Positions 1 to 48,673 of a stretch of 48,673 nt of DNA are shown one piece after another. Source of the stretch: Acidobacteriaceae bacterium (GTDB taxonomy: Bacteria > Acidobacteriota > Terriglobia > Terriglobales > Acidobacteriaceae); NCBI GenBank assembly GCA_025355385.1, contig JANXZS010000074.1, forward strand, positions 1 to 48,673, read 5' to 3'. The notes beneath the pieces are model-generated. The model was not told the DNA's origin. It was given only the letters and a program-made list of their open reading frames with translations, and searched no databases. A program made the position numbers and the translations under genes. Positions within the stretch are counted from its first letter, which is position 1, and each line of letters opens with the position of its first letter.

Positions 1-694
1 CTCGGCTTGCGCCCACCGCATACGCAGCGATGGTCATGCCTTCGATCACCCGCTGGGGGTCGCTCTCAAGAACGCTGCGATCCATGAATGCACCGGGATC
101 GCCTTCGTCGCCGTTGCAAATGACATACTTGGGTTCGCCGACAGCCTTGGCGACCATGCCCCACTTCAGACCCGTCGGATAGCCGCCGCCGCCGCGACCC
201 TTCAATCCGCTCTTGGAGATCTGGTCGATGACCGACGTCGGATTCATCTCCGTCAGGGCCTTCACCAGGCCTTGATAGCCATCGCGCCCAATATAGTCGT
301 CAATCTTCTCCGGATCAATGTGGCCGGAATTTTCAAGAACGACGTGAACCTGATCGTCAAAGTGTGCTCTGAGGTCGCAATGCAGTTCGGGAATCGGCGC
401 CTGATCCACACTCTGGATGACGCGGGTTGCGTCCTCGGCCGTCACGCTTTGATAAAGAACTTCCGTGGGTTCTACGAGAACCAGCGGCCCAGCCGCACAC
501 AACCCCATGCAGCCAGTTCTCCGCACGAATACCTTTTTGCCCGAGGCTGCCGCTGCCTTCGTAATCTCGTCTTTGATTTTGTCGCTGTGCTGGGACATAC
601 AGCCAGTGCCCATGCACACGTTCACTTCATAATCGAATTTTCCCCGCTCGTGCCGCACGCTTTCGGCAATTTGCTCAAGTTCTTGGATATCCAT
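1..694 (-). CDS. hoxF: NAD-reducing hydrogenase diaphorase subunit HoxF / NuoF-like, 5' part
   Basis: Flavoprotein subunit that passes electrons between NAD(H) and the iron-sulfur chain of a soluble hydrogenase. Only the first 231 residues are in the window; the gene runs off the left edge. A thioredoxin-like 2Fe-2S domain comes first, with cysteines 27, 32, 62 and 66 (C-x4-C and C-x3-C). The NuoF fold follows, recognisable by the glycine-rich FMN/NAD loop GRGGGGYPTG (about 167-175) and CNGDEGDPGAFMDRS (about 194-207). The ATG shares its A with the hoxE stop (TGATG), so the two genes are translationally coupled. The neighbouring hyp operon favours a [NiFe] group 3d HoxEF(UYH) enzyme. Complex I NuoF, a formate dehydrogenase or an [FeFe]-hydrogenase flavoprotein cannot be excluded, because the catalytic subunits lie outside the window. 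Confidence 0.85.
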   Translation of the reverse strand, partial: MDIQELEQIAESVRHERGKFDYEVNVCMGTGCMSQHSDKIKDEITKAAAASGKKVFVRRTGCMGLCAAGPLVLVEPTEVLYQSVTAEDATRVIQSVDQAPIPELHCDLRAHFDDQVHVVLENSGHIDPEKIDDYIGRDGYQGLVKALTEMNPTSVIDQISKSGLKGRGGGGYPTGLKWGMVAKAVGEPKYVICNGDEGDPGAFMDRSVLESDPQRVIEGMTIAAYAVGASR

Positions 695-1188
695 CAGGCC
701 AGCCACCTTTCAAATTGTGCGACCATTCCGGCGGGATCGAGGTGAGCCACCAGTTCTCCGTCGATCAGTACGACAGGCGCGCGCCCACAGGCACCAACGC
801 ATCTTGCGGTCATCAACGCAATCTTGCCATCCTTAGTCGATTCGCCCTGCTTGATATGAAGGAAGTTCTCGCTCTCGGCGACCAGTTTGTCTGAGCCCTT
901 GATATAGCAGGCGGTGCCGGTACAAACCGTGCAGGTGTGGTCGGCCGGGGGTTTCATGCTGAAGTGGTGGTAAAACGTGACCACTCCATACGCCTGACTT
1001 AGTGGCACGCGCAGAGATTTCGCGACGAACCGGATGGAATCCTCGTCAAGGAACCCGAACGATGACTGCACGGTGTGAAGGGTCTCGATGAGTGCCTGAC
1101 GCGCATAGCCGTGGCGGCGCATGGTCCCATTTACGATCTTCCACCGCTTGTCATCGGATGGCAGAGATGGCATTTGATAAGCTGGCAC
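694..1188 (-). CDS. hoxE: NAD-reducing hydrogenase diaphorase subunit HoxE / NuoE-like (2Fe-2S)
   Basis: Small thioredoxin-fold 2Fe-2S protein, 164 residues, the usual size for HoxE/NuoE. A helical N-terminal half is followed by the cluster ligands Cys89 and Cys94 (C-TGTA-C) and Cys130 and Cys134 (C-VGA-C). It docks on HoxF and relays electrons in the diaphorase module. The GTG start at 1188 is chosen because AGGAGG lies 4 nt upstream; the next ATG (6th codon) would be too far from it. The stop overlaps the hoxF start by one base. It is first gene of a leftward operon and divergent from hypC across a gap with two CRP/FNR-like sites. Assignment to a hydrogenase rather than complex I is from context. 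Confidence 0.85.
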   Translation of the reverse strand: MPAYQMPSLPSDDKRWKIVNGTMRRHGYARQALIETLHTVQSSFGFLDEDSIRFVAKSLRVPLSQAYGVVTFYHHFSMKPPADHTCTVCTGTACYIKGSDKLVAESENFLHIKQGESTKDGKIALMTARCVGACGRAPVVLIDGELVAHLDPAGMVAQFERWLA

Positions 1189-1342
1189 GTTTCCTCCTGC
1201 TGTTTTCCTGCAACTGGCGAGCGGCGGCGGCCTCTCCTGCGTCTCCTCTCATCCCTGGCTTCCGGAATTACTGCAATGCGGAGAGGTTTAACGAAGATGA
1301 GGAGCCCGTAAGCTCAATTCATGTTTTCAACTAACTACCATA

Positions 1343-1386
1343 TTTATAGAGCTGAGGGTGGGCTAGGGGCAGTGACAGCCGTCACG
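1343..1386 (-). promoter_or_regulatory. putative hoxE promoter with CRP/FNR-type site
   Basis: AGTGACAGCCGTCACG (1371-1386) is a palindrome of the CRP/FNR class (AGTGA-N6-TCAC). On the minus strand a -10-like TATAAA occupies 1348-1343, giving a start near 1336 with the palindrome centred near -42.5. No -35 hexamer is recognisable (TGCCCC at that place), which suits a class II activator-dependent promoter. Seen by eye; the regulator is unknown and is not in the window. Confidence 0.45.
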
Positions 1387-1630
1387 GGCCGACGGTGCGA
1401 TTGTGATGGCGCGATTGCACTGGAGGGAAAAATATTCGTGTGCTCAACTGCCATCTTTGGCGATTGAGGGCTTGACAAATTCGCGGGATGTCCAAGGGAA
1501 CGTAAGCCAACGGCGCTCCGGACGAGACAGCGGGAACGTTGCTGCCCCATGCACTGCCGTTATTCTGACACGATTGTTGTTAGCTCTGTAGATCGGAGTC
1601 GGGTGTTGGGATAAATCGCCAGGCAAGGAG

Positions 1631-1673
1631 AGTGATCTGGATCACATATCGGCCATCCACCCCGGGCTAGAAT
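1631..1673 (+). promoter_or_regulatory. putative hypC operon promoter with CRP/FNR-type site
   Basis: AGTGATCTGGATCACA (1631-1646) matches the CRP-type pattern TGTGA-N6-TCACA at 9 of 10 fixed positions. A -10-like TAGAAT is at 1668-1673, which places a start near 1680 and the palindrome centre at -41.5, the classical class II position. The -35 place reads CATATC and is not promoter-like, so activation by the bound protein is expected. The leader to the hypC ATG would be about 120 nt. Confidence 0.5.
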
Positions 1674-1798
1674 AAGCTCATATTCGCGGATCAAGACTCT
1701 GGAGTGCAAGTCTCGTTTCAAGAGGCACTTCAGGCGATTCTACGGTGAATTTCCGATTCCGCCTCGGGCATTCGGCTTTATTTGGAGAGAGGGTACTT

Positions 1799-2107
1799 AT
1801 GTGTCTGGCTATTCCCGGTCAACTCGTCGCAAAGTCTGAAGCGGAGGGCATTCTCACAGGGAGGGTCAAATTTGGCGGGATTTCCCGCGAGGTCTGTATG
1901 GATTTCCTACCCGAAGCGGAGGTGGGAGACTATGTGCTCGTCCACGTGGGTTTCGCCATCAGCCGAATCGATGAGGAAGAGGCCCGCAAAACCTACGAAT
2001 ATCTCGAGAAAACCGGCCTGGTTGACGAGGAATTGGCTGCAATGCGCGCGTCTGACGCAGCCGCGATCCCTACGCTGCAGGAAACCGTTGTGGAGCTGAA
2101 GGCATGA
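1799..2107 (+). CDS. hypC: hydrogenase maturation chaperone HypC
   Basis: Small chaperone that, with HypD, carries the Fe(CN)2CO unit to the hydrogenase large subunit precursor. The 102-residue product starts MCLAIPGQ, the family hallmark, with the essential Cys2 exposed after methionine removal. That fixes the start at 1799, although the frame is open upstream to 1745; GGAGAG at 1784-1789 serves as ribosome site. It is the first gene of the hypCDEABF operon and its stop overlaps the hypD start (ATGA, 4 nt). Confidence 0.95.
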
Positions 2108-3222
2108 AGTATATCGACGAGTACCGCGACGAGAAGGTGGCGCACGGTCTTCTAGGGAACCTCCAGCGAATTGCCACCCGCGGTTGGGTCCTGATGGAGG
2201 TCTGCGGCGGCCAGACACATACGCTCATGCGGTATGGCATCGACGAACTGCTGCCTAATAGTATGCAAATGGTTCACGGACCGGGCTGCCCGGTGTGCGT
2301 GACTCCGCTTGAGATCATCGACAAGGCTGTGGCCCTGGCTGAGCGGCCAGAGGTCATCCTGGTTTCCTACGGAGACATGCTGCGCGTGCCCGGATCGACC
2401 ACGGATCTGCTCCACGTGAAAGCTCGCGGCGGCGATGTCCGGATGGTTTATTCTCCGCTTGAAAGCTTGAAGATCGCCCGTGAAAATCCAACGCGGGAGG
2501 TGGTTTTCTTCGGTATTGGCTTTGAGACGACGGCACCGGCGAACGCAGCGGCGGTATGGCAGGCTCAACGAATGGGGCTCAAGAATTTTGCCCTGCTGGC
2601 CTCCCATGTCCTGGTTCCTCCCGCGGTTCGAATGCTGTTGTCTTCGCCAGTAAACCGGGTGCAGGGACTGATTGCTCCGGGACACGTCTGCGCAATCGTG
2701 GGAACCAGGGATTACGAAGCGCTGGCGACAGAATTCCACATTCCGATCGTGGTCGGCGGATTTGAGCCGGTCGATTTGCTGGAAGCGATACTTATGTTGA
2801 CTGCGCAGCTTGAAGAAGGCCGTGCGGAGATGGAGATCCAGTACACGCGATCAGTTTCTGCGCCGGGCAACGTGCGTGCGCAGCGGATTGTCGCGGAAGT
2901 GTTTGAAGTGTGCGACCAGAAGTGGCGTGGTCTGGGCCCAATAGCGAAGAGCGGGCTGAGGATGCAGGAAGCGTTTCGGGCTTTTGATGCGGAGGCAAAG
3001 TACGATTTGCACGACATTGCAGTGGATGAGCCTACCGAGTGCATAAGCGCGGAGATATTGCAGGGCCTGAAGCGCCCAACCGATTGCCCGGCCTTCGCAG
3101 GTCGCTGCACTCCAGAATCGCCGCTAGGAGCTCCAATGGTCTCAGCTGAAGGCGCTTGTGCCGCATACTACCATTATCGCCGTCACGAGGCCGTGTCTCT
3201 GGTTTCGATCGGGGGAAACTGA
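2104..3222 (+). CDS. hypD: hydrogenase maturation protein HypD
   Basis: Iron-sulfur scaffold on which the Fe(CN)2CO cofactor of [NiFe]-hydrogenase is assembled, working with HypC and HypE. It has 372 residues, full length for the family. Family motifs visible are [14 protein letters not shown] (Cys34), [11 protein letters not shown] (Cys62, Cys65), GFETTAP, and the C-terminal cysteine region with CPAFAGRC and [10 protein letters not shown] that holds the 4Fe-4S cluster. It overlaps hypC by 4 nt and shares one base with the hypE start (TGATG), so production is coupled. Confidence 0.96.
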
Positions 3223-4271
3223 TGGCCACCCTTTCTTCGCTCGCCTGTCCCATGCCGATTGCCGTAAATACACACATTGTGCTCGGCCATGGCAGTGGGG
3301 GTAAGCTCTCAGCCGATCTGGTGCGCGATGTCTTTCTTCCCGCCTTCGGCAACCCCGCGCTCAATCGTCTCGACGATCAGGCGTCCCTGCAGATGGCCAG
3401 CGGACGCATCGCATTCAGCACCGATTCGTTTATTGTGAAGCCCCTGTTCTTTCCTGGCGGAAACATAGGTGAACTGGCCATCTACGGAACCGTCAATGAT
3501 TTGGCAGTGGGCGGAGCAGAGCCGAAATATCTAAGCGCCTCCTTCATACTCGAAGAGGGCCTCCCCTTAAAAACACTGCACCAGATTGTGAAGTCGATGA
3601 GCGACGCAGCTGCTCGCGCGGGTGTCTCCATTGTCACCGGCGACACAAAAGTCGTCGAAAAGGGATGTGGCGACAAGATATTCATTAACACGTCAGGCAT
3701 CGGGGTGATTCCTGCGGGGCTCACGCTTTCCGCATCGCTGGTTGAACCCGGTGACCATATCCTGCTGAGTGGTCCGTTGGGCGAACACGGTATCACGATC
3801 CTTTCGCAACGCGAGGGGCTGGAGCTTGGCGGGGAGTTAAAGAGCGATACCGCGCCATTGCATAAGCTCGCCCAGGCCATCATCAAAGCGTCTCCGCAAG
3901 CGCGCTGCATGCGTGATCTGACTCGTGGCGGACTATCGAGTGCGTTGAATGAAATTGCGGCCAGTGCGAGGGTCGGCATTGAGATCAATGAGCGCTCGAT
4001 TCCTGTGCGTGAAACTGTTCGCGGGGCCTGCGAACTCTTCGGGCTTGATCCTCTCTACGTTGCCAATGAGGGCAAGCTGATCGCGATTGTTCCCGCCTCG
4101 GAATCAAGCGCTACACTTGCAGCAATGCGTCTGGTCGATACCGGTAGTGAGTCTACCGACATTGGTGTGATTACGGAGGCGCATGCCGGCCTGGTGACAA
4201 TGCGGACCGCACTGGGCACAATGCGTGTAGTCGACATGCTGGCGGGCGATCAGCTACCTCGAATCTGTTGA
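3222..4271 (+). CDS. hypE: hydrogenase maturation protein HypE (carbamoyl dehydratase)
   Basis: ATP-dependent dehydratase that converts the thiocarbamate made by HypF on its C-terminal cysteine into a thiocyanate, the cyanide source for the hydrogenase active site. The product has 349 residues of the PurM/SelD-like ATP-binding fold. It has HGSGG near residues 23-27 and ends in PRIC, the conserved C-terminal tail with the modified cysteine last. The start at 3222 overlaps the hypD stop by one base; a longer reading from 3156 would run inside hypD and lacks family support. A 22-bp gap follows before hypA. Confidence 0.96.
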   Translation: MATLSSLACPMPIAVNTHIVLGHGSGGKLSADLVRDVFLPAFGNPALNRLDDQASLQMASGRIAFSTDSFIVKPLFFPGGNIGELAIYGTVNDLAVGGAEPKYLSASFILEEGLPLKTLHQIVKSMSDAAARAGVSIVTGDTKVVEKGCGDKIFINTSGIGVIPAGLTLSASLVEPGDHILLSGPLGEHGITILSQREGLELGGELKSDTAPLHKLAQAIIKASPQARCMRDLTRGGLSSALNEIAASARVGIEINERSIPVRETVRGACELFGLDPLYVANEGKLIAIVPASESSATLAAMRLVDTGSESTDIGVITEAHAGLVTMRTALGTMRVVDMLAGDQLPRIC

Positions 4272-4293
4272 GGGCTGATGCACGTGAGGGATT

Positions 4294-4656
4294 ATGCACG
4301 AACTTTCCATCGCCGAATCTATCCTGGATGCTGTGCGCAAAGAGATAGCGTTGCATCCCGGGGCAGTGCCTCTGCGGGTAGGAGTGCGTATAGGCTCGAT
4401 GGCAGCCATTGATGAGGAAGCGCTTACTTTTTGCTTTGAGGTGGTCGTACACGGTACGGAGTGGGAGACGTTAAAGCTGGAGACGAAGGTCATTCCAGCG
4501 CGTCGTATTTGTAACAGTTGCGGCAATACGTTCATCATTGAGGATTACAACTCTGTTTGTCCCGCATGCGGCAGTGAAGATACGAGGGCGGATGGCGGAG
4601 ACGAGCTGGATTTAGAATATTTGGAGGTAGAGACCGATGAAGCGCCTGTCCCTTGA
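4294..4656 (+). CDS. hypA: hydrogenase nickel insertion protein HypA
   Basis: Nickel metallochaperone that works with HypB to load Ni into the hydrogenase large subunit. It has 120 residues and starts MHELSIAESI, with His2 as the nickel ligand. A structural zinc site is formed by Cys73, Cys76, Cys89 and Cys92 (two CxxC pairs). The 3' end overlaps hypB by 20 nt. The start at 4294 is fixed by the invariant MHE; a GAGGG stretch lies just upstream. Confidence 0.95.
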   Translation: MHELSIAESILDAVRKEIALHPGAVPLRVGVRIGSMAAIDEEALTFCFEVVVHGTEWETLKLETKVIPARRICNSCGNTFIIEDYNSVCPACGSEDTRADGGDELDLEYLEVETDEAPVP

Positions 4657-5323
4657 ATCGAAAGTATTGAATGAAAATCAGAGGGTCGCGGACTCTCTTC
4701 GTCAACGCTTTCGTGAAAACGGCGTGCTCTGCCTGAACTTGATCAGCTCGCCAGGCTCGGGAAAAACCGCCCTGCTGGAGCAGACCCTCGCGCATCTTGA
4801 TCCGACCACGCGTGTTGCGGTTCTTACGGGAGACATTCAGACAGACAACGATGCTCGCCGTCTGGCGCGGTTCGGCTTCCCGGTGAAGCAGATCACGACT
4901 GGCGGGACCTGTCACCTCGACGGAAGGATGATCGAGAGGCATCTCGAAGACTGGTCGCTGGCGGACCTTGATCTGCTCTTCATCGAAAACGTCGGCAATC
5001 TTGTTTGCCCCTCCAGCTATGACCTTGGCGAAGCGTCCAAAATTGTGCTGCTGTCGGTTACGGAAGGCGAGGACAAACCGTTAAAGTACCCGTCCATCTT
5101 CTTCAAATCGGACCTTTTCATACTCATGAAAGTTGATCTCCTCCCGTACGTTCCTTTCAGTGCGGAGCTAGTGGAGGAAAATGCGCGGCGCGTTCATCCT
5201 GGCATGGAAGTCGTGCGTGCATCCGCGGTAGCGCCGGGCGGGCTCGACCAATGGCTTGTATGGTTGCGATCGCGCATTGCTGCTGCCAAGGGCTCCCAGG
5301 CGTTTGCTGCCGCAGGTAGGTGA
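4637..5323 (+). CDS. hypB: hydrogenase nickel incorporation GTPase HypB
   Basis: SIMIBI-class GTPase that drives Ni transfer together with HypA. It has 228 residues. The P-loop SSPGSGKT is at about 37-44, the metal-site motif GGTCHLDG has Cys92 and His93, and ENVGNLVCPSSYDLGE has Cys124. It lacks both the N-terminal CxxCGC high-affinity nickel motif and any histidine-rich stretch, so it is the minimal form that probably cannot store nickel. It overlaps hypA by 20 nt; hypF starts one base after its stop. Confidence 0.95.
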   Translation: MKRLSLESKVLNENQRVADSLRQRFRENGVLCLNLISSPGSGKTALLEQTLAHLDPTTRVAVLTGDIQTDNDARRLARFGFPVKQITTGGTCHLDGRMIERHLEDWSLADLDLLFIENVGNLVCPSSYDLGEASKIVLLSVTEGEDKPLKYPSIFFKSDLFILMKVDLLPYVPFSAELVEENARRVHPGMEVVRASAVAPGGLDQWLVWLRSRIAAAKGSQAFAAAGR

Positions 5324-5324
5324 A

Positions 5325-7688
5325 GTGGCCCATGTTCGCCGCCACATCCGAGTCTCCGGGGTCGTGCAGGGAGTAGGATTCAGACCCTTTATCTACAGGC
5401 TCGCGATCGAGGAGCACGTCACTGGAACTATCTCCAATAGCACTGCCGGGGTGACCATTGAAATTGAGGGTCCTGCGGCTTCCGTTGACGCATTCCTGCG
5501 GCGTCTTCCCCTCGAAGCGCCTCGCTTGGCATACATCGATCGGATCGAGGTCAGAGATGTGCCGCGCGAGGGCGATGAGCAATTCCGCATTACACACAGC
5601 GAGGTCCTTGGCAACGTAGTGACGCAGATTCCGGCCGATGCCGCGACCTGCGACGACTGTCTGCGCGAACTGCTCGACGTCAAGGATCGGCGCTATCGCT
5701 ACCCTTTTACCAACTGCACGAACTGCGGTCCGCGCTTCACGATCACACGGAAGATACCCTACGATCGCCCCCAGACATCGATGGCGAACTTTCCTATGTG
5801 TGCCGCTTGCCAGGCGGAGTATGACGATCCGATGAATAGGCGTTTCCACGCGCAGCCAGATGCCTGCTGGGATTGCGGTCCTCAACTCTGGCTGACGAAT
5901 CCGGAGGGCCAGCGCATTGAGACCGCCGACGCGGTGGAGGAGACCATAGCGCGACTTGTTGCCGGCGAGATCGTCGCTATCAAGGGCATAGGAGGTTTTC
6001 ATCTAGCGGTGGACGCTACGAACAATGCGGCCGTGGAACGCCTGCGCCAGCGGAAGCACCGTTACGGCAAGCCGTTGGCAGTGATGGTTGCTGATCTTGC
6101 ATCAGCCAGAAGTTTCTGTGATTGCGACCAATCGGAAGACTTGCTGATGAGCGTCCAGCGACCGATTGTTCTGATGCAAAAGAAGGAGCCGGCAGAAATT
6201 GCGGCGTCCGTAGCGCCGGGAATTCCGTGGCTCGGTGTGTTTCTGCCTTACGCGCCGCTCCACCATTTGCTGCTGGCGGATGGCAAACTTCGGGTTCTGG
6301 TGATGACCAGTGCGAATTTGAGCGAAGAACCGATTGCGATCGATAACGACGAAGCGTTAAGCCGCTTAGGTGAGATCGCGGATTCGTTCCTGTTCCACGA
6401 TCGGGAAATTCTGCAACGATGCGACGATTCCGTGATGGCGGTCGTTGGAGGTCAGCAACAGGTTGTGAGACGGGCTCGCGGATTCGTTCCCTTGCCCATA
6501 CATTTGCCGTTCGACTCGGTCCCGCTGCTCGCGGTTGGCGGCCATCTCAAGAACGTATTTTGCCTTGCGTCAGGTCGGCACGCATTTCAGAGTCAGCACC
6601 TCGGTGATCTTGAAAACCTTGCGGGTCTTGAATTCTTTCGCGAAGCATTGGCGCACCTCAAGAGAACCTTTGAGATTGAGCCAGTGGCGATAGCCTGCGA
6701 TTTGCATCCTGGATATCTGTCCACGCAGTGGGCGCATGAACAGCGTCTCCCGTTGATCGGAGTGCAGCATCATCACGCTCACATCGCGAGTTGCATGGCC
6801 GAACACGCGCTCATGGAGCCAGTGATTGGAATCGCACTGGATGGGACCGGCTACGGGACCGATGGTCAGGTGTGGGGGGGAGAAGTTTTGATCGCTTCTC
6901 TTAGAGGGTTCAAAAGATTTGGTCACTTACGATATGTACCGATGCCCGGGTCGGCGGCCGCGATTCGAGAACCGTGGCGCATGGCTTTTGGTCATCTCCA
7001 TTCCGCGCTCGGCGAGGAAGCCTTGAGCCCGGAGCTGCGGTCGATCGTCGGGGCCACGGAGAGGGAGTCGAAGCTGCTCGCACGGATGATTGAGCGCAAG
7101 GTGAACAGTCCGCTCACCTCGAGCTGTGGACGACTTTTCGATGCAGCTGCCGTGTTAATCACGGGTCGCCGAACGGTTGACTACGAAGCGCAAGCCGCGA
7201 TTGAATTGGAAGGCCTGGCGATCGATACAAAAGACATTGCTCCCGGGGATGCCTACCGGATTGCGCTGGTTGAAGGGAATGGCGGTGGGGCGTGGCAACT
7301 TGATCCTGCACCTATGTGGCAATCTCTACTTGACGACATACGCTTTGGATTAGCTCCGGCCGTAATGAGCATGCGTTTCCACTCCAGTGTGGCGCAAGCC
7401 TACTGTGCGTTAGCCGTCGCGGCCCGCGCCGCAACAAGAATTTCGCAGGTATGTCTCAGCGGGGGTGTCTTCCACAATGAATTATTGCATCGGCTAATCC
7501 GCGGGAGATTGTTGGATGAAGGATTTGACGTATACGCGCAGACTAACGTCAGTCCGGGAGATGGAGGGTTGAGTTATGGACAGGCCGTCATAGCGGCAAT
7601 ACAAATTGCTGATAATGCGAAGAAATCTGGTCTGTCTGTAACAGAGGCCGTATCAGATGAGGGTCAGACCGGCAGTTTAACAAGCTGA
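5325..7688 (+). CDS. hypF: carbamoyltransferase HypF
   Basis: Makes the cyanide precursor by transferring a carbamoyl group from carbamoyl phosphate, via carbamoyl-AMP, to the HypE C-terminal cysteine. The 787 residues contain all expected domains. These are acylphosphatase (VQGVGFRPF about 14-22, with Asn in SNST), a zinc-finger region of four CxxC pairs (about 109-185), a YrdC/Sua5-like domain, and a C-terminal Kae1-like domain with HHHAH and LSGGVFHN. The GTG start at 5325, one base after the hypB stop, has AGGTAGGTGA as ribosome site; upstream in-frame codons would lie inside hypB. The 3' end overlaps the convergent argA-like gene by 25 bp. Confidence 0.95.
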   Translation: MAHVRRHIRVSGVVQGVGFRPFIYRLAIEEHVTGTISNSTAGVTIEIEGPAASVDAFLRRLPLEAPRLAYIDRIEVRDVPREGDEQFRITHSEVLGNVVTQIPADAATCDDCLRELLDVKDRRYRYPFTNCTNCGPRFTITRKIPYDRPQTSMANFPMCAACQAEYDDPMNRRFHAQPDACWDCGPQLWLTNPEGQRIETADAVEETIARLVAGEIVAIKGIGGFHLAVDATNNAAVERLRQRKHRYGKPLAVMVADLASARSFCDCDQSEDLLMSVQRPIVLMQKKEPAEIAASVAPGIPWLGVFLPYAPLHHLLLADGKLRVLVMTSANLSEEPIAIDNDEALSRLGEIADSFLFHDREILQRCDDSVMAVVGGQQQVVRRARGFVPLPIHLPFDSVPLLAVGGHLKNVFCLASGRHAFQSQHLGDLENLAGLEFFREALAHLKRTFEIEPVAIACDLHPGYLSTQWAHEQRLPLIGVQHHHAHIASCMAEHALMEPVIGIALDGTGYGTDGQVWGGEVLIASLRGFKRFGHLRYVPMPGSAAAIREPWRMAFGHLHSALGEEALSPELRSIVGATERESKLLARMIERKVNSPLTSSCGRLFDAAAVLITGRRTVDYEAQAAIELEGLAIDTKDIAPGDAYRIALVEGNGGGAWQLDPAPMWQSLLDDIRFGLAPAVMSMRFHSSVAQAYCALAVAARAATRISQVCLSGGVFHNELLHRLIRGRLLDEGFDVYAQTNVSPGDGGLSYGQAVIAAIQIADNAKKSGLSVTEAVSDEGQTGSLTS

Positions 7689-8185
7689 TCCGCGCCAATC
7701 CTTGACCCAAGAATCGATACTTTAGGGACCTGTCCACGCACCATCGCCACCTCATCACACTGGTAGAGTCGTGGGCAACTCTGGCAATCTTTGTAGATCT
7801 TATCCGGTAGTGCTGTGCGATCCTCAATGATGCGAAAGCCATGATGAGTAAAGAATTCAGGGATTCGCGTGAAGAGGCAGATGGAATGCACTCCGTTTTC
7901 TTCCGCCTCGTTCATCAGCGACTCGAGTAGCTTGCTACCTGCACCTTCCCGGCTAAATTCCGGCCGTACGATGATGGATCGAACCTCGGCCAGGTGGGGC
8001 CCGTAGAGATGAAGCGCTCCGCAACCGAGGAAGGTTTCGTCGTCTGTCTCTGCGATAGTGAAGTCGCGGATGTTTTCACAAACCTCGGCAAACGCACGAC
8101 GCAGCAGCGTTCCATCTTTGGAAAGGCTGTTGACAAGTTCGTAGACGTTGGAGGCGTCCTGAAGACGCGCTTTACGAATGACCAT
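7664..8185 (-). CDS. argA: GNAT amino-acid N-acetyltransferase (short N-acetylglutamate synthase)
   Basis: Predicted to acetylate glutamate with acetyl-CoA, the first step of arginine synthesis. It has 173 residues, a single GNAT domain without the kinase-like domain of classical ArgA. The acetyl-CoA loop is visible in IIVRPEFSREGAGSKLLESL. The C-terminal third has the cysteine pattern C-x2-C-x5-C (CQSCPRLYQC) often seen in this short class. It is last in the arg operon, overlapping argH by 14 nt, which strongly supports the role. Its 3' end overlaps hypF. No argJ or argE is in the window, so the deacetylation step must be encoded elsewhere. Confidence 0.8.
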   Translation of the reverse strand: MVIRKARLQDASNVYELVNSLSKDGTLLRRAFAEVCENIRDFTIAETDDETFLGCGALHLYGPHLAEVRSIIVRPEFSREGAGSKLLESLMNEAEENGVHSICLFTRIPEFFTHHGFRIIEDRTALPDKIYKDCQSCPRLYQCDEVAMVRGQVPKVSILGSRIGADQLVKLPV

Positions 8186-9584
8186 CGATCAATCCTGTTA
8201 TCTCAACTAGCCTCGGCCCAAGCGAGGCCAATGCCTCGTGAACTCTTGCCGTTGCCGTGCCGCCCGCCACGTCGTGGCAATCGACGGTTGCCTGTAGAGT
8301 GATGCACGCAAAGAAGTCTTCTTGAAATTCTTCGCCGAATTGTTTTAGCTCCCCGAGCGAGAGATCGCCTAGTTCACAACTCTTTTCAAGGCAGTACCGT
8401 ACGGCATGGCCGATCTTTTCGTGCGCGGTACGGAAGGGAACCCCTTGGTGCACGAGGTAAGTCGCAGCCGCCATGGCATTCAAGAATCCGGTTTCGCACG
8501 CTGCCCGCATTCTTTCCGTTTTGAACTCGAGCGCTAATGTGAATCGCGTCAGCAGGCTCAACAGGCTGATGGCTGCAGCAGAAGCGGCGAAGACTGGCTC
8601 CTGGGTCTCCTGCATATCTTTGTTGTAGGCCATGGGAAGCCCCTTGAGTAAAAGCGTTATCGTATGCGCCGCGCCGCTGATGCGACCGACTTTGGCTCTT
8701 GCCAGTTCAGCGAGATCAGGATTCTTCTTCTGAGGCATAGCGCTGGACCCTGTCGAGAAAGCTTCGGGGAGATCGATGAATCCAAACTCCGCCGTCGCAT
8801 GGAGGGTGATTTCCTCTGCGAAGCGGCTGATGTGTAATCCGACGATCGTGAGGGCGTGAAGATACTCCAGGATAAAATCCCGATCACTGGTTGCATCCAT
8901 ACTGTTGCTCGTCGGACCTGAGAAGCCCAGTTCGTCGGCTGCAAGCGTACGATCCAGCCGGAGTGTCGCACCCGCTACCGCGCCCGATCCCAGCGGGCAG
9001 AAGTTCATCCTAGTTCTGCAGTCGAGGAGCCGCGTTACATCGCGTAGCAACATCTCTACGTATGCCTGCAGCCAGTGAGCAACCAGCACAGGCTCAGCCC
9101 GCTGCAGATGCGTGTATGCAGGCATTACGGCATCTCCAGCGGCATGAGCCTTCTTCGCCAGCGCCGCAGACCATTTGATGAGTTGGCCTGCGACAATCGT
9201 TATACATTCCCGAATATAGAGGCGGAGGTCGGTGGCGATCTGTTCGTTTCTACTCCTGCCTGTATGCAACTTCAGTCCCAGATCACCGATGCGTGCTACA
9301 AGCTGCAACTCAACGAAGTGGTGGATATCCTCAGCTGTGGCATGGTCGCGAATGTCACCATGCTTCTCCGGAGTCCAGAAATCTTTCAGGACCTGGTCCA
9401 GTGCAGCACATATCCTTATGAGTTCAGGAGTCGTGAGAATAGCAGCCGCACTTAGGGTCTTCGCATGAGCTTTACTGGCAGCTACTTCCTGGGGAAGCAG
9501 CTGCCAATCAAAAACGATGGATCGTTGCCATTGCTCGAATGCAGGGTCGAGCGGCTCGCGAAAGCGGCCTGACCACATTTTCAC
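8172..9584 (-). CDS. argH: argininosuccinate lyase
   Basis: Splits argininosuccinate into arginine and fumarate, the last step of the pathway. It has 470 residues, normal length. Conserved regions of the fumarase/aspartase superfamily are HTGRSRNEQ (107-115), YTHLQRAEP with the catalytic histidine (about 159), and the signature loop GSSAMPQKKNPD (279-290) carrying the catalytic serine. The GTG start at 9584 overlaps the argG stop (GTGA) and has GAGG 7 nt upstream; an ATG two codons later is the alternative. Confidence 0.96.
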   Translation of the reverse strand: MKMWSGRFREPLDPAFEQWQRSIVFDWQLLPQEVAASKAHAKTLSAAAILTTPELIRICAALDQVLKDFWTPEKHGDIRDHATAEDIHHFVELQLVARIGDLGLKLHTGRSRNEQIATDLRLYIRECITIVAGQLIKWSAALAKKAHAAGDAVMPAYTHLQRAEPVLVAHWLQAYVEMLLRDVTRLLDCRTRMNFCPLGSGAVAGATLRLDRTLAADELGFSGPTSNSMDATSDRDFILEYLHALTIVGLHISRFAEEITLHATAEFGFIDLPEAFSTGSSAMPQKKNPDLAELARAKVGRISGAAHTITLLLKGLPMAYNKDMQETQEPVFAASAAAISLLSLLTRFTLALEFKTERMRAACETGFLNAMAAATYLVHQGVPFRTAHEKIGHAVRYCLEKSCELGDLSLGELKQFGEEFQEDFFACITLQATVDCHDVAGGTATARVHEALASLGPRLVEITGLIDGHS

Positions 9585-10795
9585 TTTACAGCCTCTTTCT
9601 TAGGGCTTTGGAGACGGGCACGCGTGCGCGCAGGAAGTCCAAGAATCTGGATGAATCCCTTAGCATCCTTTTGATCGTATGTGTCGCCCATGGTGAATGA
9701 AGACAGCTCATTCGAGAACAGAGAGTATTCACTCGAGCGACGAAGCACACTGACATTGCCCTTGTATAGCGAAAGTTCAACTTTACCTGTGACATTTTCC
9801 TGAGTGTTTTGAACGAACGCGTCCAGGGCCTCGCGCAGGGGCGTGAACCAGAGACCGTTGTAGACTATCTCAGCGTAGCGTAGCGAAACGTGCTGCTTGT
9901 AGTGGGCTACTTCGCGATCAAGCGTGAGTGCCTCAAGTTCGTGATGCGCCGCTACGATGAGCGTCCCGCCAGGAGTTTCGTAGCATCCGCGGGACTTCAT
10001 CCCTACGAAACGATTCTCCACCAGATCGATCCGGCCAACGCCGTTGCGGGCGGCAATTTCATTGAGCAACTCCACTAGTTGGACGGGATCGATTGTCATA
10101 CCGTTCACTGATACAGGACAACCTTTTACGAAGCCAATTTCGACGGCCTCGTCCCGGTCGGGTGCCTCTTGCGGGCTGCGCGTCATCGTCCATGTGGTCG
10201 CGAGCGGCGCGTTTCCTGCATCCTCCAGTTCGCCACCCTCATGGCTGACGTGCCACAGGTTGCGATCACGGCTGTGAATCTTTTCGCGACTCTGCGCCAC
10301 TGGAATACCGTGGGCCTCGGCGTAATCGAGACACTCTTCGCGGGACTTCAGCGTCCACTCGCGCCAGGGTGCAATCACTTTCAACTCCGGTGCCAGCGCC
10401 TGGTAGGCATGCTCGAAACGCACCTGGTCGTTGCCCTTGCCGGTACAACCGTGCGCAACTGCTTCGGCACCTTCTTCGAGGGCTACCGCAACCTGATGCT
10501 TGGCGATGACCGGACGGGCAATGGATGTGCCCAGAAGATACTTGTGCTCGTAGATGGCGCCTGCCTTGACGGTGGGAAAGACGAAGTCGCGTACAAACTC
10601 GTCGCGAAGATCGCGCACCACTACCTTTTTCGCACCGGTCGCGTAAGCCTTGGCGACGACTGCTTCTAAATCCTCATCCTGTCCCACGTCGGCAACCATG
10701 GCAATTACATCCATTCCATAGTTCTCATTGATCCAGGGAATGATGATGGAAGTATCCAGCCCGCCCGAATATGCGAGAACAACTTTGTTTGACAT
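9581..10795 (-). CDS. argG: argininosuccinate synthase
   Basis: Joins citrulline and aspartate using ATP. It has 404 residues. The N-terminal ATP pyrophosphatase loop AYSGGLDTS lies at about residues 8-16, and the body is full length. The start at 10795 is supported by AAGGAG 7 nt upstream; the frame is open to 10825 but has no ribosome site there. It overlaps argH by 4 nt. It follows argF after a 69-bp gap, the largest inside the operon. Confidence 0.96.
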   Translation of the reverse strand: MSNKVVLAYSGGLDTSIIIPWINENYGMDVIAMVADVGQDEDLEAVVAKAYATGAKKVVVRDLRDEFVRDFVFPTVKAGAIYEHKYLLGTSIARPVIAKHQVAVALEEGAEAVAHGCTGKGNDQVRFEHAYQALAPELKVIAPWREWTLKSREECLDYAEAHGIPVAQSREKIHSRDRNLWHVSHEGGELEDAGNAPLATTWTMTRSPQEAPDRDEAVEIGFVKGCPVSVNGMTIDPVQLVELLNEIAARNGVGRIDLVENRFVGMKSRGCYETPGGTLIVAAHHELEALTLDREVAHYKQHVSLRYAEIVYNGLWFTPLREALDAFVQNTQENVTGKVELSLYKGNVSVLRRSSEYSLFSNELSSFTMGDTYDQKDAKGFIQILGLPARTRARLQSPKKEAVK

Positions 10796-10833
10796 CACTA
10801 GCTCCTTCAAAAGATGCGGCCACAAGGGCGGTT

Positions 10834-10849
10834 TATAGAGCGTTCTATA
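10834..10849. repeat. small inverted repeat in the argF-argG gap
   Basis: TATAGA-GCGT-TCTATA is a perfect 6-bp inverted repeat in the only sizeable gap of the arg operon. It could be an operator or part of an internal promoter (the minus strand reads TATAAA over its edge), but it does not resemble the ARG boxes in front of argR. Function unknown. Confidence 0.3.
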
Positions 10850-10864
10850 CGGTCAGTGTCGTGG

Positions 10865-11884
10865 TCAGTCTGCTTTGGAGTTCTGGTGTCTTCCTACCAG
10901 CATCAAGAGCAGGGCTTTTTGGGCATGCATACGATTTTCGGCCTGGTCGAAGACGATTGAGCGCGGGCCATCAAGCACGGCGTCTGTAACTTCGGCATTG
11001 CGGCGCGCGGGCAGGCAGTGCATAAAGACCGCCTCCGGCCTGGCATGTGCCATGAGGGCCTCATTTACCTGATAAGGCTTAAAAATGGGAGCGCGCTTGG
11101 TCTCCTCGTGTTCAGAACCCATGCTTGTGCATACGTCGGTATAGACGGCATCTGCACCTGTCACCGCAGCCACCGGATCCTGGGTGAAAATTAGTGTGCC
11201 ACCGGTCGTGCATGCGATCTCCGTTGCCTGCACTACTATTTCTGCTTTAGGCGCGTACTTTCGCGGCGTCGCAATTGTGCAGTGCGCACCCAGCAGTGCG
11301 GCCGTAAGCATGAGCGAATGACATACATTGTTACCGTCACCAACGTAGGTGAAATTCAATCCTTTCACTGTGCTAAAGCGCTCCTCAAGCGTCATGAAAT
11401 CGGCGAGAGCCTGGCAGGGATGCTCAAGGTCACTGAGGGCATTGATCACGGGTACTTTGGAGTAGAGAGCCATCTCAGTAATAGTTTCATGCGCGTAGGT
11501 CCGCAGAATGATTACACTCGTCCAGCGTTCAAGATTGCGAGCCATATCGGCTAGCGATTCTCTTTCCCCCAAGGGCGACTGTGTCTGGTCGACAAATATG
11601 GCCGATCCCCCTAGCGTGTTGATGGCTGTCTCGAAGGTAAGCCGCGTGCGCAGTGAGGCCTTTTCAAAGAACATCACCATTTGTCTGGCATCCAGCGCCC
11701 AGCGGTATTTGTGGGGATGAGCCTTTAGCTCATGAGCCAGGTCTAGAGTAGCGCGGAGCTCCGTCGGGGAGAGATCAGACGTGGAACAAAAGTCGCGACC
11801 CTCAAGGGAAACCATCGGATCTGCAGTAGCGCAAAGAGCGATGGCGTGGTGGTCGTCGTTATAAAGTTCTGTTCTTGTGGCCAT
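10865..11884 (-). CDS. argF: ornithine carbamoyltransferase
   Basis: Transfers the carbamoyl group of carbamoyl phosphate to ornithine, giving citrulline. It has 339 residues. The carbamoyl-phosphate loop SLRTR (77-81), HPCQ (155-158), DVCTSMG for ornithine, and MHCLPA near the C terminus are all present. SMG and HCLP motifs favour ornithine over N-acetylornithine as substrate. The start at 11884 has AAGGA at 6 nt and lies one base after the argD stop. It adds about 24 residues before the usual family start, so an internal ATG at 11815 is an alternative. Confidence 0.93.
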   Translation of the reverse strand: MATRTELYNDDHHAIALCATADPMVSLEGRDFCSTSDLSPTELRATLDLAHELKAHPHKYRWALDARQMVMFFEKASLRTRLTFETAINTLGGSAIFVDQTQSPLGERESLADMARNLERWTSVIILRTYAHETITEMALYSKVPVINALSDLEHPCQALADFMTLEERFSTVKGLNFTYVGDGNNVCHSLMLTAALLGAHCTIATPRKYAPKAEIVVQATEIACTTGGTLIFTQDPVAAVTGADAVYTDVCTSMGSEHEETKRAPIFKPYQVNEALMAHARPEAVFMHCLPARRNAEVTDAVLDGPRSIVFDQAENRMHAQKALLLMLVGRHQNSKAD

Positions 11885-11885
11885 G

Positions 11886-13163
11886 TCAGTTCCTTTTTTG
11901 GTAAGAGCTCATCGTGGAAGTGGCTTCGGGGGCCGTTGCTTTCTGCTCGGTAAGAATTTCGTCGAGGGCAGCAATTGTAGTGTCTACATCGCCTCTGCCC
12001 AGAATGTAGGGTGGCAGGAACCGCAGCACAGTCTCGCTGGTGCGGTTGATCAGGATATGTCGCTGTAGCATCTTTGCCACTACTAGCTTGGCCATGTCCG
12101 CCGAATTTAACTCAGCGGCCAGCATCAGTCCCATGCCGCGTATGTCTGTGATTACAGCTTGTCGGCTGGCGAGAGCGCGCAGCGTCTCTTTGAAATAGCC
12201 GCCGACGTCATTGATATGAACCAGAAGGTCTTCCTGGCGCATGGCGTCAATGACCGCGATTGCAACCGCGCAGGCCAGCGGACCTCCACCGAATGTTGTG
12301 CCGTGCATGCCAGCGTGGATCGCCCGCGCAGCCTCTTCCGAACAGACCATTGCACCCAAGGGGAGCCCACCCGCGAGTGGTTTGGCGAGTGTTGTGATGT
12401 CTGGCTGGATGTCGTAGTGCTGGTAAGCGCACCACTTACCAGTCCTTCCCATTCCCGACTGAATTTCGTCGGCGACTAGCAACGAACCCGATTCCTGCGT
12501 AAGTTTGCGGGCTGTAGCTAAGAACTCTGGCGAGATCGGGCGAATACCGCCTTCGCCCTGGATCACTTCCACCAGCACTGCACAGACATCGCTGGAAAAC
12601 TTAGCTTGAAGATCGTCAACGTCGTTGAAGCGAACAAATTCAACTCCGGGGACGACGGGAGCAAAAGGCTCGCGATACTTCTCTTTGTGCGTTGTCGAAA
12701 CCGAACCAAAAGTACGACCGTGAAAGCTGTTCTCAAGCGCGAGGAACTTGGTGCCGAGGGTATGGCCCTCGCTGCTGCGCAAGCCCGCGTATGCGCGAGC
12801 TGTCTTCATCGCAGCTTCCCAGGCCTCTGTCCCGCTATTTGCAAAGAAGACGCGGTCGAGTCCGGTCATCTCCGTCAGTCGCAGTGCGAGCTTTGCCTGG
12901 CCCTCGTGGAAATACAAGTTGGAGGTGTGGATAAGCTTGCGGCTCTGCTCAGCAAGAGAATTGACGATCGCCGGATGCCCGTATCCAAGCGCGTTGACCC
13001 CTATGCCGCTGAGGAGATCGAGGTATTTGTTGCCTTGTTCGTCAACGAGGTGAACGCCTTCGCCGCCGACAAAAAGTATCGGATTGCGTTCGTAGGTCGA
13101 CAGCAGCAGCGTTGCTTCTGCCGCGCGGATAGAATCCAGCTTCATCTCCATTTCATCCTTCAT
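11886..13163 (-). CDS. argD: acetylornithine aminotransferase
   Basis: PLP-dependent class III aminotransferase for the fourth step of arginine synthesis. It has 425 residues. NSGTEAWEAAMK (about 109-120) binds the PLP phosphate, ADEIQSGMGR holds the PLP aspartate (Asp232), and Lys261 in LAKPLAGG is the Schiff-base lysine. The start at 13163 overlaps the argB stop by 4 nt (ATGA). The family also includes succinyl-ornithine and GABA aminotransferases; operon position settles the call. Confidence 0.94.
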   Translation of the reverse strand: MKDEMEMKLDSIRAAEATLLLSTYERNPILFVGGEGVHLVDEQGNKYLDLLSGIGVNALGYGHPAIVNSLAEQSRKLIHTSNLYFHEGQAKLALRLTEMTGLDRVFFANSGTEAWEAAMKTARAYAGLRSSEGHTLGTKFLALENSFHGRTFGSVSTTHKEKYREPFAPVVPGVEFVRFNDVDDLQAKFSSDVCAVLVEVIQGEGGIRPISPEFLATARKLTQESGSLLVADEIQSGMGRTGKWCAYQHYDIQPDITTLAKPLAGGLPLGAMVCSEEAARAIHAGMHGTTFGGGPLACAVAIAVIDAMRQEDLLVHINDVGGYFKETLRALASRQAVITDIRGMGLMLAAELNSADMAKLVVAKMLQRHILINRTSETVLRFLPPYILGRGDVDTTIAALDEILTEQKATAPEATSTMSSYQKRN

Positions 13164-13942
13164 GCCACCATCACTTCAGTACCGTATGTAATTCGAGAAC
13201 TACATAGATCGGGGAGAACCGCCGCCGCCTCAGCAGGTAGGATTCTTACGCGCTTCACGCCGTGGAAGAGCGCTTCACGACAGGCGCTTAGTTTGGGCAG
13301 CATTCCGCCGCTTATGACGGAATCCTTCGTCAGTGCTGCAATCTGATCCACGCTGAGCCAGCGCATGATTTCGCCGTCAGCGCCGCGAACGCCCGGTACA
13401 TCCGTCAGGAATACCAGCGCATCCGCCTGGCAACAAATGGCGCAGGCAGCGGCCATTTCGTCTGCGTTGATGTTGTAATACTCGCCGTCAAATCCGAGCG
13501 CCAAACTGGAGAGCACTGGTACGGCATCCAACTTCCAGATTGCGTGCAGCCACCGCGGATCAGATCCGACTATTTCGCCCACGAAGCCGAGATCCTGAGC
13601 CGTCCGCTTCTTACGTGCGCGGAAGACCATTCCGTCTCCTCCCGACAGCCCCATTGCAGACTGACCGTGAGCACCGAGCGCCGCGACCAGGGCCTTGTTC
13701 ACGCTGCCGCCGAGCACCATCAATGCCGTATCGCGCGTCTCCGCATCCGTCACGCGTAGTCCACTAATGAATTCGCTTTTCTTGCCAAGCTGCTTCAACG
13801 TTCTGGTCAATTGCACACCACCGCCGTGAACGAGCGCTACCTGATTACCGTCGCGTACCAGATCCGCTATAGCCTGGACGCACTGGTGCAGCAGTACGGG
13901 ATTTTCGAGGGCCGCTCCTCCGAGTTTGACGACATATTTCAT
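13160..13942 (-). CDS. argB: acetylglutamate kinase
   Basis: Phosphorylates N-acetylglutamate. The 260-residue product has the amino-acid kinase fold. The N-terminal VKLGGAAL loop, the substrate-binding VHGGG, and NINADEMAAACA near residue 177 are visible. It lacks the N-terminal helix extension of arginine-inhibited hexameric enzymes, so feedback inhibition by arginine is less likely (inference). It overlaps argC and argD by 4 nt each. Confidence 0.95.
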   Translation of the reverse strand: MKYVVKLGGAALENPVLLHQCVQAIADLVRDGNQVALVHGGGVQLTRTLKQLGKKSEFISGLRVTDAETRDTALMVLGGSVNKALVAALGAHGQSAMGLSGGDGMVFRARKKRTAQDLGFVGEIVGSDPRWLHAIWKLDAVPVLSSLALGFDGEYYNINADEMAAACAICCQADALVFLTDVPGVRGADGEIMRWLSVDQIAALTKDSVISGGMLPKLSACREALFHGVKRVRILPAEAAAVLPDLCSSRITYGTEVMVA

Positions 13943-15000
13943 AGGAGCCCCTCGGCCTCATTCCAGCCATACATCAGATTCATGTTCTGGACCGCTTGTC
14001 CTGCGGCCCCTTTCAGCAAATTGTCCAGACACGAGACGATGACGCAGCGCCGGCCATTGGGTGAAAGTTGAAAGCCGATATCGCAATAGTTCGTACGCAC
14101 CGAATATTGAAGCTGTGGTACCTGCGTGCCAAAAGCACGGACCATTGGACTTCGAGCAAAGAATTTGTGATAGCAACGATTCACTTCGGCCGCTGTCTTT
14201 GGCTCCCAGAAGCTGACATAGATCGTTGACAGGATTCCGCGCGGAATCGGCAGCAGGTGGGGTGTGAAAATGACCTCGTCACTATCGAGCTCCAGTTGCT
14301 CCAGCAATTCGCCTAAATGCCTGTGGGTGAAGATGCCGTATGCGGACAAGTTATCCGCAGCATGCATGAAGTGCGTCTTTGCCGTCGGCGCTTTACCGGC
14401 ACCCGAAACTCCAGACTTCGCGTCGCAGATAATGCCACGTTCGGTATTCACCCATCCACTTGCAATCAGGGGCTTGAGCGCAAGGATGATTGAAGTTGCA
14501 TAGCACCCGGGATTGGCGACGAGGCGAGCCTTGGCAATTTTGGCACGATGCAATTCTGGCAAGCCGTACACGCTCTCCATCTGCAGTTCAGCGGCTCTTT
14601 CCGGGTCCTCATCGGTGAGCTTATAGACCGCACGATTCTCGGTTTCGGCCAGCCTCCATGCTCCGCTCAGATCAACCACACGAAGACCGCGCTCGATGGC
14701 CTGCGGAACCCAACTGCGCGACTGTTCATGCGGAGTAGCGAGAAAGAGCATATCCACACCGCGCTCTTCAAGGATCTGCCAAGTAAACGGCTCCATCTTC
14801 AGTTCCGGGGATCCATGGTTGTCTGCAAGCTGGGGAAAGAGGGAGACGAGCGGAACAGAATCGCGACCATCTTCGACACGGCCAGTAAATACGGGCGGCG
14901 TTGTCGCAAGGCGTGGATGATGCAGCAGTAGACGGGCTAGTTCCATGCCCGCGTAACCGCTGACTCCCACCACCGCAGTTTGTATCTTCCCGTCCTTCAT
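13939..15000 (-). CDS. argC: N-acetyl-gamma-glutamyl-phosphate reductase
   Basis: NADPH-dependent reductase of acetylglutamyl phosphate. It has 353 residues. The dinucleotide loop GVSGYAGMEL is near residue 12 and the catalytic Cys166 is in NPGCYATS. Start ATG shares its A with the argR stop (TAATG); the stop overlaps argB. It is the first enzyme gene of the operon, directly after the regulator. Confidence 0.95.
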   Translation of the reverse strand: MKDGKIQTAVVGVSGYAGMELARLLLHHPRLATTPPVFTGRVEDGRDSVPLVSLFPQLADNHGSPELKMEPFTWQILEERGVDMLFLATPHEQSRSWVPQAIERGLRVVDLSGAWRLAETENRAVYKLTDEDPERAAELQMESVYGLPELHRAKIAKARLVANPGCYATSIILALKPLIASGWVNTERGIICDAKSGVSGAGKAPTAKTHFMHAADNLSAYGIFTHRHLGELLEQLELDSDEVIFTPHLLPIPRGILSTIYVSFWEPKTAAEVNRCYHKFFARSPMVRAFGTQVPQLQYSVRTNYCDIGFQLSPNGRRCVIVSCLDNLLKGAAGQAVQNMNLMYGWNEAEGLL

Positions 15001-15443
15001 TAGCCCATCATCCCTTCAAGCCGGCTCCGCAGATGTGTGGCGCACTTATTGTCAGGGCAGATCACCAGGACGGTGTCGTCCCCCGCTATTGTGCCAACCA
15101 CTTCCGGCCAGGCTTCGTTGTCGATTGCCAGGGCCACTGGTTGTGCGCTTCCATTGGTGGTGTTTAGCACGAGTTGGTTCAGCGCCTGTCTCACTCTCAG
15201 TCCAAAGCTGCTCAGAACGCGTTCAATCGAAGGTAGGTCGTCGTCCTCATCGCCGATGTGTCCGTTGGGCAGCGCGTAACCGTCAGGACCTTTATATAAA
15301 TGCATCTCATGTATATCTCGTGAGAGCGTTGCCTGGGTCACGTCGAATCCGTGGCGCAGCAGTTTGCGGCGCAGTTCATCCTGGCTCGAGATCGACGCCG
15401 AGCGAACCACTTCGCGAATCGCATTGTGACGTTCCTGCTTCAT
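15000..15443 (-). CDS. argR: arginine repressor ArgR
   Basis: Arginine-sensing repressor of the operon it heads. It has 147 residues from ATG 15443. A winged helix (about 1-70, with DVTQATLSRDIHEM as recognition region) precedes the oligomerisation and arginine-binding domain with GTIAGDDT, whose two aspartates bind arginine. The frame is open to 15500, but a longer protein would put coding sequence over the double ARG box at 15475-15510 and lacks family support. The ribosome site at 15443 is weak. Overlap with argC by one base makes regulator and enzymes one transcription unit, consistent with autoregulation. Confidence 0.92.
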   Translation of the reverse strand: MKQERHNAIREVVRSASISSQDELRRKLLRHGFDVTQATLSRDIHEMHLYKGPDGYALPNGHIGDEDDDLPSIERVLSSFGLRVRQALNQLVLNTTNGSAQPVALAIDNEAWPEVVGTIAGDDTVLVICPDNKCATHLRSRLEGMMG

Positions 15444-15474
15444 CCAGTATCGCGACCGGGCCCGCCGCCCCCCA

Positions 15475-15510
15475 ATGCATAAAGATACATCCCGATGCAT
15501 AACTATGCAA
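15475..15510 (-). promoter_or_regulatory. double ARG box over the argR promoter
   Basis: Two palindromes, ATGCATAAAGATACAT (15475-15490) and ATGCATAACTATGCAA (15495-15510), are 20 bp apart centre to centre. Their cores TGCAT-N4-ATACA and TGCAT-N4-ATGCA have the same geometry as the E. coli ARG box core TGAAT-N4-ATTCA. On the minus strand TTGCAT and TATCTT, separated by 17 nt, could be -35 and -10, each inside one box. Binding of ArgR would then block its own operon. Promoter hexamers are weak; the box pair is the stronger signal. Confidence 0.7.
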
Positions 15511-15695
15511 GCCTGGATGGCGAAAACCAGCGGTCGATTCTTGAAAATTATTAGGGTCAGTTGCCCGCGCTCTCACAGTTCTTCGAGGAGACGGGGCAGC
15601 ACAGGGAGGGAGCGCTCGACTAGTCGCATAAACTCGACCAACCCAACCCGTGTTGTCTGAATAACGTACACTGCACTTGGCAATGCTGGTGCTGT

Positions 15696-15706
15696 CACTT
15701 AAAGTG
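15696..15706. promoter_or_regulatory. palindrome upstream of the TetR gene
   Basis: CACTT-A-AAGTG, a perfect 5-bp inverted repeat centred about 43 bp before the TetR start. A TetR-family operator this short would be unusual, so this is only a candidate. Confidence 0.25.
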
Positions 15707-15743
15707 GGGTCGGAGTTTTCTTATCGGGTAAGCGAAGTTCACG

Positions 15744-16367
15744 TTGAAGAATACAGATGAAAAGGCACCTCTGCCCCGTGGCGGAGAGAAATACGATCGT
15801 ATTCTTGAGGCAGCGATTGAGGTCGTTGCCGAGAAGGGCTTTCAACACGCCCGCGTCGCTGATATTGCCGCGAACGCAGGCGTAGCCGATGGCACCGTGT
15901 ACCTGTATTTCGATAACAAGAACCATATTTTGCGAGCCGCGATTGATTCGGCGTTCGAGCAGTTTTCGTCCCGCGTGCGGGCGGCGCTGGCCACGACCCA
16001 TGACCCCATTGAGCAGTTGAAAACTATTGCCCGGATGCATGTGGAGACTCTCGTTGCCAGGCGCAATCTGGCGATCATCCTGCAGACGCAAGTGCGGCAG
16101 AGTTCCAAGTTTCTCGAAGAATTCTCGCACCATTCTTTCGTGGACTACATTAACCTTGTCCGCGAGGTAATCCGTGCCGGTCAGGGAGAGGGTTTGATTC
16201 GCCCGGAAGTCTCGGATCGCGTTGCGGCCTTGTGCCTGTTTGGAGCCTTGGACGAGATGATCAGCTCGTGGCTCTTTACTGGCAAACCCATCGACCCCGA
16301 GCAGACCGCAACTCAGGTCCTCGACATCCTCCTGAAGGGCATTCGAACGCGACCCAGCCATGCTTGA
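15744..16367 (+). CDS. TetR/AcrR family transcriptional regulator (fatty-acid type)
   Basis: DNA-binding repressor of 207 residues. The N-terminal helix-turn-helix (about 18-65) is typical of the family, including ILEAAIEVVAEKGF and GTVYLYFDNKNHIL; the rest is a helical ligand domain resembling FadR/YsiA-type regulators. The only plausible start between the in-frame stop at 15729 and the HTH is TTG at 15744, an unusual start codon. The gene overlaps the acyl-CoA ligase by 8 nt, so it probably controls that gene in response to long-chain acyl-CoA (inference). The divergent gap to argR is 300 bp. Confidence 0.85.
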   Translation: MKNTDEKAPLPRGGEKYDRILEAAIEVVAEKGFQHARVADIAANAGVADGTVYLYFDNKNHILRAAIDSAFEQFSSRVRAALATTHDPIEQLKTIARMHVETLVARRNLAIILQTQVRQSSKFLEEFSHHSFVDYINLVREVIRAGQGEGLIRPEVSDRVAALCLFGALDEMISSWLFTGKPIDPEQTATQVLDILLKGIRTRPSHA

Positions 16368-18150
16368 TTTGAGAACCCTCAACGATATCTTCTTCAACAT
16401 TACTTCCAGTCATCGCGAGCGCGCCATGCTCTGGCAAAACGCGAGTGAGGAATGGCAGCCTGTCTCCGCGGCACAACTGTACCAACGGGTGCGTGCTCTG
16501 GGGGAGACATTCCTATCATGGGGCATTAATAAGGGCGACCGCATCGCACTTCTGGCAGAGAATCGCTGGGAGTGGGCAGTTACAGATTTTGCTGCTCTCG
16601 CTATTGGAGCTGTGGACGTACCGATCTACCCAACGCTTACCGCGGAGCAGATTGCGGTTTTGCTGGCGGATTCGGGTTGCCGCATCGCTGTGGTCTCTAC
16701 GCGTAAGCAGTACGAAAAAGTGGAGTCCATTCTGCATCAAACGCAGGTTGAGCACATCGTGCTGATGGATGAAGAAGGCACACCGGATGCGGTGCTATTC
16801 TCCTCTCTCCTCAAGGATGCGGATGCCCGAGGCAAAGAGCGCGACCCAGTATTCGACAGGCGTGCTTACGAGGTTCAGCCCGGTGACCTGGCAACAATCA
16901 TTTACACGTCCGGCACGACGGACGAACCCAAGGGTGTAATGCTGACGCACGGCAACATAGCGTCGAATGTAAGTCACTCGACTGACGAGTTTGGATTTGA
17001 CGAACTCGACTCGTGGATATCGTTTCTGCCGTTGTCGCACATCACGGCCCGCCATCTCGACTACGCGCTCGCCTGCCACGGAGCGACCGTCGCTTACTGT
17101 TCAAATTTTGAAAGACTGCCGTCCGCGTTGACGACAATCAGGCCAACAGTCTTTGTAGCAGTGCCGCGGGTGTACGAGAAGATTCGGCAGGAGGTAGAGC
17201 GGCGTGCATCGCTATCGCCTGCCAAGTCGCGCCTTCTAGCCTGGGCTCTGTCGGTCGGCAAGCACCATCGCGATTCAGTACTGAAGGGGGAAATATCGAA
17301 ATCGCCGGTGTGGAAACTCGCTAACAAGCTTATTTTCAGCAAAGTGCGGCAGGCCTTTGGCGGGCAAGTTAAGTATTACGTCTCCGGAGGTGCGCCCCTG
17401 GGACTGGATACGGCAAAGTGGTTCGCCGATGTGGGCATTCGGATTCTGGAAGGGTATGGTTTGACGGAGACGTCTCCGCTGATCGCGGTCAATACGCCTG
17501 GCTCCTATCGCATCGGTTCTGTGGGCAAAACAGTGCCCAATGTGGAGTGCCGTATTGCCGGAGACGGGGAACTGATGGTGCGCGGTCCGGCAGTCTTTCA
17601 GGGCTATTGGCAAAAGCTTGCCGCTACCTCCGAAGCCTTCGACGAGGATCACTGGTTTCAGACCGGAGACATCGCGCGCTTTGACGAGGATGGATTCTTG
17701 TATGTGACTGATCGTAAGAAAGAATTGTTGAAGACCTCGGGCGGAAAGCTGATTGCTCCACAGCCCATCGAGAACAAGCTGAAAGCGAACATGCTGGTGG
17801 CGCAAGCGGCGCTAGTTGGAGACCGCCACAAATTTGCCAGTGTGCTGCTGTCGCCAAACTTTTCGGTGTTGGAAGAGTGGGCCAATGCTCACGGGATCGA
17901 GGCGCAGACGCGTCGGCAGCTAGTGTCGCACCCGAAAGTGGTGGAGCTGTACCAGGCGATTGTGAACCATGTGAATTCGTCGCTGGCGAATTTTGAGACC
18001 CTGAAGCGATTTCTGGTTGTTCCCGACGAGTGGTCGATCGACAGCGGAGAATTGACGCCCAGCCTCAAACTGAAGCGACGCGTCCTTATTGATCGCTACG
18101 TAAGTGAGATCGCGGAGTTCTATGCGGACGAAGCGGTGTCGCACGGCTAG
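16360..18150 (+). CDS. fadD: long-chain fatty acid-CoA ligase (AMP-forming)
   Basis: Activates fatty acids to acyl-CoA through an acyl-AMP. It has 596 residues, the FadD15/FAA-like long form of the ANL superfamily. Motifs are the ATP loop YTSGTTDEPKG (from about 182), GYGLTET, and FQTGD with the ribose-binding aspartate. DRKKELLKTSGGK forms the hinge before the C-terminal subdomain, and the late ANL catalytic lysine region is present (SLKLKRR). It starts inside the TetR gene's last codons and is translationally coupled to it. Substrate chain length cannot be read from the sequence. Confidence 0.9.
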   Translation: MLDLRTLNDIFFNITSSHRERAMLWQNASEEWQPVSAAQLYQRVRALGETFLSWGINKGDRIALLAENRWEWAVTDFAALAIGAVDVPIYPTLTAEQIAVLLADSGCRIAVVSTRKQYEKVESILHQTQVEHIVLMDEEGTPDAVLFSSLLKDADARGKERDPVFDRRAYEVQPGDLATIIYTSGTTDEPKGVMLTHGNIASNVSHSTDEFGFDELDSWISFLPLSHITARHLDYALACHGATVAYCSNFERLPSALTTIRPTVFVAVPRVYEKIRQEVERRASLSPAKSRLLAWALSVGKHHRDSVLKGEISKSPVWKLANKLIFSKVRQAFGGQVKYYVSGGAPLGLDTAKWFADVGIRILEGYGLTETSPLIAVNTPGSYRIGSVGKTVPNVECRIAGDGELMVRGPAVFQGYWQKLAATSEAFDEDHWFQTGDIARFDEDGFLYVTDRKKELLKTSGGKLIAPQPIENKLKANMLVAQAALVGDRHKFASVLLSPNFSVLEEWANAHGIEAQTRRQLVSHPKVVELYQAIVNHVNSSLANFETLKRFLVVPDEWSIDSGELTPSLKLKRRVLIDRYVSEIAEFYADEAVSHG

Positions 18151-18251
18151 TTTTTCCGTCCGCACCCGGAAGCGCCTGACGGATACACTACCCGTCTGGT
18201 CCCCGGGGATTGGCGTTCATAGCGAGCCTTTACCGCAAATTCACCCAGTCT

Positions 18252-19724
18252 TTAGGTAGTTAGCCGATCATGGCTGATGGGCTTGATTCGCCAAGCGGAA
18301 AGCTCCTGCAGCTGATCGGCGCCGCCCTCAAACTTGACCAGCACATCCGTGGCTTTTTCGCCTTCCAGGTAGATTCGCCGCGTGCAGGCAATCCGGTCAT
18401 TTATGAATACCTCGATTACGGAGCCATCGAGAAAGAGCCGAATATCTAATTTCCCATCGGAGATCTTGCCGACAATCGGCTTGTTGTCGATCTTAAGTGT
18501 TGTCTCACCGCCTTCGGGTTGATAGCTCACGCTGAAGAATGCGCCGGGCGCCTGCGCCTGAGATGTCAGCGATAGGCGTACGGGTCCTGCCGCTTTCTTG
18601 GTCAAGCAATGCACTTCGCCCGAGTAATTCGAAATCCTCAAGTCGTCGAGCGTTCCTACGGCCGTGTGTGCGTTAGTCTGTGGCCCACGCAGTGCCCGCA
18701 CCCGCGGATCGACGCGCATTTCCAGTTCGCCCTCACCACTAAGGGTCAGCACCCGAGGCAAGGACATAACGCCGGCCCATCCAGCGCGTTTGTAGTCCGC
18801 CAGCGGGCGAGTTTCGGGAATCCATCCCCAAAGAATGCGGTTGCCCTCATGGTCCAGCATGCTCTTCGGCGCGTAGTAGGCACCATCGTCTAAGAGCCCT
18901 TGTTTCTCGCGGTGGAAGACCATCTCTTTGCGGTCTAGTTCGCCGCTCTGCCAGTACACCTTGCGTTCGGTTGAGTAGAGCAGCACATATTTTTTCCCCA
19001 GCGGGAAGAAGTCCGGACATTCCCATTGCTCGCCGGAATCCACAGGATCGGCGGTTGGCTTGCCGTTCCACGTGCCCGATGCGAGAGGATGCAGGTACTC
19101 CCACTCGCGGAGATCCGTGGAGCGGTAAAGCAGAACGGCTCCGCCGCGTTTCTTGATGCCCGACCCGACGCCCATGTACCAGGTGTCCCCCTCGCGCCAG
19201 GGGCAGGGATCGCGAAAGCCCGTTACATTCAGCCCTGGGGGAGGAGCGGAAATCACGGGTTTGGCGGCTTTCTCCCAGATGCCTAGCAGGGGATCGCGGG
19301 AGGTAGCCAGACACTGCACCTCGGGATTGACTCCGGTATAGAGCATCGTGGGCACGCCCTTTTCGACAACTATGCTTCCGGTAAAACAGCCGTCCTTATC
19401 GGGGCCGCCGGGCGTCGGTGCTAAAGCGACGGGTAAGTGCCGCCAATGAACCATGTCGTCGCTGATGGCGTGATCCCAATGCATATCACCCCAAAAAGCG
19501 CCATTGGGGTTGTACTGGAAGAAGAGGTGGTACTTCCCACGCCAGTAGATGGGTCCATTCGGATCGTTCATCCAATTCGCAGCAGGCAACAGGTGGTACT
19601 GCGGCCGCTGTGGGTCGAGCGCGAGTCGCGACTGCGCGGCGCCTACCGCGAGCCTCAAGCCTAAGTGGTGGGCAAAGGGAAGCGCGGTCAGGCCATAAAG
19701 GACGCGGCGGCGTGTGATGTTCAT
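18252..19724 (-). CDS. exported glycoside hydrolase family 32 (levanase/fructan beta-fructosidase-like)
   Basis: Hydrolyses beta-fructosides such as levan, inulin or sucrose. It has 490 residues. A twin-arginine signal (TRRRVLYGL at the N terminus, then a hydrophobic stretch to about residue 30) predicts Tat export. All three GH32 catalytic acids are visible: Asp54 in WMNDPNG (nucleophile), Asp172 in FRDP, and Glu235 in WECPDFF (acid/base). A C-terminal beta-sandwich follows. The start at 19724 has AAGGAG 9 nt upstream; the frame extends upstream to 19916 without family support. Exo versus endo action is unknown. It stands alone, convergent with fadD. Confidence 0.92.
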   Translation of the reverse strand: MNITRRRVLYGLTALPFAHHLGLRLAVGAAQSRLALDPQRPQYHLLPAANWMNDPNGPIYWRGKYHLFFQYNPNGAFWGDMHWDHAISDDMVHWRHLPVALAPTPGGPDKDGCFTGSIVVEKGVPTMLYTGVNPEVQCLATSRDPLLGIWEKAAKPVISAPPPGLNVTGFRDPCPWREGDTWYMGVGSGIKKRGGAVLLYRSTDLREWEYLHPLASGTWNGKPTADPVDSGEQWECPDFFPLGKKYVLLYSTERKVYWQSGELDRKEMVFHREKQGLLDDGAYYAPKSMLDHEGNRILWGWIPETRPLADYKRAGWAGVMSLPRVLTLSGEGELEMRVDPRVRALRGPQTNAHTAVGTLDDLRISNYSGEVHCLTKKAAGPVRLSLTSQAQAPGAFFSVSYQPEGGETTLKIDNKPIVGKISDGKLDIRLFLDGSVIEVFINDRIACTRRIYLEGEKATDVLVKFEGGADQLQELSAWRIKPISHDRLTT

Positions 19725-20068
19725 TTTGTAGAACTCCTTGCGAGAGGCCATTGTAGGAGGAGGAGGGCGCTGCCGACAATTATTGGCCGGCGCGCGACGC
19801 AAGTTTGTCGAAGAACGCGACTGACTGCGCGTCAATCTGCATCGACTTCGCGCGCTATTGGATTCTGGCGCGGATTTCTGATGCGGATTGAAACCCATGC
19901 CGGAGGCCAGTATCATTGCAACAAGGAACCAAACTTCTGTGCTTGCTCACAAGAACCGCGCGATCATCGCGCCTTTGAGGGAGGAGTGCATACCAGAAAC
20001 GAATGAACTGCAACGCTGTCTAGCCTGACGGTAAACCCAGGCCTAATTTCTTTTTGGAGGAGATTGCA
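19725..20068. other. divergent gap between GH32 gene and phosphofructokinase gene
   Basis: A 344-bp divergent gap. I see ribosome sites for both flanking genes (GGAGG before 20069, AAGGAG after 19724) but no convincing promoter hexamers, operator or small gene. Confidence 0.5.
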
Positions 20069-21100
20069 ATGCGTATTGGCATGTTAACGGGCGGCGGAGA
20101 TTGCCCTGGTCTGAATGCGGTGATCGCTGCCGCTGTCAAAAAAGGCATTCAACACCACGCTGATGAGTTCGTCGGTTTTCTCGAGGGCTGGCGCGGAGTT
20201 CTGGAAAACAAGACCATGCCCCTGACGCTCGCGGCGGTGGACGGCATAATCCTCACTGGCGGAACTATCCTCCACTCTTCGCGCACCAATGTACGCAAGA
20301 TCGAAGGTGGCATCCAAAAGTGCGTAGAGACGCTGAAGGCCAACAAAATTGATGCCATTATCGCTCTTGGCGGGGATGACACACAGTCGGTTACGCAGGC
20401 TCTGATTGAAGCTGGTGTTCCCGGCATCGGCGTGCCCAAGACTATTGACAATGATCTGTTTGGTACTGACGCCTGCTTTGGCTTTGACACCGCAGTGATG
20501 ATTGCCACCGAGGCCATCGGCCGCCTGCACACAACCGCAGATGCCCACAACCGCGTCATCGTCTGCGAGGTGATGGGGCGCGATGCAGGCTGGATCGCCC
20601 TGACTGCTGGCGTTGCAGGAAACGCACATGTCGTCCTCGTTCCTGAAAGGCCAATCGATCTCGACCATGTCTGCGCTCTGCTGAAGTACAACTACGACCA
20701 TGGCAAGCACTATGGCATCGTCGTCGTCGCAGAAGGCGCCAAGTTGCCGGAGGGCCAAGTTATCAAAGGTTCCAAGCTCGACTCGTTTGGACACGCCATG
20801 CTCAGCGGTATCGCCGAGATCCTGGCACAGAAGATCGAAGAAAAGACCGGTTACGAGACTCGCTCGGTAAACCTTGGGCACACACAGCGTGGCGGAACGC
20901 CCACGGCCTACGACCGCATGTTAGCTACCCGCTACGGGCTCGCTGCCATCGATCTGGTTCACAAGGGCGAGTTCGGGCGCATGGTGGTTTTGAAGGGCAC
21001 GGAAATAAAGAGTATTACTATTGCCGAAGCCGTTTCGCAGAATCGCAGGCTGGACGACAGCTTTCTCGAGATCCTCAAGGGACTTCAGCCAACGGTTTAG
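20069..21100 (+). CDS. 6-phosphofructokinase, probably pyrophosphate-dependent
   Basis: Phosphorylates fructose 6-phosphate at the committing glycolytic step. It has 343 residues of the PfkA fold with GGGDCPGLN at 8-16. The residues that decide the phosphoryl donor are of the PPi type: GGDDT with Asp104 (ATP enzymes have Gly) and PKTIDND with Lys124 (ATP enzymes have Gly). The catalytic Asp127 is kept. This predicts PPi use and a reversible reaction, also usable for gluconeogenesis. The start at 20069 has GGAGG at 20056-20060. A strong hairpin follows the stop. It is a single-gene unit. Confidence 0.85.
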   Translation: MRIGMLTGGGDCPGLNAVIAAAVKKGIQHHADEFVGFLEGWRGVLENKTMPLTLAAVDGIILTGGTILHSSRTNVRKIEGGIQKCVETLKANKIDAIIALGGDDTQSVTQALIEAGVPGIGVPKTIDNDLFGTDACFGFDTAVMIATEAIGRLHTTADAHNRVIVCEVMGRDAGWIALTAGVAGNAHVVLVPERPIDLDHVCALLKYNYDHGKHYGIVVVAEGAKLPEGQVIKGSKLDSFGHAMLSGIAEILAQKIEEKTGYETRSVNLGHTQRGGTPTAYDRMLATRYGLAAIDLVHKGEFGRMVVLKGTEIKSITIAEAVSQNRRLDDSFLEILKGLQPTV

Positions 21101-21124
21101 AATATCGTCGTAAAGTACTGCAAT

Positions 21125-21162
21125 AACAAAGGAAGGCCAGCAAATGCAGGCCTTCCTTTGTT
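21125..21162 (+). terminator. stem-loop terminator after the phosphofructokinase gene
   Basis: AACAAAGGAAGGCC and GGCCTTCCTTTGTT form a perfect 14-bp stem around the loop AGCAAATGCA, 24 bp after the stop. The stem itself ends in TTTGTT; no long U run follows, so this is a strong hairpin with a modest tail. Confidence 0.75.
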
Positions 21163-21343
21163 AAGTAAGGTTCTCACACCGACGCAGCCCTGAAGCAGTA
21201 GACAAAGTGGAGCAAAGCGGGAGAAAAGCCGACTCTTTCCGTCGGGAAACAGGAATTTCTTGAAATATATGGGTGAAACAGGATATATACAAGGTCCGGG
21301 TGCGCGTCCGCGCCCGCGCCCTTGAATCGCTGAGGAGCTTCCG

Positions 21344-21616
21344 ATGAGAACGTCAGCCATGAGAATGCTGGAAGTACGTGAGGTCATGGATATCCGCCAG
21401 GCATCCCACTACCTCGGCATCAGCTCCGATACGCTCTATAAGTACGCCTCCGAAGGGTTCGTACCGGCCTTTAAACTGGGCAATCGCTGGCGTTTCAAAA
21501 AGTCGCGCCTCGATGATTGGATGGATCAGCAGTCCTCTGCATCGCTGGTCCAGCAGCATCCGCGGGAGGTTGCGCACCCTCGTCAGAAGAAGCCGGTGCG
21601 CGCCGCAGGACAATAA
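21344..21616 (+). CDS. small excisionase-like (MerR-type HTH_17) DNA-binding protein
   Basis: A 90-residue protein. Residues about 10-60 form a winged-helix/MerR-like domain of the excisionase type: MDIRQASHYLGISSDTLYKY as HTH, then GFVPAFKLGNRWRFKKSRLDDWM. The C-terminal 30 residues are basic and look disordered. GAGGAG upstream of ATG 21344 supports the start. No integrase or phage gene is near, so a role as a cellular regulator or accessory DNA binder is more likely than excision. It lies 64 bp ahead of the M24 peptidase gene on the same strand. Target unknown. Confidence 0.8.
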   Translation: MRTSAMRMLEVREVMDIRQASHYLGISSDTLYKYASEGFVPAFKLGNRWRFKKSRLDDWMDQQSSASLVQQHPREVAHPRQKKPVRAAGQ

Positions 21617-21680
21617 ACCGCAGTTCCGCAAGAATCTGTCAGCCCCGTTGCCGCGTGATCCTGATATATCTAAGTGCAAC

Positions 21681-22769
21681 ATGAATCACGCAAAACGTCT
21701 GCGCACCCTTCGCCGGCATATGGCCGCTGCCGGGATTGAATCCCTGCTCGTCACCCATCTTGCGGATGTTCGGTACCTCTGCGGTTTTGGGGGCTCGAAC
21801 GCAGCGCTGGCGATTGGTCGTGAGCGTGCCTCGCTGTTTACGGATGGCCGATACACAGTTCAAGCGAAACAAGAGACTTCCGGAGCAAAAGTCGTCATCG
21901 CAGAGAAGTCGGCGCTTCGCGAGGCGTGTGCATTTCTGGCAACGAGCGGTGTCGCTCACATTGTATTTGACCCTTCGAGCACGACGGTTGCGGATCTCGA
22001 AGTCATGCGCGCCGCCATCCCGTCCAACCAACGCCGGGGTTTCTTCCGGCCCTCCCCCACGTCACTGGTGGCAGATCTGCGCATGGTCAAGGATGCGGAG
22101 GAACTGGTGCGGATGGAAGAGGCCGCGCTTCTGGGCTGCAGATTATTTGAAGAGCTTCTGCCGAAGATCGCGAGTGGCGTGCAGGAAACGACCATTGCGG
22201 CGGAGCTGGAATATGCAGCGCGCCGGAATGGAGCGGAGGGAATGTCCTTTGCCACCATCGTCGCTTCAGGACCACGAGCAGCGTTGCCGCACGGCCACGC
22301 CACCTCAGCGGCAGTGCCCCGCAGCGGCTTCGTGGTGCTGGATTTCGGTGTTATCCTCAGTGGTTATTGCTCTGACATGACGCGCACGGTTTTCATTGGG
22401 AAAGCCAGCGATGCTGAGCGCTTCGCGTATGATTCTGTGCGGGATGCGCAACAGGCTGCGGTCGATGCTGTAATTCCTGGCGTGTCCGGTGGCGAGGTGG
22501 ATGAGGCGGCCAGGAGCGTGCTCCGTGAGGCAGGACTGGCACAGTATTTCACGCACTCTACAGGGCACGGAGTGGGCATTGAAATTCACGAAGCACCGCG
22601 CGTTGCGGCGGCTCAAACGCAGGTTTTGACGCCCGGGATGGTAATTACCATTGAACCCGGTATCTATGTTGCGGGAAGGTTTGGCATTCGCATCGAGGAT
22701 ATGGTGGTAGTGACGGACCAGGCTGGAAGGGTGATAACTCCCGCCAGCAAGGCGCTGATTGAACTTTGA
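21681..22769 (+). CDS. M24 family metallopeptidase (Xaa-Pro aminopeptidase/dipeptidase)
   Basis: Probable cytoplasmic peptidase removing residues next to proline. It has 362 residues: a creatinase-type N-terminal domain (1-130) and a pita-bread catalytic domain. The five metal ligands of the family are all visible: Asp221 (VVLDFG), Asp232 (SDMTRT), His296 (STGHGVGI), Glu325 (IEPGIY) and Glu339 (IRIED). The ATG at 21681 is chosen because the longer frame upstream overlaps the HTH gene and has no family likeness; the ribosome site is weak. It lies 62 bp ahead of accB on the same strand, a neighbourhood also seen in other bacteria. Confidence 0.9.
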   Translation: MNHAKRLRTLRRHMAAAGIESLLVTHLADVRYLCGFGGSNAALAIGRERASLFTDGRYTVQAKQETSGAKVVIAEKSALREACAFLATSGVAHIVFDPSSTTVADLEVMRAAIPSNQRRGFFRPSPTSLVADLRMVKDAEELVRMEEAALLGCRLFEELLPKIASGVQETTIAAELEYAARRNGAEGMSFATIVASGPRAALPHGHATSAAVPRSGFVVLDFGVILSGYCSDMTRTVFIGKASDAERFAYDSVRDAQQAAVDAVIPGVSGGEVDEAARSVLREAGLAQYFTHSTGHGVGIEIHEAPRVAAAQTQVLTPGMVITIEPGIYVAGRFGIRIEDMVVVTDQAGRVITPASKALIEL

Positions 22770-22831
22770 CCTTATCTTCAAGAGCGATGTAAGGAATAAG
22801 ACGAGCAGGGGACGCAAGGACGAGATCCATA

Positions 22832-23353
22832 ATGAATCCTGAAGACTTGAAAGAACTCAAGGAACTCATCGAGTTCCTGAAAGACAACCAGATCGGCGAG
22901 TTCGACCTGGACCGAGGCGACCTGAAGGTGCGCATCAAGTTCGCGCACGAGAGTACGTCTGCGGCAGATTTGGCGGGACTATCACGGATGCTGAATGCGA
23001 CGCCGGCCAACTCCCTGGTTTTGCAGCCAGTAGTTTCGCCAGCGCCCTCGACAACGGCAGCCGCTCCTGCCACTGCAGAGGCGGTGGCTGCGCCGGTGGA
23101 CGAGAACGCCTGTCTTCACATAGTTAAGTCACCGATCGTTGGCACATTTTACGAATCTCCATCTACGGGCATGCAGGCCTTCGTCAAAGAAGGCGATCAG
23201 GTGGAAAATGGCCAGGTCCTCTGCATTGTGGAAGCGATGAAGTTGATGAACGAAATTGAGTCAGATGCGGCAGGCGAGATTGTGAAGCGCCTAGTAGCCA
23301 CCGGCCAGCCGGTGGAGTATGGCCAACCTCTTTTCGCACTGCGGTTACGGTAA
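22832..23353 (+). CDS. accB: acetyl-CoA carboxylase biotin carboxyl carrier protein
   Basis: Carries biotin between the carboxylase and transferase halves of acetyl-CoA carboxylase, the first step of fatty acid synthesis. It has 173 residues: an N-terminal helical segment, an Ala/Pro-rich linker (about 65-90), and a biotinyl domain with EAMKLMNEI, where Lys137 is biotinylated. Two bases separate it from accC, so they form one unit. Confidence 0.96.
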
Positions 23354-23355
23354 CC

Positions 23356-24729
23356 ATGTTTCGGAAAGTTCTCGTTGCCAATCGTGGCGAAATTGCGCTT
23401 CGCGTTATTAGTGCCTGCAAAGAGCTGGGCATTCGCACGGTCGCCGTTTACAGTGAGGCGGACCGTAACTCTTTGCACGTTCGTTTTGCGGATGAGGCCA
23501 TCTGCATTGGCCCCTCGCGAGCGTCTGAAAGTTACCTGAACGTTCCCGCAGTTATCAGCGCGGCGGAGATCGCCGACGTCGATGCCATTCACCCCGGCTA
23601 CGGCCTGTTGAGCGAGAACGCAAATTTCGCCGAAGTCTGCCGTGCGTCGAATATCAAGTTCATTGGACCGCCGCCTGAAGTGACCCGTCTGATGGGCGAA
23701 AAGGATAGGGCACGGCAGGCGATGAGGCGCGCCAAGGTGCCGATTTTGCCTGGCTCTGACGGCATCCTCCAGTCAGAGGGTGAGGCGATGGAGTGGGCGC
23801 GGACAGTGGGTTATCCCATCATCCTCAAAGCGGCGGCAGGCGGCGGCGGCCGCGGCATGCGCATCGTCCGTTCCAACGACGAACTGCCCGCCCTGTTTCA
23901 GGCTGCGCATACCGAGGCAGCAAATGCGTTCGGGAACGGCGACCTCTACCTGGAGAAGTTCATCGAGCGACCGCGCCACATTGAATTTCAAGTGCTGGCC
24001 GATGAGCACGGCAACATTTTATCGTTGGGCGAGCGGGAGTGCTCGATTCAACGCCGCCACCAGAAGCTGATCGAAGAGGCGCCTTCGCTGCAGGTCAATA
24101 CAAAACTGCGCGAAGAGATCGGAAAGACGCTCCGCCGCAGTCTGGCCAATATCGGCTACCAGAACGCGGGAACAGTAGAATTCCTGATGGATGAAGACGG
24201 CAGTCTGCACTTTATCGAGATGAACACCCGCATCCAGGTCGAGCACCCGGTAACGGAATTTATTACGGGAGTGGATCTGGTAAAGGCGCAGCTACGCATC
24301 GCCGCGGGCGAAAAGCTAAGCAGCATTATTCCCGATCCCATCGTCCTACGCGGCCACTCCATCGAGTGCCGCATCAACGCCGAACACCCTGAGAAGTTCA
24401 CTCCCTCCGCAGGCAAGATCACCGCCTACAACCTTCCCGGCGGCAACGGAGTTCGCGTCGATACAGCCCAGTATGCCGAAGGCGTCGTGCCCCCGTATTA
24501 CGACTCGCTTATCGCCAAGCTCATCACCTACGGCAAGGATCGCCCGGAGGCGATGGCCCGGATGTCGCGGGCGCTCGAGATGTTCGTGGTTGAGGGAATT
24601 CATACCTCCATCCCGCTGCACCGCCGAATCCTGCAAGATGAAGATTTCAAGGCCGGGCGTTTCGACACCAAGTTCATGGAACGCTTTTTTGAGCGCGAAA
24701 AGGAACGGGGACAAGCCGCATCTCAATAA
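23356..24729 (+). CDS. accC: acetyl-CoA carboxylase biotin carboxylase subunit
   Basis: Carboxylates biotin on AccB with ATP and bicarbonate. It has 457 residues, standard length. It starts [16 protein letters not shown]. The ATP-grasp glycine loop [12 protein letters not shown] lies in the middle, and [14 protein letters not shown] carries catalytic and metal-binding residues. It is the second gene of accBC. Homologous pyruvate or propionyl-CoA carboxylase subunits look alike, but pairing with a short AccB supports the call. Confidence 0.95.
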
Positions 24730-24909
24730 GCCGGGCTTGCCACATTCCCTCATCTGCACTTGCAGTTGAGCAGCCAAGACAGGAACTGCTTTCTCTCCCT
24801 TGAGCATTGTCAGAGCGGCAACGAGCATTCCAACTATGCCAACTAGCTGGCACGCTTCGAATGGCACCGCCGTTGAGGTGTGGCAGGGACCGAAGGACAT
24901 CCACACACG

Positions 24910-25413
24910 ATGGCACTGAAGATCAGCCCGGGACACCTCCAATACCTACGTCAACACGGCGAAGAGACCTATCCGCACGAGTGCTGCGGAGTGCTCGTGG
25001 GCGCGGCTCGCGCTGGTGGATCAAGGACCGTGCTCCAGGTTATACGGTGTGCAAACACACGCACCGACTCGCCCCATAATCGCTACGATATCGATCCCCG
25101 CGAACTCATTCGCATTCAGCGCGAATCGCAGCAGGCGGGTCAAGTCATCGTGGGCTTTTATCACTCCCACCCCGACCACCCTGCGCAATGGTCGCTAACC
25201 GATCTGGCCGAGGCCCATTGGATCGACTGTTCGTACGTCATCACCAGCATCGAAAAGGGAAAGGCCATTCTTACCAACTCATTTCTGTTGCTCGGCGAAG
25301 AAGACACAAAGCATTTTGAAGAAGAAGAAGTTCTTGTGGAGACCGCAAACCACTCAGCCAAATCAAAGGAAGGGACCAAAGATGGATCCCATGAGGATAA
25401 CAACGATGTCTAG
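24910..25413 (+). CDS. JAMM/MPN+ metalloprotease (M67), sulfur-carrier processing type
   Basis: Zinc isopeptidase-like protein of 167 residues. The full JAMM signature is present: Glu24 (PHECCG), then His85 and His87 (YHSHPDH), Ser95 and Asp98, spaced H-x-H-x7-S-x2-D. The C-terminal 40 residues are acidic and hydrophilic, probably flexible. Bacterial members release ubiquitin-like sulfur carriers (ThiS/MoaD/CysO-like) from adducts or trim their C terminus, in thio-cysteine or siderophore pathways. The E1-like/rhodanese gene 124 bp downstream supports this. The carrier protein itself is not visible here. The ATG at 24910 matches the domain start. Confidence 0.85.
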   Translation: MALKISPGHLQYLRQHGEETYPHECCGVLVGAARAGGSRTVLQVIRCANTRTDSPHNRYDIDPRELIRIQRESQQAGQVIVGFYHSHPDHPAQWSLTDLAEAHWIDCSYVITSIEKGKAILTNSFLLLGEEDTKHFEEEEVLVETANHSAKSKEGTKDGSHEDNNDV

Positions 25414-25537
25414 CTATCCATGAAATAAATCTGGCAAAGGAAGTGACGCCGACACTCCCACCATCGTTCCTTCTTTTGTGTATAGACGCGGGGAAAATTA
25501 GCTTACAAGCGTTCGCTGGTGTATCCGGAGACTGACC

Positions 25538-26707
25538 ATGTCTACCCCTATAACAACTCACGACGAAGCCAAACTCAACAACGAAGAGATCCTGCGCTAT
25601 TCCCGTCACCTCATCATGCCCGAGGTTGGCATGGTTGGACAGCGAAAGCTGAAGGCTGCCCGCGTTCTCTGCGTCGGCGCTGGCGGACTCGGTTCGCCGC
25701 TGATTCTCTACCTTGCTGCAGCCGGGGTGGGAACCATCGGGCTGGTCGACTTCGACGTCGTGGATTACAGCAACCTGCAACGCCAGATCATCCACACCAT
25801 GAGGGACGTGGGACGACACAAGATAGATTCAGCCGCAGAGAAAATTGCCGCAATCAATCCATTTGTGAACACTGTCCGCTTTGAGACCAAGCTCACCAGC
25901 GCAAATGCTCTCGAGATCTTCAGGGATTTCGATATCATTGCTGACGGCACCGACAACTTCGCCACCCGCTATCTGGTCAACGATGCCTGTGTACTTTCAG
26001 GCAAGCCCAACGTTTATGCTTCCATATTTCGCTTCGAGGGTCAGGCCACTATATTCGCCACTGAGAGCGGACCATGTTACCGCTGCCTGTACCCGGAGCC
26101 TCCACCACCCGGATTAGTTCCTTCGTGTGCCGAAGGCGGGGTACTGGGCGTGCTGCCAGGGATCTTAGGCACCATCCAGGCCACTGAGGTTATCAAGCTG
26201 ATCCTGGGTACGGGTGAGCCGTTGATCGGGCGATTGCTGCTGGTAGATGCCCTGGCCGCGCGGTTCCGCGAACTGCGTGTGCGCAAGAATCCTGATTGTC
26301 CAGCTTGTGGTGTCAATCCTACGGTTCGGAAACTGATCGACTACGACCAATTCTGCGGGATAAGAGGAGAAGAAGCCGCCGCGACAGCGGGCATTCCTGA
26401 AATACAACCCGAAGAACTTAAGCGCAGACTCGATGCCGGTGAAGATATTTTCGTGCTAGACGTTCGCGAGCCCCACGAGTACCAGATCTGCAATCTGAAC
26501 GGTTACCTGATCCCGATTGGCGACCTGCCCAAGCGTGTCCACGAATTGGACTCCAGCCGGGCGATTGTCATTCACTGCAAGAGCGGTACTCGGAGCGCCA
26601 AGGCTGTGGAGTTTCTCCACCAGGCAGGCTTCCAGCAGGTCACGAATCTCGCCGGAGGCATCATGCGCTGGTCGGAAAAAGTAGACCCTACCGTCCCCAG
26701 GTATTAG
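25538..26707 (+). CDS. moeZ: ThiF/MoeB-type E1-like adenylyltransferase with C-terminal rhodanese domain
   Basis: Adenylates the C-terminal glycine of a small sulfur carrier and transfers sulfur to it (MoeZ/MoeBR or UBA4 architecture). It has 389 residues. The Rossmann loop GAGGLGS is near residue 47, Cys197 lies in PSCAEGG, zinc cysteine pairs are in CYRC and CPAC, and a rhodanese domain (about 285-385) has the active loop HCKSGTRS with Cys347. The product would be a thiocarboxylated carrier for molybdopterin, thiamine or cysteine synthesis; the sequence does not say which. The JAMM protease upstream favours a CysO-like route. The symbol is by architecture only. Confidence 0.87.
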   Translation: MSTPITTHDEAKLNNEEILRYSRHLIMPEVGMVGQRKLKAARVLCVGAGGLGSPLILYLAAAGVGTIGLVDFDVVDYSNLQRQIIHTMRDVGRHKIDSAAEKIAAINPFVNTVRFETKLTSANALEIFRDFDIIADGTDNFATRYLVNDACVLSGKPNVYASIFRFEGQATIFATESGPCYRCLYPEPPPPGLVPSCAEGGVLGVLPGILGTIQATEVIKLILGTGEPLIGRLLLVDALAARFRELRVRKNPDCPACGVNPTVRKLIDYDQFCGIRGEEAAATAGIPEIQPEELKRRLDAGEDIFVLDVREPHEYQICNLNGYLIPIGDLPKRVHELDSSRAIVIHCKSGTRSAKAVEFLHQAGFQQVTNLAGGIMRWSEKVDPTVPRY

Positions 26708-26788
26708 CCATTGCGAGCACATAGTGCAGAGAATGCGAGGGCCAGCGCACGCTGGATATGGTTAAAAGGGCTCGGCAGCGTTGAGATG

Positions 26789-26865
26789 TGGAGCACGGGA
26801 TGGGGGTCGAACCCATGTATACCGGCTTTGCAGGCCGGCGCGTTAAGCCACTTCGCCACCCGTGC
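26789..26865 (-). tRNA. tRNA-Cys (GCA)
   Basis: Reads as a full cloverleaf on the minus strand. The acceptor stem is GCACGGG/CCCGTGC, U8 is in place, and the D stem is 3 bp (GCG/CGC). The anticodon stem CCGGC/GCCGG carries loop CTGCAAA (anticodon GCA at 26831-26829). The variable loop has 5 nt, the T stem is ATGGG/CCCAT with loop TTCGACC, the discriminator is U as expected for cysteine tRNAs, and CCA is encoded. Confidence 0.97.
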
Positions 26866-27214
26866 TCATGGTTAAAGTAACGATTGAGATATTTATAGCA
26901 AACTATAACAAAATATGGCCGCTCCTTCAGCCTTTCCACTCCCGCAATCTGCCTGGACTCGCCTTTGGCCCATTGGTCGAGATGATGAGGTTAAGTCAAG
27001 TTCTGCCAGAAAACAAATGAATTCGAATAGCTCCATTGATGACTTGGGACGCGGCCGTTCGATGAATCTTGATTCGAATCACCTGAGCCACGCTTGTGAG
27101 CCACACCCTAGTGTTCTCCGTCGGAATGTGCCCTCCAAAACGACTACGACACGTGAGGCCGGGTGACATAGGATAGTGCTGAGTTGGATTGCTCCCCGGA
27201 CGGAAGGGTAAAAC
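26866..27214. other. gap between tRNA-Cys and GH92 gene
   Basis: A 349-bp divergent gap. Near the tRNA it holds an AT-rich inverted repeat TTATAG-CAAA-CTATAA (26893-26908). Its minus-strand TATAAA (26897-26892) is a likely -10 about 27 bp before the tRNA. The remaining part shows only a ribosome site (GGAAGGG) for the gene at 27215. Confidence 0.45.
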
Positions 27215-29446
27215 ATGCGACGAGCAATGCGAGTCGGAGTTGTGGTCTTTGGAGTTTGTTGCTTCACTTCAATGCTGGCGGCACAAGTCGCGCAGCACGT
27301 CGATCCGCTGCTCGGAGTGGATGGAGGAGGTAATACTTTTCCAGGACCGACAACTCCTTTCGGAATGGCCAAGCCGGGTCCGGATATGGACGTAGGGGTG
27401 GATGACGCCAATGCCGGATGGGCGGCGAAAGGAGAGATTCGTGGCTTCAGCCAGACCCACGTGAGTGGTACGGGGGGTGGGGTGAAATATGGCAACATAC
27501 TGGTGCAGCCAACGACGGGTGCTCCGGTCACGAATGGGTATGGCTCGCCGCGAGAGAAAGAGCAAGGAGCTATCGGGTTTTATAAAGTCACGTTGCAGAG
27601 ATATCCGATCGACGTCGAAATCACGGCTGCTCGGCGCACAGCGTTCTATCGGTTTACCTATCCCGATGCGCGCCAAGCCAACATCCTTTTTGACGCGGGA
27701 CACTACCTCAAGTCGGGTTCCAAGGCTGGGGAAGGTCAGTCCCTCACTGCTTCCCAGATCACAGTTTTGTCGCCGACCGAAGTCACCGGATCAAGCAGTG
27801 TAACTGGGGGCTGGAATAAACAACCCACTTCATACACCGTTTACTTCTACGCGAAGACCGACATGCCGGCGCAGTCCTGGGGCACATGGCGAGACCATGA
27901 TATGCATCCAGGCGCAAGGCACGCCGAGGCCGGCGCCAACGCAGGAACAGGCGCATGGCTTACCTTCCCGACTAAACAGGGAGAGCAGGTGCGGTTGAAG
28001 GTTGGGATATCGTTTGTCAACCCCGAGCAGGCCAAGAGCAACGCCACATCGGAGATTGCGGGCTTCGATTTTGACGCGACCCGGGCGGCTTCCGCCGCGG
28101 AGTGGGATAAAGCGCTGGGTGCTATCGAACTGAAGGGGGAGACACCAGAGCAGGCTCAGATGTTCTACACCGCTCTCTACCACGCGATGCTGATGCCCAC
28201 GGACAGAACCGGCGAGAACCCTTTGTGGCAATCGAAGGAGCCGTACTACGACGACTACTATGCGATCTGGGATACTTTCCGCACGTCCAGCCCCTTATTG
28301 ACGCTGATTGCGCCGGAGAGAGAGACGAAAATTGTGCGGGCTCTGGTCGATCTCTATCGAAACGAGGGCTGGTTGCCGGATGCGCGGAGCGGCAATTATA
28401 ACGGGCGCACACAGGGTGGCAGCAACGCAGAGTTCGTGCTGACAGACGCGTATGTAAAAGGGCTCAAGGGTATCGACTGGAATACCGCGTATGCGGCTGA
28501 AGTGAAAGATGCCGAGGTCTCTCCAAAAGATCAGTTCAAAGAGGGACGCGGGGGACTCGCCGGATGGCATGACGCGGGTTATGTAACCGTCGAGGACGTG
28601 GATCGCCCCGGCTCAAAACAGATGGAATATGCAGCGAATGACTTCGAGATTGCGCTGCTTGCCAAGGGGATGGGAAAGACGTCGGAATACGAGAAATATC
28701 TGAGGCATTCGGGAAACTGGGAGAACTTATGGGATTCCAACCTTGATGATAGCGGGTTCAGGGGGTTTATCCGGCCGCGACACCGCGATGGTAGTTGGCT
28801 GACGCCTTTCACGACCATCGAGGACTGTAGCTGGGGCGGCAAAACATTTTACGAAGGTAACTCCTGGACCTATTCCTTGTTTGTGCCGCAGAACGTGGCG
28901 CGGCTCATCGAGAAATCTGGTGGGCCACAGAGATTCGTGGAGAGACTGGATGCATTCTTCAATGTGCCAGGTCGATACGACGTAGGCAACGAACCTGGAT
29001 TCCTCAGCCCGTATCTTTACATTTGGGCGGGACGGCACGATAAAACCGCGTCGCGAGTGCGGGAAATTATGGCGGCGAACTTCCATGCAGGGCGCAAGGG
29101 CTTGCCGGGAAATGATGATTCGGGCGCAATGTCGTCGTGGTACGCGTTCGGGCAAATGGGTATTTTCCCCAACGCGGGACAGGATGTTTACCTGATCGGA
29201 AGTCCGGGGCTTCCGCAGACAGTGCTGCATCTGGCAGACAGCAGGACCTTCGTCATTGAAGCAAAGAATGTCTCTGCAGGAAACAAATACGTAACCGCAG
29301 CTGAACTGAATGGCAAGCCCCTGAATCGAGCGTGGCTGCGTCACTCGGAGATTGTAAACGGCGGCCGACTGGTGCTTACGATGGAGCAAGAGCCAGGTTT
29401 GTGGCCAACGGGCGATGTGCCACCGTCGACGCCATCCACTCGCTAG
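27215..29446 (+). CDS. secreted glycoside hydrolase family 92 (alpha-mannosidase)
   Basis: Calcium-dependent exo-alpha-mannosidase of the GH92 type, removing mannose from glycans. It has 743 residues with a Sec signal peptide (1-23, ending MLAAQ). Family blocks are VDPLLG...GNTFPGPTTPFGM at the mature N terminus, AIWDTFRTSSPL, GGSNAEFVLTDAY, GGKTFYEGNSWTYS, and GNDDSGAMSSWYAFGQMGIFP with the catalytic-region aspartates near 634-635. Linkage specificity cannot be read. The ATG at 27215 has GGAAGGG upstream. The stop codon lies inside the left arm of a 118-bp palindromic element. It stands alone. Confidence 0.93.
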   Translation: MRRAMRVGVVVFGVCCFTSMLAAQVAQHVDPLLGVDGGGNTFPGPTTPFGMAKPGPDMDVGVDDANAGWAAKGEIRGFSQTHVSGTGGGVKYGNILVQPTTGAPVTNGYGSPREKEQGAIGFYKVTLQRYPIDVEITAARRTAFYRFTYPDARQANILFDAGHYLKSGSKAGEGQSLTASQITVLSPTEVTGSSSVTGGWNKQPTSYTVYFYAKTDMPAQSWGTWRDHDMHPGARHAEAGANAGTGAWLTFPTKQGEQVRLKVGISFVNPEQAKSNATSEIAGFDFDATRAASAAEWDKALGAIELKGETPEQAQMFYTALYHAMLMPTDRTGENPLWQSKEPYYDDYYAIWDTFRTSSPLLTLIAPERETKIVRALVDLYRNEGWLPDARSGNYNGRTQGGSNAEFVLTDAYVKGLKGIDWNTAYAAEVKDAEVSPKDQFKEGRGGLAGWHDAGYVTVEDVDRPGSKQMEYAANDFEIALLAKGMGKTSEYEKYLRHSGNWENLWDSNLDDSGFRGFIRPRHRDGSWLTPFTTIEDCSWGGKTFYEGNSWTYSLFVPQNVARLIEKSGGPQRFVERLDAFFNVPGRYDVGNEPGFLSPYLYIWAGRHDKTASRVREIMAANFHAGRKGLPGNDDSGAMSSWYAFGQMGIFPNAGQDVYLIGSPGLPQTVLHLADSRTFVIEAKNVSAGNKYVTAAELNGKPLNRAWLRHSEIVNGGRLVLTMEQEPGLWPTGDVPPSTPSTR

Positions 29447-29560
29447 CGCAGAAGCAGGGATAGTGTGATGTATCCAGCGTAAGCGATGTAGGTATTTTCT
29501 TGATGAAAATGCCTGCAGAGATCTGTGGCTCACCTTACAGTAACCCTACTTCTGCGCTAG
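29443..29560. repeat. 118-bp palindromic element, copy 1
   Basis: Arms CTAGCGCAGAAGCAGGG (29443-29459) and CCCTACTTCTGCGCTAG (29544-29560) pair over 17 positions with one mismatch. Inside is a second hairpin, GGTATTTTC-TTGAT-GAAAATGCC (29491-29513), with one T:G pair. It lies between two convergent genes and overlaps the GH92 stop codon. Ten base differences separate it from copy 2 (36876-36993). It probably acts as a bidirectional terminator or is a REP/MITE-like mobile repeat. Confidence 0.85.
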
Positions 29561-29567
29561 TCTTTTG

Positions 29568-30974
29568 TTAGATCTCAACCGGTATGTTTGCGGCCCCGCT
29601 GGTGCCAAACACTTGCCGGTAGCGTTCGATCTCCGCCGGGGCCCCCGTAGACTTGGCGTAGTTGTCGGAGAGTTTTACTGCCGGTCGCCCATCTGCTGCG
29701 GTCAGCTTGCAGATCAGGCTGATTGGTTCGAACTCGTTTCTGCCGTCGGGATCACAGCCGCGAAAATCATTGGTGAGCAAAGTGCCCCAGCCGGCACTGA
29801 AGCGTATCCTACGTCCGGGCGACCACTTGGCGGGGTCGTCAAAATCGGCGGCTGACCGGAAATCTTTCGGCGTCACACCCTGCTGAAGAGTTCCGGAAAA
29901 ATAGGCGTGCAGCCCAAGTATCGCATCCACATCGAGTGCGTCTGAGGCGATGATGAGCTTGTCCCGCGGTTCCCGGCCGTGCTGCCGAAGCCACCGTATA
30001 TATTCATCGCCAGCGATGTACGGATCTTTGCTATCAATGCGCTGCCCCGTCCAATCTGCAGTCCATTCGGGGGCATCCTGAAGAAATTGGGTTGTGCCAA
30101 AAGTATCGGGCAGCATGATCAGCAGCTCACCCTGATAGGTGTTTTGCCACAACTCCAGCACGCGGTATTGAGATGCTTTGAGCGCCTGGTCATCGGCAGC
30201 CAATGCGGCCAGCGCCATTGGAATCTCGTGCGCATTGGTGCCGATCGCCTCCATGTCATGCTTGTAGGCCAGGTAAGTATTCGAAGTTCCAGAGAAGCTT
30301 TCGCCGAGCGCTCTGCGGCAAACATTTACGGCATACTCCTGCCATAGAAAACTATGCCGCCTCCGCGTGCCGAAGTCAGCAACCTTAAGGCCCGGAACCC
30401 CTCGCAATCGCTCCATCTTCTCCCACAGTCTCGTCTTGGCGCGCGCATAAAACACATCCAGCGCGATTTCGGTCATCCCTTTGAAGCCGGCCCTGGTCCT
30501 CAACTCGCCCAGAATGGAGAGGCCATATATCTCCCACATCGTTGTATCGGTCCAGAGTCCTTCAAATTTCAAGCAAAACTGCCCGTCCTGGATCGAAACC
30601 TCATATTCCGACAAGCGAAACCCATGTTCCAGCCACGCCAGAAATGCAGGCTCGAAGATGCCCCTGCGACCGTAGAAGGTGTTTCCCGCGAGCCAGATCA
30701 ACTCGGATTTGCGGAACCGCAATCGGCGCACCTGCTCCAGCTGGGCTACCAGTTCCTCGCGCGGAATGCGATCTGCCAGCCTGACTTCAGAGCTGCGATT
30801 GATCAGCTCGAAGGTTGCGTTTGTTCGGGGAAAATGTTTCCAGATAAACTGCAGCATGAGCAGTTTGTAAAAATCCGTATCGAGCAAAGAGCGAGTGACC
30901 GGGTCCAGATTCCAATTGTGGTTATGCGCTCTCTCGGCAAAGTTCACGATCACCGTGGAAATCCTCAATACCAT
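29568..30974 (-). CDS. pncB: nicotinate phosphoribosyltransferase
   Basis: Converts nicotinate and PRPP to nicotinate mononucleotide in NAD salvage. It has 468 residues from ATG 30974. LLDTDFYKLLMLQF begins the domain, ADFGTRRRHSF is the family signature, and GTNAHEIPMA holds the phosphorylated histidine region. The frame is open to 31145, but that would run into the neighbouring gene and adds non-family sequence. A GTG at 30953 with GAGGA 8 nt upstream is an equally good start. It is convergent with GH92, only 7 bp past the palindromic element. Confidence 0.92.
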   Translation of the reverse strand: MVLRISTVIVNFAERAHNHNWNLDPVTRSLLDTDFYKLLMLQFIWKHFPRTNATFELINRSSEVRLADRIPREELVAQLEQVRRLRFRKSELIWLAGNTFYGRRGIFEPAFLAWLEHGFRLSEYEVSIQDGQFCLKFEGLWTDTTMWEIYGLSILGELRTRAGFKGMTEIALDVFYARAKTRLWEKMERLRGVPGLKVADFGTRRRHSFLWQEYAVNVCRRALGESFSGTSNTYLAYKHDMEAIGTNAHEIPMALAALAADDQALKASQYRVLELWQNTYQGELLIMLPDTFGTTQFLQDAPEWTADWTGQRIDSKDPYIAGDEYIRWLRQHGREPRDKLIIASDALDVDAILGLHAYFSGTLQQGVTPKDFRSAADFDDPAKWSPGRRIRFSAGWGTLLTNDFRGCDPDGRNEFEPISLICKLTAADGRPAVKLSDNYAKSTGAPAEIERYRQVFGTSGAANIPVEI

Positions 30975-31035
30975 ACTGCTACAGGGAGCGCTGTTCGCGC
31001 GAGTGGGGGAGGACGAATCGCATTGGGTAATTGTG

Positions 31036-31698
31036 CTAGTACATCCAGCTACAATCGCGATTGAAATCCGTCGTCTCTGAACGCTGCCATTTGCCAGCCC
31101 TTTTCTCGACAGCAAAGACTCCTCCGCTGCCGCAATGCACACCACAGCTTTTGGCCACCGACACTAGCGCCCGCGTATGTGCGGAGTCGAAGCCTGGCAC
31201 TCCCAGCAGTCGCAGGTGCCTGAGTTGACGGTATTTTTCGCATTGTGAGGCGTCGCTCCAGTGCGTGAGGAGGCAATGCTGTGCCAGGGATACCTCGGAT
31301 TTTGATAGCAATTGATATCCCTCGGGAATCGAGAACTTCTTTTCCCAGCGGTGGCTCTGCCGATTGGCGGCAACAAAGGCATCGAGCATCAGGTGCTCAG
31401 TAGCCGTCGCTGGCCTCAGGCAACTCCCGTCCACCTGCGGAATATCCGTCTGAGAATCTTCCGCGAAAGCGAGCGGTTCGTCCATTGGGGTCTGGTACAG
31501 AGCCGAATACACATCGTAAGACTCGGCCGGGACTTCGCTTCCTCCTGGCTGGTTTAAAGGCATCGTGACCGAAAGATCCGTGGTCGGTTTGGTCTCAGGA
31601 GACTTTGTGCGTCGTAGAGAGTTGAAGCGCACCCACAGCAGCGCGAACGCGATTACCAGCAGGAACAACCGCAATCCCAGACGCCAGGAGAAGCGCAT
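31036..31698 (-). CDS. membrane-anchored protein of unknown function
   Basis: I do not recognise a named family. The 220-residue product has an N-terminal signal anchor (about 8-25, LGLRLFLLVIAFALLWV) followed by a Ser/Thr/Pro-rich linker and an extracytoplasmic domain of about 160 residues. That domain contains six cysteines, including CGVHCGSGG, and ends EKRAGKWQ...CSWMY. This late pattern (CG-x-xCG, then a lysine-rich strand and GKW) recalls uncharacterised exported acidobacterial proteins. The ATG at 31698 with GGAG 8 nt upstream is preferred to a TTG at 31704. It is upstream of pncB on the same strand, gap 61 bp. Confidence 0.65.
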   Translation of the reverse strand: MRFSWRLGLRLFLLVIAFALLWVRFNSLRRTKSPETKPTTDLSVTMPLNQPGGSEVPAESYDVYSALYQTPMDEPLAFAEDSQTDIPQVDGSCLRPATATEHLMLDAFVAANRQSHRWEKKFSIPEGYQLLSKSEVSLAQHCLLTHWSDASQCEKYRQLRHLRLLGVPGFDSAHTRALVSVAKSCGVHCGSGGVFAVEKRAGKWQRSETTDFNRDCSWMY

Positions 31699-32040
31699 TT
31701 TCAATACTCCATGCTCAAAATATAGCGTGACAACACGAGCGCTGATTGGCTACTAGCGTAAGTGAGCAGAGCGATCGCGTTGCTCCACGCGAGGCAAGTT
31801 GACTAGTGAAAGTGAGTAGTAGTGGCTTGGGGGGTAACCCGCAGCTGCTCAGTAACCTCCTTGCCAGATCTATGCAAGCATACTCAGCACCCATCGGAAG
31901 AGGCAAAGTCTCTTGAGATTGCATTGACGATGCGGCGCTGTCTTGTCTGCCTACCGTGTCCCCACTGGCTCCGGTCCACCCTGTCGTTTTATCGAGTCTC
32001 AGGGTTGACGGCTTCCGACCGGGATAGCATGATGGGCCAC
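31699..32040. other. gap between unknown gene and cupin gene
   Basis: A 342-bp divergent gap. Two similar 18-mers, ACTAGCGTAAGTGAGCAG (31752) and ACTAGTGAAAGTGAGTAG (31802), 50 bp apart, agree at 14 positions. No clear promoter. The cupin reading frame is open through the right half but shows no family likeness there. Confidence 0.35.
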
Positions 32041-32445
32041 ATGAAAGTACTCACAAATGAGATGCGGGGCTGCCGCAAGGGTCCTGAAGCATGGTTTACC
32101 GGCACCGTGTGGATAGACGAGATTGCGACCGGAGAAACGCCTTCAAGGCTTAAGGTGAACCGAGTTTCGTTCGAGCCGGGCGCGCGCACAGCGTGGCATA
32201 CCCATCCGGTCGGACAAGCGCTTCATGTCGTGTCAGGCATTGGCAGAGTGCAGCTCAAAGGTCATCCTGTGCAAGAGATTCGTCCCGGCGATACGGTTTG
32301 GATCGGTGCGGGGGAAGTGCATTGGCACGGCGCATCTCCCAGATACACGATGATCCATTTAGGCATGCAGGAGAGTGACGAACACGGAACCGATGTGGTC
32401 TGGCTGCAGCACGTCACGGACGAAGAGTACCTGCCTCCCGCTTAA
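32041..32445 (+). CDS. single-domain cupin, hydroxynitrile lyase-like
   Basis: A 134-residue cupin. From memory it closely resembles the manganese-dependent hydroxynitrile lyase of Granulicella tundricola: WFTGTV near residue 18, FEPGARTAWHTHPVGQ, IRPGDTVW, HWHGASP and HVTDEEY correspond block for block. The metal ligands are all present (two His and one Gln in HTHPVGQ, one His in HWHG). Such enzymes interconvert cyanohydrins with aldehyde and HCN in vitro; the natural substrate is not known. ATG 32041 gives the same N-terminal length as that enzyme; ATGs at 32029 and 32032 are alternatives. Single gene. Confidence 0.8.
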   Translation: MKVLTNEMRGCRKGPEAWFTGTVWIDEIATGETPSRLKVNRVSFEPGARTAWHTHPVGQALHVVSGIGRVQLKGHPVQEIRPGDTVWIGAGEVHWHGASPRYTMIHLGMQESDEHGTDVVWLQHVTDEEYLPPA

Positions 32446-32675
32446 CCTCTGCTTGTTGGTAAAAGGGCATGTCCAAGGCGCGTTTGCGCTACACTTGGGC
32501 GAGCCGCGAAGCATAACTTTTTGTAAGCGGCTATGAGAGCGAAATTGTGACAAAGTGATCCGTGGGAGCGAGGGATTGCCAGCCAATGCGCATCGACGTA
32601 CATTTCTGTTAGTCCGAGAGCGTTTCACTACTCAATTAATCCCCATTCAACTGATTCCCTGGAAAACTCATAGTT

Positions 32676-34103
32676 ATGGACGTTCTTAAAAAACTTTTTG
32701 AGCAGCATTTTCACTTGCCGGTCGAGCAGGTGGACTCGCTTCAGGGTCAACTGGGCGGTTCCGGACGAAAAATCGTCCGACTTAACAGCCAAACATTCAG
32801 TGCCATCGGCATTCTGTATGACGTACGGGAAGAAAACGTCGCGTTCCTGGAATTTTCAAGGCATTTTCGTCGGCATGGCTTGCCGGTACCCGAGATTTAC
32901 GCTGAAGACTTGAGCAGTGGAGCGTATGTCGAAGAAGACCTGGGCCAGACTACTCTGTTCGAATTTCTGGCGCACAATCGTGCGGATCACATCCTCGCTC
33001 CCGAAGCTGTCGATGCCTATCGTAAAGTTGTAGCGATGTTGCCACGCTTCCAGGTTGAAGCCGGTCGCGATCTAAATTACAAGTTTTGCTATCCGCGCGC
33101 CAGCTTCGACCGCCAGTCCATCGCCTGGGATTTAAATTATTTCAAGTACTACTTTCTCAGGCTTGCGGGCATCGCCTTCAACGAGCAGGCGCTGGAAAAT
33201 GATTTTAGCCGCCTCACTAAGTTCCTACTAAGCGCCGACCGCGACTACTTTCTTTATCGGGATTTCCAATCGCGCAATGTCATGTTGCGCGACGGACACC
33301 CATTTTTTTTGGATTATCAAGGTGGCCGTCGAGGCGCTCTTCAGTACGACATTGCTTCTTTGCTGTACGACGCCAAGGCCGATTTATCACCCGAGCTACG
33401 CCACCAGTTACTTGATCACTACCTCGACATCCTATCTGGTTACATCGAGCTTGATCGGCAGAGGTTCATGCGGTATTACTACGCCTACGTCTATGTCCGA
33501 ATCATGCAGGCGTTCGGTGCTTATGGCTTTCGTGGCTTTTATGAGCGCAAAGCTCATTTCTTGCAGAGTGTTCCGTATGCGCTGAAGAATTTACGATGGT
33601 TGCTTCACAACGTCGAGTTGCCGGTCCCGCTGTCGACACTGATGGATGCCTTTCATGGAATGTTAGCCTCGGAGCAATTGCAGGGCCTGGCTCTGGCTCC
33701 AGGTCAATTCACGGTACGGATTTTCAGTTTCTCATTTCACAAGGGCCAGCCGAAGGATGAATCCGGGCATGGCGGAGGCTTCGTCTTCGATGCTCGGAGT
33801 CTTCCCAATCCAGGTCGCGAGGAGCGCTTTAAAGCGCTGACGGGTAGAGACGCGGCCGTGGTCGAGTATCTCAATGTGCAAGAGAGTGTCGGCCAGTATC
33901 TCGACCACGCGTTGTCGCTTGTAGATGCCAGCGTCAGCAATTATCAAAGCCGCGGATTCAAGAACCTGATGGTATCGTTCGGTTGTACCGGAGGCCAGCA
34001 TCGATCCGTTTACCTGGCGGAGCAACTGGCGAAACATCTGCGGGGCACGAGTGGAGTGGAGATAAAGTTGGAGCACCGCGAGCAGGAGAACTGGCCAAGA
34101 TGA
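32676..34103 (+). CDS. amino-sugar kinase (APH/AmgK-like) fused to RapZ C-terminal domain
   Basis: A two-domain protein of 475 residues. Residues 1 to about 330 are an aminoglycoside-phosphotransferase fold: YRDFQSRNVM with catalytic Asp196 and FLDYQGG with Asp213 for magnesium. That is the fold of AmgK, the anomeric MurNAc/GlcNAc kinase. Residues about 345-470 match the C-terminal domain of RapZ: FSFHKGQP, GFVFDARSLPNP, TGRD and SFGCTGGQHRSVYLAEQLA. The Walker-type N-terminal domain of RapZ is absent. ATGA overlap with the MurU-like gene makes a two-gene recycling operon. Which sugar is phosphorylated, and what the RapZ part senses, is inference. Confidence 0.85.
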   Translation: MDVLKKLFEQHFHLPVEQVDSLQGQLGGSGRKIVRLNSQTFSAIGILYDVREENVAFLEFSRHFRRHGLPVPEIYAEDLSSGAYVEEDLGQTTLFEFLAHNRADHILAPEAVDAYRKVVAMLPRFQVEAGRDLNYKFCYPRASFDRQSIAWDLNYFKYYFLRLAGIAFNEQALENDFSRLTKFLLSADRDYFLYRDFQSRNVMLRDGHPFFLDYQGGRRGALQYDIASLLYDAKADLSPELRHQLLDHYLDILSGYIELDRQRFMRYYYAYVYVRIMQAFGAYGFRGFYERKAHFLQSVPYALKNLRWLLHNVELPVPLSTLMDAFHGMLASEQLQGLALAPGQFTVRIFSFSFHKGQPKDESGHGGGFVFDARSLPNPGREERFKALTGRDAAVVEYLNVQESVGQYLDHALSLVDASVSNYQSRGFKNLMVSFGCTGGQHRSVYLAEQLAKHLRGTSGVEIKLEHREQENWPR

Positions 34104-34861
34104 AAGCGATGATTCTGGCTGCCGGTCTCGGCACGCGATTGCGACCCCTCACCGATAATCTACCGAAAGCGCTGGTGGAAGTGGCTGGAAGAACTCTTTT
34201 GGAGATCACGCTCTCTCGCTTACGCACTTGCGGAGTACGCGAAGTGATCATCAATGTACATCACTTTGGCGACTTAATTATCGAGTATCTGAAAAGGAAC
34301 GACGACTTCGGCATGCGTATCGAAATCTCCCGTGAGGACGTCTTGCTGGATACTGGCGGAGGCCTGAAAAGAGCCGCCTATTTCTTTGTTGAGAATACAA
34401 GCGATGTGGATCAGCCATTCATTTTGCACAATGTCGATGTGATCAGCACCATTGATCTACCACTCATGGTGCAGTTTCACTCCGAAAATAGTGCTCTGGC
34501 TACGCTGGCAGTGCAGGATCGTGTCACCGACCGGTATCTGCTCTTTGATGAGCAATCCCAGCTCTGTGGCCGGCAATCAGGGCACGATGTCGCGACTGAG
34601 ATTGTTAGACCTGCCCACCAGGTTCAGCTGCGGGCGTTCTCTGGAATTCACGTCATTTCACCGCGTCTTTTTGCGATGACGGGAGCGGGTATCTTCTCCA
34701 TCATTACGTCTTACCTGCATCTGGCTGCCGAGGGACAGAGAATCCTTGCTTTTAACGCCGATGATTATTACTGGCGTGATCTCGGCAGGCCCCATAGTGT
34801 AATGCAAGCTTCTCAGGATTTCAAGCAAGTAGCTGCACTGCAAAAGACATTATGCGTTTAA
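34100..34861 (+). CDS. sugar-1-phosphate nucleotidyltransferase (MurU-like)
   Basis: Transfers a nucleotide to a sugar 1-phosphate. It has 253 residues and the signature start MILAAGLGTRLRPLTDNLPKAL, with LHNVDVIS as the metal-binding aspartate region. The next-door kinase with AmgK fold suggests MurNAc-1-P or GlcNAc-1-P as substrate, giving UDP-MurNAc or a related sugar and bypassing de novo synthesis. By sequence alone a mannose-1-P guanylyltransferase is also possible. The start is fixed by the conserved N terminus and the ATGA overlap with the kinase gene; the longer frame from 33983 lies inside that gene. Confidence 0.85.
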   Translation: MKAMILAAGLGTRLRPLTDNLPKALVEVAGRTLLEITLSRLRTCGVREVIINVHHFGDLIIEYLKRNDDFGMRIEISREDVLLDTGGGLKRAAYFFVENTSDVDQPFILHNVDVISTIDLPLMVQFHSENSALATLAVQDRVTDRYLLFDEQSQLCGRQSGHDVATEIVRPAHQVQLRAFSGIHVISPRLFAMTGAGIFSIITSYLHLAAEGQRILAFNADDYYWRDLGRPHSVMQASQDFKQVAALQKTLCV

Positions 34862-34975
34862 GGGGAGAAAGACTGATCAGCTTGTTGGGCTGACCAAATG
34901 GCGTTTCTGGAATTGCTCAAGCTCACGAACGGCACCGCTTTTCTTTTATGTCCTAAAGGTTCGTTTTGACACCTT

Positions 34976-36826
34976 ATGATTGCTGACTCAATACGGCATA
35001 AGTACGAAGGGCGGCGCTACCCGTCGATTGGCCAGCTAGCGGGGGTCGCCCTGATGCTGGGTCTTCTCTCAGGCGCGGCATCGCTAATCAATGCGCGCAG
35101 CTGGGGTCTGGGCGGAGTCACGATACTGTGGCCGTCCAACGGGCTTCTGCTGGGGGTGCTGCTATGCGCGCCCCGCCGGCATTGGCCCGCATACCTAGCG
35201 GTCGCTCTTGGAGTCGATTTCGAGATCAATCGTGCATTGTCTTGTTCCGTTTTGACCTCTGTTTACCTGGGCGCCTGCAACATGCTCGAGGTTGTTATCG
35301 CAGCGATCCCGCTTTATGCGATGATCGCTCCCAATCCCGACCTGACTCAGCGCAGGCAGCTTATCAATTTTTTGTTCTATGGAGTAATGCTGGCGCCCGC
35401 CATCGCTTCGATGGCGTCAAGCTTTGAGTCAGCACGAGCGTTTTCGATGCCATTATTCCACTCCTTCCAAGTATGGTTTACCGCCGACGCACTTGGCATC
35501 GCCACCATAACTCCTCTCTATCTTGCATTCAGACAACGAGAGTTTTTGAACCGTAGTTGGCCGGAAGTAGGAGGGCTCTTTGGATTGCTGGGCGTCACCA
35601 CGGTTTTTGTCTTCTGGCAAAGTCAATTTCCTTTTCTTTTCCTTGTATTAGTTTCCCTGCTACTGCTGGGTGTGCGTCTCCGGCTTGCGGGATCGGCGCT
35701 CGGGCTGCTGGTGGTGTCCAACATTGGCGGCTTTTTGACAACAATGGGACACGGTCCGGTGGCGCTCGTCCTGCATGCCTCCCTTTCGACGCGCGAATTA
35801 GTTTTCCAATTTTTCATAGCCACCTCAATGTTGGTGCTCTACATCGTCGAAGTGGTTATTGCCGAGCGAGAACATCTGGATAGAAACCTGCAAGCGAGCG
35901 AGGCTCGCTTTCGTCTACTGGCTGAAGTCTCACGGGACATCATCGTGCTTGCGGATATTGCTGGTGAGCGCCGCTACGTGTCACCTGCCGTTACCGAAAC
36001 ACTAGGTTGGGATCCTGAAGAGCTGGTTGGAGGCAACCATCGCCAACTCATCCACCCCGATGACGAGGCCAAATTTACGAGTCTTCTGGCGGAGTGCCGA
36101 GCGGGTGGGCCATCCACAGTTGTCCCCTATCGGTGCAGAAAGAAGGACGGGACTTACCTGTGGCTGGAATCTAATTTGCGACTCTATCACGACTCGGCAA
36201 CCGGTGAGCCCATTGGTTTTGTAAACATTGAACGCGATATCTCGCATCGCAAGGCCGCCGAGGAAGAGCTGACAAAGGCCTTCCACCTGGCTGAGAACCT
36301 CGCGGGCGTTGACGGACTTACGGGTATTGCCAACCGCCGACGTCTGGACGAAACCATGGAATTTGAATGGCGGCGCGCCATCCGTGATCGCGAATATATC
36401 TCACTGCTGCTGATCGACGTGGACCACTTCAAGCGTTACAACGATATCTACGGCCATATATCGGGAGACAATTGTCTCCGCCAGGTCGCGGAGACAGCGC
36501 TGAAGGCGGTGCACCGCCCTGCGGATCTTTTGGGGCGCTATGGGGGTGAAGAGTTTGTGGTTGTTCTACCGAACACCGATAGCAGGGGCGCGAATGAAAT
36601 TGCTGAGCACATTCGGGATGCGGTGGAACAGCTGCGCGCACCCCATGAAGGTAATCCACATGCTGTTATCACGGTGAGCATTGGCTGTGCTACCCGGATA
36701 CCGGAGCGGGACTCCAGCTATAGCTCACTTCTACAAGCCGCTGATAGTGCCCTGTACCAGGCCAAGTCTGCCGGGCGCAATCGTATTGAAGCCGCCAGCC
36801 TTCAGTCGGTTGAAAAAAGCCAGTAA
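34976..36826 (+). CDS. MASE1-PAS-GGDEF membrane diguanylate cyclase
   Basis: Makes c-di-GMP from two GTP. It has 616 residues. A MASE1-type sensor of about eight membrane segments (about 20-295, with LWPSNGLLLG) is followed by a PAS domain (about 308-425) and a GGDEF domain (about 445-605). The active loop is RYGGEEF (521-527), intact. RPAD at 514-517, five residues before it, is a complete inhibitory I-site, so product feedback is expected. No EAL or HD-GYP domain follows. No clear ribosome site precedes ATG 34976. The gene stands alone, 115 bp after the recycling operon. Confidence 0.93.
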   Translation: MIADSIRHKYEGRRYPSIGQLAGVALMLGLLSGAASLINARSWGLGGVTILWPSNGLLLGVLLCAPRRHWPAYLAVALGVDFEINRALSCSVLTSVYLGACNMLEVVIAAIPLYAMIAPNPDLTQRRQLINFLFYGVMLAPAIASMASSFESARAFSMPLFHSFQVWFTADALGIATITPLYLAFRQREFLNRSWPEVGGLFGLLGVTTVFVFWQSQFPFLFLVLVSLLLLGVRLRLAGSALGLLVVSNIGGFLTTMGHGPVALVLHASLSTRELVFQFFIATSMLVLYIVEVVIAEREHLDRNLQASEARFRLLAEVSRDIIVLADIAGERRYVSPAVTETLGWDPEELVGGNHRQLIHPDDEAKFTSLLAECRAGGPSTVVPYRCRKKDGTYLWLESNLRLYHDSATGEPIGFVNIERDISHRKAAEEELTKAFHLAENLAGVDGLTGIANRRRLDETMEFEWRRAIRDREYISLLLIDVDHFKRYNDIYGHISGDNCLRQVAETALKAVHRPADLLGRYGGEEFVVVLPNTDSRGANEIAEHIRDAVEQLRAPHEGNPHAVITVSIGCATRIPERDSSYSSLLQAADSALYQAKSAGRNRIEAASLQSVEKSQ

Positions 36827-36875
36827 AGATCAGCCAGACAGACGATACTCACAACCGTGCTGCTGACCTACACTT

Positions 36876-36993
36876 TTAGAGCAGAAGCAGGGATAGTGTG
36901 ATGTATCCAGCGTCAGCGATGTAGGCATTTTCTTGATGAAAATGCCCGCGGAGATCTGTGGCTCCCCTTACGGTAACCCTGCTTCTGCTCTAG
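36876..36993. repeat. 118-bp palindromic element, copy 2
   Basis: Arms TAGAGCAGAAGCAGGG (36877-36892) and CCCTGCTTCTGCTCTA (36977-36992) pair perfectly over 16 bp. The inner hairpin GGCATTTTC-TTGAT-GAAAATGCC (36924-36946) is also perfect. Relative to copy 1, one arm pair has changed from C-G to A-T on both sides. It sits 50 bp after the GGDEF gene and 56 bp before the end of the convergent GH51 gene. Confidence 0.87.
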
Positions 36994-37048
36994 TCGATCG
37001 GAGCAGAAAACTGTGTAAGTCAGTAGCAGTACCCGGCGTTACTGGGAG

Positions 37049-38980
37049 TCATTTCACGGCCAATTCGAGCACTTGTATCGAGTAGGCCGGAATGACATGG
37101 TGGAAGTCGGCACCAGCAGTCTTGATGGAATTGTGGACAGGCACAATTCGCACTGGGTCGGAGATGGAGTTCGTTTCCTCGGTGGTATGGGCGCTCAAGC
37201 TTACGAGTTTAACTGTGGGGGTTACCTGTGTAGCACCTGTCAGCTTGACCTCAAGTGGCTGTGGTGACGAGGAACCATTGACCAGCTTCAGGAATAGCAG
37301 TCCCTTGGCCGCATCATGAGTTACGGAGTAGAAGAAGCGCGGTCCGCCGCCATTGAGCTTCGAGTCCACAACCTCCGTCCCTAGGTGGCTGCCAAACATC
37401 ACCTGGGCATAGTAACTGGGCGACCCATAACTATTCAGCGTATCGAAGCCGATAAGATCCGATTCCCATTGCATGCCTCCCGGGTTGACGTTGACCAGCA
37501 TTGGCGCATAGCTGGCCATCACGATGACATCACTGTTTCGCTCCATGCCAGTCATCCACGCCGCATCCCCAAGGGCAGAGCCAAAGTTGGGAGTAGGTGA
37601 GCCTTCGCGTGTAGCCCATTCCCCGACAAATATTTTGGGTCCGTTGCGATCAGTTTTGTCATAGTGGTGCACATCATCGAAGAACTCGACGGCTCGCTTA
37701 TAGTAGTGGTCGTCGATCACGTCGGGAGTTAGTCCCTTGACCGGGGTAGTTGCGATCAATTGCAGTTGGGGGTACTGCTTCTTGATGGCTTTGTAAAACT
37801 GAGCGTACCGCTCATCATAGCTATTAGACTTATCAAACCAGTCTTCATTCCCTATTTCTACATAGGTGAGAGGGAAGGGCTCAGGATGGCCGTTCTTGAT
37901 CCGGACGGCCCCCCATTTAGTGTTGGCGCTACCGGTTACATACTCGATTTCGTCGAGCGCATCCTGCACGTAGGGTTCCAGATCGGCACCCGGATTGACG
38001 TGCTCCTGCATCATTGAGTAACCGGCATACACGGCTAACACTGGCTGTACACGTAGGTCTTCGCACCACTCCATAAACTCAAGCAGGCCCATACCATCCG
38101 AGGAGTGGTACTTCCACGGACTGGGGTGGGTTGGACGGTCAACCAGAGAGCCGATCGTCTTCTTCCATTCGTACCGCTCAGAGATGTGGTCGCCCTCAAG
38201 ATAATTCCCGCCAGGCAGGCGCAGGAATGTGGGCTTCATGGCCACCATCTTTTCCATCAGGTCGATGCGATTGCCATTCTTCCGGTTGTGAAAGGTAGGA
38301 GGAAAGAGAGAGACGAGGTCGAACCAGATACTGCCTGGGTGTTGAACAGAAAGCAGCAGATGATTAGTGGAAGAAGTCGCAATCTCGCCAGTCTTGAGTA
38401 CGAAATCATATTTCTTCCATTCGGTAGTGAGCGCTGGCACCGTGGCAGAAGCAGCTACGGTGCCACTATCGTTGTTGATCAAGCTCACGGTAACGGGACC
38501 AACTGACGTGTTGTCGGCCTTGGCATAGAAGGATCCCTGGTAGGTTGTGCGTGCCCGTACGGGAAAGCCCCAGAAGCCGTCATTCTCGACACCAGCTGGA
38601 CTCTTGGCATCTGCCTTGCTGACATTAAGCTTCAGGCTTTTGCTGAGGGCGACACTTGGCCCGGTCGATTTGTCCAGTTCCATCGACGCCCGGGAGTCCC
38701 CCTTCTGGACGATTAGCCAATGCGGTGCCCCCATCCAGCTAGCTTCATTCAGAGTGCGATTGCTGACCAGCTCTCCGTAAAGTCCGCCATCGTAGGAGTA
38801 ATTAATTTCCTCCGTCATCAAGCCGTAAAGCATGGGGCTGACCTTGGCTGTGGGTTTGAGGACCTGAATTTCCAAAATAGCTGCGCTCTGGGGCGCGGGG
38901 GCCAGCTGAGCATAGAGCGCCATCGCAAGCGGCAAACATGCTAAAGCGGTAGATCGCGCAACGAGACGCAGCCAGAACAT
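37049..38980 (-). CDS. secreted alpha-L-arabinofuranosidase (GH51 type)
   Basis: Removes arabinofuranose side chains from plant polysaccharides. It has 643 residues: a signal peptide (about 1-24), a beta-sandwich carbohydrate-binding-like region (about 100-240), a TIM barrel, and a C-terminal beta domain. Acid/base Glu379 is in YVEIGNEDW and nucleophile Glu454 in IFVGEWAT; LRLPGGNYLEGDH lies at the barrel start as in GH51. The spacing of 75 residues between the two acids matches the plant-like subgroup rather than short bacterial enzymes. The start at 38980 has GGAGG about 9 nt upstream. A LacI-like operator precedes it. Confidence 0.88.
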   Translation of the reverse strand: MFWLRLVARSTALACLPLAMALYAQLAPAPQSAAILEIQVLKPTAKVSPMLYGLMTEEINYSYDGGLYGELVSNRTLNEASWMGAPHWLIVQKGDSRASMELDKSTGPSVALSKSLKLNVSKADAKSPAGVENDGFWGFPVRARTTYQGSFYAKADNTSVGPVTVSLINNDSGTVAASATVPALTTEWKKYDFVLKTGEIATSSTNHLLLSVQHPGSIWFDLVSLFPPTFHNRKNGNRIDLMEKMVAMKPTFLRLPGGNYLEGDHISERYEWKKTIGSLVDRPTHPSPWKYHSSDGMGLLEFMEWCEDLRVQPVLAVYAGYSMMQEHVNPGADLEPYVQDALDEIEYVTGSANTKWGAVRIKNGHPEPFPLTYVEIGNEDWFDKSNSYDERYAQFYKAIKKQYPQLQLIATTPVKGLTPDVIDDHYYKRAVEFFDDVHHYDKTDRNGPKIFVGEWATREGSPTPNFGSALGDAAWMTGMERNSDVIVMASYAPMLVNVNPGGMQWESDLIGFDTLNSYGSPSYYAQVMFGSHLGTEVVDSKLNGGGPRFFYSVTHDAAKGLLFLKLVNGSSSPQPLEVKLTGATQVTPTVKLVSLSAHTTEETNSISDPVRIVPVHNSIKTAGADFHHVIPAYSIQVLELAVK

Positions 38981-38996
38981 AGTGTCAATCCTCCGA

Positions 38997-39023
38997 GGGA
39001 AACGTTTTCCGGCTGCAATTGTA
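38997..39023 (-). promoter_or_regulatory. putative LacI-type operator and -10 of the arabinofuranosidase gene
   Basis: GGGAAAC|GTTTTCC (38997-39010) is a near-perfect palindrome around a central CG, as in LacI-family operators. On the minus strand TACAAT at 39023-39018 could be the -10, putting the start near 39011, directly in front of the palindrome. A bound repressor would block transcription. No good -35 was found. Confidence 0.45.
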
Positions 39024-39202
39024 TAGGAAAGACCAAGAAACTCACCCGGAAAGAAAGCAATCATGGCAGCCTGGCGTCGCTAAGTGAGATGCTGCGATTG
39101 AAGCAGTAGCGGCGGCGAGTCCCTGGCGCGGGATGTATTCGAGCAATTCAACTGCTCGTTTATCCTGCGCAGATCAGCGAAGCACGGCGCGCAAAAACAA
39201 GG

Positions 39203-39224
39203 CTGCCGGCCCTTCAGCGGGCAG
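39203..39224 (-). terminator. hairpin with T runs on both sides
   Basis: CTGCCGGC and GCGGGCAG (7 of 8 paired) around loop CCTTCA. On the minus strand it is followed by CCTTGTTTTTGCG, about 80 nt after the stop of the gene at 39303-40451. The plus side also has TTTTATT. A plausible terminator of moderate strength. Confidence 0.4.
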
Positions 39225-39302
39225 TCGTTTTATTCGTCTAGGTAGATGCGACTCAATAGATCGTCCCAGGCGTTTTTGGTTCTCCGCCAGTCATCCCGCA
39301 TT

Positions 39303-40451
39303 TCAGCGCAACTGGTAATTCCTGTATTCCATGTCGAACAGAGTGCGGCGCGTGGAGTATTTCACGTAGGAATCCCCGTTGGGAACGACTTCCGTCAAAA
39401 TGACGCTCTTTACCGGGACTACATACTGCTTGCCGCCAATATTCACTCGACTGTAATCGACCCGAATGTCTTCCTGGTGCACGAAGTCTGTGGGCTTCAG
39501 GTCGGCTTGTGTAATCAGGCGAACTATAGTTCCCGTCTCCGGATCAATGAATAGTTGTCCGTGATAACCCGGTTTCGCTAAAAAAGGCTTGAAGGTTGTT
39601 ACGGTCCCATGGGCAGCGCTCATGCCACCCATGTTCCCGACGGGGATAGCGCTACCCACATTCTCTTTGACCGGGAAGCAGCAGTAGTCAACCCTATACT
39701 GCGATTGCTTTTTGTCGACGGCGAATGCGAAGACCGCAATCTGCTTATCATCGATGGATTCCCAACGCAGCCACGAGATCTGCCCCTTGCCGGCATCCAT
39801 CAGAATCATGCCCAGGACGGGCCCGGAGCCACCCTGCGAAATCTGTCCATTCTGGCTGGCCGGGTCAAGGCCTTTCACCTTCGCTGGTGGCAATTCCACT
39901 CCACCTTCGCTTTGTACCGGCGATGTGTGCTCCCCGAGAATGCGCAGATACTGATTGATCGGGTTAAGTTCGGGAGAGCCGTTCGCAAAATTGCTCGAGG
40001 TACCTGAATTGGTCTGGATGTATTCAATGCCATTCTGATAGCGGGTGGTCACCTTCTCCGCGGATAATTTCGGCAGTGTCGCGAACTGGTGCGTGGCATA
40101 GTCTACTGCACGCGCGATAATCGCTGACTGAGCGGCCTTGTCTGGGACCGGGACCGCGGGCAGATCACTGGGAGGGGAAGGAAGCAACGAACTGTCCGCG
40201 GCCAAAATCCTGATTTGGGTGATAGTGAGTGGGCCCGGGTCATACCGCGTCAAGCCGTTGATCGCGGCGGTAGTTAGTTGTTCAGTCAAATGCAGATCTT
40301 TGAGGCTTACAGCAGTGGCTTCATCGGTCCGGGCCAACTTGTGCTGATCCGCTAGAAGTTCATCGAGTTGTTTCACCGTAGTTTTGGTCGCTGCCATCGA
40401 AGGCAGCCAGATGAACAGAACAATTGCTATGAGAACGATAAGCCTGCGCAT
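39303..40451 (-). CDS. secreted protein of unknown function
   Basis: I do not recognise a named family. The 382-residue product has a Sec signal peptide (MRRLIVLIAIVLFIWLPSMA), a helical segment with LDELLADQHKL (about 28-55), and then mostly beta-strand-like sequence. The C-terminal part (DPETGTIVRLITQADLKP, then DYSRVNIGGKQYVVPV) resembles the strands of LolA/RseB-like lipid-binding folds; this is only an impression. Similar exported proteins are common in acidobacteria. It is a single gene, followed by a possible terminator. Confidence 0.7.
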   Translation of the reverse strand: MRRLIVLIAIVLFIWLPSMAATKTTVKQLDELLADQHKLARTDEATAVSLKDLHLTEQLTTAAINGLTRYDPGPLTITQIRILAADSSLLPSPPSDLPAVPVPDKAAQSAIIARAVDYATHQFATLPKLSAEKVTTRYQNGIEYIQTNSGTSSNFANGSPELNPINQYLRILGEHTSPVQSEGGVELPPAKVKGLDPASQNGQISQGGSGPVLGMILMDAGKGQISWLRWESIDDKQIAVFAFAVDKKQSQYRVDYCCFPVKENVGSAIPVGNMGGMSAAHGTVTTFKPFLAKPGYHGQLFIDPETGTIVRLITQADLKPTDFVHQEDIRVDYSRVNIGGKQYVVPVKSVILTEVVPNGDSYVKYSTRRTLFDMEYRNYQLR

Positions 40452-40849
40452 TAAGTATTCTTTCCCCTGGGCCCGGAGTCGCAGAAAAATGAAATTCTCG
40501 TCAGTCCAGATTCGGTGGAAGTATACAGCGGATGTCAGGTAAAGGGTTTTAACCAGGGATCGAGTTTCAGCGTCAACTGAACAACCACCAGGTCCGCCCG
40601 TTCATCCGGCGAAAGACTTTTATGGTCCCATGCCCTTCGGGTGTGTGTGTTTCTTTGGAGGGTCAAATCGCGCGTGAACCTGGCCAACCCCCGCCATTGT
40701 GGTCGACCTCAAAGCTGCCCTTAAAAGTAATCGCGTGACTTCACTTTGTTCATGTTCCGAGCCCCGGTTGCGTTGTTTGCAGAGGGACGAAAAGGATTAA
40801 AACATTGCTATCAAAAATGTGATGTACGGATTAGCAAGGGAGCAGAGAA
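40452..40849. other. gap upstream of the secreted unknown gene
   Basis: A 398-bp gap between two minus-strand genes. Apart from a purine-rich stretch (AGGGGA) before the ATG at 40451, I see no promoter, hairpin, repeat or gene remnant. Confidence 0.4.
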
Positions 40850-41716
40850 TCAGTCGAGAGCCTCTGCTATGCAGATCTGTCTTTGCGAGCCGAGGCGCTC
40901 GATCGAGAGCTCCACCGCATCGCCCGCTTTGAGGTATTGCGGAGGTTTCATGCCCAGTCCTACCCCGGGTGGCGTGCCAGTCGAGATCAGGTCGCCCGCC
41001 TCAAGCGTCATAAACTGCGAGATGTAATGAACCAGCGTGTAGACATTAAAGATCATGGTGCTGGTATTTCCGCTTTGACGCATTTCTCCATTGACCGACA
41101 GCGACATCGCGAGAGAATGCACGTCAGGAATTTCATTGGGGGTGACAAGTGTGGGACCCAGCGGATTAAAAGTGTCGCAGCTTTTTCCTTTGGTCCACTG
41201 GCCTCCCCGCTCAAGTTGAAACTCACGTTCCGAGACATCGTGCGATAGGCAGTATCCCGCGATATAGCTTGGGGCCTCGGCGGGACTGCTTAAGTATCTT
41301 GCGTCCTTTCCTATGACCACTCCCAGCTCCACCTCCCAATCTGTCTTGGTGCTGCGGCGCGGGATAAGCAGGCTGTCATAAGGGCCGACGACAGTATTAG
41401 CGGCCTTCATGAAGAGGATGGGTTCCTTGGGGATGGGCATCCCTGACTCCGCTGCATGGTCGGAGTAATTCAGGCCGACACAGATAACCTTGCCGGGCCT
41501 GGCGACGGGAGCACCGTGACGCACGCTTTCGTCCACGACGCCAAGCTCAGATGTATCGCAGTGCACGAGTAGGTCGGCAAGCGAGGCCAGCCCTCCGCGA
41601 CGGAAGAATGCCGGATTCCAATCTTCGAAATGGCGGGAGAGATCGACCCGTCTGCCGTCCTTAGCAAGCAAGCCCGGGCGCTCCTCATTCACATTTCCAA
41701 ATCGGATCAGCTTCAT
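40850..41716 (-). CDS. fumarylacetoacetate hydrolase family protein (2,4-diketo-3-deoxy-L-fuconate hydrolase-like)
   Basis: Cleaves or hydrates a beta-diketo acid. It has 288 residues: an N-terminal small domain and a C-terminal FAH fold. Metal ligands are Glu128 and Glu130 (WEVELG) and Asp160 (SHDVSERE). The segment LISTGTPPGVGLGMKPPQYLKAGD, followed by ELSIERLGSQ, is typical of the sugar-acid branch that includes diketo-deoxy-fuconate and -rhamnonate hydrolases. Ureidoglycolate lyase-like or aromatic meta-cleavage enzymes are alternatives. AAGGAG lies before ATG 41716. No dehydrogenase or dehydratase of the fucose pathway is adjacent. Confidence 0.82.
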   Translation of the reverse strand: MKLIRFGNVNEERPGLLAKDGRRVDLSRHFEDWNPAFFRRGGLASLADLLVHCDTSELGVVDESVRHGAPVARPGKVICVGLNYSDHAAESGMPIPKEPILFMKAANTVVGPYDSLLIPRRSTKTDWEVELGVVIGKDARYLSSPAEAPSYIAGYCLSHDVSEREFQLERGGQWTKGKSCDTFNPLGPTLVTPNEIPDVHSLAMSLSVNGEMRQSGNTSTMIFNVYTLVHYISQFMTLEAGDLISTGTPPGVGLGMKPPQYLKAGDAVELSIERLGSQRQICIAEALD

Positions 41717-42065
41717 ACCAACTCCTTATCGAGGGATAGTACAGTGTGACAGGTGCCCCGGATATTCTCCAGTCATCCTGACGGCGCACCTGAACTTGTA
41801 GCTTGCGGCCCATGATCTGGTTGAAGGGAATTACGTCAGGAATGTCCTGCAAGCTTCGTGGCGACTGCTAAGGCAGAATCTTAGTATTCACGACTGTAGC
41901 ATTTTGCCGAAAGTCGCGGAGTGCGGGTCTTCTTGACGGAACAGCCGCGCCGGGCTCTACCACTTTCGGACATCTTAGGTAGGAATTGCTCCACAAAGTG
42001 GAAATGCTCTAGATTGGGGACAGCAACGTCCCAGAAAATCGAATCATGCGCTGCAAAGGAGTCCT
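41717..42065. other. divergent gap between FAH-family and GlcG/HbpS genes
   Basis: A 349-bp divergent gap. For the right gene there is TTGCTC, 18 nt, TAGATT near 41989-42018 as a weak promoter, and AAAGGAG before its ATG. For the left gene there is AAGGAG before its ATG and TACTAT as a possible -10. Nothing else stands out. Confidence 0.35.
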
Positions 42066-42461
42066 ATGCCCAACTTGAACGACGCGAAGAGAATTATTGC
42101 GGCTGCTGAAAAGAAAGCAGCGGAAATCGGCCAGCCCATGAATATAGCTGTAGCGGACGAGGGTGGAAATCTCATTGCGCATGTGCGGATGGATGGGGCC
42201 TGGCTAGGCAGCATCGACATCTCGATCAAGAAAGCCTTCACCTCGAGGGCGTTTGACATATCGACACGAGATCTTGCCACACACAGCCAATCGGGCGATC
42301 AATTCTTCGGGATCCACGCCTCAAATGGCGGGCGCGTCATGATTTTTGCTGGCGGTATTCCGCTAAAAAGGGATGGCAAGGTGGTTGGCGCAATTGGGGT
42401 CAGCGGAGGCTCGGGCGAGCAGGATCACGCGGTTGCAGAGGCGGGTGCCGCAGCGTTTTAG
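42066..42461 (+). CDS. GlcG/HbpS family protein
   Basis: A 131-residue single-domain protein of the GlcG/HbpS (DUF336) family: AVADEGGNLIAHVRMDGA, IDISIKKAFTSRAF, and the C-terminal GGIPLKRDGKVVGAIGVSGGSGEQD. The family binds haem or cobalamin in some members (HbpS) and is found next to glycolate or diol degradation genes in others. There is no signal peptide, so it is cytoplasmic. AAAGGAG upstream of ATG 42066 supports the start. It precedes the TPR gene by 72 bp; a functional link is not evident. Confidence 0.87.
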   Translation: MPNLNDAKRIIAAAEKKAAEIGQPMNIAVADEGGNLIAHVRMDGAWLGSIDISIKKAFTSRAFDISTRDLATHSQSGDQFFGIHASNGGRVMIFAGGIPLKRDGKVVGAIGVSGGSGEQDHAVAEAGAAAF

Positions 42462-42533
42462 TGTTCTAGCCGAATGGGGCCGAGCAGGCCGCGATCTTTC
42501 ATCGGGAATGGTTTGACAGGGTGAATTCAAGCG

Positions 42534-44330
42534 ATGGGTAGAGGTAAACTGCTCACGAGGGCCGGTGTCCTTGGCTGGATGTTGACGCTGCTCGTGCCTC
42601 TTTGGGCACAGGGCACCCGGGATACCAAGGGCGAATTTTCGACGTTGCTACGTCGTGGATTTGAGTTCCATCAACATGCGGACTACGTCAACGCGGCCCC
42701 CCTGTTGCGGCGCGCCTGGAAGTTGAATCCGCACAACTACTTCGTCAACCTGCTGCTGGGAGTTGAAATGCTCCGTACCGGCGAACCCGACGAGGCGGTT
42801 GGCTTTCTGAAAGAGGCATCCCGGCAGCGCTCGAATGAAGACGTCCCATACGGGTACATGGGCGAAGCGCAGGCTGCAATGGGCCATCATGCGGAGGCGG
42901 CGGAAGCTTATCTGCATGCAATGCAGTTAAGTCCCCTGTCGCAAGAGGCGATCCAAGGTTGGGTCGATTACAGTCTGGAAAGATTCCGGGAGTTGGCGGG
43001 ACGACTGCGTAGTTCCGACCGGGGATTGGCCGCGGCATACCGATTGCAGGCGATTTCCCTACCATTAGCGGATGTGAAGCGTAGGGAACTGCTGGAGCAT
43101 GCGGCCACTCTTGATCCGAAAGCGCCGGGCATCTGGGGCGAATTGGCAATGTCTCACTTCGCCTCCGGCAATTCCACAGCGGCACAGAGCGACCTCAGTC
43201 GGGCAGGTGCCGAGAGTGCTCTGGACTTACGCTACAGTGAAGTGGCGGCACTGCTGTCGGCAAATGCAGGTGAATGGGTTGCCGCCGCGCAGCACCTTAA
43301 CCAAATCGCGAGCCAATCTCCTGGCGCGCTGGCGCGCGTGATTTCAGATTGGCCTGCGGCGCTGCAGCCCAACGACGGAAGTTTGGTGAATGGGCCTGCA
43401 GCGAAGTTTCTTGAATGTGCGCGTGACGCGCAGGAGAATTGTACGCTGGACGAGCTCTCGCACCAGTCTTCGATTGAGGTGCGCAGAGCATCCGGATCCC
43501 GCGAGATACTCTACCGTGAGCAACGATGGGATCGCCTTTCGGCATTACCGGCGCCCGGCACAAGCGACTCAGATTTATGGCTCCAATGGGGTGAGTCATT
43601 CGCACAACTGGGGAAGTGGCCGCAAGCAATTCCAGCGCTGGAGCGCGGCCTTCGAAATCAATCCGACAATGTGTATGCCGAATTCCTGCTCTCATCGTGT
43701 TATGCAAACGAGGCGGGCAGAGCAGTGGCAAGACTGCAGCGAATAGGGGCAGGCGAAGCTGTCGCACATATGGTTCGCGGAGATGTGATGCTGCGCATGC
43801 AGAACAATAGCGCGGCCGCAATCGCTGAGTACAAGCTTGCCCTTGCTAGTCAAAGCGATGATCCGAGACTCTTGGAGCGCATGGCTGAAGCGTTGGTTAG
43901 TGATGGCCAGCTCGATGCCGCCGCTGATTACGCACATGCCGCGCTACGCATCGATCCTTACCGCTTCTCCGCCACGCGGACTCTTGCGCAGGTGGCCATG
44001 CGGCAACGAAAGTACAGGGAAGCCCTGCCGTACCTTGAACAGCTCGCGACGCATGATCCCAAAGATCTGACGACACAAGTCGATCTGGCTACAGCCCTGG
44101 AGCAGATGGGCAATTTTGTCGAGGCATTAAAGCATCTGGAACCAGCCCTGCAGCAAAAATTTCCTGACGAGAAGGGAAGTCTGCATTCCCTGTTGGGCAC
44201 CGCGCTGCGACGCGTTGGACGATCCCAAGATGCAGCTACTGCATTTGCTACTGCGCGGCGCCTTTCCGACGAATACCAGATGAGCACGCACCGCGAGGAG
44301 GCCACACAGAAAACAGGGTCGCCCCCATAA
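42534..44330 (+). CDS. secreted tetratricopeptide-repeat protein
   Basis: A protein-protein interaction protein of 598 residues. The signal peptide (about 1-26, ending PLWAQG) is followed by several TPR motifs: one at about 35-140 (FHQHADYVNAAPLLRRAWKL, then GYMGEAQAAMGHHAEAAEAY). A less regular middle region follows, and a second TPR block runs from about 345 to the end (LAQVAMRQRKYREALPYLEQ). Proteins like this in acidobacteria often sit beside large TonB receptors and glycan-degrading enzymes. The TonB receptor gene starts 256 bp downstream on the same strand. Partner unknown. Confidence 0.85.
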   Translation: MGRGKLLTRAGVLGWMLTLLVPLWAQGTRDTKGEFSTLLRRGFEFHQHADYVNAAPLLRRAWKLNPHNYFVNLLLGVEMLRTGEPDEAVGFLKEASRQRSNEDVPYGYMGEAQAAMGHHAEAAEAYLHAMQLSPLSQEAIQGWVDYSLERFRELAGRLRSSDRGLAAAYRLQAISLPLADVKRRELLEHAATLDPKAPGIWGELAMSHFASGNSTAAQSDLSRAGAESALDLRYSEVAALLSANAGEWVAAAQHLNQIASQSPGALARVISDWPAALQPNDGSLVNGPAAKFLECARDAQENCTLDELSHQSSIEVRRASGSREILYREQRWDRLSALPAPGTSDSDLWLQWGESFAQLGKWPQAIPALERGLRNQSDNVYAEFLLSSCYANEAGRAVARLQRIGAGEAVAHMVRGDVMLRMQNNSAAAIAEYKLALASQSDDPRLLERMAEALVSDGQLDAAADYAHAALRIDPYRFSATRTLAQVAMRQRKYREALPYLEQLATHDPKDLTTQVDLATALEQMGNFVEALKHLEPALQQKFPDEKGSLHSLLGTALRRVGRSQDAATAFATARRLSDEYQMSTHREEATQKTGSPP

Positions 44331-44586
44331 TCCTGAGGCATGGATCCACCTGCTTACCAGTGGCGTCTAGAGGGTGATCGGCACTCGCAGATCCGCAGCA
44401 TTCCCTCCACTGATCCTCCCGCCCGTAGCCGACACCCTCCCCCGCTACGAACCGTAAAACACAAGAATAATCTTGATCCCACATATCTCGCGATGTTAAG
44501 GGAAGGCTATCTTTTGATTATTGTTGGTGGAAGCCGGACGCATTGCCACCTTCGATAAAAAATCAACCATCATGGCGAGGACTTTT

Positions 44587-47500
44587 ATGGAGAGTCACAG
44601 GATCCAGTTTGGAAACTTCAGACGGTTCGCTATGGTATGTCTCACCTTGGCATGCCTGGCGCTTTGCACTAATAAAGGCCTACAGGGCCAATCATCGAAT
44701 GCAAAGATCAGCGGAGTCGTGGCGGATTCCAGTGGAGCAGCGGTTGATAGCGCCGAGGTCAGTGCGGTCAATGCAGCGACAGGTGTCCCCTACACCTCGA
44801 CGACAAATTCGTCCGGGGTGTACGTCCTTCCGCAGGTTCTACCGGGTTTGTACCGCATCACTGTGAGCAGGAGCGGATTCGGTACTCAGGTCAAATCGGG
44901 ACTTCGCTTAAGCACCGGCGACAGCCTTTCACAGAATTTTACCCTGCTGCCGGGGGCGGTGGAGCAGACAGTTACGGTAACAGCGGCTGCCGGGCTAATG
45001 TCTTCCGATGTATCCAGTACGGCCGCTATCCTGGACAACAAGATGATTACAGAGCTGCCTCAGCTCAACCGGAACACGCTTGACCTTACGGCGACGATCC
45101 CGTCCGTTCAGGGAGCCGGGCCGCTCAGCGACAGCATCGCTACTTTAGGGAATGCCTCCTACTTGTTAGCCAATCACGGTAACAGCTATTCTCTTTCCGG
45201 CGGCCAGGTGAACGGCACGAGTATTTCGGTTGATGGCAATCAGGTACAGGACTCAGAGTTCAACGCCAGCAACCGGTCGGTACCGACACCGGACAGCGTT
45301 GGGGAGTTCCGCGTGGAAAGTGGCGTCCTGACTGCCGACAAGGGGCGTTACTCTGGCGGCATGGTCTCGATCCAGACACAGAGCGGGACGAACCAGATTC
45401 ACGGGCGCGTATTTGAGTATTTCCGCAACCAGGCTCTAAACAGCAATGACTGGATCAACAATGCACAAGGCGTACCCCGGCAGGCCTTCCACCAGAATAA
45501 CTATGGTGTCTCGGCGGGAGGTCCGCTCACCTTGCCACGTCTCTATTCCGGCAAGAATCGCACCTTCTGGTTCTTTGGCTGGGAAGGGGAGCGGTACTCT
45601 CAATCGCAGAACGTGAGGAGTACGGTCCCCACAGCACTCAACCACCAAGGGGATTTTTCGCAGACCATCATCAACAATGGCAACCTTGGGCCGGACGGTA
45701 ATCCGGTATACGCCAAGATTTACGATCCATTTCACGGTTTCTCCGACGCTAGCGGTAACTGGGTTCGGCCGCAATACCCGGATAGCAAAATTCCGCTAAT
45801 GGCCGCAGGGAACTTATCAGGACAAAGCCAGCTATTTCAGAAGTACCTGGCTTTGTGGCCGCTGCCTAATCATGCATCCGATGCGAACAGCGACCACAAC
45901 AATAACTACTATTCGACCATTCACACGTCACGGCCGACTGATCGCTACTTCGTTCGCCTGGATGAGAATATAAACAATAACAATCGGCTGAATTTCAGCT
46001 TGAGCAAATCCGGGATGCTGAACACGATCCCCGCCCCGTTCCTGCATGCCGGAGCGTCCATCACCACCGATGACGACTGGTCAGGAAGCTTGCTTTATAA
46101 CTGGGTGATCTCACCGACAGCCATCCTCGATGTGCACGTCGGCTTCGGCACGGCAAAACTGATCAGCACTGGTGTATCAGGGCTAGGCTCGTTGCCGGAC
46201 TCCACTATCGATACAACCAACTGGGGCTTTGATTCACTGATCGTGAATAATCCTGAGCGCTCTACGAGCCAGATTCCACCAGCTATAACGATCCCCGGAT
46301 ACACGCCCGTCGGGGGTTCGGAGTTTGATTCCTTCATCAATCAAACGACCAACGGTACCGTTGCTCTGACCAAAATATTCGGGCGCCATTCCATCAAGGT
46401 CGGATATGAGCAGTACTTCTACCGCTTTCACGAAAAAGGTGGGGATCACACGGGCGCAGCCTGGATCAACGCGGGCGGTGGCTCGAACCAGCACTGGGAT
46501 AACAATGACGGCCTTACTGGCAGCCCGCTTGCCGAGCTCATGATGGGCTCGTCCAATTTCTTCCAGTGGGGTAACTGGGACATTACTCCCTTCGGCTGGA
46601 ACCAGGCTGCGTATGCCATGGACGACTGGAAGGTAAATAGCAAGCTGACCGTACAGATGGGAGTGCGGTGGGACCATGATGGCGCTCGCCAGGGACGGCA
46701 TCCACAGGGAAGCCTGATGTACGACATCAAGGCAAAGAATGTGCTGAAATCAAATGCGGGCTGGGATTGGTCACAGGTAACAACCGCGGTGCCGGGATTA
46801 GCCGGGCTTCCTTCCCCCGCATGGCTCAGCCAGGGCGCAACCGGAAGAGACGTATTACTCGATACTCCCGAGTATCCGCAGAAGAACCTCTACACAACCA
46901 ACTGGCTGAACTTCCAGCCGCGACTTGGTATCTCCTATGCGCTGGATCCTTCTACGGTCTTGCACGCCAGCGCAGGCTTCGTGTACGAGGGACTGAATGG
47001 CCTGTCTACCGACTACTTCAGCTTCTACTACAATTCAAATACATTTAATCAGATACCTTCCCTTGACGGTCAGCATTGGGTGAGCGAGTTAGGAAATGAC
47101 CACGGTCTAGGTACATTTCCGCTGCAACCTTCCGGAGCCAATCTTGGATTCAACCCTCCTGTCCGAACGAATACCGACTATGGTTACCAGACGTTTGGAG
47201 GTTCGGCGAATCCGGATCAGGGAGGCGCATCCCTGCTACCGCACTATGACAGTCCTATGGACTATATGTGGGGATTGGGTATTCAACGGCAACTCGGAAA
47301 GGACTGGGTGGTCTCCGCAGAGTACCAGGGAATACGGGGCATCCATCTTCTAATGCCGGTTGGCCAATGGAGCTTGAATAACACCCCGGTTGACTACTAT
47401 AAACTAGGGTCGCAGTTACAAGGGCAAGTGCCAAACCCCTTCTACGGTCAGTCGCAGATTTTTTCCAGCCAACCGACCGTTTCTCTTTACCAGCTACTCG

Positions 47501-48357
47501 CGCTGTCCCCGCAATATGCGCAATCGAGTCCAGGGCAGGCCGCTTGGGGTAAGTCGTTTTCAAATTTTGGAAATGTACAGGTACAGACCCGAGCCTTCAG
47601 GGGACTTACTCTCCTAGCATCGTATGCAATTCGCAAGACACTCACCAACACCGGTGGTAAAGACATCCAGCACAGCGCTGGCACCAACATGGGTCTGCTT
47701 CAGAATCCGCACAATCTGATGGAGGGCTATGGTTTAGCGCTGTATGAAAAACCGCAGACGATGAAGGTGAATGTCTCCTATGATCTTCCTGTTGGACGCG
47801 GGCGCCAGTACATGACGGGTCCAAGTGGTTTCGGGGCAAATCTGCTGGATGCCTTCATAGGCGGTTGGGCGGTGGCGGGTATCGCTGTTTGGGATCCAAA
47901 AGGAACGCCAGTGCTCCTGCCTACAGTCGACGGTAGCGTAACAGCCCCGGGAGCAGCAGTTCGCTGGGGTCTTGCACCGGGAAACTATGTCAAGTCCTCT
48001 AAGAACTACTCCCGGGGAGTTTATGTGAACGGCGCGTTTATCAACCCCGATCCCTCGGGTATCTTTATTCCGCAGTCGTTTGTTCGCACTGCGGACTATA
48101 GCTTCAGCAATGCCCCCTTTGTCTATCCTGACGTTCGCAATCCTGGGGACTTTTCCACCGATGCGACCCTGTTGAAGAAGTTCTATCTTGGGCAGGATCA
48201 GGAGCGGTATCTTGAGACACGGGTGGAGGCGACCAATGTATTCAACCATCCGGTTTTAGGAACAATCAACAATGACCCTGATTCGCCCACCTTTGGCGGA
48301 GTCAGTGGAAAAAGTGGCGCACGCATCATGCAGATTGGTTTGCGTCTCTTCTTTTAG
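44587..48357 (+). CDS. TonB-dependent receptor with CarboxypepD_reg-like N-terminal domain (Oar-like)
   Basis: Outer-membrane transporter of 1256 residues, probably for oligosaccharides. A signal peptide (about 1-35, ending LQGQ) is followed by a carboxypeptidase regulatory-like beta domain (about 38-125, AKISGVVADSSGAAVDSAEVSAV). Next come the plug (ITELPQLNRNTLDLT, and the DGNQVQDSEFN region) and a long 22-strand-type barrel ending in RIMQIGLRLFF, a classical C-terminal aromatic. Very large Oar-type receptors are a hallmark of acidobacteria. ATG 44587 is preferred, with GAGG 6 nt upstream; ATG 44572 is the alternative. The next gene is a secreted protein, reached through a hairpin. Confidence 0.92.
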   Translation: MESHRIQFGNFRRFAMVCLTLACLALCTNKGLQGQSSNAKISGVVADSSGAAVDSAEVSAVNAATGVPYTSTTNSSGVYVLPQVLPGLYRITVSRSGFGTQVKSGLRLSTGDSLSQNFTLLPGAVEQTVTVTAAAGLMSSDVSSTAAILDNKMITELPQLNRNTLDLTATIPSVQGAGPLSDSIATLGNASYLLANHGNSYSLSGGQVNGTSISVDGNQVQDSEFNASNRSVPTPDSVGEFRVESGVLTADKGRYSGGMVSIQTQSGTNQIHGRVFEYFRNQALNSNDWINNAQGVPRQAFHQNNYGVSAGGPLTLPRLYSGKNRTFWFFGWEGERYSQSQNVRSTVPTALNHQGDFSQTIINNGNLGPDGNPVYAKIYDPFHGFSDASGNWVRPQYPDSKIPLMAAGNLSGQSQLFQKYLALWPLPNHASDANSDHNNNYYSTIHTSRPTDRYFVRLDENINNNNRLNFSLSKSGMLNTIPAPFLHAGASITTDDDWSGSLLYNWVISPTAILDVHVGFGTAKLISTGVSGLGSLPDSTIDTTNWGFDSLIVNNPERSTSQIPPAITIPGYTPVGGSEFDSFINQTTNGTVALTKIFGRHSIKVGYEQYFYRFHEKGGDHTGAAWINAGGGSNQHWDNNDGLTGSPLAELMMGSSNFFQWGNWDITPFGWNQAAYAMDDWKVNSKLTVQMGVRWDHDGARQGRHPQGSLMYDIKAKNVLKSNAGWDWSQVTTAVPGLAGLPSPAWLSQGATGRDVLLDTPEYPQKNLYTTNWLNFQPRLGISYALDPSTVLHASAGFVYEGLNGLSTDYFSFYYNSNTFNQIPSLDGQHWVSELGNDHGLGTFPLQPSGANLGFNPPVRTNTDYGYQTFGGSANPDQGGASLLPHYDSPMDYMWGLGIQRQLGKDWVVSAEYQGIRGIHLLMPVGQWSLNNTPVDYYKLGSQLQGQVPNPFYGQSQIFSSQPTVSLYQLLALSPQYAQSSPGQAAWGKSFSNFGNVQVQTRAFRGLTLLASYAIRKTLTNTGGKDIQHSAGTNMGLLQNPHNLMEGYGLALYEKPQTMKVNVSYDLPVGRGRQYMTGPSGFGANLLDAFIGGWAVAGIAVWDPKGTPVLLPTVDGSVTAPGAAVRWGLAPGNYVKSSKNYSRGVYVNGAFINPDPSGIFIPQSFVRTADYSFSNAPFVYPDVRNPGDFSTDATLLKKFYLGQDQERYLETRVEATNVFNHPVLGTINNDPDSPTFGGVSGKSGARIMQIGLRLFF

Positions 48358-48369
48358 GTCTCTCTCATC

Positions 48370-48396
48370 GGAGCCGACTCCACTAAAGTCGGCTCC
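48370..48396 (+). terminator. hairpin between TonB receptor and downstream gene
   Basis: GGAGCCGACT and AGTCGGCTCC form a perfect 10-bp GC-rich stem around loop CCACTAA, 12 bp after the receptor stop. The following TCCATTTCC is only weakly U-rich. The downstream start is 27 bp further, so it may be a partial terminator or a 3' stabilising hairpin. Confidence 0.5.
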
Positions 48397-48422
48397 TCCA
48401 TTTCCTGGCCTTGGAGGCTGAC

Positions 48423-48673
48423 GTGCATCGTAGAGTGATTGGGTACTGTTTGTGGCTGATTTTGTTTGCCTGCACGTTCGTAGCATCGGGCCAGACCTCC
48501 GCTTCGATCCAAACTCAGCAGACCACTTTGCAGGTGGAAGCGGGTGAGGAAGCTCCGCGGGTGGTGGGCCTGAAGACTGCTCAACTCGCGGGCTGGAACA
48601 ACAGGATTTCTGAGACTTTGATCGAATTTGCTGATGTAGATGGCAGATCCGTGCCGCTCAAGTGGAAACTGAG
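48423..48673 (+). CDS. secreted protein, N-terminal part (possibly a glycoside hydrolase)
   Basis: The gene runs off the right edge; 83 codons are visible. GTG 48423 has a perfect GGAGG at 48413-48417. The product begins with a signal peptide (VIGYCLWLILFACTFVASGQ), then LQVEAGEEAPRVVGLKTAQL, AGWNNRISETLIEFADVDG and VPLKWKL. The last part looks like the opening beta-sandwich of alpha-galactosidase-like (GH36-type) enzymes, but too little is present to be sure. Its position behind the TonB receptor fits a glycan-use gene pair. Confidence 0.5.
   Translation, partial: MHRRVIGYCLWLILFACTFVASGQTSASIQTQQTTLQVEAGEEAPRVVGLKTAQLAGWNNRISETLIEFADVDGRSVPLKWKL

Follow-up and report, generated by a model that had tools for sequence, protein, structure and literature searches.

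A high-copy palindromic repeat family, probably MITE-like, at gene 3' ends in an Acidobacteriaceae genome

Several families of short repeats offer points of comparison for the element reported here. MITEPsy1 of Pseudomonas syringae pv. phaseolicola measures 100 nt, carries 18-nt terminal inverted repeats and inserts at CTAG or YTAA. It bears the label 'IS5?', with ISPsy2 as its presumed source (PMC3189936). REPINs, which are associated with RAYTs, are short, palindromic, non-autonomous, high-copy and hairpin-forming (PMC3116915), and two large REP super-families carry GTAG or CGTC tags (PMC3733652). In Escherichia coli, 446 of 4,072 REPs are at most 15 nt away from a stop codon, and a lowering of translation has been reported for them (PMC12306157). 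The Correia elements of Neisseria, hairpin-forming MITEs present in more than 100 copies, are found mainly immediately upstream of genes and are equipped with promoters (PMC10969869).

The window, a stretch of 48,673 nucleotides from an Acidobacteriaceae bacterium, contains two copies of an element that shares features with all of these. It has a size similar to that of MITEPsy1, terminal inverted repeats and a CTAG/YTAA target. The arm sequences are unrelated, however, and the copy numbers of MITEPsy1 are low (5 and 1, from two columns of a table); its excerpted description states a 4-nt duplication, excluded here by the terminal tetramers, and contains no mention of placement at gene ends (PMC3189936). 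The properties listed above for REPINs also apply to the element, but it lacks a linked RAYT carrying matching repeats. Unlike the Correia elements, it is situated at gene 3' ends; promoter-like sites were not found at the two window copies. In contrast to the E. coli REPs near stops, the stop codon itself is contained in 39 of the 88 copies counted here. The reading of the element as a MITE-like non-autonomous transposon, taken as a whole, is very probable.

Anatomy and copy number of the family

Direct reading of the window bears out the preliminary description of the two copies (Table 1). Each is 118 bp long, with 10 differences between them; the terminal arms (17 bases) and the inner hairpin with its TTGAT loop are present in both. 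In each case, the neighbours are a plus gene and a minus gene that converge on the element, the two gene pairs being confirmed by Pfam. A long imperfect hairpin can be formed on either strand. Compared with 200 dinucleotide shuffles, the folds gave z values of -8.2 and -7.2 on the plus strand and of -6.9 and -6.7 on the minus strand, and on neither strand did any shuffle equal them.

Table 1. Features of the two window copies and of their flanking genes.
Feature	Positions	Strand	Basis
MITE-like copy 1, terminal CTAG at both ends included; net insertion 114 bp	29443..29560	+	direct reading; genome copies; G001 orthologous site
Copy 1, left terminal arm, CTAG + N + GCAGAAGCAGGG	29443..29459	+	
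Copy 1, right terminal arm, inverted copy of left, one mismatch	29544..29560	+	
Copy 1, central hairpin, loop TTGAT at 29500-29504	29487..29517	+	fold
TAG stop codon of GH92 gene, within copy 1 terminal CTAG	29444..29446	+	
Gene upstream of copy 1, glycoside hydrolase family 92 (GH92)	27215..29446	+	Pfam
Gene convergent to copy 1, nicotinate phosphoribosyltransferase family	29568..30974	-	gene call, Pfam
MITE-like copy 2, left end TTAG, right end CTAG	36876..36993	+	
Copy 2, left terminal arm	36876..36892	+	
Copy 2, right terminal arm	36977..36993	+	
Copy 2, central 9-bp hairpin, TTGAT loop	36924..36946	+	fold
Gene upstream of copy 2, MASE1-PAS-GGDEF diguanylate cyclase	34976..36826	+	Pfam
Gene convergent to copy 2, alpha-L-arabinofuranosidase family	37049..38923	-	gene call, Pfam

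A covariance model made from 30 copies was run against the genome to which the window belongs, which comprises 321 contigs and 4.63 Mb. At least 87 full-length copies were found, together with one internally deleted copy (C137:191-276). As 150 of the 2184 first-look candidates were scored, the total must be taken as at least 88. When this genome was searched with the DNA sequence, 40 of 98 candidates were scored, and all 40 were copies. The copies are flanked by unrelated sequence. With a size of 112-118 bp and arms of 17 bases, the element has no room for a transposase gene. The consensus of the 88 copies reads CTAG-A-GCAGAAGCAGGG ... central GGCATTTTCTTGATGAAAATGCC ... CCCTGCTTCTGC-T-CTAG, from which a copy diverges at 8.2 positions on average (range 2 to 40, the maximum belonging to the deleted copy). 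At least one sub-lineage of copies exists, marked by the linked variants 20G/81T/84C/86C, which suggests that more than one source copy has probably been active.

Outside this genome, none of the 60 relatives searched with the covariance model, including one from the same genus, had a match. There was no match either in the other 398 of 399 genomes of a class sample, with at most two candidates scored per genome, nor in a plasmid collection. Exact patterns were absent from two further contig collections, one genomic and one viral, from which the own genome was possibly left out. When exact end sites were searched for in the other 398 class-sample genomes, the one hit was CTAGTGCAGAAGCAGGG, present once in the distant genome G297. 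No description of the element was found among the top-ranked results of a word match in the open-licence literature of PubMed Central. The family, so far known from one genome, is a new one of an ordinary kind.

Ends, empty sites and candidate mobilisers

The ends of the family are near-constant. They follow YTAR, are mostly CTAG, and TA is usual on both sides: left ends are CTAG in 53 of the 88 copies, TTAG in 16, CTAA in four and TTAA in four, and right ends are CTAG in 63 and CTAA in five. A left TTAG is paired with a right CTAG 14 times and with a right TTAG once; hence, a 4-bp target duplication is ruled out. A TA duplication inside YTAR and a YTAG target without any duplication would both fit these ends. 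Among 87 copies, 24 have the outer bases T and G (a TTAG-like target) and seven C and A (CTAA-like). This asymmetry counts against a symmetric TA mechanism, which should give equal numbers.

Comparison with G001, the genome of the same genus (1.98 Mb covered), shows two empty sites. Some flank match is present for 40 of the 88 copies, and 19 have both flanks colinear. At two of these 19 orthologous sites, window copy 1 (C246_29443) and C151_27323, G001 is exactly 114 bp shorter; the other 17 pairs differ in length by -674 to +285 bp, their gaps being otherwise altered too. The empty site corresponding to C151_27323 reads ...GTTAGG-CTAG-ATAGTAGA..., with one CTAG, versus a CTAG on both sides when occupied. 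Eight joined-flank alignments were made against G001, and C4_5174, C247_27087 and C56_51639 gave no readable site. The alignment at C299_789 has TGA in place of the TAG stop. At window copy 1, the alignment of the joined flanks shows no gap at the insertion site, and the aligned stop codon in G001 is TGA. The own genome and the element-free G001 share the TAG stop at C202_13831 and C312_15414. At these sites, the stop codon is judged to predate the element. Copy 2 has no empty site in G001, whose syntenic stretch is without the upstream diguanylate cyclase gene.

We infer that the element is moved in trans by a transposase of the DDE class and that 2 bp, TA, would be duplicated on insertion. 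An IS5/IS427-like enzyme is the likeliest candidate, with about an even chance of being the right one. This choice is based on two CTAG-flanked elements in the same genome, on the mostly 2-bp direct repeats of IS427-group IS5 elements (PMC3281130), on the YTAR duplication motif of IS5 (PMC10359306) and on the target of MITEPsy1. The first of the two, an IS5-family element (L222:1413-2311; NF033580, 134 bits, cut-off 110), has the ends CTAGAGCCTG...CAGGCGCTAG; the second, of the IS4 family (L220; NF033592, 267 bits, cut-off 115), has the ends CTAGTGTCCG...CGGACGCTAG. In both, CTAG is present on the two sides and the adjoining base is non-matching, like the variable position 5 of the MITE-like copies. 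The left end of L222 furthermore has CTAGAGC, like the consensus. Its inverted repeat differs beyond the first bases (CTGTTATGAAGTT), and it is about 0.9 kb long with a transposase gene.

An autonomous element with matching ends was not found in the 321-contig assembly, searched for four transposase families and for end patterns; such a parent may have been lost or may lie in an assembly gap. Of the 65 exact CTAGNGCAGAAGCAGGG sites in the genome, 64 are in the 88 copies. When one mismatch is allowed, 234 arm matches are obtained, 164 in copies and 70 elsewhere, against 42 for a control pattern. A half-element search in 600 kb gave, among the matches listed (at least 39), matches of 10-14 bases and, via locus L100, the C312 copy again.

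The TA-flanked ends and the CTAG preference would also suit a MITE of the IS630/Tc1-mariner family that inserts at the TA within CTAG. IS630 reportedly prefers TA in 5'-CTAG-3', going by the title of a 1991 paper by Tenzen and Ohtsubo, and two IS630-type (DDE_3) fragments are present in the genome. However, the ends of these fragments differ from those of the element: the one on C312 (IS630 model, 72 bits, below the cut-off of 100) has a different inverted-repeat pair, GGTTTGGGGAGCAGGT, and the one on C321 has several weak repeat pairs, none of which resembles the element arms. Neither fragment locus has an arm match of its own, except for the copy located 1.4 kb away at C312. The fragments are not supported as the parent. 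The CTAG-N end architecture is found in the IS5- and IS4-type elements of this genome, and an IS630-type origin is rather unlikely.

A different transposition chemistry has to be weighed as well. In a REPIN-like or IS200/IS605-like element, single-stranded DNA would be moved by a Y1 (HUH) transposase; insertion would take place 3' of YTAG, the CTAG would be the element's own right end, and no target would be duplicated. A left outer base that is C or T, next to a nearly fixed right end, agrees with this scheme, and the net insertion of 114 bp fits it equally well. The genome encodes two REP-associated tyrosine transposases (RAYTs), and the orientation of the copies is weakly linked to GC skew (p 0.087, not significant). 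Both RAYT genes, however, adjoin another repeat, a CCCACGTCTC hairpin, and on this ground the RAYTs were rejected as mobilisers. Element arms with up to two mismatches are absent near one of them (L098), and a single two-mismatch match is present near the other (L099). No further Y1_Tnp match was found in the genome at E 0.001, and the CTAG ends of the element correspond to neither tag, GTAG or CGTC, by which the two large REP super-families are known. Of the 'REP/MITE-like repeat' considered in the preliminary description, the MITE half is retained; movement by a Y1 enzyme is unlikely.

Base pairing within the element

One arm pair changes from C-G to A-T between the window copies, and this had been interpreted as a compensatory substitution resulting from selection on pairing. 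The change at this pair, 5/114, is real. The pair is hypervariable across 87 copies, though, and of the five changes that affect both sides, one is paired and four are unpaired; the argument for selection therefore fails. For all 46 consensus pairs in the 87 copies, 23 double changes were counted, of which 9 keep the pairing and 14 break it; independence of the two sides predicts 20.6. With double changes at chance level, compensatory evolution of the arms was rejected. A control test with 30 copies and 35 pairs (5/114 not among them) contained no pair changed on both sides. In this test, 96.6% of the cells pair versus 40-51% after sliding, which is no surprise because the structure was obtained from these very sequences.

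Paired and unpaired sites vary to the same extent, with 5.74 and 5.88 changed copies per site, respectively (87 copies). If all variants are considered, the values per site are 4.7 and 4.3 for the two arms and 3.8 for the centre, against 6.1 in segment 18-43 and 7.8 in segment 75-101. Rare variants, found in one or two copies, amount to 1.5-2.3 per site in all segments alike. Because of this even spread, the excess outside the arms and centre is read as old variation of the source copies; a weak constraint on arms and centre might also contribute. All of these pair and variation counts, the 30-copy test apart, cover 87 of the 88 rows, the deleted copy being left out.

The structured RNA and the bidirectional terminator envisaged at the outset find no confirmation in these data. 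In the window, the Rfam scan returned a tRNA alone, with no match to the element copies; there is no covariation, and stems are as variable as loops. Intrinsic-terminator-like sites numbered zero at both window copies, and the flanks of the 88 copies have no T-run. The same observations bear on the broader idea of a functional element kept by selection, be it a bidirectional terminator, an insulator, a stabiliser of mRNA 3' ends or a stop-proximal hairpin that lowers translation. The strong hairpin on both strands is in line with such functions, and an effect on translation has been reported for the stop-proximal REPs of E. coli (PMC12306157). Loops as conserved as the stems, and the lack of any match beyond the own genome (60 relatives and 398 class-sample genomes), argue against it. 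We consider a selected function very unlikely, the placement described below included.

Placement at gene ends

The preference for convergent gaps, seen at first in the two window copies, is found in the family at large when positions are tabulated. Of the 88 copies, 58 are convergent, 24 tandem, 3 divergent, 1 is inside a gene and 2 are at contig edges. These numbers depend on a simple codon-usage gene caller made for this analysis and not published; stricter gene sets yield 56 and 54 convergent copies. In the same regions, convergent pairs make up 83 of the 434 adjacent gene pairs, and 57 of the 83 hold a copy. The background regions were taken around copies, where convergent gaps are more frequent than in the genome at large, so that the enrichment test is conservative. 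Free CTAG sites that are intergenic or coincide with a stop are distributed differently, with 40 convergent, 102 tandem and 34 divergent (p 5e-12 versus the copies). In coding sequence, a single insertion compares with 280 free CTAG sites in the same regions.

A gene 3' end adjoins 84 of 87 copies, within 100 bp in 75 cases. Where the neighbouring stop codon is part of a terminal tetramer, as noted above for 39 copies, the left end is involved in 21 cases and the right end in 19, one copy having both. With the edge copies left out, stop-codon overlap is seen in 38 of 86 copies, but in 45 of the 176 free CTAG sites. This is an excess with an odds ratio of 2.3 (p 0.003), which means that the choice of target alone is insufficient as an explanation.

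A mechanism for this distribution can be proposed for the MITE-like transposon. Insertion into coding CTAG sites would be harmful, leaving them almost unoccupied, and sites in promoter regions would be depleted too. Where a CTAG makes up a stop codon or follows just behind one, insertion would be tolerated, since the element's own CTAG end would retain or restore the TAG stop. The family would end up parked in convergent gaps and at gene 3' ends. A CTAG target combined with loss from genes and promoters thus probably explains the placement largely, though not all of it. In a burst within one genome, some 88 short transposons have come to occupy unusually sharply defined positions; the relatives searched yielded none. 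It would be a clean case of a rare four-base target and purged harmful insertions that mimic the pattern of a regulatory element.

The element could also be a transposon that homes to gene ends, the CTAG target permitting insertion into TAG stops and their rebuilding, and the palindrome acting as a portable, orientation-independent boundary of transcription units. This is quite unlikely; if true, dozens of genes in a single lineage have had their 3' ends reset by its spread. For a role at transcript boundaries, which the copies might have, the evidence is their placement. Should they change where transcripts end, a ready control exists in the sister genome, which is free of the element.

The position of the copies is likewise what a functional element kept by selection would call on: besides the proximity to 3' ends, their convergent share is three times that of the free CTAG sites and the divergent share is depleted. 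In tandem gaps, furthermore, the mean relative position of the copies is 0.22, near the upstream stop, compared with 0.47 for 71 free CTAG sites (p 0.003). However, avoidance of coding and promoter DNA would yield a very similar placement without any benefit.

Element copies within and beside genes

Four genes adjoining element copies (C205_49990, C261_9941, C98_10037 and C278_19065, named by contig and position) terminate 15-26 bases into the element; hence, it seems that their stop codon and final residues are supplied by it. Another copy lies in frame within a phage-integrase-family gene (PF00589), which it lengthens by 38 codons, directly ahead of a conserved GHTSIKTTERSY stretch. The in-frame TAG expected from the element consensus has been lost through base changes in this copy. 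G001, the element-free relative of the same genus, lacks the MASE1-PAS-GGDEF gene that adjoins copy 2, in a stretch where synteny is otherwise kept.

Coordinates of the features discussed
Feature	Location	Remark
Phage-integrase-family gene	L047:130-1182 (G000:C312)	element copy at 925-1042
MASE1-PAS-GGDEF gene	window 34976-36826	adjoins copy 2
IS5-family insertion sequence	L222:1413-2311 (G000:C61)	CTAG on both sides
IS4-family insertion sequence	L220:4-1321 (G000:C47)	CTAG on both sides
Repeats beside REP-associated tyrosine transposase gene	L099:1809-1960 (G000:C137)	CCCACGTCTC...GAGACGTGGG-type hairpin
Repeats beside REP-associated tyrosine transposase gene	L098:1360-1463 (G000:C68)	CCCACGTCTC...GAGACGTGGG-type hairpin
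Exact CTAGNGCAGAAGCAGGG site	L129 (G297:C56:115493-115509)	

CTAG and the adjacent base

The base immediately internal to CTAG is hypervariable in the element: positions 5 and 114 differ in 16 and 15 of 87 copies (the internally deleted copy being left out), compared with ~5.8 per site. The base next to CTAG is likewise an inverted-repeat mismatch in the insertion sequences L220 and L222. With CTAG on each side of both insertion sequences, two transposase families of this genome, IS4 and IS5, have the same rare target.

Arm matches and other repeats

With one mismatch, the 12-base arm has 70 matches across G000, the window's own genome, beyond the 88 copies, versus 42 for the reversed control pattern; these matches are possibly solo or decayed element ends. 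In the class-sample search, a single exact CTAGNGCAGAAGCAGGG site was present in the distant genome G297, where no element was detected with it, and this lone site may be due to chance.

The hairpin repeats beside the REP-associated tyrosine transposase genes are a G000 repeat family distinct from the element, and those of contig C137 form a 38-bp tandem array.
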